A stretch of DNA of 45,159 nucleotides from Vicingaceae bacterium. Its GTDB lineage: Bacteria; Bacteroidota; Bacteroidia; Flavobacteriales_E; Vicingaceae. The stretch is taken from contig JARGOE010000006.1 in the NCBI GenBank assembly GCA_029210015.1, forward strand, positions 1 through 45,159, in the 5' to 3' direction. Positions 1-45,159 of this stretch are shown in pieces (position 1 is the first letter of the stretch; each line of letters opens with the position of its first letter). The notes beneath the pieces are model-generated. The model worked only from the letters and a program-made list of their open reading frames with translations. It searched no databases and was not told the origin of the DNA. Both the position numbers and the translations under genes were made by a program.

Positions 1-1808
1 TGATCAACATTACACCCTCTCATAACAGCAATATGATATGATAATAGTTGTAATGGAATTGAAGTTAATAGAGGGCTTAAAGCATCTTCAGTAGCAGGTA
101 TTTCAATCACATAGTCGGCAATTGCTTTCACTTCAGTATCACCTTCAGTTACAATTGCAATAATTTTTCCACTACGAGCTTTTACTTCTTCAATGTTACT
201 TACAACCTTCTCGTAATTACCATGTTTAGTTGCAATAACTACTACTGGCATATTTTCATCAATTAAAGCAATAGGACCATGCTTCATTTCTGCAGCAGGG
301 TAACCTTCTGCATGGATGTAAGAAATTTCTTTAAGTTTAAGAGCTCCCTCAAGTGCAACTGGAAAATTATACCCTCTACCTAAATATAAAAAATTAGAAG
401 CTTCTTTAAACAAAGTTGAAATTTCTACAGTTTGTTTATCAGACTCTAACATTTTTTCAACTTTAGAAGGAATAGCATCTAATTCAGCTAACAATTCTCT
501 AAATTTAGTTTCAGCTATTGAGCCTTTCTTTTTAGCAATAGATAAAGCCATTAAAGAAAGAACAGTTACTTGAGCTGTAAATGCTTTAGTTGATGCTACA
601 CCTATTTCTGGGCCAGCATGGGTGTAAGAACCACAATGAGTTTCTCTAGAAATAGTAGACCCAACAACATTACAGATTCCAATAATAGTTGCACCTTTTT
701 CTTTAGCTAGCTTAATAGCTGCCAAAGTATCAGCAGTTTCTCCTGATTGAGAAATTGCAATTACAACATCTTTTTCATTAATGATGGGATTTCTGTATCT
801 AAATTCTGAAGCGTATTCTACTTCAACAGGAATTCTTGTTAAATCTTCAAATAAATATTCTCCTACTAATCCAGCATGCCAAGATGTTCCACAAGCAACA
901 ATAATAATACGATTAGCATTCATTATTTTTTGCTCATAATCTCTTATTCCACCTAAAGAAACGATGCCTTTATTTACATCAATTCTACCACGCATACTAT
1001 TTTTAATACTAATTGGCTGCTCATAAATTTCTTTAAGCATAAAGTGATCATAACCACCTTTTTCGATAGCCTCTAAATGAACTTCTAATTCTTGAACATA
1101 AGGAGTTACCTCCTGTTTTTTTATGTTCATCATTTTAAGCTCTTGCCCTTTTTCTATAACTGCTATTTCCTCATCTTCTAAATACACAACATTTTTTGTG
1201 TACTCAACTATAGGAGTAGCATCTGAAGCAACATAGTAGTCATTTTCTTTACCAACACCAATAACTAAAGGGCTACTTTTTTTAGCAGCAATTAATGTGT
1301 TAGGGTTGTCTTTGTCTATTATTACAATAGCATATGCCCCTATAACTTCGTTTAATGCAATTCTGACAGCCTCAACAAGTTCAGCACCAGTATTATTTTG
1401 AATATCTTCAATTAGATGAATTAAAACTTCGGTATCTGTATCACTTGTAAATTTATGCCCTCTTTTAGAAAGTTCCTCTTTTAATGACGCATAGTTTTCA
1501 ATGATTCCGTTATGAATAATTGCTAATTCACTTGATCCAGAATAGTGAGGGTGAGCATTATTGTCATTTGGAGCTCCGTGGGTTGCCCAGCGAGTATGAC
1601 CAATACCTATATTGCCATTTTTGTTTTTATCTGCAGCAAAATTTTCTAATTCAACAACTTTACCTTGCTTTTTATAAAGGTTAATTTCCCCATTGTCAAT
1701 AATTGCCACACCAGAGCTATCATAACCTCTATATTCTAATCTTTTTAACCCTTTAATTAAAATAGGATAAGCATCGTTATTTCCTACGTAGGCTACAATT
1801 CCACACAT
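1..1808 (-). CDS. glmS: Glutamine-fructose-6-phosphate aminotransferase (isomerizing), 3' end cut by window edge
   Basis: Makes glucosamine-6-phosphate from fructose-6-phosphate and glutamine, the first step toward UDP-GlcNAc for peptidoglycan and lipid A; cytoplasmic. The reading frame runs from ATG at 1808 to the window edge, giving 602 codons. The protein starts MCGIVAYVGN, so after Met removal Cys is the N-terminal nucleophile of the class II glutaminase domain; GHTRWATHG and HNGIIENY follow as expected. Two SIS sugar-isomerase domains fill the second half. The last visible residues, HIAVMRGCNVD, are the usual lead into the DQPRNLAKSVTVE-type terminus, so only about ten residues are missing. 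It starts 3 nt after the DUF4270 stop and is the last visible gene of that operon. Identification is very secure. Confidence 0.97.
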   Translation of the reverse strand, partial: MCGIVAYVGNNDAYPILIKGLKRLEYRGYDSSGVAIIDNGEINLYKKQGKVVELENFAADKNKNGNIGIGHTRWATHGAPNDNNAHPHYSGSSELAIIHNGIIENYASLKEELSKRGHKFTSDTDTEVLIHLIEDIQNNTGAELVEAVRIALNEVIGAYAIVIIDKDNPNTLIAAKKSSPLVIGVGKENDYYVASDATPIVEYTKNVVYLEDEEIAVIEKGQELKMMNIKKQEVTPYVQELEVHLEAIEKGGYDHFMLKEIYEQPISIKNSMRGRIDVNKGIVSLGGIRDYEQKIMNANRIIIVACGTSWHAGLVGEYLFEDLTRIPVEVEYASEFRYRNPIINEKDVVIAISQSGETADTLAAIKLAKEKGATIIGICNVVGSTISRETHCGSYTHAGPEIGVASTKAFTAQVTVLSLMALSIAKKKGSIAETKFRELLAELDAIPSKVEKMLESDKQTVEISTLFKEASNFLYLGRGYNFPVALEGALKLKEISYIHAEGYPAAEMKHGPIALIDENMPVVVIATKHGNYEKVVSNIEEVKARSGKIIAIVTEGDTEVKAIADYVIEIPATEDALSPLLTSIPLQLLSYHIAVMRGCNVD

Positions 1809-1811
1809 AAG

Positions 1812-3134
1812 TTAAATTTTTGAATAAGTAATGTTGAGTTTTATTTTTACAGTTGTATTTTTTTCGGAAGTTAAAACAGATCTTCGAGTAGTGATTGAAC
1901 CTCCATTAGCAACAATGTATAAGCCATAATCGATACCAGTACCATATACTAAATCGTTAATGTGACGAGCTATATTAAATCGGTATGTTTTGTCATCGTC
2001 ATCATAATTCCCTCCAAAATGAGAGGGCCCTTCAAAAAAGTCGGGAAGAAAAAAATCTTCTCCATTCTCATCTATTCCAACCAGAGAGATAGATTCTAAA
2101 GGAGTATCAAAACTTCCTTCTGTTCCATTTTCAACAGTAACTACTAATTCAGCTTTATTAATAACAACAGCTCCATTGTCGGCAATATTCTTAATGTTTG
2201 GGATTTCCAATTTTGTTTTAACCCCAGCCATTGTCGAGACATAAGTAATGGTGGTATCCTTAGAAGGAGAATTTGTTAAATGAGCCTCAACATCTGTCCC
2301 AGAGTAATTATGAGCAAATCGACTATATTTTACAGCATCAGTATTAATAGTAAAATTATATTTTGAAGTGTCATTATAGTAGATTGTTACTGTTGAAAGT
2401 GCAGAGTTCATGTTTAAAGCAACAACAGAACCCTGACTAGCAGACAAAGAAGTATTACTAACAGAGTCTGCGGTTGTAATATATAAGCCTTTAATATACT
2501 CTGTAAAATTGGTGTTGTTGCTTAACTCAGATGAGTCCCCATCTAAAATGTCTTGCCCAAAACTATTGTTCAGAGTAATTCTAATGTGAGGAGCTAATGT
2601 ATCTCCTCCATCAAAAGCAATATTTACACTATCATTTAAGTTGGGGGTAAATGTAAGATTCCCTATAGATGTTGGGTTAAAAGAAGTGTATTGGTTAGAA
2701 TAATAGTCGTTATTTTTATCTAGTTTAGTTGTTAACTCATAAACGTTAACCGTCATAGGTGATGCTGTATCACCATACAAGGCTTCATAATCCAATGTGA
2801 GTACAACTGAATCTAAAACGGGGGTTGCTCCAAAATCTAAATTAACACCTGTAAGTAATATCTGAGTATAAATACTAGAAGACATAGGGCCGAAAACAGG
2901 GTCATGATACAAGCCTAATAAATTATAGATTGACAAATCTGATCTTAAAGAATCTTCTTGAACAACCTGAGTAGTTATTGAAAAAGTATCAACGAAGTTT
3001 ATTGCTAAACCACCATCATCAAAGTCGGGGTCTAACTCCCCGTCTTTTTTACACGAAACAAACCCTATTAAAAAAAATATAGCGGAAAACCACAAAGCTT
3101 TCCGCGTATAAAAAGTTAAATTTTTTTCTGTCAT
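1812..3134 (-). CDS. DUF4270 family lipoprotein
   Basis: A 440-residue predicted lipoprotein. The N-terminus has basic residues, a hydrophobic stretch and then FVSC followed by KKDG, a lipobox with Cys at about residue 28; acidic Asp residues after the Cys recall lipoprotein export signals of this phylum. The rest is beta-rich, without enzyme motifs I recognise. It resembles DUF4270, a Bacteroidota family of unknown function often found beside a glycogen-synthase-like gene and panC, as here. The frame can be extended two codons to a TTG at 3140, but ATG at 3134, just after the upstream gene's TGA (3137-3139), is the better start. glmS follows after 3 nt, so the three genes are probably co-transcribed. 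Function is unknown. Confidence 0.8.
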   Translation of the reverse strand: MTEKNLTFYTRKALWFSAIFFLIGFVSCKKDGELDPDFDDGGLAINFVDTFSITTQVVQEDSLRSDLSIYNLLGLYHDPVFGPMSSSIYTQILLTGVNLDFGATPVLDSVVLTLDYEALYGDTASPMTVNVYELTTKLDKNNDYYSNQYTSFNPTSIGNLTFTPNLNDSVNIAFDGGDTLAPHIRITLNNSFGQDILDGDSSELSNNTNFTEYIKGLYITTADSVSNTSLSASQGSVVALNMNSALSTVTIYYNDTSKYNFTINTDAVKYSRFAHNYSGTDVEAHLTNSPSKDTTITYVSTMAGVKTKLEIPNIKNIADNGAVVINKAELVVTVENGTEGSFDTPLESISLVGIDENGEDFFLPDFFEGPSHFGGNYDDDDKTYRFNIARHINDLVYGTGIDYGLYIVANGGSITTRRSVLTSEKNTTVKIKLNITYSKI

Positions 3135-3136
3135 TT

Positions 3137-3967
3137 TCAATCTTGTAATACTTCAGTCTCTTCTAATATTTCATCATAAAGTCCATCATAAGCCTTAACA
3201 TATTCTTCCATATTTTGATAACCTAATTTAGGTTTATCAATTCCCTGGAAGTGCTCTTCTAAATCAGGATGAACATTTTCGCTTGCTTTTATAACAGCAT
3301 CAGAAATATCCATAGCTGCTTTATTTAACCCAACAAAAGAAGTATTCCCAAAACCAGACATATCTTCTTCAGTAATATCATCCATCATTGCTTTTTTAGC
3401 AAAGTTTTTGTTTAACGCAGGTTTAAACTCATTATTGTAAACAGAGAAAACTACTTTTGAATTTTCGAAAATAGGGTCTTTCTTATATGATGTTTTAATA
3501 TATAAAGGGATTAAACTAGTCATCCACCCATGGCAATGAATTACATCTGGTACCCAACCTAATTTTTTAACAGTTTCCAAAACTCCTCTTGCAAAAAAGA
3601 TTGCTCTTTCATCGTTATCTTTAAAGAATTTACCTGTTTCCTTGTCATTGAAAATAGCTTTTCTTTGAAAATAATCCTCACTATCAATAAAATAAACCTG
3701 CATACGAGCAGCTTGAATTGAGGCAACTTTAATAATTAAAGGGTGATCATTGTCATTGATGATTAAATTCATTCCTGATAAACGAATAACTTCATGAAGT
3801 TGATTTCGCCTTTCATTAATACATCCAAAGCGAGGCATAAATGTTCTAATTTCTTTACCACTTTCTTGAATGCCTTGTGGTAGGTGTCTGCCAATATGTG
3901 ATAATTCGTTTTCTTCTAGGTAAGGAGTAATTTCTTGGGAAATAAATAAAATCTTCTTCTTTTTCAT
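3137..3967 (-). CDS. Glycogen/starch synthase-like protein, GT5 N-terminal half only
   Basis: A 276-residue protein that aligns by eye with the N-terminal Rossmann half of GT5 glycogen synthases: MKKKKILFISQEITPY at the start, a HCHGWMTSLIPLYIKT segment matching the HAHDWHTGLAPLYLKT region of GlgA, and a C-terminal KAAMDISDAVIKAS segment matching the end of the N-domain. It stops where the second GT-B domain would begin. The KTGGL-type ADP-glucose loop of true GlgA is replaced by LEENEL, so normal glycogen synthesis is doubtful. Start: ATG at 3967, not the upstream TTG at 3994, which lies inside the promoter -7 box. It heads the operon with the DUF4270 lipoprotein gene and glmS. Annotated homologues are usually just called glycogen/starch synthase; the real role is unknown. 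Confidence 0.82.
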   Translation of the reverse strand: MKKKKILFISQEITPYLEENELSHIGRHLPQGIQESGKEIRTFMPRFGCINERRNQLHEVIRLSGMNLIINDNDHPLIIKVASIQAARMQVYFIDSEDYFQRKAIFNDKETGKFFKDNDERAIFFARGVLETVKKLGWVPDVIHCHGWMTSLIPLYIKTSYKKDPIFENSKVVFSVYNNEFKPALNKNFAKKAMMDDITEEDMSGFGNTSFVGLNKAAMDISDAVIKASENVHPDLEEHFQGIDKPKLGYQNMEEYVKAYDGLYDEILEETEVLQD

Positions 3968-3991
3968 ATAGCCTGCCTTTAATTTAGTTTG

Positions 3992-4022
3992 CAAAGATAC
4001 TATAAATTAAGCTGTTTGTCAA
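3992..4022 (-). promoter_or_regulatory. Bacteroidota-type promoter for the GT5-like / DUF4270 / glmS operon
   Basis: On the minus strand a -33 TTG (4020-4022) is followed after 20 nt by the -7 box TATCTTTG (3992-3999), a full match to TAnnTTTG. It lies 24 nt before the ATG at 3967, leaving room for a short leader. This is the best-formed promoter in the window because both boxes are present at standard spacing. Confidence 0.7.
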
Positions 4023-4108
4023 GTTTATTAATAGCTTTCATCCTAATAATGTGTGGATATGAGTAAATAAATTACTTATTTTGCGAAAAATTTGGCAGGG
4101 GAAGTATT

Positions 4109-4948
4109 ATGCTAGTAGTTAACACAATAGAGGAGTTGCAGTTGTTTTTTGAACAACAAAAAGGAAAATCTATCGGTTTCGTGCCGACAATGGGAGCTTT
4201 ACATAAAGGGCATGTATCTTTGGTTGAATTTTCGCAACAGAAATGTGACATTACTGTTTGTAGCATTTTTGTTAATCCTATTCAGTTTAATAAACAAGAC
4301 GACTTTACAAATTATCCTAAAACTTTAGAATCTGATTTAAAGCATTTAGAAGCGGCAAAATGTGATGTTGTTTTTTGTCCTTCGGCTCAAGAGATGTATC
4401 CGAATAAAATTGAGAAAGATTTTGATTTTGGAATACTTTCATCTGTTATGGAAGGTGAACATCGCCCAGGACATTTTAATGGGGTAGCAATAGTTATTGA
4501 AAGATTTTTTGAAATTATAAATCCTGATTTTGCTTTTTTTGGTGAAAAAGATTTTCAACAACTGGCAGTAGTAAAAGAAGTTGCTAAGCAAACAGGGTTT
4601 AACACAAAAGTTATGGGAGCTCCTACTGTAAGAGAAGCATCAGGTTTAGCTATGAGTTCAAGAAACTTAAGATTGTCCGAAGACGAAAAAATTGCAGCGG
4701 CAAATATTAGTAGCGAATTGAAATATATTACCTTAAACAAAACTGCTTTTAACCCTCAAGAACTTAAGGCAAATTATAGAGATAAAATTGATGCTAATCC
4801 ATTTTTGAAAACAGAATATATTGAAATAGCAGATGGAAACACCTTGTTACCAGTCATTAATTGGGAAGATTCAGACTATCCTATTGCTTTTACAGCGGTT
4901 AATGTTGGTGAGGTTAGACTTATCGATAATATGACAATTATTAATTAA
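4109..4948 (+). CDS. panC: Pantothenate synthetase (pantoate-beta-alanine ligase)
   Basis: Joins pantoate and beta-alanine with ATP to form pantothenate, the coenzyme A precursor. The 279-residue protein has the family length and the ATP-binding signature [10 protein letters not shown] (residues 26-35), followed by SIFVNPIQF, then FGEKDFQQ near residue 144 and the SSRN motif near residue 182, both conserved in PanC. It is divergent from the GT5-like gene, with 141 bp between start codons, and is followed 14 bp later by panD, which supplies its beta-alanine substrate. ATG at 4109 gives the typical N-terminus. No convincing -7 box was found before it; TTATTTTG near 4076 is only a partial match. 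Confidence 0.96.
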
Positions 4949-4962
4949 ATTTATCACCTGTT

Positions 4963-5313
4963 ATGCAAGTACAAGTAGTAAAATCTAAAATACATCGGGT
5001 AAGAGTTACTGAGGCAGATTTAAATTATATAGGAAGCATTACTATTGATGAGGATTTAATGGAGGCTTCAAATATCATTGAAGGTGAAAAAGTTCAAATT
5101 GTTAACATTAACAATGGGGAGCGTTTAGAAACTTATGTGATTAAAGGGAAAAAAGGTTCTGGAGAAATATGTCTTAATGGGCCAGCTGCTAGAAGGGTTG
5201 CGGTAAATGATATTGTAATAATTATTGCTTACGGAATTATGGGTTTTGAAGAAGCTAAAGCATTTAAACCGACCCTTATATTTCCAGATGAAACAACCAA
5301 TCAATTAAAATAA
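4963..5313 (+). CDS. panD: Aspartate 1-decarboxylase
   Basis: Pyruvoyl enzyme converting aspartate to beta-alanine, the co-substrate of PanC encoded just upstream. The 116-residue length fits the family. The self-processing site Gly24-Ser25 lies in YIGSITID: Ser25 becomes the pyruvoyl group after cleavage. Later [10 protein letters not shown] and [11 protein letters not shown] match the conserved core, including the Asn and the Gly-Pro-Ala-Ala segment. Placement between panC and a membrane-protein gene, with short gaps (14 bp and 5 bp), indicates one operon. Confidence 0.97.
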
Positions 5314-5318
5314 GTTAT

Positions 5319-6293
5319 TTGAAAAAAAGTATAGCTACAATATTGAAAATTGTAATTCCATTAGGGATAGGGGTATACTTAACATGGTTTTTTATTTCAA
5401 GATTATCTGAAGTAGAATTAACAAACCTTAAAGAGGCTTTTTTACAAGCAGATTATATTTATTTGTCTTTAGGAATGTTGGTTATGTTGGTAAGCCATAT
5501 GAGTAGATCTTACCGCTGGAAGTATATGTTGGAGCCACTGGGTTATAAGCCTACTTTTTCTAAGATGTATCACAGTGTAATGATAGGTTACTTAATTAAT
5601 TTAACCATTCCTCGTTCAGGAGAAGTAGCTAGAGCTGGGTATTATGCGAAATACGAGAAAGATGCATCATTTGATAAGGTATTTGGGACAATTATAGTTG
5701 AGCGTATAATTGACATGTTGATGCTCGGAATAGTTATGATGGTTACATTTTACTTACAAAAAGATATTGAAGCTTTTAATCAAATTTCAGAAAGCAGCAA
5801 ATCAGGGTCAAGCATTCCTTCTTGGGTTTATTTTGTTATTGGAGGATTAATTTTGACAGGAGGAATAATGGTTTTTGTAATTGAGAAATTGAGAAATAAA
5901 GTACTGGGAATACTAAAGGGAATATTTGAAGGGGTTAAAACAATTTTAAAATTAAAACAAAGAGGAGCATATATTTTTCATACGTTGCTAATATGGTTGT
6001 GTTATTTGGCTTGTATTTGGATTTGTTCTTTTGCTTTGCCTGAAACATCTAACTTGCCCATAGCAGCAGTTTTTGCTGCATTTACAGTTGGAGGAATTGC
6101 AATATCTGCTACACCTGGAGGGATTGGTTTATACCCTATAATGGTTTCGGCAGTTTTAGGTAATTTGTATGGTATTGAAAATGCAGAATCATTTGGTTTG
6201 TTAGCATGGACATTTTTAACTGCTTTTACAATTTTAACAGGCTTAATTTCACTTTTTGCATTGCCTTTTACTAACCCAGCTAAATTAATATGA
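5319..6293 (+). CDS. Lysylphosphatidylglycerol synthase TM region / YbhN family membrane protein
   Basis: A 324-residue inner-membrane protein with about eight hydrophobic segments, resembling the flippase-like transmembrane domain of MprF (UPF0104/YbhN). Seen in the sequence: an early SHMSRSYRWKYML segment, IPRSGEVARAGYYA, and ATPGGIGLYP near the C-terminus, all recurrent in the family. There is no C-terminal aminoacyl-transferase domain, so lipid lysylation is not expected; a role in lipid or glycolipid movement is a family-level guess. The start is TTG at 5319, five bases after panD stops; no in-frame ATG occurs until well inside the first membrane segments, and MKKS fits homologues. The stop overlaps the next start by 4 bp (6290-6293), indicating translational coupling. 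Confidence 0.85.
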   Translation: MKKSIATILKIVIPLGIGVYLTWFFISRLSEVELTNLKEAFLQADYIYLSLGMLVMLVSHMSRSYRWKYMLEPLGYKPTFSKMYHSVMIGYLINLTIPRSGEVARAGYYAKYEKDASFDKVFGTIIVERIIDMLMLGIVMMVTFYLQKDIEAFNQISESSKSGSSIPSWVYFVIGGLILTGGIMVFVIEKLRNKVLGILKGIFEGVKTILKLKQRGAYIFHTLLIWLCYLACIWICSFALPETSNLPIAAVFAAFTVGGIAISATPGGIGLYPIMVSAVLGNLYGIENAESFGLLAWTFLTAFTILTGLISLFALPFTNPAKLI

Positions 6294-6802
6294 GTAAAAT
6301 AATATTCATAAAAAGTAAAATTATTTCTGATATTGATTCAGTAGTGGAAAAATGGAAAACTCAAAATCAATCCATTGTTTTTACTAATGGGTGTTTTGAT
6401 ATTTTGCATCGTGGTCATATAGAATACTTAGCCCAAACTTCTGATTTTGCAGACAAATTGATTGTTGCTGTTAACGCAGACAGTTCAGTAAAAAAATTAA
6501 ACAAGGGAGATGGCAGGCCAATTCAAGATGAAAACTCAAGAGCGTTAATTATTGCTGCATTAGATTTTGTAGATGCAGTTGTGATTTTTAAAGATGACAC
6601 CCCTTATGAGATAATAAACTCAATTAAACCTAACGTATTGGTAAAGGGTGGAGATTATGATGCTAATTGTATAGATAAAACTGACAAAAAATATATTGTT
6701 GGTTCTGATGTGGTTAAATCAAATGGCGGAAAAGTTGAGGTAATTCAGTTTGTTGAAGGTTATTCTACTAGTAAAATTGAAGAAAAGATTAAAAAAGCTT
6801 AA
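6290..6802 (+). CDS. rfaE2: D-glycero-beta-D-manno-heptose 1-phosphate adenylyltransferase-like (RfaE2)
   Basis: A 170-residue cytidylyltransferase-fold protein. FTNGCFDILHRGHIEYL carries the HxGH nucleotide-binding motif, and later NVLVKGGDYD and GYSTSKI match the RfaE/HldE C-terminal domain that adenylates heptose-1-phosphate for LPS core synthesis. The kinase half (RfaE1) is not in this window, so the protein is the stand-alone form. Start overlaps the membrane-protein stop by 4 bp. The substrate is inferred from the family; glycerol-3-phosphate cytidylyltransferase-like activity is a less likely alternative. Confidence 0.88.
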   Translation: MSKIIFIKSKIISDIDSVVEKWKTQNQSIVFTNGCFDILHRGHIEYLAQTSDFADKLIVAVNADSSVKKLNKGDGRPIQDENSRALIIAALDFVDAVVIFKDDTPYEIINSIKPNVLVKGGDYDANCIDKTDKKYIVGSDVVKSNGGKVEVIQFVEGYSTSKIEEKIKKA

Positions 6803-6805
6803 AAA

Positions 6806-7327
6806 CTATTGCTCTTCTTTGTACCATCCAGAATACATCACATAGCTCTCAGCAATTCGATTTATTTCTCCTTCTAGTAATTCTGGACTAATTTCTTTAA
6901 CTTTTTTAGCGGGAACCCCTGCATAAATACAACCACCCTCTACTTTTGTTCCTTGTAAAACTACTGCTCCAGCTGCAATAATAGTATTGCTTTCTATGGT
7001 TACATCATCCATTACGATTGCTCCCATACCAATCAATACATTGTCTTTAATTGTGCAGCCGTGAACTAGAGCATTATGTCCTACAGAAACATTGTTGCCA
7101 ATATTCGTAGGGTGCTTTTTATAAGTAGCATGAACTACAGCTCCATCTTGTATGTTTACTTTGTTACCCATTTTAATGTAGTGAACATCCCCTCTTAAAA
7201 CAGCACTAAACCAAATGCTGCAATCATTCCCCATTATAACATCGCCAATAATAGTAGCGTTTTCTGCCAAGTAACAGTTGCTGCCAAAGGCAGGGGTTTT
7301 GCCTAAAAGTGTTTTAATTAATGTCAT
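6806..7327 (-). CDS. Gamma-carbonic anhydrase family hexapeptide-repeat protein
   Basis: A 173-residue left-handed beta-helix protein of the YrdA/PaaY/CaiE-like gamma carbonic anhydrase family. Hexapeptide turns run through most of the length (for example IIGDVIMGNDCSIWFSAVLR). Candidate zinc ligands are the His in VVHAT and the two in SVGHNALVHG, in the family arrangement, and the C-terminal YAGVPAKKVKE segment is characteristic. Whether it really hydrates CO2 cannot be read from sequence; many family members are of unknown activity. It converges on rfaE2 with only 3 bp between stop codons, with no terminator hairpin in between. Confidence 0.9.
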   Translation of the reverse strand: MTLIKTLLGKTPAFGSNCYLAENATIIGDVIMGNDCSIWFSAVLRGDVHYIKMGNKVNIQDGAVVHATYKKHPTNIGNNVSVGHNALVHGCTIKDNVLIGMGAIVMDDVTIESNTIIAAGAVVLQGTKVEGGCIYAGVPAKKVKEISPELLEGEINRIAESYVMYSGWYKEEQ

Positions 7328-7343
7328 TATAAATTTTTTAATT

Positions 7344-7351
7344 CAAAAATA
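7344..7351 (-). promoter_or_regulatory. Candidate -7 box for the gamma-carbonic anhydrase gene
   Basis: TATTTTTG on the minus strand matches TAnnTTTG and lies 16 nt before the ATG at 7327. No good -33 TTG is seen at 19-21 nt upstream, so this is a one-box prediction. Confidence 0.45.
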
Positions 7352-7469
7352 TGCAACTTAATTGCTAAAATATCTATCTTAGGAATGGAATTATTAATTA
7401 AAAAGAAGGCTGTTACAGTTTGATATTAAATATCTTTAACCTAAATTGGGGGGCACTAACGTACTTTTT

Positions 7470-10358
7470 ATGAAAATATCACGAATATTATTTCTTAGCA
7501 TATTTGCATTTTTATTAACGATAAATGATTTATATTCTGCTACAATTGTTGTTGGAACAGGAACTGCAACTAATGCAACTGGTAGCTATCCAGCACCTTA
7601 CGGCAACTTTTTTTGGGGAGCAAAGCATCAATTTTTAATTACGGCAGCAGAATTGAATACTGCAGGAATGACTGCTGGAAATATTAACAACATGGCATTT
7701 GTTGTTGATCAAGCCAATGGAATCCCATTAACTGGCTTTACAATTTCAATGAAGAACACTCTTACCACAAATTTAGTAGCATTTGAAACAGGTTTGACTA
7801 CTGTATTAAACCCATTAACTTATACTGAAAATGCTGGATTGAACACTCACGTTTTTTCATCACCTTTTTATTGGGATGGTGTTTCAAACTTATTAATAGA
7901 AACATGTTTTAATAATACTAGCTGGACTGCTAATGCGACTACTTTTTTAACTACCACCTCTCATAACAGCTCTGTTTTTTACCGGCAAGATGCTTCAGGA
8001 GTTTGTGGTTCAAACTTTACTACTGGCTTTGTCAATGAAAGACCTAACATGATTTTTGATTGGAATTCTGCTGCAGTTCCACCTGTTTCAAGTTTTATGG
8101 CTAACACAACAAGCACATGTTCTGGGGTTGTTAATTTTACAGATCTATCAACAAATAATCCAACAAGCTGGAGCTGGAATTTTGGAGATGGTTCACCGCT
8201 ATTAACCAACCAAAACCCTTCTCACACATATATTGCTTCTGGGAATTATACTGTTACTTTAATTGCTTGTAATGCTTTTGGGTGTGATACTACAATATTT
8301 ACTAATTACATAAATGTTAACCTTTCTGCTCCAACACCTGTTGCATCATCGTGTACCCCTAACACACTAACATATTGTTGTGGTTTTGGAATGACAAACG
8401 TAACTTTTAACTCTATAAATAATAATTCAGGCGATGGAGTTGATGGTTATAGTGATTTCACCTGTTTTCAAACAACAGTTTTAGAAGGACAGAGCTATAC
8501 GTTATCTATTCAAACATCGGCAGCATCAACTCAAAACTATGCTGCTTGGATAGATTTTAATAATGATGGAGTGCTAAATGATGTTACTGAAAGAGTTTTT
8601 ACAGCTTCATCGCTTAATAATACATCTGGAAACATTAATATTCCTGCAGGTGCAGTATTAGGAACACCATTAAGAATGAGAGTATCTTCCGATTATGATT
8701 TTAGCGCTGCACCAACACCTTGTGCAGATTTAGATTTTGGTCAAGCAGAAGATTATACAATTATTATAATTGCTAATCCTAATCCTCCAACTCCAATCTT
8801 TAGTGCATCTCCTACTACCTCTTGCAGTGGTACGGTTTGTTTTACTGATTTATCTTTAAATGCACCAACAGGTTGGTTGTGGGATTTTGGTGATGGTAAC
8901 ACTTCTTTTCAGCAGAGCCCTTGCCACACATATGCTGCTGATGGTGTTTACACGATAAAGCTAACAGCAACTAATGCTAATGGAGGAAATATAGACTCTA
9001 TTGTTAATTACGTGACAATAAATACTGCTGGACAATTGTTAGCTGCATCATGTTCGCCAGTAACATCTGCATATTGTTGTGATTACGGAGTTTATCAAGT
9101 AGATTTTAATACTATTAGTAACCCTTCTTTGGATGGTGTTGAAGGGTATCAAGATTATTCATGTACTTATTCAACTACTGTTACAGAGGGGACAATACAT
9201 TCAATAACTATTAAAACAGGTATAAATAATGCTCAAGACACAAGAGTATGGATTGATTTTAATAATGATGGGTCATTTAACAATACTAATGAATTAGTTA
9301 TGGATGCGCCAAATTCATATAATCCTTCGGTTAATTATCTTATTCCTTCTGGGGCAGTTTTAAATACTGCATTAAGAATGAGAGTTTCATCTGATGTTGT
9401 TGGACCAGCTCAAAATGCTTGTGATGCTAACGACTTTGGACAAACTGAAGATTATGGCTTGATAATAGAACCAAACACTTTGCCTCCAAATGGAAATTTT
9501 ATAGCGTCTATAACATCTACATGTTCTGATACGATATGCTTTACAGATTTATCCTCAAGCTTGCCAACAGGGTGGATTTGGTACTTTGGAGATGGTGATA
9601 CTAGCACATTACAAAACCCATGTCATTTTTATTCAGCCCCAGGAAATTATACTGTTAGTTTGGTTACAACTAATGCTTTTGGTCAAGATTCTGCAGTTAA
9701 ATTTAATTATATAAATGTAAATTGTACAAATCTAACTATGCCAACAAGCGCTCCTGCTATAAATGTTACTGCGTGTAGTGGAACTTTATTTGATGACGGG
9801 GGATCTTTTAATAATTATTCAAATAATACAGATGGAGTATTTACAATTCAACCAACTGGAGCAACGCAAGTAGATATTAATTTTGTATCCTTTGATTTTA
9901 CTACAAATCAGGGAGACACTCTTCTAGTGTATGATGGCCCTAATACTTCAAGCCCATTGTTGGGAGCTTTTCAAGGAAACTTTTTACCACCTCCCTTAAG
10001 TTCTTCAGGGGGAAGCATTACTATAAGGCAGGTTTCTAATAATTTTGCAACTGACCCCGGTTTTGAATTAAACTGGACATGTACAACTACAGGAATTAAT
10101 GATTTACTTGATAATAGTGAGGAATTCACAGTTTATCCTAACCCAGCTTCTGACATAGTAAATATTAGGGCTGAAAATTCTTCAGTTATTAATGAAATAA
10201 TCATTTTCAATACAATGGGGCAGATAGTGTTATCTGACAATTCTTTAAATAGAAGTAGTCAGGTACAAATAGATGTCTCTAGATTAAAAGATGGGCTTTA
10301 TTTTTTAAATATAAAAAGTGAGAAAGGGGTTACAACTAAAAAAATCAACATTAAATGA
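7470..10358 (+). CDS. Secreted PKD/GEVED/CUB-like protein with T9SS type A sorting domain
   Basis: A 962-residue secreted protein. A signal peptide ends near LYSA. An N-terminal beta domain (about 25-200) precedes alternating modules: PKD near 205-280 (SWSWNFGDG), GEVED near 289-435 (WIDFNNDG then DFGQAEDY), PKD near 438-518, a second GEVED near 523-667, PKD near 670-750, and a CUB-like domain near 763-872 (DTLLVYDGPN). The last 80 residues begin FTVYPNPASD and end KKINIK, a type A T9SS sorting domain, so export through T9SS and attachment or release at the surface is expected. ATG at 7470 gives the signal peptide; an in-frame TTG at 7446 is less likely. The stop overlaps the next gene's ATG by 4 bp. 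No catalytic domain was seen; an adhesive or structural role is inferred. Confidence 0.85.
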   Translation: MKISRILFLSIFAFLLTINDLYSATIVVGTGTATNATGSYPAPYGNFFWGAKHQFLITAAELNTAGMTAGNINNMAFVVDQANGIPLTGFTISMKNTLTTNLVAFETGLTTVLNPLTYTENAGLNTHVFSSPFYWDGVSNLLIETCFNNTSWTANATTFLTTTSHNSSVFYRQDASGVCGSNFTTGFVNERPNMIFDWNSAAVPPVSSFMANTTSTCSGVVNFTDLSTNNPTSWSWNFGDGSPLLTNQNPSHTYIASGNYTVTLIACNAFGCDTTIFTNYINVNLSAPTPVASSCTPNTLTYCCGFGMTNVTFNSINNNSGDGVDGYSDFTCFQTTVLEGQSYTLSIQTSAASTQNYAAWIDFNNDGVLNDVTERVFTASSLNNTSGNINIPAGAVLGTPLRMRVSSDYDFSAAPTPCADLDFGQAEDYTIIIIANPNPPTPIFSASPTTSCSGTVCFTDLSLNAPTGWLWDFGDGNTSFQQSPCHTYAADGVYTIKLTATNANGGNIDSIVNYVTINTAGQLLAASCSPVTSAYCCDYGVYQVDFNTISNPSLDGVEGYQDYSCTYSTTVTEGTIHSITIKTGINNAQDTRVWIDFNNDGSFNNTNELVMDAPNSYNPSVNYLIPSGAVLNTALRMRVSSDVVGPAQNACDANDFGQTEDYGLIIEPNTLPPNGNFIASITSTCSDTICFTDLSSSLPTGWIWYFGDGDTSTLQNPCHFYSAPGNYTVSLVTTNAFGQDSAVKFNYINVNCTNLTMPTSAPAINVTACSGTLFDDGGSFNNYSNNTDGVFTIQPTGATQVDINFVSFDFTTNQGDTLLVYDGPNTSSPLLGAFQGNFLPPPLSSSGGSITIRQVSNNFATDPGFELNWTCTTTGINDLLDNSEEFTVYPNPASDIVNIRAENSSVINEIIIFNTMGQIVLSDNSLNRSSQVQIDVSRLKDGLYFLNIKSEKGVTTKKINIK

Positions 10359-13300
10359 TCAAAAAATTACTAGTATTTATTGTTCTATTAGCAATTAGTG
10401 GATCTTCTTTTGCTTCTCACCTAGTTGGAGGGAGTTTGGGTTATGAGTATCTTGGTCAGTTTGGAGGAAATTTTAGATATAAAATCATCCTGACTGTTTA
10501 TAATAATTGTGATGCATTTTCTAACATACCTCTACCAGTTCAGACTCAACCTGTTGCTATATATGATCATGACGTTTCAGCTAACACACCTATGTTAGGG
10601 GGTAATAAAGCTTTAGTTACTAACTTAAACTTAAATTTAGTAGATTCAGAAAGAGTAGATCCACCGATTGCAAGTGGTTGCCCTGTTGGCCAGGCAGTCT
10701 GCATTTATAAAGGAATTTATGAAGCTACTGTAGATCTTCCTCTAAGCTTCACGGGCTATCATATGTATTTTACAAATTTCGCAAGAAATGCATCTATAAC
10801 AAATTTATTAAATCCTGGTGGTACTGCCATGTCTTTTCATGCATATATTCCTCCTACATTAGTCAATAATAGCTCTCCAGTTTTTTCAGATGATCCTGTT
10901 CCTTTTTTATGTATAAATGATACAGTTTCAATTTTAAATACAGCTATTGATCCAGACGGAGATCAATTGGTCTTTAGCTTTGTTACTCCAATGGCAGATG
11001 CTGGAGGACCTTTTCCACCAACACCATTAAATTGGCCAATAGTAAATGTAAATTATGCAGGTGGATATAACACAGCTCAACCTTTTGGGGCAACAGGACA
11101 TAGCTTTATTAATGGAGCTACCGGATTAACAGAATATATGTCACCTACTTTAGGAAATTTTGTTGTTGCTGTAGAAATAAAAGAAATTAGAAATGGTAAT
11201 GTGATTGGTATAACTAGGCGAGACTTACAGTTGTTGGTTATTAATTGCCCCCCTAACCCAGCTCCCAATTTATCTGCAGTTGGCGGTAGTGGAATAACGA
11301 ATTATACTATACAAGAATGTGACACCCTTACTTTTCCGATAACTTTTGTAGATGCTAATGGAGATAGCTTAGAGCTAACCACCACAGGTCAAATTTTTGA
11401 TACTTCTTTTGTAAATCCAGCTGCTACATTAGACTCTTTGGTTATAGGTGACTCTACTGTTACTGCAAATTTCTTTTGGCAAACTGCATGTGGTACTGCT
11501 CAAGCATTACCATACCTATTTACAGTTTCAGTTACAGATAATGGTTGTCCGCCTAAAACTACAAATGTTGTATATCAGGTTACTGTAGAACCTGCAACTC
11601 CACCAGACTCAATTATAGGGCCGATAATTGTATGTCAAAATGATTTTGCTAATTACACAACCCCACAGATACCTGGTTATACATTTAATTGGACTGTAAC
11701 TAATGGAACCATTATTTCAGGACAAGGGACTAATAATATTAATGTCAACTGGCCAAATGTAGGAGCCGGACTTGTAACAGTTAATGCAATAAGTGATTGT
11801 GGATGCCCTTCTATATCAATTGATACAGCTATTACTATAATTGCTTCACCGCCTGCGGATGCTGGTGCTGATACAAATTTATGTTTAGGAGACACCATTC
11901 AAATTGGAGGTAGTCCGACAGGACCTATTGGAACTACTTTTACTTGGTCCCCATCAACCAATATGAATGATTCAACTCTAACAAATCCTTCAGTTTCGCC
12001 AACAACAACAACAACCTATGTTGTTGCAGTTGATAATGGCGTTTGTATTGGTTATGATACAGTAACAGTTACAGTTGGTTCTGCCACAATTGATGCTGGT
12101 CTAGATACCTCATTATGTTTAGGAGATTCTATTCAATTAAATGCTGCTGGTGGGGTAAGTTATCTTTGGACACCATCAACTGGGCTCTCAAACGATACAA
12201 TTCCTAATCCTATAGCTACACCATCATTAACAACTGTTTATACAGTAACAGTAACAGATTCTTTAGGTTGTATTGGCTCAGATAGTATAACCATTCAGGT
12301 TAACACTTTATCTTTAATTACAATTACTAACGACACTACAATTTGTGATGGTGATTGTGTTCAATTGAACGCTTCTGGTGGAAATTCCTATTCTTGGACA
12401 CCATCAACAGGCCTATCAAATGACACTATAGCTAACCCCATAGCGTGCCCTCTTGTCACAACCACTTATATTGTTAGCATAAATGATACTAACAGTTGTT
12501 CTGGAATTGATAGTGTTGAAATTACTGTTAACCCTTCACCTACAGTAGTTACAAATAATGACACTTCAGTTTGTGATGGCATATGTGTACAATTAAATGC
12601 ATCTGGAGCTAGCTCTTATGTTTGGAGCCCATCAACAGGCCTTTCAAATGACACTATAGCTAACCCCATAGCGTGCCCTCTTGTTACAACCACTTATATT
12701 GTTACTGGAACAGATACAAATGGCTGTTTTAGTAATGATACTGTTACAATTACAATTAATCAATTACCATCTGTTGATGCAGGTCCTGATCAAGGAATAT
12801 GTGTTGTTGGTTCTGTAGTTATTGGTGGAGCACCAACAGGACCTTTAGGATCTTCATATTTATGGAGCCCATCACCAACATTAAATGATGATACATTAGC
12901 CAATCCTTTGGCTTCACCTCTTGCAACTACAACTTACACTGTTACGGTCACTGACTCTAATGGCTGTGTTGACTTTGATGTTGTTACTGTTGCTATTAAT
13001 CCTCAACCAATTGTTGATGCAGGAAACGATACTACTATTTGTGAAGGGCAATCTATTGTTATTGGAGGCTCACCTACTGGGCCATTAAATGCAGGTTATT
13101 TGTGGACACCAAACACATCGCTTAATGATGATACTCTTCAAAACCCTAATGCTTCACCTTTAGTTTCTACACAATACATAGTAACTATAACAGATTCAAA
13201 TAATTGTACTAACTCTGACACAGTTGATATAAATGTGAATCCAAGCCCAACAATAACCTCAAGTAACGATACTTCATTATGTTTAGGGGCTTGTTATCAG

Positions 13301-16300
13301 ATGAATGCTTCTGGAGGTTTAAGTTATGTATGGACTCCTTCAGGAGGGCTTTCAAATGACACCATATTTAATCCGGTTGCATGTCCAACAGGAACAACAA
13401 CATATATAGTTACAGGAACCGATATCAATGGATGTTTTGACACATCAAGCACAACAATAACGGTTAACCCATTACCAATAATTACAACAAGCCCTGACAC
13501 TTCAGTTTGTCTTGGCACATGTGCTCCACTTTTTGCTACAGGAGGCACTAGTTACTCATGGTCACCAGGAGCAACACTTTCAGATTCAACGGTGTTTAAT
13601 CCAACTGCTTGTCCTCTTGTTACTACAACATATGCTGTTACAGTAACTAACGGAAATAATTGTACAGATACAGCAAGTGTTACAATCATAGTTGATTCAT
13701 TGCCAATTGTTGATGCAGGCCTTGACACATCGATATGTTTTGGAGATTCAATTCAATTGTCTGCTACTGGTGCAATTACTTATGCATGGACCCCAAATAC
13801 AAACATTAATGATTCTTCACTTTCAAATCCAATAGTTTTTCCTCCAACAACAACAACTTATTATGTAGTAGGAACAAATGCAAATGGATGTGTAAATACT
13901 GATAGTGTTATTGTGTCTGTGAATCCAAGCCCAACAATAACCTCAAGTAACGATACTTCATTATGTTTAGGGGCTTGTTATCAGATGAATGCTTCTGGAG
14001 GTTTAAGTTATGTATGGACTCCTTCAGGAGGGCTTTCAAATGACACCATATTTAATCCGGTTGCATGTCCAACAGGAACAACAACATATATAGTTACAGG
14101 AACCGATATCAATGGATGTTTTGACACATCAAGCACAACAATAACGGTTAACCCATTACCAATAATTACAACAAGCCCTGACACTTCAGTTTGTCTTGGC
14201 ACATGTGCTCCACTTTTTGCTACAGGAGGCACTAGTTACTCATGGTCACCAGGAGCAACACTTTCAGATTCAACGGTGTTTAATCCAACTGCTTGTCCTC
14301 TTGTTACTACAACATATGCTGTTACAGTAACTAACGGAAATAATTGTACAGATACAGCAAGTGTTACAATCATAGTTGATTCATTGCCAATTGTTGATGC
14401 AGGCCTTGACACATCGATATGTTTTGGAGATTCAATTCAATTGTCTGCTACTGGTGCAATTACTTATGCATGGACCCCAAATACAAACATTAATGATTCT
14501 TCACTTTCAAATCCAATAGTTTTTCCTCCAACAACAACAACTTATTATGTAGTAGGAACAAATGCAAATGGATGTGTTAATACTGATAGCGTTATTGTGT
14601 CTGTGAATAGTTTACCCCTAATAACAATTAGTAATGATACGTCAGTTTGTCTTGGAGATTGCGCCCAATTATTAGCTGGTGGCGGAACAAATTATTTATG
14701 GAGTCCAGGAGGAACACTTTCTGATTCCACCATATTTAATCCAATAGCATGCCCAACAGGAGCAACAACCTACATTGTCACTGTAACGAATGGAAATAAC
14801 TGTACAGATACTGCAAGTGTAGTAGTTACTGTTAACCCTCTTCCAGTTATAAATGCTGGGCCAGATGTTTGGCTTTGTTCAGGAGATTCTACTCAGTTAA
14901 ATGCTACTGGAGGATTAACTTATTTGTGGACACCTTCATTAGGATTAAATGATAGTACAATATCCAATCCTATTGCATTCCCTCTAGATACAACAGATTA
15001 TATTTTAATAGGTTTTGATATTAACGGATGTTCAAGTAATGACACCGTTAGAGTAATTGTTGATGATGAAGTTCCAATAGACCCTGGTGTTGATACTACC
15101 ATTTGTTTTGGGGATAGTATTACGTTAGGGGGAGCGCCAACTTCACCGAACGGTACATCTTATTCATGGTTTCCAAATGCGACTCTAGATAATGACACTC
15201 TTGCAAATCCTACAGCATTTCCAACAGTTACAACAACCTATTATGTGGTTGCAACAAATGATACTTGTACTGCTATTGATTCAGTTACTATATTTGTTAA
15301 CCCGCCTCCAAATCCTAATGCAGGACCTGATTTAGACATCTGTTTTGGTGATTCTGTTCAGTTTAATGCATCAGGCGGAATAAACTACTTATGGAACAAC
15401 GGAAGTTTCCTTTCAGACTCAACTATCTTTAATCCAAATAGCTTTCCAAATGATACGCTAGAATTTATTGTTTTAGTTACTGATTCAAATGGCTGTAGAG
15501 CTTTTGATTCATTAACAGTTAATGTTAATCCTTTACCAAATATATCCGCTGGCTCTGCTGCTAGTGTTTGTTCTGGAGATTCTGTTCAACTTAATGCATC
15601 GGGGGGATTAAATTATGTTTGGACACCTGCATTAGGGTTGTCAAATGATACTATCGCCAACCCACTTGCAAGTCCATCATTTACAACAACATACTATTTA
15701 ACAGGAACGGACTCAAACGGATGCTCCAATTTTGACAGTGTTTTAGTAACGATTAATCAGCTGAATGTGCCAGACTTAAATGATACTATAATATGTATTG
15801 GAGACGCAATGCAGTTAACAGTTAATGCGCCAGTAGGCGCAACTTACTTATGGACTCCATCAACAGACCTATCAAATGACACAATATTTAATCCGATTAC
15901 AGTTACCCAAGTAACAATAACTTACTTAGTTACTATAACAGATACTAATGGCTGTGTTGATACTACCTCTATTACAATTACAGCTGAATCAAAACCAACT
16001 TCTGCATTTACTGCTGATTTAAACCCCCTATGTGAGGGAGTCTTAGCTGAATTTACAAACTTAAGCACAGGAGCAATCTCTTATTTATGGGATTTTGGGG
16101 ATGGAGAAACTTCAACAGAAATTAGCCCTAACTATATTTTTCCTTACGGATCTAATTCTACAGTTCTTTTAACTGCTTATAGTGGAGGGATTTGTCCAGA
16201 CACATCTAGCTTAGTAATTAATCCAGATAATTTTGACGATTATTTTAATATTGATCCACCAAAAGTATTCACTCCAAATCGTGATGGAATGAATGATCTA

Positions 16301-16510
16301 TTTAAATTAGATTTGCCAAATGAGGTAAGCAATTGTACCAATATTACAATTTTTAATAGATGGGGTATAAAATTATTTGATTCTCAAGGATTAAATATTG
16401 GTTGGGATGGAAGAACAACAGCTGGGGTTAAAGTTCCAGTTGGAACATATTTTTACATTATTGATATAAATGGGCTTACAAAAAAGGGTTCACTTACCGT
16501 TTTAGAATAA
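10355..16510 (+). CDS. Giant repeat protein with T9SS type B (gliding motility-associated) sorting domain
   Basis: A 2051-residue secreted protein. Signal peptide ends near SSFA; the N-terminal domain begins SHLVGGSLGYEYLG, a type common at the start of Bacteroidota cell-surface proteins. A PKD-like domain lies near 418-497. Residues about 498-1882 contain 18 tandem repeats of 76-80 residues, pattern DTSxCxGDSxQLxAxGG, then YxWxP, NDTIxNP, TTTYxVTxTDxNGC and VNPLP. A final PKD domain (YLWDFGDG, about 1883-1960) precedes the type B sorting domain, which has VFTPNRDGMNDLF and FNRWG (about 1966-2051). No catalytic domain is seen; adhesin or surface filament is the likeliest role. It overlaps the upstream secreted-protein gene by 4 bp and is probably translated from the same mRNA. 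Repeats 7-9 are duplicated perfectly at DNA level. Confidence 0.88.
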   Translation: MIKKLLVFIVLLAISGSSFASHLVGGSLGYEYLGQFGGNFRYKIILTVYNNCDAFSNIPLPVQTQPVAIYDHDVSANTPMLGGNKALVTNLNLNLVDSERVDPPIASGCPVGQAVCIYKGIYEATVDLPLSFTGYHMYFTNFARNASITNLLNPGGTAMSFHAYIPPTLVNNSSPVFSDDPVPFLCINDTVSILNTAIDPDGDQLVFSFVTPMADAGGPFPPTPLNWPIVNVNYAGGYNTAQPFGATGHSFINGATGLTEYMSPTLGNFVVAVEIKEIRNGNVIGITRRDLQLLVINCPPNPAPNLSAVGGSGITNYTIQECDTLTFPITFVDANGDSLELTTTGQIFDTSFVNPAATLDSLVIGDSTVTANFFWQTACGTAQALPYLFTVSVTDNGCPPKTTNVVYQVTVEPATPPDSIIGPIIVCQNDFANYTTPQIPGYTFNWTVTNGTIISGQGTNNINVNWPNVGAGLVTVNAISDCGCPSISIDTAITIIASPPADAGADTNLCLGDTIQIGGSPTGPIGTTFTWSPSTNMNDSTLTNPSVSPTTTTTYVVAVDNGVCIGYDTVTVTVGSATIDAGLDTSLCLGDSIQLNAAGGVSYLWTPSTGLSNDTIPNPIATPSLTTVYTVTVTDSLGCIGSDSITIQVNTLSLITITNDTTICDGDCVQLNASGGNSYSWTPSTGLSNDTIANPIACPLVTTTYIVSINDTNSCSGIDSVEITVNPSPTVVTNNDTSVCDGICVQLNASGASSYVWSPSTGLSNDTIANPIACPLVTTTYIVTGTDTNGCFSNDTVTITINQLPSVDAGPDQGICVVGSVVIGGAPTGPLGSSYLWSPSPTLNDDTLANPLASPLATTTYTVTVTDSNGCVDFDVVTVAINPQPIVDAGNDTTICEGQSIVIGGSPTGPLNAGYLWTPNTSLNDDTLQNPNASPLVSTQYIVTITDSNNCTNSDTVDINVNPSPTITSSNDTSLCLGACYQMNASGGLSYVWTPSGGLSNDTIFNPVACPTGTTTYIVTGTDINGCFDTSSTTITVNPLPIITTSPDTSVCLGTCAPLFATGGTSYSWSPGATLSDSTVFNPTACPLVTTTYAVTVTNGNNCTDTASVTIIVDSLPIVDAGLDTSICFGDSIQLSATGAITYAWTPNTNINDSSLSNPIVFPPTTTTYYVVGTNANGCVNTDSVIVSVNPSPTITSSNDTSLCLGACYQMNASGGLSYVWTPSGGLSNDTIFNPVACPTGTTTYIVTGTDINGCFDTSSTTITVNPLPIITTSPDTSVCLGTCAPLFATGGTSYSWSPGATLSDSTVFNPTACPLVTTTYAVTVTNGNNCTDTASVTIIVDSLPIVDAGLDTSICFGDSIQLSATGAITYAWTPNTNINDSSLSNPIVFPPTTTTYYVVGTNANGCVNTDSVIVSVNSLPLITISNDTSVCLGDCAQLLAGGGTNYLWSPGGTLSDSTIFNPIACPTGATTYIVTVTNGNNCTDTASVVVTVNPLPVINAGPDVWLCSGDSTQLNATGGLTYLWTPSLGLNDSTISNPIAFPLDTTDYILIGFDINGCSSNDTVRVIVDDEVPIDPGVDTTICFGDSITLGGAPTSPNGTSYSWFPNATLDNDTLANPTAFPTVTTTYYVVATNDTCTAIDSVTIFVNPPPNPNAGPDLDICFGDSVQFNASGGINYLWNNGSFLSDSTIFNPNSFPNDTLEFIVLVTDSNGCRAFDSLTVNVNPLPNISAGSAASVCSGDSVQLNASGGLNYVWTPALGLSNDTIANPLASPSFTTTYYLTGTDSNGCSNFDSVLVTINQLNVPDLNDTIICIGDAMQLTVNAPVGATYLWTPSTDLSNDTIFNPITVTQVTITYLVTITDTNGCVDTTSITITAESKPTSAFTADLNPLCEGVLAEFTNLSTGAISYLWDFGDGETSTEISPNYIFPYGSNSTVLLTAYSGGICPDTSSLVINPDNFDDYFNIDPPKVFTPNRDGMNDLFKLDLPNEVSNCTNITIFNRWGIKLFDSQGLNIGWDGRTTAGVKVPVGTYFYIIDINGLTKKGSLTVLE
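12401..12704 (+). repeat. Near-identical 76-bp segments in repeats 3 and 4 of the giant surface protein
   Basis: Bases 12401-12476 and 12629-12704 differ at only two positions by eye, at an offset of 228 bp (exactly 76 codons), while flanking parts of the same two protein repeats are diverged. This looks like recent local gene conversion or recombination within the coding repeats. Confidence 0.75.
13234..14577 (+). repeat. Perfect 660-bp direct repeat (684-bp tandem unit) inside the giant surface protein gene
   Basis: Bases 13234-13893 and 13918-14577 are identical by visual comparison; the unit length of 684 bp equals 228 codons, that is, three protein repeats (7-9 copied as 10-12). The last 24 bases of the unit have diverged at a few positions. 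The duplication is in frame. Other repeats in the gene are clearly diverged, so this copy is recent, or kept uniform by conversion. Confidence 0.92.
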
Positions 16511-16705
16511 AAGCTCTAGGATTCCAAGAAGCATTTGCTGTTAATAGCTATTTTTCTGTTGAATTATCTGTGAACATAGAATCTTAGAATGTTAGCAATT
16601 TAATAATAAGAAGTATTAATATAGATATCCTTGGTTTTTAACTTGTTAATAATGGCTTAAAATCTCTATTTTGTGATATCAAATTACTAACTAAACTAAA
16701 AAACA
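16511..16705. other. Intergenic region before the Omp28-like gene
   Basis: 195 bp of AT-rich sequence. Two segments near 16515 and 16580 (CTAGGATTC and GAATCTTAG) could pair with one G-U, but the loop exceeds 50 nt and no T-run follows, so no terminator is called. It must contain the promoter of the gene at 16706 if that gene is transcribed separately. Confidence 0.4.
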
Positions 16706-18748
16706 ATGAAAAAATTATTATTAATGGGGTTAAGTGTTGTTACTTCAGCATCTTTATTTTCCCAAATTTTTACTGACGATTTTGAGAGTTACTCTCCAGG
16801 AAATTTGTTAGTACAAACTAACCCAACCGACTGGGATACATGGACTGTTGGTGGAGCTGGTGGCCCTGAAGATGCGCCAATATCTACTACTCAAGCTGCA
16901 AGCGGATCTAATTCAGTTCATTTTTTGTCAACTACCACAGGTGGTGGGCCAGATGATGTAATATTAAAATTTGCACAAGTTTATACTTCTGGAAGTTTTA
17001 CATATGAGTCTAACTTTTTTGTAGTTCCTAATAAAGGAGCTTATTTTAATATGCAAGAAACACATGTTGTAGGCGGGGTATGGGCAATTGATTGTTTTAT
17101 GTTAGAAGATGGAACACTAAAGCTTTCTAACTCTGGAACGCCATTCTTATCAACTACTTATCCTGTTGGTCAATGGTTTAACTTAAGATTAGAAATCAAT
17201 TTAACAACTAACTTATGGGAATTATACATCAATAATGTTAGTCAAGGAAGTTTTTCAAACCCAACAAACTCAATAGGAATTTTAGATTTATACCCAACAA
17301 ACCCAGCTGCAGAAGGTGGGAATGAGCAATCAGAATTTTATATTGATGATGTGAGTTATAATCATATTCCTGCGTCATTACCAGCTGTTAATGGTGGTGT
17401 AACTTTTGTAAACCAACTAGGTGGTATCGCGGGACAATCTTCTAACGTTGATTGTACAGTTAGAAATTTAGGTTCAAGCAACATTACATCATTTGATATT
17501 ACATATACTTACGGAGCAAATCCTCCAGTAATGGAAAGTGTTGGACCTATTTCTTTAGCTTCATTAGCAACATATAATCACACTTTTGCTACTCCTGCTA
17601 CTTTATTAGGTGGAAGTAATAATTTAACAGTGACTATTTCTAATGTAAATGGAGCTGGACCAGATGCTGACCCTAATGATGATTCTAAATCGATAACAAT
17701 TAACCCTGTTACTCCTGCAGTAGGAAAAATTGTAGTGGGTGAAGAAGCTACAGGGACTTGGTGTCAATGGTGTCCTAGAGGCGCTGTTTTTATGGATTAT
17801 ATGGAAACTACTTACTCAGGATTTTGGGCAGGGGTTGCTGTTCATAATAATGACCCAATGGCTGACCCAACTTATGATTCAGGATTAGGGACACTAATTA
17901 GTGGTTACCCAAGTTCGGTTGTGGATAGAGGTCCGGATAATGATCCGTCAACTATGGAGCAATCATTCTTACAAAGAATTGTAATACCCCCTACTGCTAC
18001 AGTAACTAATGGAGCAACTTATAATTCTAGCACAAGGCAGTTAGAGGTTTCTTTAACTTATGACTTTCAAGTTGCTGCTTCTGGGAACTGGAGAGTTGCT
18101 TGTGTATTAACTGAAGATGGAGTTACTGGAACTACTGGATATGCTCAATCTAATGCTTATGCAGGCGGAGGTTCTGGACCGATGGGAGGTTATGAGAACT
18201 TACCAAACCCAGTGCCGGCTTCACAAATGGTTTATGATCATGTTGGAAGAACTATTGTGCCTTCATTTACAGGCCAAACAGGAGCTTTCCCAACAAGTAT
18301 TGCAAATGGTAGCACACACACAGTATGTTTTAGTTTTACACTTCCTGCTGCTTGGGATGATTCTAAAATGCATATCGTAGGGATGTTAATTGACCCTGCA
18401 GGAGATATAGATAATGCTGGTTATACCACTATTGCTGGAGCAGTTTCTAATGGACTTGCTGTTTGTTCAACATCTATTGAGACTGAAGATTTAACTAATG
18501 AAGATAACTTTAAGTTATTTCCTAATCCAACAAATGGGACAACATTTATTGACTTAACTAATAGCAATAACGACAATGTTAACGTTACGATTATGGATAT
18601 GAGTGGTAAAATTGTTGCTCAAAGAGATTATAACATTAGTGGAACAGTTAAGCTTCCGATATTAACAAATAACTTTGATAAAGGAATTTACATTGTTACT
18701 TTAACAGTTGGAAACAAAGTTCAACAACAAAAATTAGTAGTTCAATAA
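16706..18748 (+). CDS. Omp28-related secreted protein with CxxC motif and T9SS type A sorting domain
   Basis: A 680-residue secreted protein. Signal peptide MKKLLLMGLSVVTSASLFSQ is followed by a concanavalin-like beta region (about 21-225), a CARDB-like Ig segment (about 230-335) and then an Omp28-type region starting KIVVGEEATGTWCQWCPRG. The CxxC pair (Cys353, Cys356) resembles a thioredoxin-fold active site. The C-terminal FKLFPNPTNGTTF to LVVQ segment is a type A sorting domain. Family members are surface proteins of unsettled function. ATG at 16706 follows a 195-bp gap from the giant-repeat gene, so it likely has its own promoter, though the only -7-like sequence, TATTTTGT, is imperfect. 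A terminator follows at 18767. Confidence 0.85.
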   Translation: MKKLLLMGLSVVTSASLFSQIFTDDFESYSPGNLLVQTNPTDWDTWTVGGAGGPEDAPISTTQAASGSNSVHFLSTTTGGGPDDVILKFAQVYTSGSFTYESNFFVVPNKGAYFNMQETHVVGGVWAIDCFMLEDGTLKLSNSGTPFLSTTYPVGQWFNLRLEINLTTNLWELYINNVSQGSFSNPTNSIGILDLYPTNPAAEGGNEQSEFYIDDVSYNHIPASLPAVNGGVTFVNQLGGIAGQSSNVDCTVRNLGSSNITSFDITYTYGANPPVMESVGPISLASLATYNHTFATPATLLGGSNNLTVTISNVNGAGPDADPNDDSKSITINPVTPAVGKIVVGEEATGTWCQWCPRGAVFMDYMETTYSGFWAGVAVHNNDPMADPTYDSGLGTLISGYPSSVVDRGPDNDPSTMEQSFLQRIVIPPTATVTNGATYNSSTRQLEVSLTYDFQVAASGNWRVACVLTEDGVTGTTGYAQSNAYAGGGSGPMGGYENLPNPVPASQMVYDHVGRTIVPSFTGQTGAFPTSIANGSTHTVCFSFTLPAAWDDSKMHIVGMLIDPAGDIDNAGYTTIAGAVSNGLAVCSTSIETEDLTNEDNFKLFPNPTNGTTFIDLTNSNNDNVNVTIMDMSGKIVAQRDYNISGTVKLPILTNNFDKGIYIVTLTVGNKVQQQKLVVQ

Positions 18749-18766
18749 GAAGAATTGAAACAAAAT

Positions 18767-18800
18767 AAAAAAGCCCTTCAGTTTTCGGAAGGGCTTTTTT
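18767..18800. terminator. Bidirectional intrinsic terminator between Omp28-like gene and dtd
   Basis: Stem GCCCTTC/GAAGGGC (18773-18779 with 18788-18794), 8-nt loop, with A6 before and T6 after, so it works in both directions. The dtd stop codon (18799-18801) overlaps the end of the T-run. Confidence 0.9.
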
Positions 18801-19251
18801 ATTCTTTATTTTTTGAATCAATAGTTATTGTAACAGGCCCATCATTAATTAATTGCACTTTCATGTCAGCACCAAATTCACCAGTTTGTATTGGTTTTTC
18901 TAATTTGGTTTCTAATTGAGTTATAAACGAATTATATAAAGGTATAGCAACATGAGGTTTGGCAGCTTTTATAAAAGATGGCCTATTTCCTTTTTTTGTA
19001 TTTGCATGTAAAGTAAATTGACTCACTAGTATAATTTCTCCATTAATGTCTTTAATAGATAAATTCATCGCTCCATTTTCATCTCTAAAAATGCGTAAAC
19101 GAGTAATTTTTCCAGATAACCAATCAATGTCCTCTATAGTATCAGCATCTTCAATGCCTAATAAAATCAATAAGCCAGAATTTATTTTACTCTTGACTTT
19201 ATTGTCAATAGTAACAGAAGCTTCAGAAACTCTTTGGATAACTGCTCTCAT
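18799..19251 (-). CDS. dtd: D-aminoacyl-tRNA deacylase
   Basis: Hydrolyses D-aminoacyl-tRNA (and mischarged Gly-tRNA-Ala), a cytoplasmic translation proofreading enzyme. The 150-residue length is standard. Conserved start MRAVIQRVSEASV, the SQFTL motif (SQFTLHAN) and the cross-subunit motif seen here as NDGPVTI near the C-terminus identify DTD. It lies 2 bp downstream of rsgA and is probably co-transcribed with it. Confidence 0.96.
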   Translation of the reverse strand: MRAVIQRVSEASVTIDNKVKSKINSGLLILLGIEDADTIEDIDWLSGKITRLRIFRDENGAMNLSIKDINGEIILVSQFTLHANTKKGNRPSFIKAAKPHVAIPLYNSFITQLETKLEKPIQTGEFGADMKVQLINDGPVTITIDSKNKE

Positions 19252-19253
19252 AA

Positions 19254-20189
19254 TTAATATCCTAAACCCCGATAGTTTTCGTCCTCATCATCTTCAAACA
19301 TGCTCACATAGTTTTTGTATCGAAAAGGAGCAATACCATGTTCTTCAACAGCATCTTTAATGGCGCATTTGGGCTCATTAATATGCACACAGTTGCTAAA
19401 CTGACAGTTATTTAAAAGTTCTCGCATTTCTATAAAATAATGAGAAAGTTCATTTTTGTCAAAATCAATTAGCCCAAAAGCTTTAATTCCAGGGGTATCT
19501 ATAATAAATCCGCCAAAACTTAACTCAAACATTTCTGCAAAAGTGGTGGTGTGCTTTCCTAATTTGTGACTATCGGTAACCTCACTTGTTTTTAAATTTA
19601 AGTTGGATTCAATAGTGTTTAATAAAGTAGATTTTCCAACACCAGAATGACCAGAGACAACACTTACTTTATCTTTCATTAATTCTTTAACTAGATTAAT
19701 GTTAATGTTTTCTGTTGCAGAAGTTTCAATACATTGATAACCAATTTGAGAATAAACTGCTTTTAAGTATGCCAATTCCTCTAACTCTTCAGACGTATAA
19801 ACATCAATCTTATTAAAAACAATAATAGTTGGGATATGGTAAGCTTCTGCGGAAACTAAAAACCTATCGATAAAAGCTGTAAAAGTTTGAGGTTGAGAAA
19901 GTGTAACCACCAAAATAGCTTGATCTACATTTGCAGCAATAATATGCGAGCGTTTTGAAAGGTTTACTGATTTTCTAATAATATAGTTCTTCCTATCTGC
20001 TATAGCATTTATGACTGCTGTTCCATCTTCTTCTTCAGCCATTGTAACATTATCACCAACAGAAACAGGGTTAGTTGTTTTTATGCCCTGCATTCTAAAT
20101 TTTCCCTTTATACGTGCATTAACTAGTTCTCCGTTTTCTAAACGAACAACATACCAACTACCTGTAGATTTTATTACAACACCTTTCAT
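19254..20189 (-). CDS. rsgA: Ribosome small subunit-dependent GTPase A
   Basis: GTPase that acts late in 30S subunit maturation. The 311-residue protein starts MKGVVIKSTGSWYVV (OB-fold), then shows the circularly permuted GTPase order: NKID (G4) before SGHSGVGKSTLLN (G1) and DTPGIKAFGL (G3). The C-terminal zinc segment has CQFSNCVHINEPKC. ATG at 20189 is preferred; the in-frame TTG at 20201 lies directly beside and overlapping a -7 box candidate. dtd follows after 2 bp. Confidence 0.96.
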   Translation of the reverse strand: MKGVVIKSTGSWYVVRLENGELVNARIKGKFRMQGIKTTNPVSVGDNVTMAEEEDGTAVINAIADRKNYIIRKSVNLSKRSHIIAANVDQAILVVTLSQPQTFTAFIDRFLVSAEAYHIPTIIVFNKIDVYTSEELEELAYLKAVYSQIGYQCIETSATENININLVKELMKDKVSVVSGHSGVGKSTLLNTIESNLNLKTSEVTDSHKLGKHTTTFAEMFELSFGGFIIDTPGIKAFGLIDFDKNELSHYFIEMRELLNNCQFSNCVHINEPKCAIKDAVEEHGIAPFRYKNYVSMFEDDEDENYRGLGY

Positions 20190-20198
20190 AAACTCAAC

Positions 20199-20206
20199 CA
20201 AAAGTA
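20199..20206 (-). promoter_or_regulatory. Candidate -7 box for rsgA-dtd
   Basis: TACTTTTG on the minus strand matches TAnnTTTG and is 9 nt before the rsgA ATG. No clear -33 TTG is visible. If used, the mRNA leader would be only a few nucleotides. Confidence 0.45.
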
Positions 20207-20273
20207 ATAAAAACCATTAAGCTATTTTGGGTACTTTCGTAAAGTAAATTATAAAGAATTTAATTTTTAGGTT

Positions 20274-21176
20274 ATGAGTATTGAGGTAAAAAATGTCACT
20301 AAAATTTATGGAAAGCAAAAAGCTTTAGATAACGTGTCATTTTCTATAGAGCCAGGAAGTATTGTTGGATTTTTAGGGCCTAATGGAGCAGGGAAATCAA
20401 CAATGATGAAAATTATAACTTGTTTTATTCCACAAACAACAGGAGATGTTAAAGTGTGTGGTTTTGATGTAATAAACAATCCTATAGATGTAAAAAAACA
20501 AGTAGGTTATTTACCAGAACATAATCCTTTATACTTAGATATGTATGTTAAGGAATATTTAGACTTTATTGGAGGTGTACATAAAATAGGCAACCGAAAA
20601 GCCCGAGTGAAAGAAATGATTGATATTGTTGGGTTAGGAATTGAGCAGAACAAAAAAATTGGAGCTTTATCAAAAGGTTACCGACAAAGAGTCGGTTTGG
20701 CTCAAGCTATGATTCATGACCCAAAGGTATTGATTTTAGATGAGCCCACTACAGGATTAGACCCGAATCAATTAGAAGAAATAAGAGGGTTAATTAAAAA
20801 TATTGGTAAAGAAAAAACGATAATGCTCTCTACACACATTATGCAGGAAGTAGAAGCTATTTGCGATAAAACCATTATTATTAATCAAGGTAAAATTGTT
20901 GCGAATGATAAAACACAAGACCTGGGTCAGCAGCAAAAAAGCAATTTAGTTTTAATGGTTGAGTTTGATAAAGATGCAAATTCTAATCATCTAAAAAATA
21001 TTGTTGGAGTCATAAGAGTTAAAAAACATAAGGATAAGACTTGGGCTTTTGAAGTGGAAAATGACAAAGTGAGAAACAATATTTTTCAATATGCGATGGA
21101 GAATGATTTAGTTGTGTTAACTATCCAAAAAGAAACTCAAAACTTAGAAGCAATCTTTAAGAAGTTGACTACTTAA
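20274..21176 (+). CDS. gldA: GldA-type ABC transporter ATP-binding protein
   Basis: A 300-residue ABC ATPase with Walker A GPNGAGKST (residues 35-43), Q-loop YLPEHNP, signature LSKGYRQRVG, Walker B VLILDEP and the switch-region STH. The start MSIEVKNVTKIYGKQKALDN and overall sequence resemble GldA, the ATPase working with membrane proteins GldF and GldG in gliding bacteria. gldF/gldG are not adjacent in this window, which also occurs in other genomes. The gliding role is inferred from family resemblance; a generic ABC-2 type exporter ATPase is the alternative. Divergent from rsgA with 84 bp between the start codons. Confidence 0.82.
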   Translation: MSIEVKNVTKIYGKQKALDNVSFSIEPGSIVGFLGPNGAGKSTMMKIITCFIPQTTGDVKVCGFDVINNPIDVKKQVGYLPEHNPLYLDMYVKEYLDFIGGVHKIGNRKARVKEMIDIVGLGIEQNKKIGALSKGYRQRVGLAQAMIHDPKVLILDEPTTGLDPNQLEEIRGLIKNIGKEKTIMLSTHIMQEVEAICDKTIIINQGKIVANDKTQDLGQQQKSNLVLMVEFDKDANSNHLKNIVGVIRVKKHKDKTWAFEVENDKVRNNIFQYAMENDLVVLTIQKETQNLEAIFKKLTT

Positions 21177-21194
21177 ATTTTTATTCGGCAAGTA

Positions 21195-21226
21195 TTTGTC
21201 CGAACTAAAAAAAAATACGACTTTTG
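21195..21226 (+). promoter_or_regulatory. Candidate metK promoter
   Basis: TTTG (21195-21198) is followed after 20 nt by GACTTTTG (21219-21226), which matches the -7 box TAnnTTTG at 5 of 6 fixed positions. Initiation a few bases downstream would place the transcript start just before the riboswitch P1 stem at 21241, which supports the call. Confidence 0.4.
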
Positions 21227-21240
21227 GATTCAATTAACAA

Positions 21241-21287
21241 TGTGGAATAATTTGGCTGCTTGCGACCACAGAAAAAAATGCTAAAAT
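21241..21287 (+). ncRNA. SAM-II type riboswitch candidate in the metK leader
   Basis: Seen: P1 stem TGTGG (21241-21245) with CCACA (21266-21270); U-rich loop AATAATTTGG; TTGCGACCAC; an A-rich linker; then ATGCTAAAA. The loop GCG (21262-21264) can pair with TGC (21279-21281) to form the pseudoknot, with TAAA next to it. The order TTGCnACCAC, A-run, TGCTAAA is the SAM-II consensus as I remember it. SAM-II elements bind S-adenosylmethionine and usually shut off expression by hiding the translation start; placement before metK (SAM synthetase) fits feedback control. The metK ATG is about 65 nt downstream, farther than usual. Confidence 0.78.
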
Positions 21288-21351
21288 GTATCTCTTTCAA
21301 TCGCCCTCAGCCGACATTATTTTTTAAAATTTAAATTAAAAAAATTATAAT

Positions 21352-22608
21352 ATGTCGTATTTATTTACATCCGAATCAGTATCAGAGGGGCATCCAGATA
21401 AAGTTGCCGATCAAATTTCTGATGCTTTAATTGACAACTTCTTGGCTTTTGATAAAGAATCGAAAGTAGCTTGCGAAACTTTAGTTACTACAGGGCAGGT
21501 TATTTTGGCTGGAGAAGTAAAATCTAACACTTATGTTGATGTTCAAAAAATTGCTCGTGAGGTAATCAATAAAATTGGCTACACAAAAGGAGAGTATATG
21601 TTTGATGGAAACTCTTGTGGAGTTTTATCTGCAATTCATGAACAATCTCCAGATATTAACCAGGGTGTTGAACGTAAAAAGAAAGAAGAGCAAGGTGCAG
21701 GAGATCAAGGAATGATGTTCGGTTATGCAACCAATGAGACAGAGAACTATATGCCATTAGCGTTGCAAATTTCTCATATGTTATTATTAGAGCTGGCTGC
21801 TTTAAGAAAAGAAGGAAAGAAGATGAAGTATCTTCGTCCTGATTCAAAATCTCAAGTAACTATTGAGTATGATGATGATAACACTCCAATTAGGATTGAC
21901 GCAATTGTAGTGTCTACACAACACGATGATTTTAACACAGAAGCTAAGATGTTAAAGCAGATAAAAGAAGACGTTGTTAAAATATTAGTCCCTAGAGTTA
22001 AAAAGCAATTACCTAAACATTTACATAAGTTATTTAACGATAAAATCAAATACCATGTAAATCCTACAGGAATATTTGTTATTGGTGGGCCACATGGTGA
22101 TACTGGGTTGACAGGGCGTAAAATCATTGTAGATACTTATGGTGGTAAAGGGGCTCACGGTGGTGGAGCATTTTCTGGTAAAGATCCTAGTAAAGTTGAT
22201 CGATCTGCTGCTTATGCAACAAGACATATTGCGAAAAATTTAGTAGCTGCTGGGTTATGTGATGAAGTGTTGGTTCAAGTTGCTTATGCAATTGGAGTTG
22301 CAAAACCAATGGGTATTTTTATTGATACCTATGGAACATCTAAAGTAAAACTTAGTGATGGGCAAATTGCAAAAAAGGTAGAGAAGCTTTTTGACATGAG
22401 ACCTTATGCGATTGAAACTAGGTTTAAGTTAAGAACCCCTATTTATTCTGAAACAGCTGCTTATGGTCATATGGGAAGGGTTTGTGAAGAAGTAGAAAAG
22501 ACATTTGTTGATGGCTCAGGTAAAACGAAAAAAGTAAAAGTTAAATTATTCCCTTGGGAAGAGCTTAACTATGTAGCAAAAGTGAAAAAAGCATTTAGCC
22601 TTAAATAA
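21352..22608 (+). CDS. metK: S-adenosylmethionine synthetase
   Basis: Makes S-adenosylmethionine from methionine and ATP. The 418-residue protein shows the family motifs: [20 protein letters not shown] at the start (catalytic His and metal-binding Asp), [12 protein letters not shown], and [15 protein letters not shown] for the phosphate loop. [16 protein letters not shown] is also present. Length is close to the usual 380-430. A SAM-II candidate lies in its leader, so product feedback on expression is likely. It serves rlmN and queA in this window among many other users. Confidence 0.98.
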
Positions 22609-22831
22609 TTAAGATTGAGTCCATTTTCAAAAGAAAAAAACCGTTAACATAACCTTAATAAAAAAAGTTTAGTGTTAAATGTTTTTTTTTGTAACTTGGC
22701 GTCCTATTTAATAAACACTTAAAGGTTGTAACTAACAAAAACAAGATCTTTAAACCGTTTATGAAGTGGTAATTAAGAAAAACAATAATTTAAAAACAAT
22801 TAAAGTTAGATAACAAACAATTTAAAGAACT
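22609..22831. other. Intergenic region before the exb operon
   Basis: 223 bp, very AT-rich, with a run of nine T. Contains the promoter candidate at 22668-22699 and an apparent leader of about 125 nt without an ORF or a clear stable hairpin. No terminator for metK could be recognised. Confidence 0.5.
22668..22699 (+). promoter_or_regulatory. Candidate exbB operon promoter
   Basis: TTTA (22668-22671), 20-nt spacer including a T-run, then TAACTTGG (22692-22699). Each box has one mismatch to TTTG and TAnnTTTG, but the spacing is right. It would give a leader of roughly 125 nt. Confidence 0.35.
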
Positions 22832-23683
22832 ATGAAAAAGTTATTTGCATTATTAACAGTTGCCGGAATGTTAACATTCGGAACGTTTAATTCAGTTTAC
22901 GCACAAGATGAGGCTACAGAAGTGGTGGAAGAAGGTGCTGAAGAAGCAACAGAAGAAGTTGCTGAAGAAGCTCCAGTAGAGGAAGTGGTCGAAGAGCCTG
23001 CTGCTCCTGCTGAAGCAACAGAAGAAGCTGCACCAGTTGCAGATGAATCTTTCACTCAAATTATTAAACAAAAATTTATTGAAGGTGGTCCTGGATTTAT
23101 GGGGATTGTTTTAATCTGTTTAATTTTAGGTTTAGCTATCGTAATTGAGAGAATCATTTACTTAAATATGGCTACTACAAATTCTGACAAATTGTTAAAG
23201 AATGTTGAAGATGCATTAAAAAGTGGTGGAGTAGATGCTGCTAAAGAAGTATGTAGAAATACAAAAGGACCTGTTGCAAGTATTTTTTACCAAGGTTTAG
23301 ACAGAAGTCATGAAGGTGTTGACATGGTTGAAAAATCAGTTGTTTCTTATGGTGGTGTTCAAATGGGATTATTAGAGAAAGGAATTTCTTGGATTTCATT
23401 ATTTATTGCTTTAGCTCCTATGCTTGGATTTATGGGGACTGTTATAGGTATGATTGGCGCATTTGATGCGATTGCAGAAGCAGGTGATATTTCTCCAGCA
23501 GTAGTTGCGAGTGGTATTAAAGTAGCCTTATTGACAACTGTATTTGGATTGATTGCAGCAATTATCCTACAGATCTTTTATAACTATATTGTTGCAAAAG
23601 TTGATAGTATCGTAAACGATATGGAAAATGCATCAATTTCATTAATTGACATCTTAGTAAAAAACGAATTAACAAATAAATAA
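22832..23683 (+). CDS. exbB: MotA/TolQ/ExbB proton channel family protein
   Basis: Inner-membrane proton channel subunit that, with ExbD, energises TonB. The 283-residue protein has a signal peptide-like start (MKKLFALLTVAGMLTFGTF, ending VYAQ), then an acidic Glu/Ala/Pro-rich stretch (about residues 26-73), then the channel domain with three membrane segments; WISLFIALAPMLGFMGTVIGMIGAF and the last segment carry the conserved small and polar residues. The acidic extension is longer than in proteobacterial ExbB and would lie in the periplasm. First gene of a four-gene operon ending at the terminator at 25244. Confidence 0.92.
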   Translation: MKKLFALLTVAGMLTFGTFNSVYAQDEATEVVEEGAEEATEEVAEEAPVEEVVEEPAAPAEATEEAAPVADESFTQIIKQKFIEGGPGFMGIVLICLILGLAIVIERIIYLNMATTNSDKLLKNVEDALKSGGVDAAKEVCRNTKGPVASIFYQGLDRSHEGVDMVEKSVVSYGGVQMGLLEKGISWISLFIALAPMLGFMGTVIGMIGAFDAIAEAGDISPAVVASGIKVALLTTVFGLIAAIILQIFYNYIVAKVDSIVNDMENASISLIDILVKNELTNK

Positions 23684-23688
23684 AAACT

Positions 23689-24096
23689 ATGAATACTAAA
23701 TTATTCAGAATAATATTAGCAGCTCTTCTTGGAGTATCAGCCTTATTAAGTGTTTTGTTTATGGTTGATGCAATTAGTGAAGGATTGTTAATTACATGGT
23801 GCTATATCTTAATTGGCTTAGCGACTATTACCGCAGTCGTTTTTCCAATACTTACAATGGCGCAAAACCCTAAAAAAGCAAAAAATGCGTTAATAGGGGT
23901 TGTTGCTTTAGTTGTAGTTTGTGTACTAGGATACGTTATGGCAAGTGGAGATACTCACCTTGACCTTGACGGGAAGTTGTTAGCAGATGAAGCAGCATCA
24001 AAAAAATCAGAAGCAGGTTTAATAGCATTTTATATTTTAGCAATAGGAGCAATAGGTTCTATTATTTTTGCTGAAGTATCTAAAATGTTTAAATAA
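23689..24096 (+). CDS. Four-helix membrane protein in the exb operon
   Basis: A 135-residue protein with four hydrophobic segments (about 6-28, 32-55, 65-82 and 107-130) and a short polar loop containing GDTHLDLDGKLL between the third and fourth. I do not recognise the family beyond having the look of small proteins found between exbB and exbD in Bacteroidota. It starts 5 bp after exbB and ends 12 bp before exbD, so it is part of that operon and is likely an accessory of the proton channel; that role is inference from position only. Confidence 0.75.
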   Translation: MNTKLFRIILAALLGVSALLSVLFMVDAISEGLLITWCYILIGLATITAVVFPILTMAQNPKKAKNALIGVVALVVVCVLGYVMASGDTHLDLDGKLLADEAASKKSEAGLIAFYILAIGAIGSIIFAEVSKMFK

Positions 24097-24108
24097 TTAA
24101 AGAACAAT

Positions 24109-24747
24109 ATGGCTAAAAGAGAAATATCTGAAATAAATGCCGGTTCGATGGCGGATATTGCTTTCTTGCTTTTAATCTTTTTCTTAGTAACCACTACAAT
24201 GGATACGGACACAGGGTTAATTAGAAGATTGCCACCTCCACCTGAAGATATTCCAGAAAATAACGATAAGATTAAGCAACGTAATATCTTTGAGATATTG
24301 GTGAATGCAAATGATCAATTATTAGTTGAGGGAGAATATATTCAGGTAACTGAATTAAGAGAAAAAGCAAAGGAATTTATTAAAAGTAGTCCAAGCTTTC
24401 CAAATGTCTCTGATGCATCTAATGCTGCTAACCCAAATTTACCTGAGTTTAAAGCAGAAGAAATTCCAGTTTTTGGTAATATCTTAGTTTCAAAACAGAT
24501 TGTTTCATTACAAAATGATAATGGAACTTCTTATGAGATGTATATTAAAGTTCAGAACGAATTGGTAGCAGCTTATAATGAGTTAAGGAATGAGTTGGCA
24601 CAGCAAAAATTTGGAAAATCTTATGATGAGTTGTCTCAGCAATCAGGTTCTTCAGAATCGATTAAAGAAAAGATGAAGGCAATAAAGAAGGTTTATCCTC
24701 AAAGAATTTCTGAAGCTGAACCTAAAAAAGTAGGAGGAACAGAGTAA
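24109..24747 (+). CDS. exbD: ExbD/TolR family protein, first copy
   Basis: A 212-residue ExbD with one N-terminal membrane helix (INAGSMADIAFLLLIFFLVTT); the Asp in SMAD is the protonatable residue of the channel. The periplasmic part starts with a proline-rich RRLPPPPED segment and continues to residue 212, longer than the roughly 140 residues of the classical protein. Overlaps the next gene by one base (TAATG at 24745-24749), so the two ExbD proteins are probably made together and may form heterodimers. Confidence 0.92.
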   Translation: MAKREISEINAGSMADIAFLLLIFFLVTTTMDTDTGLIRRLPPPPEDIPENNDKIKQRNIFEILVNANDQLLVEGEYIQVTELREKAKEFIKSSPSFPNVSDASNAANPNLPEFKAEEIPVFGNILVSKQIVSLQNDNGTSYEMYIKVQNELVAAYNELRNELAQQKFGKSYDELSQQSGSSESIKEKMKAIKKVYPQRISEAEPKKVGGTE

Positions 24748-25223
24748 TGTCGAAATTTAGAAAAAAAGGAAAAAAAGGGCAACCAGCAGTTAATACTGCA
24801 GCTTTACCTGACATTGTATTTATGTTGTTATTCTTCTTTATGGTAACTACTGTAATGAGAGAAACATCATTAAAAGTAATTAACGTTACACCAAAGGCTA
24901 CAGAAGTTTCTAAGCTTGAACGTAAATCATTAGTTAGTTACATATATATTGGAAAGCCTATTAAAGCTCTACAAGGTGCTTTTGGTACTGCTCCGCGTAT
25001 TCAATTAAATGATGCATTTAAAACAAAAGAGGATATCTTTCAATTTGTTGAGATGGAAAGAGATGAAAGAGATGAAGCTGAGAGAAATATGGTTACTTGG
25101 TCATTAAAAGTAGATCAAGAAACAAAGATGGGTATTGTAACAGATGTTAAGCAAGAGTTGAGAAAAGCAAATGCTTTAAAAATTAACTACTCAACGAAAA
25201 AAACTGATATGATTCAAAACTAG
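24747..25223 (+). CDS. exbD: ExbD/TolR family protein, second copy
   Basis: A 158-residue ExbD paralogue. A basic N-terminus (SKFRKKGKKGQ) precedes the membrane helix LPDIVFMLLFFFMVTTVM, whose Asp matches the proton-carrying residue. The remainder is a periplasmic domain. Paired exbD genes after exbB are common in this phylum. The operon closes with the terminator at 25244-25275. Confidence 0.92.
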   Translation: MSKFRKKGKKGQPAVNTAALPDIVFMLLFFFMVTTVMRETSLKVINVTPKATEVSKLERKSLVSYIYIGKPIKALQGAFGTAPRIQLNDAFKTKEDIFQFVEMERDERDEAERNMVTWSLKVDQETKMGIVTDVKQELRKANALKINYSTKKTDMIQN

Positions 25224-25243
25224 ATTTAGTTTAAAATATTTTT

Positions 25244-25275
25244 AAAAAAGCCCTGATATATCAGGGCTTTTTTTT
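25244..25275 (+). terminator. Intrinsic terminator of the exb operon
   Basis: Perfect 18-bp palindrome GCCCTGATATATCAGGGC (25250-25267) with A6 before it and T8 or more after. Symmetric, but the neighbouring genes are both on the plus strand. Confidence 0.92.
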
Positions 25276-25302
25276 GTTCAAAAATTAAAACAGATAATAA
25301 TG

Positions 25303-25310
25303 TATTTTTG
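25303..25310 (+). promoter_or_regulatory. Candidate -7 box for the DUF4271 gene
   Basis: TATTTTTG is a full match to TAnnTTTG and ends 8 nt before the GTG start at 25319. No -33 TTG at normal spacing is seen. Expected initiation is within a few bases of the start codon. Confidence 0.5.
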
Positions 25311-25318
25311 CAGGTATA

Positions 25319-26140
25319 GTGAGTAAAGTAAAAACATATCTATTAGATAGTAATCAGCAACAAAATGACACGTTGGTAGAAGACACTATTTATGGCATCG
25401 TAAATGAAAATGCTATTCCTTATAGGAATGTTGAAGCAAAAGAGGTTCCAACGGAAACAACAGAAATAGAGATACTTTTTAATCCAAACAAAAAGGAAGT
25501 TGATGTTTATCCATGGCAAACTATCTTGTTAATACTTGGAGTTTTTGTTGTTGGCTTTGCTAAGGCTTTTAGTAATAATCGTTTTAAACAAAGCTTAAAG
25601 TCTTTATTTAATTATAGTGTTGCACAAGAAATAACAAGAGAAGAGAAAGTGTTTTTTCATAGAGCTAATTTGTTATTAACCCTAAATCATATTATTTGTA
25701 TTTCGTTATTTATTTTTTATTTAAACGACCGTATTCATTTTTCTTATACTAAAAGCCCTATAACGGCTTTCATGTTAATCCCTTTGTTTCTTATTGTAAT
25801 CTATACTCTCAAGTATATATTTTCAAAAGTTTTATTTTTCATATTTAATGATCTTTCCTTGTCAAACGAATACATTTTTAATATTTCATTATATAACCTT
25901 CTTTTAGGTGTTTTTTTAATTCCAATTCTTGGTTTATGCTATTTTTCGGGGTTATCTACTTCAATTATTCTAACTTATTTTGCTTTACCAGCAATCTCTA
26001 TTTCATTAATAATGAGGCTATTTAGGTTGGTTATTATTGGAAAGTCTAGAGGGGTTTCGTATTTCTATATATTTTTGTACATTTGCACCCTCGAAATTTT
26101 ACCGTTGGTCGCTTTGTATCGCTTTTTCATCTTGAAATAA
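25319..26140 (+). CDS. DUF4271 family membrane protein
   Basis: A 273-residue protein: a soluble N-terminus of about 65 residues, then a membrane part with about six or seven helices from VYPWQTILLILGVF onward, including HRANLLLTLNHI and LRLVIIGKSRGVSYFY-like loops. It resembles DUF4271, an uncharacterised Bacteroidota family usually encoded just before hemD, as here. The start is GTG at 25319; there is no in-frame ATG before the membrane domain. An AGG lies 6-8 nt before it. No enzymatic motif seen. Co-transcribed with hemD (30-bp gap). Confidence 0.78.
   Translation: MSKVKTYLLDSNQQQNDTLVEDTIYGIVNENAIPYRNVEAKEVPTETTEIEILFNPNKKEVDVYPWQTILLILGVFVVGFAKAFSNNRFKQSLKSLFNYSVAQEITREEKVFFHRANLLLTLNHIICISLFIFYLNDRIHFSYTKSPITAFMLIPLFLIVIYTLKYIFSKVLFFIFNDLSLSNEYIFNISLYNLLLGVFLIPILGLCYFSGLSTSIILTYFALPAISISLIMRLFRLVIIGKSRGVSYFYIFLYICTLEILPLVALYRFFILK
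26078..26085 (+). promoter_or_regulatory. Candidate internal -7 box for hemD inside the DUF4271 gene
   Basis: TACATTTG followed by CACCCT lies 86 nt before the hemD ATG. The same 14 bases, TACATTTGCACCCT, occur before queA at 27008. A clear -33 box is missing. Confidence 0.35.
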
Positions 26141-26170
26141 ATACAATTGGACTAAAAAATATAGAAAGGA

Positions 26171-26938
26171 ATGTTGAAAGTAAAGAGTGTTTTAGTATCG
26201 CAACCGAAACCAGAAACGGAAAAATCGCCATATTTTGACTTGGCTGACAACTGTAAAGTAAAAATTGATTTTAGACCTTTTATACATGTAGAAGGAGTTC
26301 CGTCAAAAGAGTTTCGTCAACAGAGAATAAATTTATTAGATTTTGATGCTGTAATTTTTACTAGTAGAAATGCAGTAGATCATTATTTTAGAGCTGCTGA
26401 AGAAGCTAGAGTAAAAGTGCCTGATGACATGAAATATTTTTGTATTTCAGAATCAACAGCATTTTACTTACAAAAATATATTGTTTACCGTAAGCGTAAA
26501 ATTTTTCATGGACAGCAGACTTTTGCTGATTTAATGACATTAATTAAAAAGCACAAAACGTGTAATTATTTATTGCCTTGTTCAGATATTTTACGTCCTA
26601 ATATTCCTGATTTACTAAAAGAAAGTGACATTAACTTTTCTCCAGCAACATTATACAGAACTGTTTGTAGTGACTTGTCTGATTTAAAAGATGTGAATTA
26701 TGATGTTTTAGTATTTTTTAGCCCTTCTGGGATAAAATCTTTGTATCAAAACTTTCCAAATTTTAAACAAAATGACACACGCATTGCTGTTTTTGGGCCA
26801 ACAACAGCAAAAGCAGCTGAAGAAGCTGGCTTAAATATCGATATTGCAGCTCCTCAACCAGAATCACCCTCAATGACAAGAGCTTTGGAACTCTATATTA
26901 AGAAGGCCAATAAAAACTGTAAAAAAGCTAAAAAGTAA
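26171..26938 (+). CDS. hemD: Uroporphyrinogen-III synthase
   Basis: Closes hydroxymethylbilane to uroporphyrinogen III in haem synthesis. The 255-residue protein is typical for the family, which is weakly conserved: VIFTSRNAVDHYF, YFCISESTAFYLQ, and the C-terminal VFFSPSGIKSL and VFGPTTAKAAEEAG segments are the recognisable hallmarks. A good ribosome site, AAAGGA, sits directly before ATG at 26171. Follows the DUF4271 gene at 30 bp and ends at a strong terminator. Other hem genes are not in the window. Confidence 0.9.
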   Translation: MLKVKSVLVSQPKPETEKSPYFDLADNCKVKIDFRPFIHVEGVPSKEFRQQRINLLDFDAVIFTSRNAVDHYFRAAEEARVKVPDDMKYFCISESTAFYLQKYIVYRKRKIFHGQQTFADLMTLIKKHKTCNYLLPCSDILRPNIPDLLKESDINFSPATLYRTVCSDLSDLKDVNYDVLVFFSPSGIKSLYQNFPNFKQNDTRIAVFGPTTAKAAEEAGLNIDIAAPQPESPSMTRALELYIKKANKNCKKAKK

Positions 26939-26940
26939 AA

Positions 26941-26970
26941 AAAAGAGGTTAATTATTAACCTCTTTTTTT
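26941..26970 (+). terminator. Intrinsic terminator after hemD
   Basis: GAGGTTAAT (26945-26953) pairs with ATTAACCTC (26955-26963), followed by T7. The one-base gap between arms means the top pairs open to form the loop. Confidence 0.9.
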
Positions 26971-27007
26971 CTTGTTAGAATATCCCTTATTTTTAGTTAT
27001 ATATTAT

Positions 27008-27015
27008 TACATTTG
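27008..27015 (+). promoter_or_regulatory. Candidate -7 box for the queA operon
   Basis: TACATTTG, a full TAnnTTTG match, followed by CACCCT, 31 nt before the queA ATG. The -33 position lacks a TTG. The hemD terminator upstream makes a promoter here necessary. Confidence 0.5.
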
Positions 27016-27046
27016 CACCCTTATAATTTCACCTAAACATACACAG

Positions 27047-28093
27047 ATGAAGCTATCAAAATTCAAATTTACATTGCCAGAAGAATTACTTGCAGAGAGA
27101 CCTGCAGAAGAAAGAGAAGAAGCAAGATTAATGGTTGTTAATAGAGCAACTGGAGAGATTGAACACAAACATTTTAAAGATGTTTTAGACTATTTTGATG
27201 ATGGAGATTTAATGGTGATGAATGACACTAAAGTTTTCCCTGCGAGAATGTATGGTAACAAGGAAAAAACAGGAGCGAGAATAGAGGTGTTTTTATTAAG
27301 AGAATTAAACAGAGAGAGTTTATTGTGGGATGTTTTAGTTGACCCTGCAAGAAAAATAAGAATAGGGAATAAGCTTTATTTTGGTGATGACGATTTAGTT
27401 GCTGAGGTAATAGATAATACTACTTCAAGAGGTCGTACTTTAAGATTTTTATTTGAAGGACCTTACGAAGAATTTAAGGCAATTATAGAAAAATTAGGAG
27501 AAACACCTATACCAAAATACATTAAAAGAGAAGTAGAACCAGAAGATGCTGACCGTTACCAAACAGTTTATGCAAAAAATGAAGGAGCTGTTGCAGCACC
27601 TACAGCTGGTCTTCACTTTAGTAAACACCTTTTAAAACGATTAGAAATTAAGGGGATTGATTTTGCTTTTTTAACGCTTCATGTTGGATTAGGAACTTTT
27701 AGATCTGTTGAGGTAGAAGATTTAACAAAACATAAAATGGATTCGGAAGAAATTCATATTAATGAGAAATGTGTAGAACAAGTTAATAGTGCTAAAAGAT
27801 CTAAGAAAAGAATTTGTGCTGTTGGAACTACTTCTATGAGAGTGATGGAATCTTCAGTATCTACTGATGGATTTTTAAAACCATTTGATGGATGGACTAA
27901 CAGGTTTATTTTCCCTCCATATGATTTTAGTTTGGCTAATTGTATGATTACAAACTTTCATACACCAGAGTCTACATTACTTATGATGACTTGTGCTTTT
28001 GGAGGGTATGATTTAATTATGAAAGCTTATAAAGAAGCGATTAAAGAAAAATATCGTTTTTACACTTATGGTGATGCGATGTTAATTATATAA
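27047..28093 (+). CDS. queA: tRNA preQ1(34) S-adenosylmethionine ribosyltransferase-isomerase
   Basis: Transfers and isomerises the ribose of SAM onto preQ1 in tRNA wobble position 34, making epoxyqueuosine. The 348-residue protein starts [19 protein letters not shown], then [16 protein letters not shown], and contains [10 protein letters not shown] and [14 protein letters not shown], all QueA hallmarks, plus [12 protein letters not shown] near the end. The frame stays open upstream to a TTG at 26972, but that lies before the promoter, so ATG at 27047 is the start. Followed by the S23-type gene after 34 bp and ispD. No preQ1 riboswitch was seen in its short leader. Confidence 0.96.
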
Positions 28094-28127
28094 GGAATAA
28101 GGGGTATTAATAAAAAAATAGGAGAAA

Positions 28128-28628
28128 ATGAAATTAGAAGATTTAAAGCTTTACCAAGAATGTTTAGATTTTGAACAAAAAGTTTGGGACATTGTTAACC
28201 ATTGGGAAGGATTTAATAAAGATACAGTAGGAAAGCCATTTTTACAATCTGCTGATGCAATTTCAGGAAATATTGCTTCAGGATATGGAAGATATAATTT
28301 TAAAGATAAAAAACATTACTGTTACATTTCTAGAGGTTACCTATTAAAAACAAAAGGGTGGCTAATTAAGTCTAAAGACAGAGAGTTAATTGGCGCTGAA
28401 GAATCAGAAGAATTATTAGAGTTTGTTGAAAAAATTCATAGAATGTTAAACGCTTACATTCGATCTATAGGAAGACCAAAAGAAAGCAATTATAAATCTT
28501 CAAATAATAACAACGAAGAATATAACGGAAACGCTGTAAAACAAGAAGAAAGCAATGAAACTGACGGGAATTCCTTTACAGCAAGTGCTGATGAGTTTTT
28601 TAGTTCAGACGAATTGACAAATGCATAA
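28128..28628 (+). CDS. Four-helix-bundle protein, S23/IVS-encoded family, with polar tail
   Basis: A 166-residue protein. The first 120 residues match the four helix bundle family first seen in 23S rRNA intervening sequences: LKLYQECLDFEQKVWDIV, then FLQSADAISGNIASGYGR with the conserved Ser/Asn/Glu-type helix, and a final helix ending in MLNAYIRSIGR. About 45 residues of Asn/Glu/Ser-rich tail follow, which is extra to the usual 110-125 residue family length. It is 34 bp after queA and overlaps ispD by 8 bp, so it is translated in a housekeeping operon, not in an rRNA gene. Function unknown; binding to RNA or ribosomes is only a suggestion. Confidence 0.85.
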   Translation: MKLEDLKLYQECLDFEQKVWDIVNHWEGFNKDTVGKPFLQSADAISGNIASGYGRYNFKDKKHYCYISRGYLLKTKGWLIKSKDRELIGAEESEELLEFVEKIHRMLNAYIRSIGRPKESNYKSSNNNNEEYNGNAVKQEESNETDGNSFTASADEFFSSDELTNA

Positions 28629-29295
28629 ATATGCAATAATAGTTGCCGGAGGTAAAGGAGAAAGAATGGGGGAAAACACTCCCAAACAATTTCTAGAATT
28701 AAAGGGCAAACCTATTTTAATGCATACTATAGAAAAGTTTAGAACCACTTTTCAAAATATAGAAATTATACTGGCTCTTCCTGAAAATCAAATCGATTTT
28801 TGGGAGGAGCTTTGTGTTTTACACCACTTCCCTTTTTCTCCAAAGAGAGTGGTTAAAGGAGGTAAAACAAGATTTGAATCTGTAAAAAATGCTTTAACTC
28901 AAGTAACAGAAAGTAGTGTAGTTGCTATACATGATGGAGTGAGACCTTTAGTAAGTTCAGAAACATTAAATAGTTGTTTTGATGCTGCTATAGAAAAAGG
29001 AAATGCTATACCTGTAGTTGATGTAATAGATTCCTTGAGGCATGTTTCAAAACAAGAGGGGACAAATAATGCTGTTACTAGAAGCTGTTATAAAGCTGTT
29101 CAAACACCACAATGTTTTAATTCTGAGCTTATTTTAAAAGCATATCAGCAAGGTTTTAATCCTGCGTTTACAGATGACGCTTCTGTAGTAGAAAAAATGG
29201 GAGAAACAATAAACTTAGTTGACGGGAACACCGAAAATATTAAAATAACAACTCAGCAAGATTTATTATTGGCAGAAGCTTTATTGAGCATTTAA
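28621..29295 (+). CDS. ispD: 2-C-methyl-D-erythritol 4-phosphate cytidylyltransferase
   Basis: Third step of the MEP isoprenoid pathway: MEP plus CTP to CDP-ME. The 224-residue protein has the N-terminal nucleotide-binding loop IVAGGKGERMG followed by PKQFLEL, the VAIHDGVRPLV motif and TPQCFNSELI, then FTDDASVVEKMG. All are standard IspD features. The start overlaps the S23-type gene by 8 bp; the end overlaps the convergent coiled-coil gene by 15 bp. IspG, acting later in the same pathway, is at 35587. Confidence 0.96.
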   Translation: MHKYAIIVAGGKGERMGENTPKQFLELKGKPILMHTIEKFRTTFQNIEIILALPENQIDFWEELCVLHHFPFSPKRVVKGGKTRFESVKNALTQVTESSVVAIHDGVRPLVSSETLNSCFDAAIEKGNAIPVVDVIDSLRHVSKQEGTNNAVTRSCYKAVQTPQCFNSELILKAYQQGFNPAFTDDASVVEKMGETINLVDGNTENIKITTQQDLLLAEALLSI

Positions 29296-29772
29296 TTTTT
29301 CAATACTCTTTTGTAATTTTTTCATATTGTCCTCAGCCTTATCCATCTCTTTTTTATTCTTTTTAAATTTGGATTCGTTTTTATCAATATCCTTTTTCAG
29401 TTTTTTAATGTCATTAGAAAGCTTTTCGCTTTTCTTCATCATCTTATCTCTCTTCTTACTAATCTTTTCAGTGCTTTTTCCTTTATTGGCTCTTTTAATA
29501 AGCTCTTTGTTAGATACTTCTATTTCTTTTTGATTTACTTTTAAATCAGATTCTTTATTTTTTAAATTACTTTTTAATGTTTTTGCTTGCTCTTCTAATT
29601 TCTTATTTGACTCGGCTAGCTTTTCTTTAGAGGCAACTAACATTGTAATTTTTTCATTCATTTTAATAACCTCAGAGTTGTTTGAAGAACTTGGTGTTTC
29701 GGTAGAGTCAGTTTGGGCAGTAGTGTTTAAACTAAATAAACTTAAAGCAATAATTAAAAATAAATTTTTCAT
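29281..29772 (-). CDS. Secreted coiled-coil protein
   Basis: A 163-residue protein with a signal peptide (MKNLFLIIALSLFSLNTTAQ) and a highly charged Lys/Glu helix from about residue 40 to the end, with heptad-like spacing of Leu, Ile and Met, so a long coiled coil is likely. Pro- and Thr-rich spacer between. No family recognised. ATG at 29772 is chosen; the in-frame TTG at 29796 would put extra residues ahead of the signal peptide. Located 39 bp downstream of the amidohydrolase gene and converging on ispD with a 15-bp overlap. Confidence 0.75.
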   Translation of the reverse strand: MKNLFLIIALSLFSLNTTAQTDSTETPSSSNNSEVIKMNEKITMLVASKEKLAESNKKLEEQAKTLKSNLKNKESDLKVNQKEIEVSNKELIKRANKGKSTEKISKKRDKMMKKSEKLSNDIKKLKKDIDKNESKFKKNKKEMDKAEDNMKKLQKSIEKLNAQ

Positions 29773-29811
29773 AATGATGGTTTTATATTTAGACAAAGAA
29801 AGATAAAAAAA

Positions 29812-30993
29812 TTACAAGTCTATTCTTTTAACTGTTGATTTATTAGTTAGTTGATTTTTTTCAACATTAGAAATAAGATTTAATCCTGGTGATTTTCCAA
29901 TTTCTAAACTTCCTAATTCATCATCAAAACCTAAAAATTCAGCGCCATTTAATGTTGCCCATTTTAATAGTTTTTCTAAACCAATAGTTGAGTTGTTTTT
30001 ATGAATCACTTTTAACTCATCTAGCACAGATAAGCTCCAATTGGAGGCTAAACTATCAGTTCCAATTGTACATTTTTCATTTAAAAACAAGTTGTAATTA
30101 GGCAATTTATTTTCTATGTATAAATTAGCATTAGGGCAAAAACACCAAAAAATATCGTTTGGACTTTTGTTTGCGAATGTTATATCATATTGTTTAGTAA
30201 AGGTATTATGTACTAAAAGTATTTTTTTACTGTCGAAGTAATTGGGTAAATAGCTCTGCAGCGAGGATTTATTGAAAGCTTGATAATTATGCATTTCAGG
30301 AGCAAAATTTTGCATAATCTTTAGTAAGTCTCCTTCACCTTTTTCAAACATTTCATTTTCACTTTCAGTTTCTTGATTATGAATACAAATGGTTTCTTCC
30401 TTTAGTTTAGCAAGTTTTTTCACCAAAGTTGGTGACATAGAATAAGGTGCGTGGGGAACTATTGAAACACTGTTGTTTGGATGTTCATCCCTTAGTTGTA
30501 GGGCATTATCTATAGCTTGTTGCGCAATGTCGGTGTTTGTTCCAAAAACCTCTATAAATGTGTGGTAATGAATATTGCTTTTCTCTTTTAGTTTAAAAGT
30601 GGAATTTCCATTAGAGATATCTCCAACAGCAACAATTCCATTTGTAAACATTTCTTTATCAGCTTCTTCAATTGCTTTTATTCTTTCGGTTTCCGAAAAG
30701 TTTTCTCTGACAGCCACAATGTCTTTTATAAAACCAGTTAAAAGAGTTTTTTCATTGATAACTCCTTTTAAATACGATAGCTCTAAATGACAATGTGTAT
30801 TAATAAATCCAGGACAGATGATTCCTTCATATTGTTCCACTTTTTCCCAATCTATGTCATCCTTTTCAGGGTTTAAAAGAGCTAAAATTTTACCACTATC
30901 ATCTATGCCAACAACCCCATTTTTTATAGGGCTTGATGTAATGGGATAAATATAGTCTGCAGATATTAATTTCATTCCTGTAAAAATACGCAT
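29812..30993 (-). CDS. Amidohydrolase-superfamily protein (TRZ/ATZ/SAH-deaminase-like)
   Basis: A 393-residue metal-dependent hydrolase, probably a deaminase of cyclic or nucleoside substrates. Seen: INTHCHLEL (HxH metal site), VPHAPYSMSP, CIHNQETESE, LLVHNTFT and IGTDSLASNWSLS, in superfamily order; the GTDSLASN Asp completes the catalytic set. Similar proteins are annotated as SAH/MTA deaminase-like or aminofutalosine deaminase-like; the substrate cannot be decided from sequence. Start is ATG at 30993; ATG at 30975 (MKLISADYIYP), preceded by AGGA, is an equally reasonable alternative. Divergent from rlmN with 52 bp between starts. Confidence 0.85.
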   Translation of the reverse strand: MRIFTGMKLISADYIYPITSSPIKNGVVGIDDSGKILALLNPEKDDIDWEKVEQYEGIICPGFINTHCHLELSYLKGVINEKTLLTGFIKDIVAVRENFSETERIKAIEEADKEMFTNGIVAVGDISNGNSTFKLKEKSNIHYHTFIEVFGTNTDIAQQAIDNALQLRDEHPNNSVSIVPHAPYSMSPTLVKKLAKLKEETICIHNQETESENEMFEKGEGDLLKIMQNFAPEMHNYQAFNKSSLQSYLPNYFDSKKILLVHNTFTKQYDITFANKSPNDIFWCFCPNANLYIENKLPNYNLFLNEKCTIGTDSLASNWSLSVLDELKVIHKNNSTIGLEKLLKWATLNGAEFLGFDDELGSLEIGKSPGLNLISNVEKNQLTNKSTVKRIDL

Positions 30994-31030
30994 AGAATAG
31001 AATCAAGCATATCAAAATAAAAAGTAATCA

Positions 31031-31038
31031 TACCTTTG
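31031..31038 (+). promoter_or_regulatory. Candidate -7 box for rlmN
   Basis: TACCTTTG fully matches TAnnTTTG and ends 7 nt before the rlmN ATG. No TTG at -33 spacing. Would give a leader of only a few bases. Confidence 0.5.
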
Positions 31039-31045
31039 CAGGCAA

Positions 31046-32098
31046 ATGGCAGAAAAACAAAATATTAGAAGTTTAGAATTAGATGTGCTAAAAACATTTT
31101 TTACTGAAAATGGCGAAAAAGCATTTAGAGCTAAACAAGTGTTTGAATGGCTGTGGAAAAAACAAGCTACTACATTTGATGAAATGACTAACCTTTCAGT
31201 AGGCACAAGAGAGTTGTTGAATAATCATTTTGAGATTAACCCTGTAACTATTGCAGAAAAACAGGTTAGTAACGATAAGACTATTAAAAATGCCTTTCGA
31301 TTACATGATGGTAAAATAACAGAAGGAGTTTTAATACCAACACCTAAAAGGATGACGGCTTGTATATCTAGCCAGGTAGGGTGTAGTTTAAGTTGTGCTT
31401 TTTGTGCCACAGGAAAGTTAGATAGATTAAGAAATATAGATGCAGAAGAAATTTTTGATCAAGTAGCTTTAATTAAAAAGCAAGCCGAAGAACATTACCA
31501 AACTCCATTAAGCAACATTGTTTATATGGGAATGGGTGAGCCATTGTTAAATTATAAGAATGTTTTAAAGTCTGTAGAATTAATTACTTCTCCAGAAGGT
31601 TTAGGAATGTCGCCTAAAAGAATAACAGTTTCTACAGCAGGTATTGCTAAGATGATAAAACAATTAGGAGATGACGAAGTAAAGTTCAATTTAGCATTAT
31701 CATTACATGCGGCTACAGATTCTAAACGTAGCGAGATTATGCCAATTAATGAATCTAATTCTTTAGATGCATTGTCAGAAGCACTAATTTATTTTCATGA
31801 AAAAACAGGTTCTCGTGTAACATTTGAGTACATTATTTTTAAAGATTTTAATGATACTCTTGAAGACGCAAAAGATTTAGCAGCCTTTGCAAAAGCAGTG
31901 CCTTGCAAAATAAATATTATCGAATATAACCCTATTGATGAACCTCAGTTTCAACAAGCCGATCCGGAAAAGACAGATAAGTTTGCTGCTTTTTTAGAAA
32001 ACACTTTTAACTTAATTGTTAATGTGCGAAGAAGTAGAGGTAAAGATATTGATGCTGCTTGTGGGCAATTAGCAAACAAGAATAAAGCTGCAGTTTAA
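31046..32098 (+). CDS. rlmN: 23S rRNA (adenine2503-C2)-methyltransferase
   Basis: Radical-SAM enzyme methylating A2503 of 23S rRNA (and A37 of some tRNAs). The 350-residue protein has the CxxxCxxC cluster site at Cys113, Cys117 and Cys120 (GCSLSCAFCATGK), the YMGMGEPLLNY motif and a Cys at 339 (DAACGQLA) in the position of the catalytic cysteine. The N-terminus AFRAKQVFEWLWKK is typical. ATG at 31046 is the only reasonable start. A terminator follows at 32127. Confidence 0.96.
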   Translation: MAEKQNIRSLELDVLKTFFTENGEKAFRAKQVFEWLWKKQATTFDEMTNLSVGTRELLNNHFEINPVTIAEKQVSNDKTIKNAFRLHDGKITEGVLIPTPKRMTACISSQVGCSLSCAFCATGKLDRLRNIDAEEIFDQVALIKKQAEEHYQTPLSNIVYMGMGEPLLNYKNVLKSVELITSPEGLGMSPKRITVSTAGIAKMIKQLGDDEVKFNLALSLHAATDSKRSEIMPINESNSLDALSEALIYFHEKTGSRVTFEYIIFKDFNDTLEDAKDLAAFAKAVPCKINIIEYNPIDEPQFQQADPEKTDKFAAFLENTFNLIVNVRRSRGKDIDAACGQLANKNKAAV

Positions 32099-32126
32099 GA
32101 TAAACTCCCTAAAAAATTATATTTTT

Positions 32127-32153
32127 AAAGTCCTGATTTATCAGGACTTTTTT
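32127..32153 (+). terminator. Intrinsic terminator after rlmN, abutting the next start codon
   Basis: AAAGTCCTGA (32127-32136), loop TTTA, TCAGGACTTT (32141-32150) and three more T. The next gene's ATG begins at 32154. The 3' arm contains AGGA (32142-32145), which is at ribosome-binding distance from that ATG, so the hairpin could also control translation of read-through mRNA. Confidence 0.85.
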
Positions 32154-33578
32154 ATGTTAATATATTACAAAAAATACCTTTTTTTAGTGATGCTGTTTTC
32201 TACAGTTTCAAGTTTTACTGCTCAAAATTATTTTGATTCATTAACTACTTACATTCAACCATTATCAAATGAAAAAAAGGTTGAACTAATTAAGGCTATC
32301 CCCTTTGACAAAATGAATAGCAATACTAGTGCAGCTATTCATTTGTATCAAAAAGCATTAGATTATAGTGCTGATAATCAAGAACAACAAGCAATTATTA
32401 ATGAAAAACTAGCTTTAGCATATTACTATAAAGGCGATTACGATTTGTCTGTACAAACCAGTTTAGCGGCAATTAATCAATACGAAAAATTAAATAACCA
32501 ATTAAAAGTAGGTTCAGTATATGCTAGTTTGGGTTATCAAATGAAACGAAGAAACCTACCTAAGGCTTTTCAATATATGCGAAAAGGTATTTTTCAGTTA
32601 GAGCAAATCGATGATCAAAAAGCTCTATCAGCAGCATACAATAATTTTGGGGTGTTACACGAAATGGATAATGATATCGATAGTGCATTATATTATTATC
32701 AAAAAGGCCTAAAAATAGTAGAAGAGATAAATGATAGTATTGGGATTCCTTATAGTTTAAACAATATTGCTGGAGCATATGTGATTCAGGGGAACTACAA
32801 AAAAGCATTACCTTATTATGAAAAAGCATTTTCTATTCGAAAAAAACGTAATGATTTAAATGGAATGGCTGAAAATTATACAGCCTATGGAGATTTTTAC
32901 TTCAAACAAGAACTTTATCCGCAAGCCATTTCAAACTATATAGCTGCAGATAGTATCACTCAACAAATAAAATACACTTACTTACAAAAAGTATGTTCTG
33001 AGCAATTAGCCTTATGCTATTCATTTATCAATGAATATAAAAGTGCTTTAAACTATCAAAAAAAAGCTGTTGAGCTAAATGACATATTACTAAATGAAAG
33101 TAGCAATAAATCAATTGCTGAATTAGAAACTCAATTTGAAACTGAAAAAAAAGAGAAACAAATTATAGAGCAAAATGTAGTAATTGCCAACAAAGAATAT
33201 GAAATAAAACAAAGGAGTTATTTTATGTATGCTCTAATATCTATTGGAGTATTACTAATTATTGTTGGCTTTTTTATCATTAAAGGAATTCGATTTAAGC
33301 AGCAAAAATTAATAGAATCAAATAGATTAAAAGATGAGATAGCTAAAATCAAAACTCAAGAAAAGTTAAATGAAGAGCGTGTTAGAATTTCACGTGATTT
33401 GCACGATAACATTGGAGCTCAATTAACATTTATCATTTCATCAATTGATAATATGAGTTTCTTTATGAAGGAAACTAACAATGAGTTAAAGACAAAGCTT
33501 CAAGAGCTCAATGAGTTTTCTAGAAAGGCTATAAAAGAGTTAAGAGGCACAATTAACACCTTAAATAAGAGTAAGTGA
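32154..33578 (+). CDS. TPR membrane protein with histidine kinase DHp (HisKA_3) domain but no ATPase domain
   Basis: A 474-residue protein: signal sequence (ending near FTAQ), TPR-like helices through about residue 310, a coiled-coil segment, a membrane helix (about 357-377, ALISIGVLLIIVGFF), then a HisKA_3 dimerisation/phosphotransfer domain with RVRISRDLHDNIGAQL; His417 is the phosphoacceptor. The protein ends at LRGTINTLNKSK, right where the HATPase domain of the neighbouring paralogue starts, so it has no N, G1 or G2 boxes and cannot phosphorylate itself alone. It overlaps that complete paralogue by 4 bp. It may form mixed dimers with it and be phosphorylated in trans. ATG at 32154 directly follows a terminator hairpin. 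Confidence 0.85.
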   Translation: MLIYYKKYLFLVMLFSTVSSFTAQNYFDSLTTYIQPLSNEKKVELIKAIPFDKMNSNTSAAIHLYQKALDYSADNQEQQAIINEKLALAYYYKGDYDLSVQTSLAAINQYEKLNNQLKVGSVYASLGYQMKRRNLPKAFQYMRKGIFQLEQIDDQKALSAAYNNFGVLHEMDNDIDSALYYYQKGLKIVEEINDSIGIPYSLNNIAGAYVIQGNYKKALPYYEKAFSIRKKRNDLNGMAENYTAYGDFYFKQELYPQAISNYIAADSITQQIKYTYLQKVCSEQLALCYSFINEYKSALNYQKKAVELNDILLNESSNKSIAELETQFETEKKEKQIIEQNVVIANKEYEIKQRSYFMYALISIGVLLIIVGFFIIKGIRFKQQKLIESNRLKDEIAKIKTQEKLNEERVRISRDLHDNIGAQLTFIISSIDNMSFFMKETNNELKTKLQELNEFSRKAIKELRGTINTLNKSK

Positions 33579-35590
33579 AAAGGATAATACATATCATTTT
33601 ATGTTTGTTCTTTGTCACTTCTGTTGAGGCGAATGAAGACTCTCTAATTGTTTTTAGTTTGTTAGAACAAGCTAAACAAACTGGTAATTCCGACTCGTCA
33701 AAAAGCTATGCTGATGAAGCCATGAATTATGCTAAAAAGGAAAAATATTTAGATGGAATATTAACCGTTGCAAAACATTTTGGGAATCAATATGCTCAAA
33801 CAGGAAAGTTAGAAAAATCGATTGAGTTATATAGGAATATTATTAATGGCAATTCTTTTAACCGAAAACAACTTAGTACAGCTTACAATCAATTAGGTAT
33901 CTACCATGTTTATATGGGGCATTATGATAGTACTGAAGTTTATTTTCTGAAAGCCTTAGATATGAGAACACAACTTAACGATAGTGTTGGAATGGGGGCT
34001 TCTTTAAATAATTTAGGGAATGTGGTTATGAGTAAAGGTGATTATGATAAGGCCACCACATATTACATTAAATCATTAAGAATTAGAGAGCAAATTAAAG
34101 ATACTGCAGGGATTGCTTCAAGTACAAATAATTTGGGAATGATTTTTTACAAACAACAAAAATATAGTCAAGCAATTAAATATTATCATCAAGCTCTTAG
34201 TATTAATCAATATCAAAATTTACTTGATAAGGAAATTTTAATTCTAATAAATTTAGGAAATATATATGATGAGATTTTGGAATTAGACTCATCTATGTTT
34301 TATTATCAAAAAGCAACCAATAAAGCAGAACAATTTGGTGATTTAAGGCTAATCTCAATGGCTTATGGAAATTTAGGAGTTACTCAGCATCAGTTAAAAA
34401 ATTATACTGCTGCTGAAAAGTATATGAGAAAGGCCTTAAAAATTAGAATTGAATCAAATGATTTAGAAGGACAATCTATTTTGTATAACAACTTAGGAGC
34501 CGTATTTGTTGCAACAAAAAAGTATAATGAAGCTGTAAATTATTTTAACAAGAGTTTAGTTATCTCTAAAGAGATTGGGTATTTAGAGACCACTAGAGAT
34601 AATTATTTAGGGCTTTCAGATGCTTATGAAAAATTGAATCAATTTGAAAAAGCATACTTAGCACATGAGCAATATAACTTAGTTAAAGACTCAATGTTAA
34701 ATGAAGCAACTAATGAGCAAATAGCATTGTTAAATACTCAATATGAAACAGAAAAAAAGGAAAAAGAAATTGCTGGGCAACAACTAGAAATTTCTGAACA
34801 ACAACTACAAGTTAAACAACGTAACTACCTAATAGGTGGATTAGGGCTACTAGTAATATTTATTGTTGTTATTGGAGGGTTTATATATCGATACCAAACT
34901 CAAAAGCAATTGCGCTTACAGGAAGAAAATTTACTAAAAGATCAAATAGCTCAAGTAAGTATTCAAAACAAACTACATCAAGAGAGGTTAAAAATTTCGA
35001 GCAATTTGCACGATAACATTGGTTCACAATTGGCATTTATTATTTCCTCAGTAGATAACATGCAACATTTGTTTAAAACGACTGACGATAAATTAAATAG
35101 TAAGCTCACGGATATCTCTAACTTTACTCGTACTACTATTACTCAATTAAGAGACACCATTTGGGCATTAAATAAAGATGAAATTTCATTTGAAGACTTA
35201 AAAGCTAGATTGTTTAATTATATTGAAAACGCAAAACTTGCTCAAGAACAAACTAGTTTTAGTTTTAATGTAAACATGAGCTCTAAATTTCAACTAAACT
35301 CTATTCAGGGAGTTAGTATTTATCGTATAGTTCAGGAAGCGATTAATAACGCTATGAAATATGCTGCAGCGACAAATGTTTCTCTTAATATTTCTGAAAC
35401 AGATGATGTATTAATAATCAGTATAAAAGATGATGGTATTGGTTTTAATATTGCTGAAATTGATTTAGGAAATGGGTTAGAAAATATGCGAAACAGAGCA
35501 TTAAGTATTAATGCAGAATTTAATATCCATTCATCTATAAATGAAGGAACAGAAATTATAATGGAAATTAATAAGAACTCTTTAGGCTAA
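33575..35590 (+). CDS. TPR sensor histidine kinase (HisKA_3 + HATPase)
   Basis: A 671-residue kinase: signal sequence (ending about VEA), TPR repeats to about residue 380, coiled coil, membrane helix (about 418-438), HisKA_3 domain with NLHDNIGSQL (His479), and a complete ATPase domain with N-box QEAINNAMKYA (587-597), G1 DDGIGF and G2 GNGLENM. The input is periplasmic TPRs, so it may sense a protein or envelope signal. Starts with GTG at 33575, overlapping the DHp-only paralogue by 4 bp. A NarL-type regulator at 37553-38203 is the closest candidate partner. Converges on ispG with a 4-bp overlap of coding ends. Confidence 0.92.
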   Translation: MKRIIHIILCLFFVTSVEANEDSLIVFSLLEQAKQTGNSDSSKSYADEAMNYAKKEKYLDGILTVAKHFGNQYAQTGKLEKSIELYRNIINGNSFNRKQLSTAYNQLGIYHVYMGHYDSTEVYFLKALDMRTQLNDSVGMGASLNNLGNVVMSKGDYDKATTYYIKSLRIREQIKDTAGIASSTNNLGMIFYKQQKYSQAIKYYHQALSINQYQNLLDKEILILINLGNIYDEILELDSSMFYYQKATNKAEQFGDLRLISMAYGNLGVTQHQLKNYTAAEKYMRKALKIRIESNDLEGQSILYNNLGAVFVATKKYNEAVNYFNKSLVISKEIGYLETTRDNYLGLSDAYEKLNQFEKAYLAHEQYNLVKDSMLNEATNEQIALLNTQYETEKKEKEIAGQQLEISEQQLQVKQRNYLIGGLGLLVIFIVVIGGFIYRYQTQKQLRLQEENLLKDQIAQVSIQNKLHQERLKISSNLHDNIGSQLAFIISSVDNMQHLFKTTDDKLNSKLTDISNFTRTTITQLRDTIWALNKDEISFEDLKARLFNYIENAKLAQEQTSFSFNVNMSSKFQLNSIQGVSIYRIVQEAINNAMKYAAATNVSLNISETDDVLIISIKDDGIGFNIAEIDLGNGLENMRNRALSINAEFNIHSSINEGTEIIMEINKNSLG

Positions 35591-37512
35591 GCTTCTACCC
35601 AGTCACCATGAATTTTTATTAAATTGATTAACTCATTAACAGCATCTTTTTCAGGTATGTTGCGTTGTACAACTTCTTTTTCTTTGTATAAAGTAATCTT
35701 ACCTACTCCTGTGCCTACATAACCATAATCAGCATCTGCCATTTCTCCAGGGCCATTTACAATACAACCCATTATGCCAATTTTTACACCTTTTAAATGA
35801 GAAGTTACTGCTCGAATTTTAGCAGTAGTTTCTTGTAAATCAAACAATGTTCGTCCGCAACTTGGGCAAGAAATATATTCTGTTTTAGAGATTCGTGTTC
35901 GTGTGGCTTGCAAAATTCCAAATGCAGTTTCATTTATCATTTTATCGCTACCGCAATTTTCTGCAGCAATAAAAACACCGTCTCCTAAGCCATCTACTAA
36001 TAATGCTCCCATATCTGTAGAAGCATGTAATTGTAATTGCTCTTGTGTTAAATCGCCATACGCTCTTCCAATAACAACAGGCGTATTACAATTATTATTC
36101 ATAAGCTCTGTAAACAGTTTGCGCTGCTCAGCCATACCATGATTGTTATAAGTATCAATCATTATAACAGCTGTTTTATCTGATTTTAGCTTAAGTATCA
36201 ACTCTTCTGATAATTCTGAAAGTGTAACATAAACCATGTTCATTACCTCAGATAAATCATTGGCAGCTAAATATTCTTTAGCACTTAAAAAAGGATAGGC
36301 ATTTGATTTATTGCTTAGCCAAGTTTTATAATTATAAATAATTCCTAAGGTACCAGGTACCTCAAAATCTATTGTTTTATTTCCTAAAAAGACATAATCA
36401 CAAGCCATATCAGAAATATTCCATTTGTCTAATGGAACGGAATAGTTATATCCTAAGGCAAAAAATGATGCTGGAGTAACCTTCTCTTTCAAACAGAAAT
36501 CATGAATAACTACAGGCACATTTTTACCTCCAATATTCATTACTTCATTAGTTGTTCTTCGATTATATTCAAATGAATTAATAGGGTTATTAGTTATTGC
36601 TTCTATTGGTTCGTGTTCAGCTCTGATATCATATCGTTTCACTAATTCTTGAGCCACTGGAATTTCAAATTCTGGTTCTTCAGTTAAAGAGACTCTTATG
36701 GTATCCCCCAAACCATCTTCTAATAAAGTTCCAATTCCAACAGCCGATTTTATTCTTCCATCTTCAGCTTCACCCGCTTCGGTTACACCAAGGTGCAAAG
36801 GATAGTTCATGTCTTCTGCCATCATATTATTAACTAATAAACGATAAGCTTGAACCACCACTAAGGTGTTACTTGCTTTCATAGAAAGAACAATATCATG
36901 ATAATCAAACTCTCTACAAATACGTAAAAATTCCATAGCAGACTCTACCATTCCTAGAGGAGAATCACCATATCGGCTCATTATTCTATCTGACAATGAA
37001 CCATGGTTTGTTCCAATTCGCATTGCCGTTTTATGTTCTTTACAAATCTTAACTAATGGAATAAATCGTTCTCTAATTCTTTCTAATTCTGACTGGTAAG
37101 ATTCATCAGTATATTCTATTTCTTCGAATTTCTTTTTATCAGCATAATTACCAGGATTTACCCTTACTTTTTCAACGATAGTTGCTGCAATTTCTGCAGC
37201 ATTTGGGGTAAAGTGGATATCAGCAACAAGAGGGGTATTGTAACCTCTTTTAACTAATTCTGCTTTTATGTTAGCTAAATTTTCTGCTTCCTTTTTACTT
37301 GGCGCTGTAATTCTAACTATTTCGCAACCAGCATCAATCATTCTAATAGATTGTTCTACTGTTCCGATAGTATCCATGGTGTCAGTTGTTGTCATGGATT
37401 GAACCCTTATTGGGTTATCTCCTCCAATTCCAACACTCCCAATCATTACTTCGCGAGTTTTAAAGCGTTGATATTGGGTTAGACTATTACAGTATTTATT
37501 TTCAGAACTCAT
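35587..37512 (-). CDS. ispG: 4-hydroxy-3-methylbut-2-en-1-yl diphosphate synthase, long form
   Basis: Iron-sulfur enzyme of the MEP pathway making HMBPP. The 641-residue length is the large form with an inserted middle domain found in Bacteroidota, Chlamydiae and plants, against about 370 for the E. coli type. Start GSVGIGGDNPIRVQSMTTT is diagnostic. Cluster ligands are the two Cys of SCPSCGRT (about 549 and 552) and the Cys of GCIVNGPGE (about 582). Partner IspD is encoded at 28621. Last gene of the rnr - regulator - ispG minus-strand group, but with its own -7 box. Confidence 0.96.
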   Translation of the reverse strand: MSSENKYCNSLTQYQRFKTREVMIGSVGIGGDNPIRVQSMTTTDTMDTIGTVEQSIRMIDAGCEIVRITAPSKKEAENLANIKAELVKRGYNTPLVADIHFTPNAAEIAATIVEKVRVNPGNYADKKKFEEIEYTDESYQSELERIRERFIPLVKICKEHKTAMRIGTNHGSLSDRIMSRYGDSPLGMVESAMEFLRICREFDYHDIVLSMKASNTLVVVQAYRLLVNNMMAEDMNYPLHLGVTEAGEAEDGRIKSAVGIGTLLEDGLGDTIRVSLTEEPEFEIPVAQELVKRYDIRAEHEPIEAITNNPINSFEYNRRTTNEVMNIGGKNVPVVIHDFCLKEKVTPASFFALGYNYSVPLDKWNISDMACDYVFLGNKTIDFEVPGTLGIIYNYKTWLSNKSNAYPFLSAKEYLAANDLSEVMNMVYVTLSELSEELILKLKSDKTAVIMIDTYNNHGMAEQRKLFTELMNNNCNTPVVIGRAYGDLTQEQLQLHASTDMGALLVDGLGDGVFIAAENCGSDKMINETAFGILQATRTRISKTEYISCPSCGRTLFDLQETTAKIRAVTSHLKGVKIGIMGCIVNGPGEMADADYGYVGTGVGKITLYKEKEVVQRNIPEKDAVNELINLIKIHGDWVEA

Positions 37513-37517
37513 AGTTG

Positions 37518-37525
37518 CAAAGATA
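37518..37525 (-). promoter_or_regulatory. Candidate -7 box for ispG, five bases from the start codon
   Basis: TATCTTTG on the minus strand is followed by only CAACT before the ATG at 37512. A TTG at standard -33 spacing is not clear. Initiation near the A of ATG would give a leaderless mRNA. Confidence 0.55.
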
Positions 37526-37552
37526 TTATTTGATTTGCAACATGTTGAAATT

Positions 37553-38203
37553 TTATAAAATATTATGTTTCATTGCTTTTTGTACCGCTTCCATTTTGTT
37601 GTGTACCTGTAGCTTTTTATAAATATTTTCGATGTGTTTACGAACAGTTGAAGGGCTTATAATTAAGTTCTCAGCTATTTGTTGGTAGTTCAAGCCTTTT
37701 GATAAATGCTCCAATATTTCAGTCTCTCTTTTACTTAGTTTTATTTCCTCTAACTGAACTTTATCAGAAGTCATTTTTTCTGGGAAACGTAAAATATTTA
37801 AAGTTTTTAATGCTACTGATGGAGTCATTGCTGCACCACCTTCTAACACATCTGTAATGGCTTTGTGCAGTTCTGGTGGATTTGTTTCTTTTAGTAAATA
37901 CCCATCTGCACCAGCTTGTATGGCGTTAAAAATATTATCATCATCATCAAATACCGTTAGCATTAAAATTTTAATGTGTGGGTACTTATTTTTCACATAT
38001 TCAGTAGTTGCAATACCATCTTTTTCTGGCATTTGTATATCCATTAAAATGACATCTACATTGTGGTCTTGCTCTAATTTCCCGATAAACTCATTACCGT
38101 TAGCACCTCTAAATTTGAATTTTAAATCGTCAAAAAAAGAAATTTTCTCTTCAACTGCTTTGGCTAAAAAGCCATTATCTTCTGCTACTGCTATCTTTAT
38201 CAT
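37553..38203 (-). CDS. NarL/LuxR-family response regulator
   Basis: A 216-residue regulator: receiver domain (residues 1-120) with acidic pair Glu8-Asp9, phosphoacceptor Asp55 in VILMDIQMPEKDG, switch Thr in MLTVFDDDD and the Lys in LLKE; then a LuxR-type helix-turn-helix (about 150-205, LSKRETEILEHLSKG, then SPSTVRKHIENIYKKL). Likely partner of the HisKA_3 kinases at 32154-35590, since this regulator class pairs with that kinase class; ispG lies between. 40 bp upstream of ispG and 68 bp downstream of rnr. Confidence 0.94.
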   Translation of the reverse strand: MIKIAVAEDNGFLAKAVEEKISFFDDLKFKFRGANGNEFIGKLEQDHNVDVILMDIQMPEKDGIATTEYVKNKYPHIKILMLTVFDDDDNIFNAIQAGADGYLLKETNPPELHKAITDVLEGGAAMTPSVALKTLNILRFPEKMTSDKVQLEEIKLSKRETEILEHLSKGLNYQQIAENLIISPSTVRKHIENIYKKLQVHNKMEAVQKAMKHNIL

Positions 38204-38223
38204 TTTAACTAAGTTTTATTCTC

Positions 38224-38231
38224 CAAAAATA
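38224..38231 (-). promoter_or_regulatory. Candidate -7 box for the response regulator gene
   Basis: TATTTTTG on the minus strand, a full TAnnTTTG match, 20 nt before the ATG at 38203, in the 68-bp gap after rnr. No -33 TTG at proper spacing. Confidence 0.45.
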
Positions 38232-38271
38232 GGGTGTTACAATAAAACTACCTATACGGCATTTGTAGTAT

Positions 38272-40425
38272 TTAGTTTTGAGGGATTACTTTAAAATCAA
38301 GTTGTTTTTTAGCTAAATCGGCACGCATCACTTTTATTCTTAGAGGGTCTCCCATACGATAAATATCACCATATTTTCTTCCAACTGCAGCAAAGTTTTC
38401 TTCATCATAGGTGTAAAAATCATCTTCCATGTCACGTAATCGAGCCATCCCTTCGCACAAGCCATTCATAATTTCTACATAAAGGCCCCATTCACTAACC
38501 CCTGATATTACACCTTCAAATTCTTCACCTATTTTATCTTGCAAAAACTCAACTTGTTTGTATTTAATAGATGCTCTTTCAGCTTCAGTAGCTAAGACTT
38601 CCATTTTAGAAGAGTGCTTACATTGGGTTTCAACTTCTTGTTGTTCGGCAGAGTTTCCTCCATCTAAATAATGTTGTAATAAACGATGTACCATTACATC
38701 AGGATATCTTCTTATAGGCGATGTAAAGTGAGAGTAATAAGGAAACCCTAATCCATAATGTCCAATGTTTTTACTTGAATATTCAGCTTTGGCCATTGTT
38801 CTAATAGCTAACTGCTCAATTAAGTTTTCTTCATTTTTCCCTTGAACATCTGCAATTAATGAATTTATTGAATGAGACATATCTCCATCATTTACATTAA
38901 AATCGTAACCAAATTTTTTAACGAAGTTAGAAAGTGTTAATAGTTTTTCTTGATTGGGTTCATCATGAATTCTGTAAACAAATGTTTTAGGCTTTTTAGT
39001 TTTAGTAGGTTTTCCAATAAATTCAGCAACCTTTTTGTTGGCTAAAAGCATAAACTCTTCAATTAGCTTATTAGCATCTTTACTTTCTTTAAAATAAACT
39101 CCAATTGGGTTCCCGTCTTTATCTAAATTAAATTTAACTTCAATTCTATCAAATGCAATTGAACCTTTTTTAAAACGTTGCTCTCTTAGTTTTTTTGCAA
39201 GTGTATCAAGAGTTAAAATTTCTTCAGCGTAATCACCTTCTTTTGTTTCAATACGCTCTTGAGCTTCTTCATATGTAAATCTTCTGTCAGAAAAAATAAC
39301 TGTTCTTCCAAACCATTCATTAATTAATTTAGCATCATTATCTAATTCAAACACGGCAGAAAAACAAAGCTTGGTTTCATGTGGGCGAAGCGAACAGGCT
39401 TGATTAGATAAAACTTCAGGGAGCATTGGAACTACTCTGTCTACTAAATACACGGAAGTAGCTCTCTTAAAAGCTTCATTATCTAAAATTGTTCCTGGTT
39501 TAACGTAATGAGAGACATCCGCAATGTGTACACCAACTTCCCAATTGCCGTTTTTTAATTTTTTCAATGATAGTGCATCATCAAAATCTTTGGCATCTTC
39601 AGGGTCGATAGTTAATGTTGTAACTGCTCTAAAATCTCTTCGTTTTTTAATTTCTTCAGGACTAACTTCAATGGCTAATTTGCTAGCATCCTTTTCTACT
39701 TTTGGAGGAAACTCGTATGGCAATCCATATTCAGCTAAAATAGCATGCATTTCAGTGTCATGATCACCAGGACGACCTAATACTTGAACAATTCTCCCAA
39801 AAGGATTTTTCTTGTCTAATGGCCATTCAGTTATTTGAGCAACCACTTTGTCACCATCATTCGCTTTATTTAATTTATCGTTGGATATGAAAATATCAAC
39901 CGGCATTCGATTATTATCTGTAATTACAAATGAGAAATTTTTAGATTTTTCAATTACTCCAACAAATTCTGTGTTGGCACGTTCAACAATTTCAACAATT
40001 TCACCTTCAATTTTCTGACTAAGTTTCCCTGAAAAAATGTTCACTTTTACAATATCACCATGTAAGGCTGTATTTGTATTACGTGATGAGATATAGATAT
40101 CAGAGTCACTATCATCAACAATTATATAGGCCGCTCCTCTAGAAGTCATATCAACTTTCCCTTCAATAAAACTTCCCCCAGATTTTAAGCTGTACTTTCC
40201 TTTTTGAGTTTCGTAAAGTTTGTTTTGTGCAACCAGCTCATCTAAAATAACAACAATTAGTTTTTTATTAGAAATATCTTTAAAACCAAAAGCATTACTT
40301 ATTTGTTTGTAGGTAAGGGATTTGCCAGGATTTTTGTCAAAAACGGCTATTATTTGGTGCATTAAATCGTGTTTAAACGAACCACTTTTTCTCTTTTTTT
40401 TGTTGGGTTTTCTTTTTTTCGACAT
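38272..40425 (-). CDS. rnr: Ribonuclease R
   Basis: Processive 3'-5' exoribonuclease of the RNB/RNase II family. The 717-residue protein has a basic N-terminus (KKRKPNKKKRKSG), a winged-helix segment (about 20-75), cold-shock domains, the RNB catalytic domain with DPEDAKDFDDALSL (metal-binding Asp cluster), HIADVSHYVKPG, HFTSPIRRYPD-type motif (SPIRRYPDVMVHR), and a C-terminal S1 domain (about 630-712). Length matches RNase R. The start codon at 40425 gives the usual lysine-rich beginning. Divergent from the M4 protease gene, with 136 bp between them. Confidence 0.95.
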   Translation of the reverse strand: MSKKRKPNKKKRKSGSFKHDLMHQIIAVFDKNPGKSLTYKQISNAFGFKDISNKKLIVVILDELVAQNKLYETQKGKYSLKSGGSFIEGKVDMTSRGAAYIIVDDSDSDIYISSRNTNTALHGDIVKVNIFSGKLSQKIEGEIVEIVERANTEFVGVIEKSKNFSFVITDNNRMPVDIFISNDKLNKANDGDKVVAQITEWPLDKKNPFGRIVQVLGRPGDHDTEMHAILAEYGLPYEFPPKVEKDASKLAIEVSPEEIKKRRDFRAVTTLTIDPEDAKDFDDALSLKKLKNGNWEVGVHIADVSHYVKPGTILDNEAFKRATSVYLVDRVVPMLPEVLSNQACSLRPHETKLCFSAVFELDNDAKLINEWFGRTVIFSDRRFTYEEAQERIETKEGDYAEEILTLDTLAKKLREQRFKKGSIAFDRIEVKFNLDKDGNPIGVYFKESKDANKLIEEFMLLANKKVAEFIGKPTKTKKPKTFVYRIHDEPNQEKLLTLSNFVKKFGYDFNVNDGDMSHSINSLIADVQGKNEENLIEQLAIRTMAKAEYSSKNIGHYGLGFPYYSHFTSPIRRYPDVMVHRLLQHYLDGGNSAEQQEVETQCKHSSKMEVLATEAERASIKYKQVEFLQDKIGEEFEGVISGVSEWGLYVEIMNGLCEGMARLRDMEDDFYTYDEENFAAVGRKYGDIYRMGDPLRIKVMRADLAKKQLDFKVIPQN

Positions 40426-40561
40426 TCAAAAATTATTAATGAGTTAAAGTTAGCAATAAAATAACAGCTTAAAATTTAATGTAAAAATCTATTCAGCTAA
40501 TTTATTAACGGTTATTAATCAGTTTATTACTAACTTTAACTTTCTCAAAAACCAAATAATT

Positions 40562-43500
40562 ATGATTTTTAAAATAACAACATTTGCTTTTTTATCAGTT
40601 TTAGGCGGAAGCTTATTTGCTCAACAGAACCAATTATCTGAATTTGTTCAAACAAAACCAGCTGAAAATTTTAATATATATGTTAACGATAACCCTTTAT
40701 CAGCTGAAGGATTAATAAAATTTTATAAAAAAGATTTAGGCTTATCTGATAAAGATGATTTGGTTTTAATTAAAGCTGAAGAAGATAAAACGGGAGTAAA
40801 GCATTATCGCTATCAACAAACTTATGAAGGTACTAAAGTGTTTGGAGCACAATATTTGGTTCATGAAAAAAATGGTTCAGTTATCTCTTCTAATGGAAAT
40901 TTGGTTGAGTTTGTAATGAATAATGGGAATCCTTCAATCTCAAATAAAGCAGCTATTGGTAAAGCTATTGAGCATGTAGGAGCAAATAGATATATGTGGG
41001 AAATTGATGGAGAGGAAGAGTTATTAAGAAAAATTAAAAAGGATGCTAATGCCTCTTATTTTCCAACGGCCGAATTGGTTTATTACAATCCTTATTTTTC
41101 CAAAAATGGAAAAGACTACAACTTGGCTTATAAAGTAGAAGTATATGCAAAACAACCTTTATCTAAACAGGATGTTTTTGTAGATGCTATTTCTGGAAAA
41201 ATTATAAATTCTTATGATAAGATTCATCATGTTGAAGTAACAGGAACAGCTACAACAAAATATGCAGGGGCACAATCAATTCAAACTGATTCATTAGGAG
41301 CAACTTCTTACCGATTAAGAGAATATGCTCGTGGTGGAGGTATTGAAACTTACAATATGTTGCAAGGAACTAATTATTCAGCAGCAGTTGATTTTATTGA
41401 TACTGATAATCTTTGGAACAATGTAAACCCTCAACAAGATGAAGCGGCAACTGATGCACATTGGGCAGCAGAAATGACTTATGATTACTTTTTTAATGAG
41501 CATGGAAGAAATAGTTTTGATAATCTTGGAACTGTTTTATTAAGTTATGTTCATTATGATGCTAATTATTCTAATGCTTTTTGGGATGGAGTTAGAATGA
41601 CTTATGGAGATGGAGATGGGACAACTTATTCAGCATTAACATCATTAGATGTTGGAGGTCATGAAATTGCTCATGGAGTTACTGAATTTTCGGCAAATTT
41701 GATTTATCAAAATGAGTCAGGAGCTTTAAACGAATCGTTTAGTGATATTTTTGGGACTTCTGTTGAGTTTTTTGCTGACCCTGGTAATGCAGATTGGTTC
41801 ATTGGAGAAGATTTTGATATTAATGGGAATGGGTTTCGTTCTATGTCTGACCCAAATTCTGCAGGAGACCCAGATACCTATTTAGGTAATAACTGGGAGT
41901 TTGGAGCTGTTGATAATGGAGGTGTTCATACAAACTCAGGGGTGCAAAACTATTGGTTTTATCTTCTTTCTGTAGGAGGAACAGGGACTAATGATAATAA
42001 CTATACTTATGCCGTAAATGCTTTAGGAATAGATACTGCTGCAGCAATCGCTTATAGAAACTTAACAGTTTATTTAACTCAATCTTCTGAGTATTGGGAT
42101 GCAAGAACAGGGTCTCTTCAAGCTGCTGCAGATTTATACGGACCATGCTCGAATGCAGTAATAGAAGTTTCAAAAGCTTGGGCTGCTGTTGGTGTTGGTT
42201 TTCCAATTGAAGACAATGATTTAACAATTCTTGAAATAGAATCACCTAATACTGCTTGTGGTCTTACAAATGCAGAAAACGTTACTATTAAAATTAGGAA
42301 TAATGGTTGTTTGGTAGACTTGATAGCTGGAGATTCTATTCCAGTTGCTTTTCAAATTGATGCAGGACCAGTGGTTAATGACACTATTGTTTTGTCAAGC
42401 ACTTTTGCTGGTGGAGATACATTGACTTACACATTTACAGCAACTGGAGATTTATCAACTATTGGAATGCATTCAGTTAGTGCTTGGGCAAAATATAATT
42501 TAGATCCCCAAGCTACTAATGACAGTATTGTAAATATGCAGGTTGAAAATAAATTGCAACAAAATTATGATATGGCAATGGTAGAAGTTTTATCACCAAC
42601 ATCTAATTGTCATTTAACATCTACTGAAACGGTTAGTGTAGCTGTTCAATTTTTAGGTTGTGATTCAATTCCTGCTGGAACAAATGTAAACTTAGAATTT
42701 CAACTTAATGCAGGACCTGTAGTTAATGAAATGGTTACACTTCCAAACACTCTATATGCAGAAGATACACTATATTATACATTTACAAATACTGTTGATT
42801 TAAGTGCAAATGGAACACATAACCTAGACGTTTGGTCGGCATATAGTACAGATGCAATTAACACTAATGATTCTTTATTTGGGTTTTTAATAAAACACCC
42901 TTATGTGCTTTTTGATACTGATACGGTAACTTTTGAAAATAATATTGCTGTATTGGATACAACAATTTTATGGGACAATATTCAATCTGAAGCAAGTGTA
43001 TCAAACGCATCTTCATCAACGGGAAGTTTTGCTTTACGTCTTACAGGAGGAGATCCAATAAACTCAGGAATTACTCCAGATCTAGATACAACCAATTTTT
43101 GGCAACATAACATGGAGTTTGCATCTTTCGCTAAGTTTTGTGTAGATGCTTCAGGCTGGACTGGAACATGGATGCAATTTGATTTAAGACAAACAATGTC
43201 TAAAGTTTACGCAATTCAGTTTGGGCAACCAATCCCTCAAGCAAGTAGTTTAAGGGTTGTTGTTAATGGTAATCAAATTGGAGGAACATATAATCCAGCA
43301 ACTGAAACAAATGATCCCTTTACAACTCAATTTGCTGATTTAAGTGCATATGCTGGAACTCAATTTGAGGTTGTTTTTGAAAGTAGAATGGGCTTTAGTG
43401 AAGCAGCTGATCCAACGTCAACTTTCCCTTTTAATAGTGAGGGAGATAATGCATATATTGATAATATATTATTCTCACAAACACCTTTAAGTGTTGAAGA

Positions 43501-43762
43501 TATTGATGTTGTTGAAAATGTGAAAGTTTACCCAAATCCAAACAAAGGTAAGTTTGAAATAGCTTTTACATCTAACAGTGATCAAAATGGGGTTATAGAA
43601 ATTTTTGATGTATTGGGGAATTTGGTTCATCTTCAAAAAGAAGAATATAGCACTGGGTATAACAAGGTTCAATTAGATATATCAACTTATTCTAATAGTA
43701 TATACATTGTTAGATTAACTTCTGAAAAAGGAAGTTACACCACAAGGGTGTTGAAAAATTAG
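40562..43762 (+). CDS. Secreted M4 (thermolysin-like) metalloprotease with T9SS type A sorting domain
   Basis: A 1066-residue zinc protease: signal peptide (ending LFAQ), FTP/PepSY propeptide (about 25-220), then the catalytic domain. Zinc motif HEIAH (His367, Glu368, His371) and, 20 residues on, Glu391 within NESFSD (Asp395) reproduce thermolysin spacing, so it should be active. After the peptidase come two CARDB-like repeats (about 555-660 and 665-775, each with an AGPVVN segment), a beta-sandwich region (about 790-975) and the sorting domain VYPNPNKGKFEI to TTRVLKN. Expected to be exported by T9SS and to digest extracellular proteins. A terminator follows. Confidence 0.94.
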   Translation: MIFKITTFAFLSVLGGSLFAQQNQLSEFVQTKPAENFNIYVNDNPLSAEGLIKFYKKDLGLSDKDDLVLIKAEEDKTGVKHYRYQQTYEGTKVFGAQYLVHEKNGSVISSNGNLVEFVMNNGNPSISNKAAIGKAIEHVGANRYMWEIDGEEELLRKIKKDANASYFPTAELVYYNPYFSKNGKDYNLAYKVEVYAKQPLSKQDVFVDAISGKIINSYDKIHHVEVTGTATTKYAGAQSIQTDSLGATSYRLREYARGGGIETYNMLQGTNYSAAVDFIDTDNLWNNVNPQQDEAATDAHWAAEMTYDYFFNEHGRNSFDNLGTVLLSYVHYDANYSNAFWDGVRMTYGDGDGTTYSALTSLDVGGHEIAHGVTEFSANLIYQNESGALNESFSDIFGTSVEFFADPGNADWFIGEDFDINGNGFRSMSDPNSAGDPDTYLGNNWEFGAVDNGGVHTNSGVQNYWFYLLSVGGTGTNDNNYTYAVNALGIDTAAAIAYRNLTVYLTQSSEYWDARTGSLQAAADLYGPCSNAVIEVSKAWAAVGVGFPIEDNDLTILEIESPNTACGLTNAENVTIKIRNNGCLVDLIAGDSIPVAFQIDAGPVVNDTIVLSSTFAGGDTLTYTFTATGDLSTIGMHSVSAWAKYNLDPQATNDSIVNMQVENKLQQNYDMAMVEVLSPTSNCHLTSTETVSVAVQFLGCDSIPAGTNVNLEFQLNAGPVVNEMVTLPNTLYAEDTLYYTFTNTVDLSANGTHNLDVWSAYSTDAINTNDSLFGFLIKHPYVLFDTDTVTFENNIAVLDTTILWDNIQSEASVSNASSSTGSFALRLTGGDPINSGITPDLDTTNFWQHNMEFASFAKFCVDASGWTGTWMQFDLRQTMSKVYAIQFGQPIPQASSLRVVVNGNQIGGTYNPATETNDPFTTQFADLSAYAGTQFEVVFESRMGFSEAADPTSTFPFNSEGDNAYIDNILFSQTPLSVEDIDVVENVKVYPNPNKGKFEIAFTSNSDQNGVIEIFDVLGNLVHLQKEEYSTGYNKVQLDISTYSNSIYIVRLTSEKGSYTTRVLKN

Positions 43763-43765
43763 TTT

Positions 43766-43797
43766 AAAAAAAAGCCTGACTTAGTCAGGCTTTTTTT
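43766..43797. terminator. Bidirectional terminator between protease and lipoprotein genes
   Basis: GCCTGAC (43774-43780), loop TTA, GTCAGGC (43784-43790), A8 before and T7 after. The minus-strand lipoprotein stop codon (43796-43798) overlaps its edge. Confidence 0.9.
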
Positions 43798-44227
43798 ATT
43801 CGAATTCAGATAATTTCTTAAAAATTTCATCATGAAAAGTGACTAATTCTTTTGGAGGGTAGTATAAATTTTTACCCCAAACTATTTTGTTGATAGAGTT
43901 TTGCCCAATTCTAACATCTATATAATAAGTAATATTTCCTGGTTCATTAATATCAACACCATCTAATCCGAGCTTTTCTATTTCTTCAAGAAAATAATGT
44001 AAATCAACTTTGTCTAAATCTTTATAAAAATATTCGCGGTCATATTTATAATCGTATTTATAAACTTTTCCGTTTTCATTTAGTATAAATTCTGTCACTT
44101 CTCCTGTAAAGCCACCACTTTTACCGATAGCATATCGTTTACCATGATTGTTATCCTTGTTTAATGTTTCATTAGAAACACAAGAAAGACAGCATAAAAT
44201 GATTAATGAATAAAAAAGTGATTTCAT
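43796..44227 (-). CDS. Small lipoprotein of unknown function
   Basis: A 143-residue protein with a short signal and lipobox (ILCCLSC, lipid Cys near residue 16), so probably membrane-anchored. The mature part is mixed alpha/beta with a GGFTGEVTEFILNENGKVYKY segment and a C-terminal helix; no family recognised with confidence. Divergent from tonB (90 bp between starts) and convergent with the protease gene. Confidence 0.75.
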   Translation of the reverse strand: MKSLFYSLIILCCLSCVSNETLNKDNNHGKRYAIGKSGGFTGEVTEFILNENGKVYKYDYKYDREYFYKDLDKVDLHYFLEEIEKLGLDGVDINEPGNITYYIDVRIGQNSINKIVWGKNLYYPPKELVTFHDEIFKKLSEFE

Positions 44228-44317
44228 TTTGTGAAATTAAGATTAAAGCTGCATCTATATAATAAATAATAAAATTTTACAGTTATATAAATGAACTAAC
44301 CTTAAATACTTACTGCT

Positions 44318-45001
44318 ATGACACACTTTAAAAAGACTAATAAAAAGTTAGAAAAACTAAGAGGAATATTTTTTCAAGTAGGATTAATTGTTGCTGGAGG
44401 GTTAACTTTAGTTGCTTTCGAATGGACATCACCTATTTACCTTGCTGACCTACCAACTCCAGATGTTGCTGTTGAAGAGCCTTGGGAATTACCTCCTATC
44501 TTCCCAGAAAAAGAAGAAGTTGAAAAACCAAAAGTAAAGCATGAAGCTAAACCTAAGTTAAATCCAGAAAAATTTGAGATTGTTCCTGATGATAAAAAGG
44601 TAGAAATAGAAAAAAAGGAGAAAAAGAAAGAAGAACCGAAGTTTAATCCTGGAGACTGGAAAGAGGTTGAAAAAGTAGATCCGAATGAAAATAAAAAGTT
44701 TAAAATAGTTGAAAAAATGCCAGAGTTTAAAGGAAGTTTAAATAAATACTTGAGTGAAAATATAAGCTATCCTACAAAAGCAAAACGAATGGGGTCTGAA
44801 GGAAAAGTATATATCCAGTTTCTGGTTAATAAGAAAGGAGAAATTAAGGATGTTACTATTCTTAGAGGAGTGAATAAGTGGTTGGATGAAGAAGCGCTAA
44901 GAGTAGTAAAAGCAATGCCTAATTGGAATCCAGGGAAGCAGAGAGGTAAACCTGTAAATGTTATTTATAACTTACCAATCAATTTTCAGTTAAAAGGATA
45001 A
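44318..45001 (+). CDS. tonB: Energy transducer TonB
   Basis: A 227-residue inner-membrane protein: one N-terminal helix (about 18-36, GIFFQVGLIVAGGLTLVAF), a Pro/Glu/Lys-rich periplasmic linker (about 45-125) and a TonB C-terminal domain (about 130-225) with ISYPTKAKRMGSEGKVYIQF, VNKKGEI and a final VNVIYNLPINFQL strand. It would pass proton-motive force from ExbB/ExbD (encoded 20 kb upstream) to outer-membrane receptors. Stands alone between a divergent lipoprotein gene and a terminator. Confidence 0.93.
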   Translation: MTHFKKTNKKLEKLRGIFFQVGLIVAGGLTLVAFEWTSPIYLADLPTPDVAVEEPWELPPIFPEKEEVEKPKVKHEAKPKLNPEKFEIVPDDKKVEIEKKEKKKEEPKFNPGDWKEVEKVDPNENKKFKIVEKMPEFKGSLNKYLSENISYPTKAKRMGSEGKVYIQFLVNKKGEIKDVTILRGVNKWLDEEALRVVKAMPNWNPGKQRGKPVNVIYNLPINFQLKG

Positions 45002-45012
45002 CATTATAGAAC

Positions 45013-45050
45013 AAAAAAAGCCCGAGATTAAATCAATCTCGGGCTTTTTT
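45013..45050. terminator. Bidirectional terminator after tonB
   Basis: GCCCGAGATT (45020-45029) pairs with AATCTCGGGC (45035-45044); A7 before, T6 after. It serves tonB and the convergent dehydrogenase gene. Confidence 0.93.
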
Positions 45051-45063
45051 ATAAGATTATATT

Positions 45064-45159
45064 TTATAAACTTTTAGTTCTTCCACCATCAACAGGAACG
45101 TTAATTCCATTAATATAGCTTGCAGCTGGTGAAGCTAAAAATGCTACAGCATTAGCAAC
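45064..45159 (-). CDS. Short-chain dehydrogenase/reductase, C-terminal 31 residues only
   Basis: The minus-strand frame ending at TAA 45064-45066 and running off the window encodes NAVAFLASPAASYING followed by VPVDGG, the standard C-terminal region of classical SDR oxidoreductases. Substrate cannot be judged from this fragment. Converges on tonB. Confidence 0.85.
   Translation of the reverse strand, partial: VANAVAFLASPAASYINGINVPVDGGRTKSL

What the first reader, a model, noticed from the sequence alone, without database searches (positions are those of the whole stretch)
32154..35590. Kinase gene with phosphoacceptor domain but no ATPase domain, overlapping its complete paralogue
The first protein has the same layout as the second (signal, TPRs, coiled coil, membrane helix, HisKA_3 with an intact H-box, His417) yet stops exactly at the DHp/HATPase boundary. 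The second protein is complete. Both have their own export signal, so this is not one gene broken by a frameshift. A 4-bp overlap suggests coupled, matched synthesis. The simplest model is mixed dimers in which the complete kinase phosphorylates His417 of the other, giving two different TPR sensor inputs to one output. I know of no named system of this form.
Basis: partly seen in the sequence, partly recalled or inferred. Interest (0 to 1): 0.72.

Follow-up and report, generated by a model that had tools for sequence, protein, structure and literature searches.

The report
Two-gene kinase with divided catalytic labour
Two overlapping bacterial genes appear to make the two unequal halves of one membrane signalling enzyme: a short half that carries the phosphate-accepting histidine but has no ATP-using domain, and a long half that has the ATP-using domain and a worn phosphate site.

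Summary
Gene 1 (32154-33578) encodes TPR/TM/HisKA_3 and stops two residues past the DHp; gene 2 (33575-35590) is complete; they overlap by 4 bp. The same short+long pair, with the same end and a 4-bp overlap, occurs in two other species of the genus, so it is neither sequencing error nor recent decay. Short-gene omega is 0.10 between G000 and G003 (dS saturated). In relatives the orthologous kinase is a single complete gene.

New here is complementary wear. The three short proteins keep the H-box but have lost conserved residues of DHp helix 2 (RDTIW to R[GVA]TIN). The three long partners keep helix 2 and the ATPase motifs, but have lost the acid two residues before the His, and in one species the His itself is Asn. 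There only the short protein has the canonical phosphoacceptor. In a heterodimer the kept parts fall in one composite active site.

Best reading: a heterodimeric ('split') HisKA_3 kinase that phosphorylates the short protein's His, for the NarL-type regulator nearby. Precedents exist (FasB/FasC; CheA3/CheA4), so this is a new variant of a known kind. Dimerisation and phosphorylation are untested.

The parts
32154..33578 (+). Short subunit gene: signal (by eye), TPR sensor A, TM, complete DHp (HisKA_3), no CA domain; 474 aa
33210..33299 (+). Transmembrane segment of the short subunit (residues 353-382)
   Evidence: hydropathy
33375..33569 (+). HisKA_3 (DHp) of the short subunit, residues 408-472; H-box intact (RISRDLHDNIG)
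33402..33404 (+). Codon of His417, inferred phosphoacceptor; conserved in 3 of 3 short proteins
33543..33557 (+). DHp helix 2 end of the short subunit, RGTIN where 11 of 11 close single kinases and 3 of 3 long partners have RDTIW
33575..33578 (+). GTGA overlap of stop and next start; a 4-bp overlap in all three species
33575..35590 (+). Long subunit gene: signal (by eye), TPR sensor B, TM, DHp, HATPase_c; 671 aa
34817..34900 (+). Transmembrane segment of the long subunit (residues 415-442)
   Evidence: hydropathy
34982..35179 (+). HisKA_3 of the long subunit (residues 470-535); worn H-box (KISSNLHDNIG: Ser-Asn where 10 of 11 close singles have Arg-Asp and one Gly-Asp)
35009..35011 (+). Codon of His479 of the long subunit (kept here and in G003, Asn in G006)
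35315..35572 (+). HATPase_c (CA domain) of the long subunit, residues 581-666; QEAINN, DDGIGF and GNGLENM motifs present
37553..38203 (-). NarL-type response regulator (Response_reg + GerE), inferred output; directly downstream of the pair in the two other species, here one gene away on the other strand

Best explanation
The two genes encode the unequal subunits of one heterodimeric membrane histidine kinase of the HisKA_3 (DesK-like) class. Overlapping reading frames give coupled synthesis (inferred). The subunits pair through coiled coil, TM and DHp of equal length (inferred). The CA domain of the long subunit binds ATP and phosphorylates His417 of the short subunit (inferred). The phosphate passes to the nearby NarL-type regulator, which docks on helix 1 of the short subunit with helix 2 of the long one (inferred from DesK:DesR). 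Two different periplasmic TPR sensors therefore control one output. The mirror-image site (helix 1 of the long subunit with helix 2 of the short one) is no longer needed and is decaying. Shown here: conservation of the pair and the overlap in three species, purifying selection on the short gene, the complementary pattern of residue loss, His to Asn in one long subunit, regulator linkage. Not shown: heterodimerisation, phosphorylation, the signals.
For: (1) Three species of the genus carry short+long with the same end and a 4-bp overlap; the short proteins form one group in the sensor tree (96/95) and the DHp tree (97/100), so the truncation most likely arose once and was kept. (2) Short gene G000-G003: dN 0.208, dS 2.09, omega 0.10; its DHp is 92% identical (omega 0.03) against 74% for the long partner's DHp and 66% for its own sensor. 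(3) Complementary loss: of columns invariant in 11 close singles, helix 1 is changed in at least one species in 1 of 20 columns for shorts and 6 of 20 for longs; helix 2 in 7 of 14 for shorts and 0 of 14 for longs (Fisher p 0.005; regions chosen after seeing the alignment, which replaces the count that took a gap column as a change). (4) In G006 the long protein reads LNENIG (His to Asn, next Asp to Glu) while its short partner keeps LHDNIG. (5) N, G1 and G2 motifs of the CA are kept in 3 of 3 longs. (6) The regulator is directly downstream in two pairs and across one gene in the window. (7) In DesK:DesR the regulator contacts mainly helix 1 of one protomer and, less, helix 2' of the other (PMC5231405 passages), so only a heterodimer puts the kept halves into one site.
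Against: No interaction or phosphorylation data. In the window and G003 the long subunit keeps its His, so a long homodimer could still be active. The His loss rests on one gene in one MAG. Of the 6 changed helix-1 columns of the longs only one (the acid two before His) is changed in all three; four are changes of G006 alone and one of the window alone; asking for change in all three species gives Fisher p 0.25. With G006 the short DHp is only 64% identical (against 56% and 60% for the long DHp), so its extra constraint is clear only for G000-G003. dS is saturated. Only 3 of 46 held genomes of the family have the pair, and 20 of 20 candidate regions taken from a 395-genome class sample had a CA in frame, so no independent recurrence was found. 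Helix-2 loss in the short protein may simply follow from losing its own CA. The basic residue three before His is not general in HisKA_3 (26 of 55), though the acid two before it is (53 of 55).
Confidence: 0.7

Rival explanations
1. The short gene is a decaying remnant: a kinase that lost its CA domain when its paralogue arrived, still translated but without function.
For: The CA is absent, and in G006 the short gene lies where relatives have a complete kinase (beside the same 340-aa gene).
Against: Intact frame in three species at saturated dS, omega 0.10 for G000-G003, same end and 4-bp overlap. The only other CA-less protein in the 55-protein census (L215) stops 46 residues after the DHp and is unlike this.
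Confidence: 0.06
2. The short protein is a regulator, not a substrate: it caps the complete kinase as an inactive partner (RetS-like) or acts as a phosphatase of the regulator, while the long homodimer is the kinase.
For: Inhibition by a partner kinase is known for GacS-RetS (mentioned in PMC12675982). The window and G003 long proteins keep His.
Against: In G006 the long protein lacks the canonical His, so without the short His these two proteins have no acceptor. The H-box acid is lost in 3 of 3 longs and kept in 3 of 3 shorts, the reverse of what a mere inhibitor needs.
Confidence: 0.16
3. Both forms act as homodimers in separate pathways, the short one phosphorylated by some other kinase or serving as a phosphate sink.
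For: Each has its own sensor and TM; a DHp alone could dimerise (general knowledge).
Against: No other HisKA_3 match was found in the held genome (2 hits, both in this pair; genome 82% complete). Overlapping genes and complementary wear argue for joint action.
Confidence: 0.08

Closest known systems
FasB/FasC/FasA of Streptococcus (PMC12675982; passages read, part of the abstract among them)
   Same: Two sensor-kinase genes and one regulator in an operon. Two-hybrid shows hetero- but not homodimers. FasC's kinase domain is dispensable and its His (H246) is needed; FasB is proposed to supply the kinase.
   Different: FasC still has a (pseudo)kinase domain, and FasB has a His proposed but not proven as a site. 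Six TM segments each instead of TPR sensors. Here the CA is physically absent and one long partner has lost the acceptor.
CheA3/CheA4 of Rhodobacter sphaeroides, 'split kinase' (PMC3591291; passages read); a split CheA-like pair Hik36-Hik43 is also described in Synechocystis (PMC7656254; passages read)
   Same: One protein with the phosphoacceptor and no catalytic domain, another with the catalytic domain; CheA3 is phosphorylated only when both are present.
   Different: Chemotaxis-type kinases with a separate P1/HPt domain; CheA4 lacks P1 altogether. Here both subunits are membrane sensors and share a DHp.
DesK (HisKA_3 kinase; PDB 7ssj, 3gig, 3gie)
   Same: DHp+CA of the long protein matches DesK chains by sequence (E 2e-9 to 3e-8; the best PDB match was the CA of VraS, 9e-15); same regulator docking assumed.
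   Different: DesK is studied as a dimer of identical, complete chains.
HK1/HK2/TcrA (Rv0600c/Rv0601c/Rv0602c) of Mycobacterium tuberculosis (recalled; two searches gave no primary paper, none read)
   Same: As recalled, a kinase divided over two neighbouring genes, one with the acceptor, one with the ATPase.
   Different: As recalled, a single kinase cut in two, not two sensors with duplicated DHp.

Membership tests
HisKA_3 histidine kinases (DesK class) | HisKA_3 DHp with LHDxxG H-box | tested here: met
   Both proteins over the Pfam cut-off; both LHDNIG
HisKA_3 histidine kinases (DesK class) | HATPase_c domain in the same chain | tested here: not met
   Met by the long protein, not by the short one. 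The short protein alone is therefore not filed as a histidine kinase
Split / heterodimeric histidine kinase | Acceptor-bearing protein without CA, encoded with a CA-bearing partner | tested here: met
   same in L033/L094 and L034/L095
Split / heterodimeric histidine kinase | CA-bearing partner lacks a usable acceptor | tested here: inconclusive
   His absent in 1 of 3 (G006); acid two before it lost in 3 of 3; His still present in the window
Split / heterodimeric histidine kinase | The two proteins form a complex and neither autophosphorylates alone | not testable with these tools
   needs purified proteins; the structure tool takes one chain
Split / heterodimeric histidine kinase | Linked response regulator | tested here: met
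   NarL-type regulator directly downstream in two species, one gene away in the window

The most novel reading that the evidence does not exclude
An obligate heterodimeric HisKA_3 sensor kinase with exactly one working composite site, made of helix 1 of a CA-less subunit and helix 2 plus CA of its paralogue. Two sensors that serve alone on single kinases in relatives were merged into one dual-input kinase, and the three species show stages of decay of the unused half-site, ending in loss of the redundant His.
Probability: 0.53. Interest if true: 0.75.

Novelty: new variant of a known kind. Interest (0 to 1): 0.62.

Why it matters
Sensor kinases are usually taken to be symmetric homodimers, and reports of two kinases forming a heterodimer are called rare (PMC12675982). 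Here one catalytic half-site of a membrane two-sensor kinase seems to have been worn away piece by piece. That gives a system for asking whether one active site per dimer is enough, how helix contacts enforce heterodimerisation, and how two inputs are combined. It also offers a simple signature (CA-less DHp gene overlapping a complete paralogue with a worn H-box) to search for further hidden heterodimers.

Tried and rejected
Sequencing or assembly error: rejected for the truncation, three genomes carry it. One gene broken by a frameshift: rejected; the short gene's own frame meets further stops at once and gene 2 has its own N-terminus.

Independent recurrences: looked for in the family (46 genomes), the order (the same 46 genomes) and a class sample (395 genomes; listing capped). 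From I chose 20 places by eye (short frames, near relatives, a tandem pair); 20 of 20 regions have DHp and CA in one frame, so none was found. Of the HisKA_3 hits listed I fetched the 55 with frames under 520 aa other than the three shorts; longer frames were not checked there. One search counted 83 DHp rows, but these include edge fragments of the same genes, so I do not use it as a denominator; its two rows without His are both the G006 long gene, and one other kinase (L075) also lacks both H-box charges.

Rows dropped: G012 from the sensor tree, G028 from the column counts. One search counted one gap column as a change in the shorts; one search corrects it.

Hetero- versus homodimer modelling was not possible: the structure tool takes one chain. 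The Foldseek search of the short model returned TPR and TPR-like proteins and no kinase in the 50 rows shown of 1231. YN00 failed in 29 of 30 comparisons (the one value: omega 0.305, coil+TM of the long gene, G000-G006); NG86 dS was not computable for any comparison with G006, nor for the long coil+TM of G000-G003. Paper searches used all ten; others returned nothing. Passages of PMC4558063 held nothing on CA-less kinases.

Full report
What is there. In the window, gene 1 (32154-33578, +, 474 aa) has an N-terminal export signal (read by eye), TPR repeats, a transmembrane segment and HisKA_3 (408-472), and ends at residue 474 with no HATPase domain. Gene 2 (33575-35590, +, 671 aa, GTG start) has the same layout plus HATPase_c (581-666). 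They overlap by GTGA. The two proteins are 31% identical over 455 columns. The short gene's frame meets further stops at once. The AlphaFold2 model of the short protein shows one long helix from coil to DHp helix 1 (315-437), a loop, and helix 2 (443-472), so the DHp looks complete; confidence there is moderate (pLDDT 60-71). The model of the long protein has low confidence in coil, TM and DHp, and a recognisable CA. The window lies in a 2.43-Mb, 82% complete genome of 121 contigs in which these are the only two HisKA_3 hits. The NarL-type regulator P0003 lies one gene away on the other strand.

Relatives. The same pair is found in two other genomes of the genus: L033/L094 (G003, titled Vicingaceae bacterium; short protein 73-74% identical) and L034/L095 (G006, titled Flavobacteriales bacterium HKST-UBA98; 59%). 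Both have the short gene ending at the same place, a 4-bp overlap, a complete second kinase, and the regulator directly downstream. In the other close members the kinase is a single complete gene: 11 close singles plus a more distant one in G028. A regulator of the same type lies next to 10 of the 11; the eleventh (L080, G007) ends at a contig edge, and L089 (G028) shows none. In G006 the short gene lies downstream of the same 340-aa gene (pheS by eye) as 4 of the 11 singles (G030, G036, G017, G012), so there the short gene looks like the positional heir of the single kinase and the long gene like the newcomer. Sensor A of the shorts groups with six singles (100/99). Sensor B of the longs groups with three singles of another genus (G061, G016, G029; 100/99) (G012 left out). 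Thus each sensor type also occurs alone.

Selection. Between G000 and G003, omega is 0.100 for the short gene (dN 0.208, dS 2.09) and 0.093 for the long gene (NG86). In that pair the short DHp is 92% identical, the long DHp 74%, the short sensor 66%, the regulator 88%. With G006 the contrast is weaker: short DHp 64% in both comparisons, long DHp 56% and 60%, short sensor 58% and 55%. dS is saturated and could not be computed with G006. The short proteins form one group in the sensor tree (96/95) and the DHp tree (97/100). This is long-kept function, not decay.

Division of labour. Against columns invariant in the 11 close singles, the three short proteins keep (R/K)DLHDNIG, but their second helix reads SR-x-AIKELR(G/V/A)TIN(T/E)LN where singles and longs read TITQLRDTIWALN. 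The three longs keep helix 2 and the CA motifs (QEAINN, DDGIGF, G(N/D)GLENM), but have SN, NS or TT where the singles have (R/G)D before the His, and in G006 the His is Asn and the next Asp is Glu. By column, changed in at least one species: helix 1 in 1 of 20 for shorts and 6 of 20 for longs; helix 2 in 7 of 14 and 0 of 14; Fisher p 0.005. Changed in all three species: 1 and 1, 6 and 0; p 0.25. The regions were chosen after seeing the alignment, columns are not independent, and four of the six long changes are of G006 alone. In the 55-protein census the His is present in 55 of 55 and the acid two before it in 53 of 55, but the basic residue three before it in only 26 of 55.

Mechanism. In DesK:DesR the regulator docks mainly on helix 1 of one protomer, with minor contacts to helix 2 of the other (PMC5231405, passages). 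A short-long dimer has two such composite sites. One is built of the two kept halves and carries His417; the other is built of the two worn halves. Neither homodimer has a site with both kept halves. This is what a heterodimer with one working site predicts. In G006 only the short-long combination joins a canonical acceptor His and an ATPase. The equal length of coil, TM and DHp (159 residues, no gap, 6 of 6) suits parallel pairing, though 10 of 12 singles share that length. Complex formation, phosphorylation and signals are inferred.

Compared with the known. Split kinases are a named kind: CheA3/CheA4, and PMC3591291 reports from a database that 1556 of 42417 HisKA proteins (3.66%) lack HATPase, so a CA-less DHp protein as such is not rare (passages). 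FasB/FasC is a proposed heterodimer in which one partner's kinase domain is dispensable and its His is needed (PMC12675982, passages). The M. tuberculosis HK1/HK2 pair is recalled only. What I did not find in the ten paper searches is a HisKA_3 TPR pair with a missing CA in one chain and a worn acceptor site in the other. The library holds open-licence papers only.

Verdict. Observation confirmed. Interpretation largely right but not unprecedented. New variant of a known kind, confidence 0.70 in the heterodimer reading. Gene names ispG and pheS are by eye, from no call.

Noticed in passing
L091 4429-6384 / 6381-8318 and L092 3932-5911 / 5908-7851: Two other genomes of the family have tandem complete HisKA_3 kinases of another subfamily, also overlapping by 4 bp; both copies keep LHDG and the CA motifs. 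Possible heterodimers before any decay.
   Followed up: partly
L084, L085, L086 versus L083 and L087: Within one genus (g4) closely similar DHp-CA halves carry three different sensor halves, so the sensor part seems to be exchanged as a module.
   Followed up: partly
L163 4466-6355 / 6364-8466: A tandem pair of complete HisKA_3 kinases 8 bp apart in a more distant genome (G285), H-boxes LHDNIGSQL and LHDNIGSKL.
   Followed up: no
L215 1078-1833: A REC-HisKA_3 protein that stops 46 residues after the DHp; may be decay or an error, unlike the short genes.
   Followed up: partly
window 35587-37512 and 37553-38203 (-): In the window an inverted gene (IspG by eye) separates the kinase pair from its presumed regulator, while in G003 and G006 the regulator follows directly: a local rearrangement.
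   Followed up: no
L088 5135-8242: In G012 (same genus) a single kinase beside the 340-aa gene is 1035 aa long and its region before the DHp does not align with the TPR kinases: another sensor swap.
   Followed up: no
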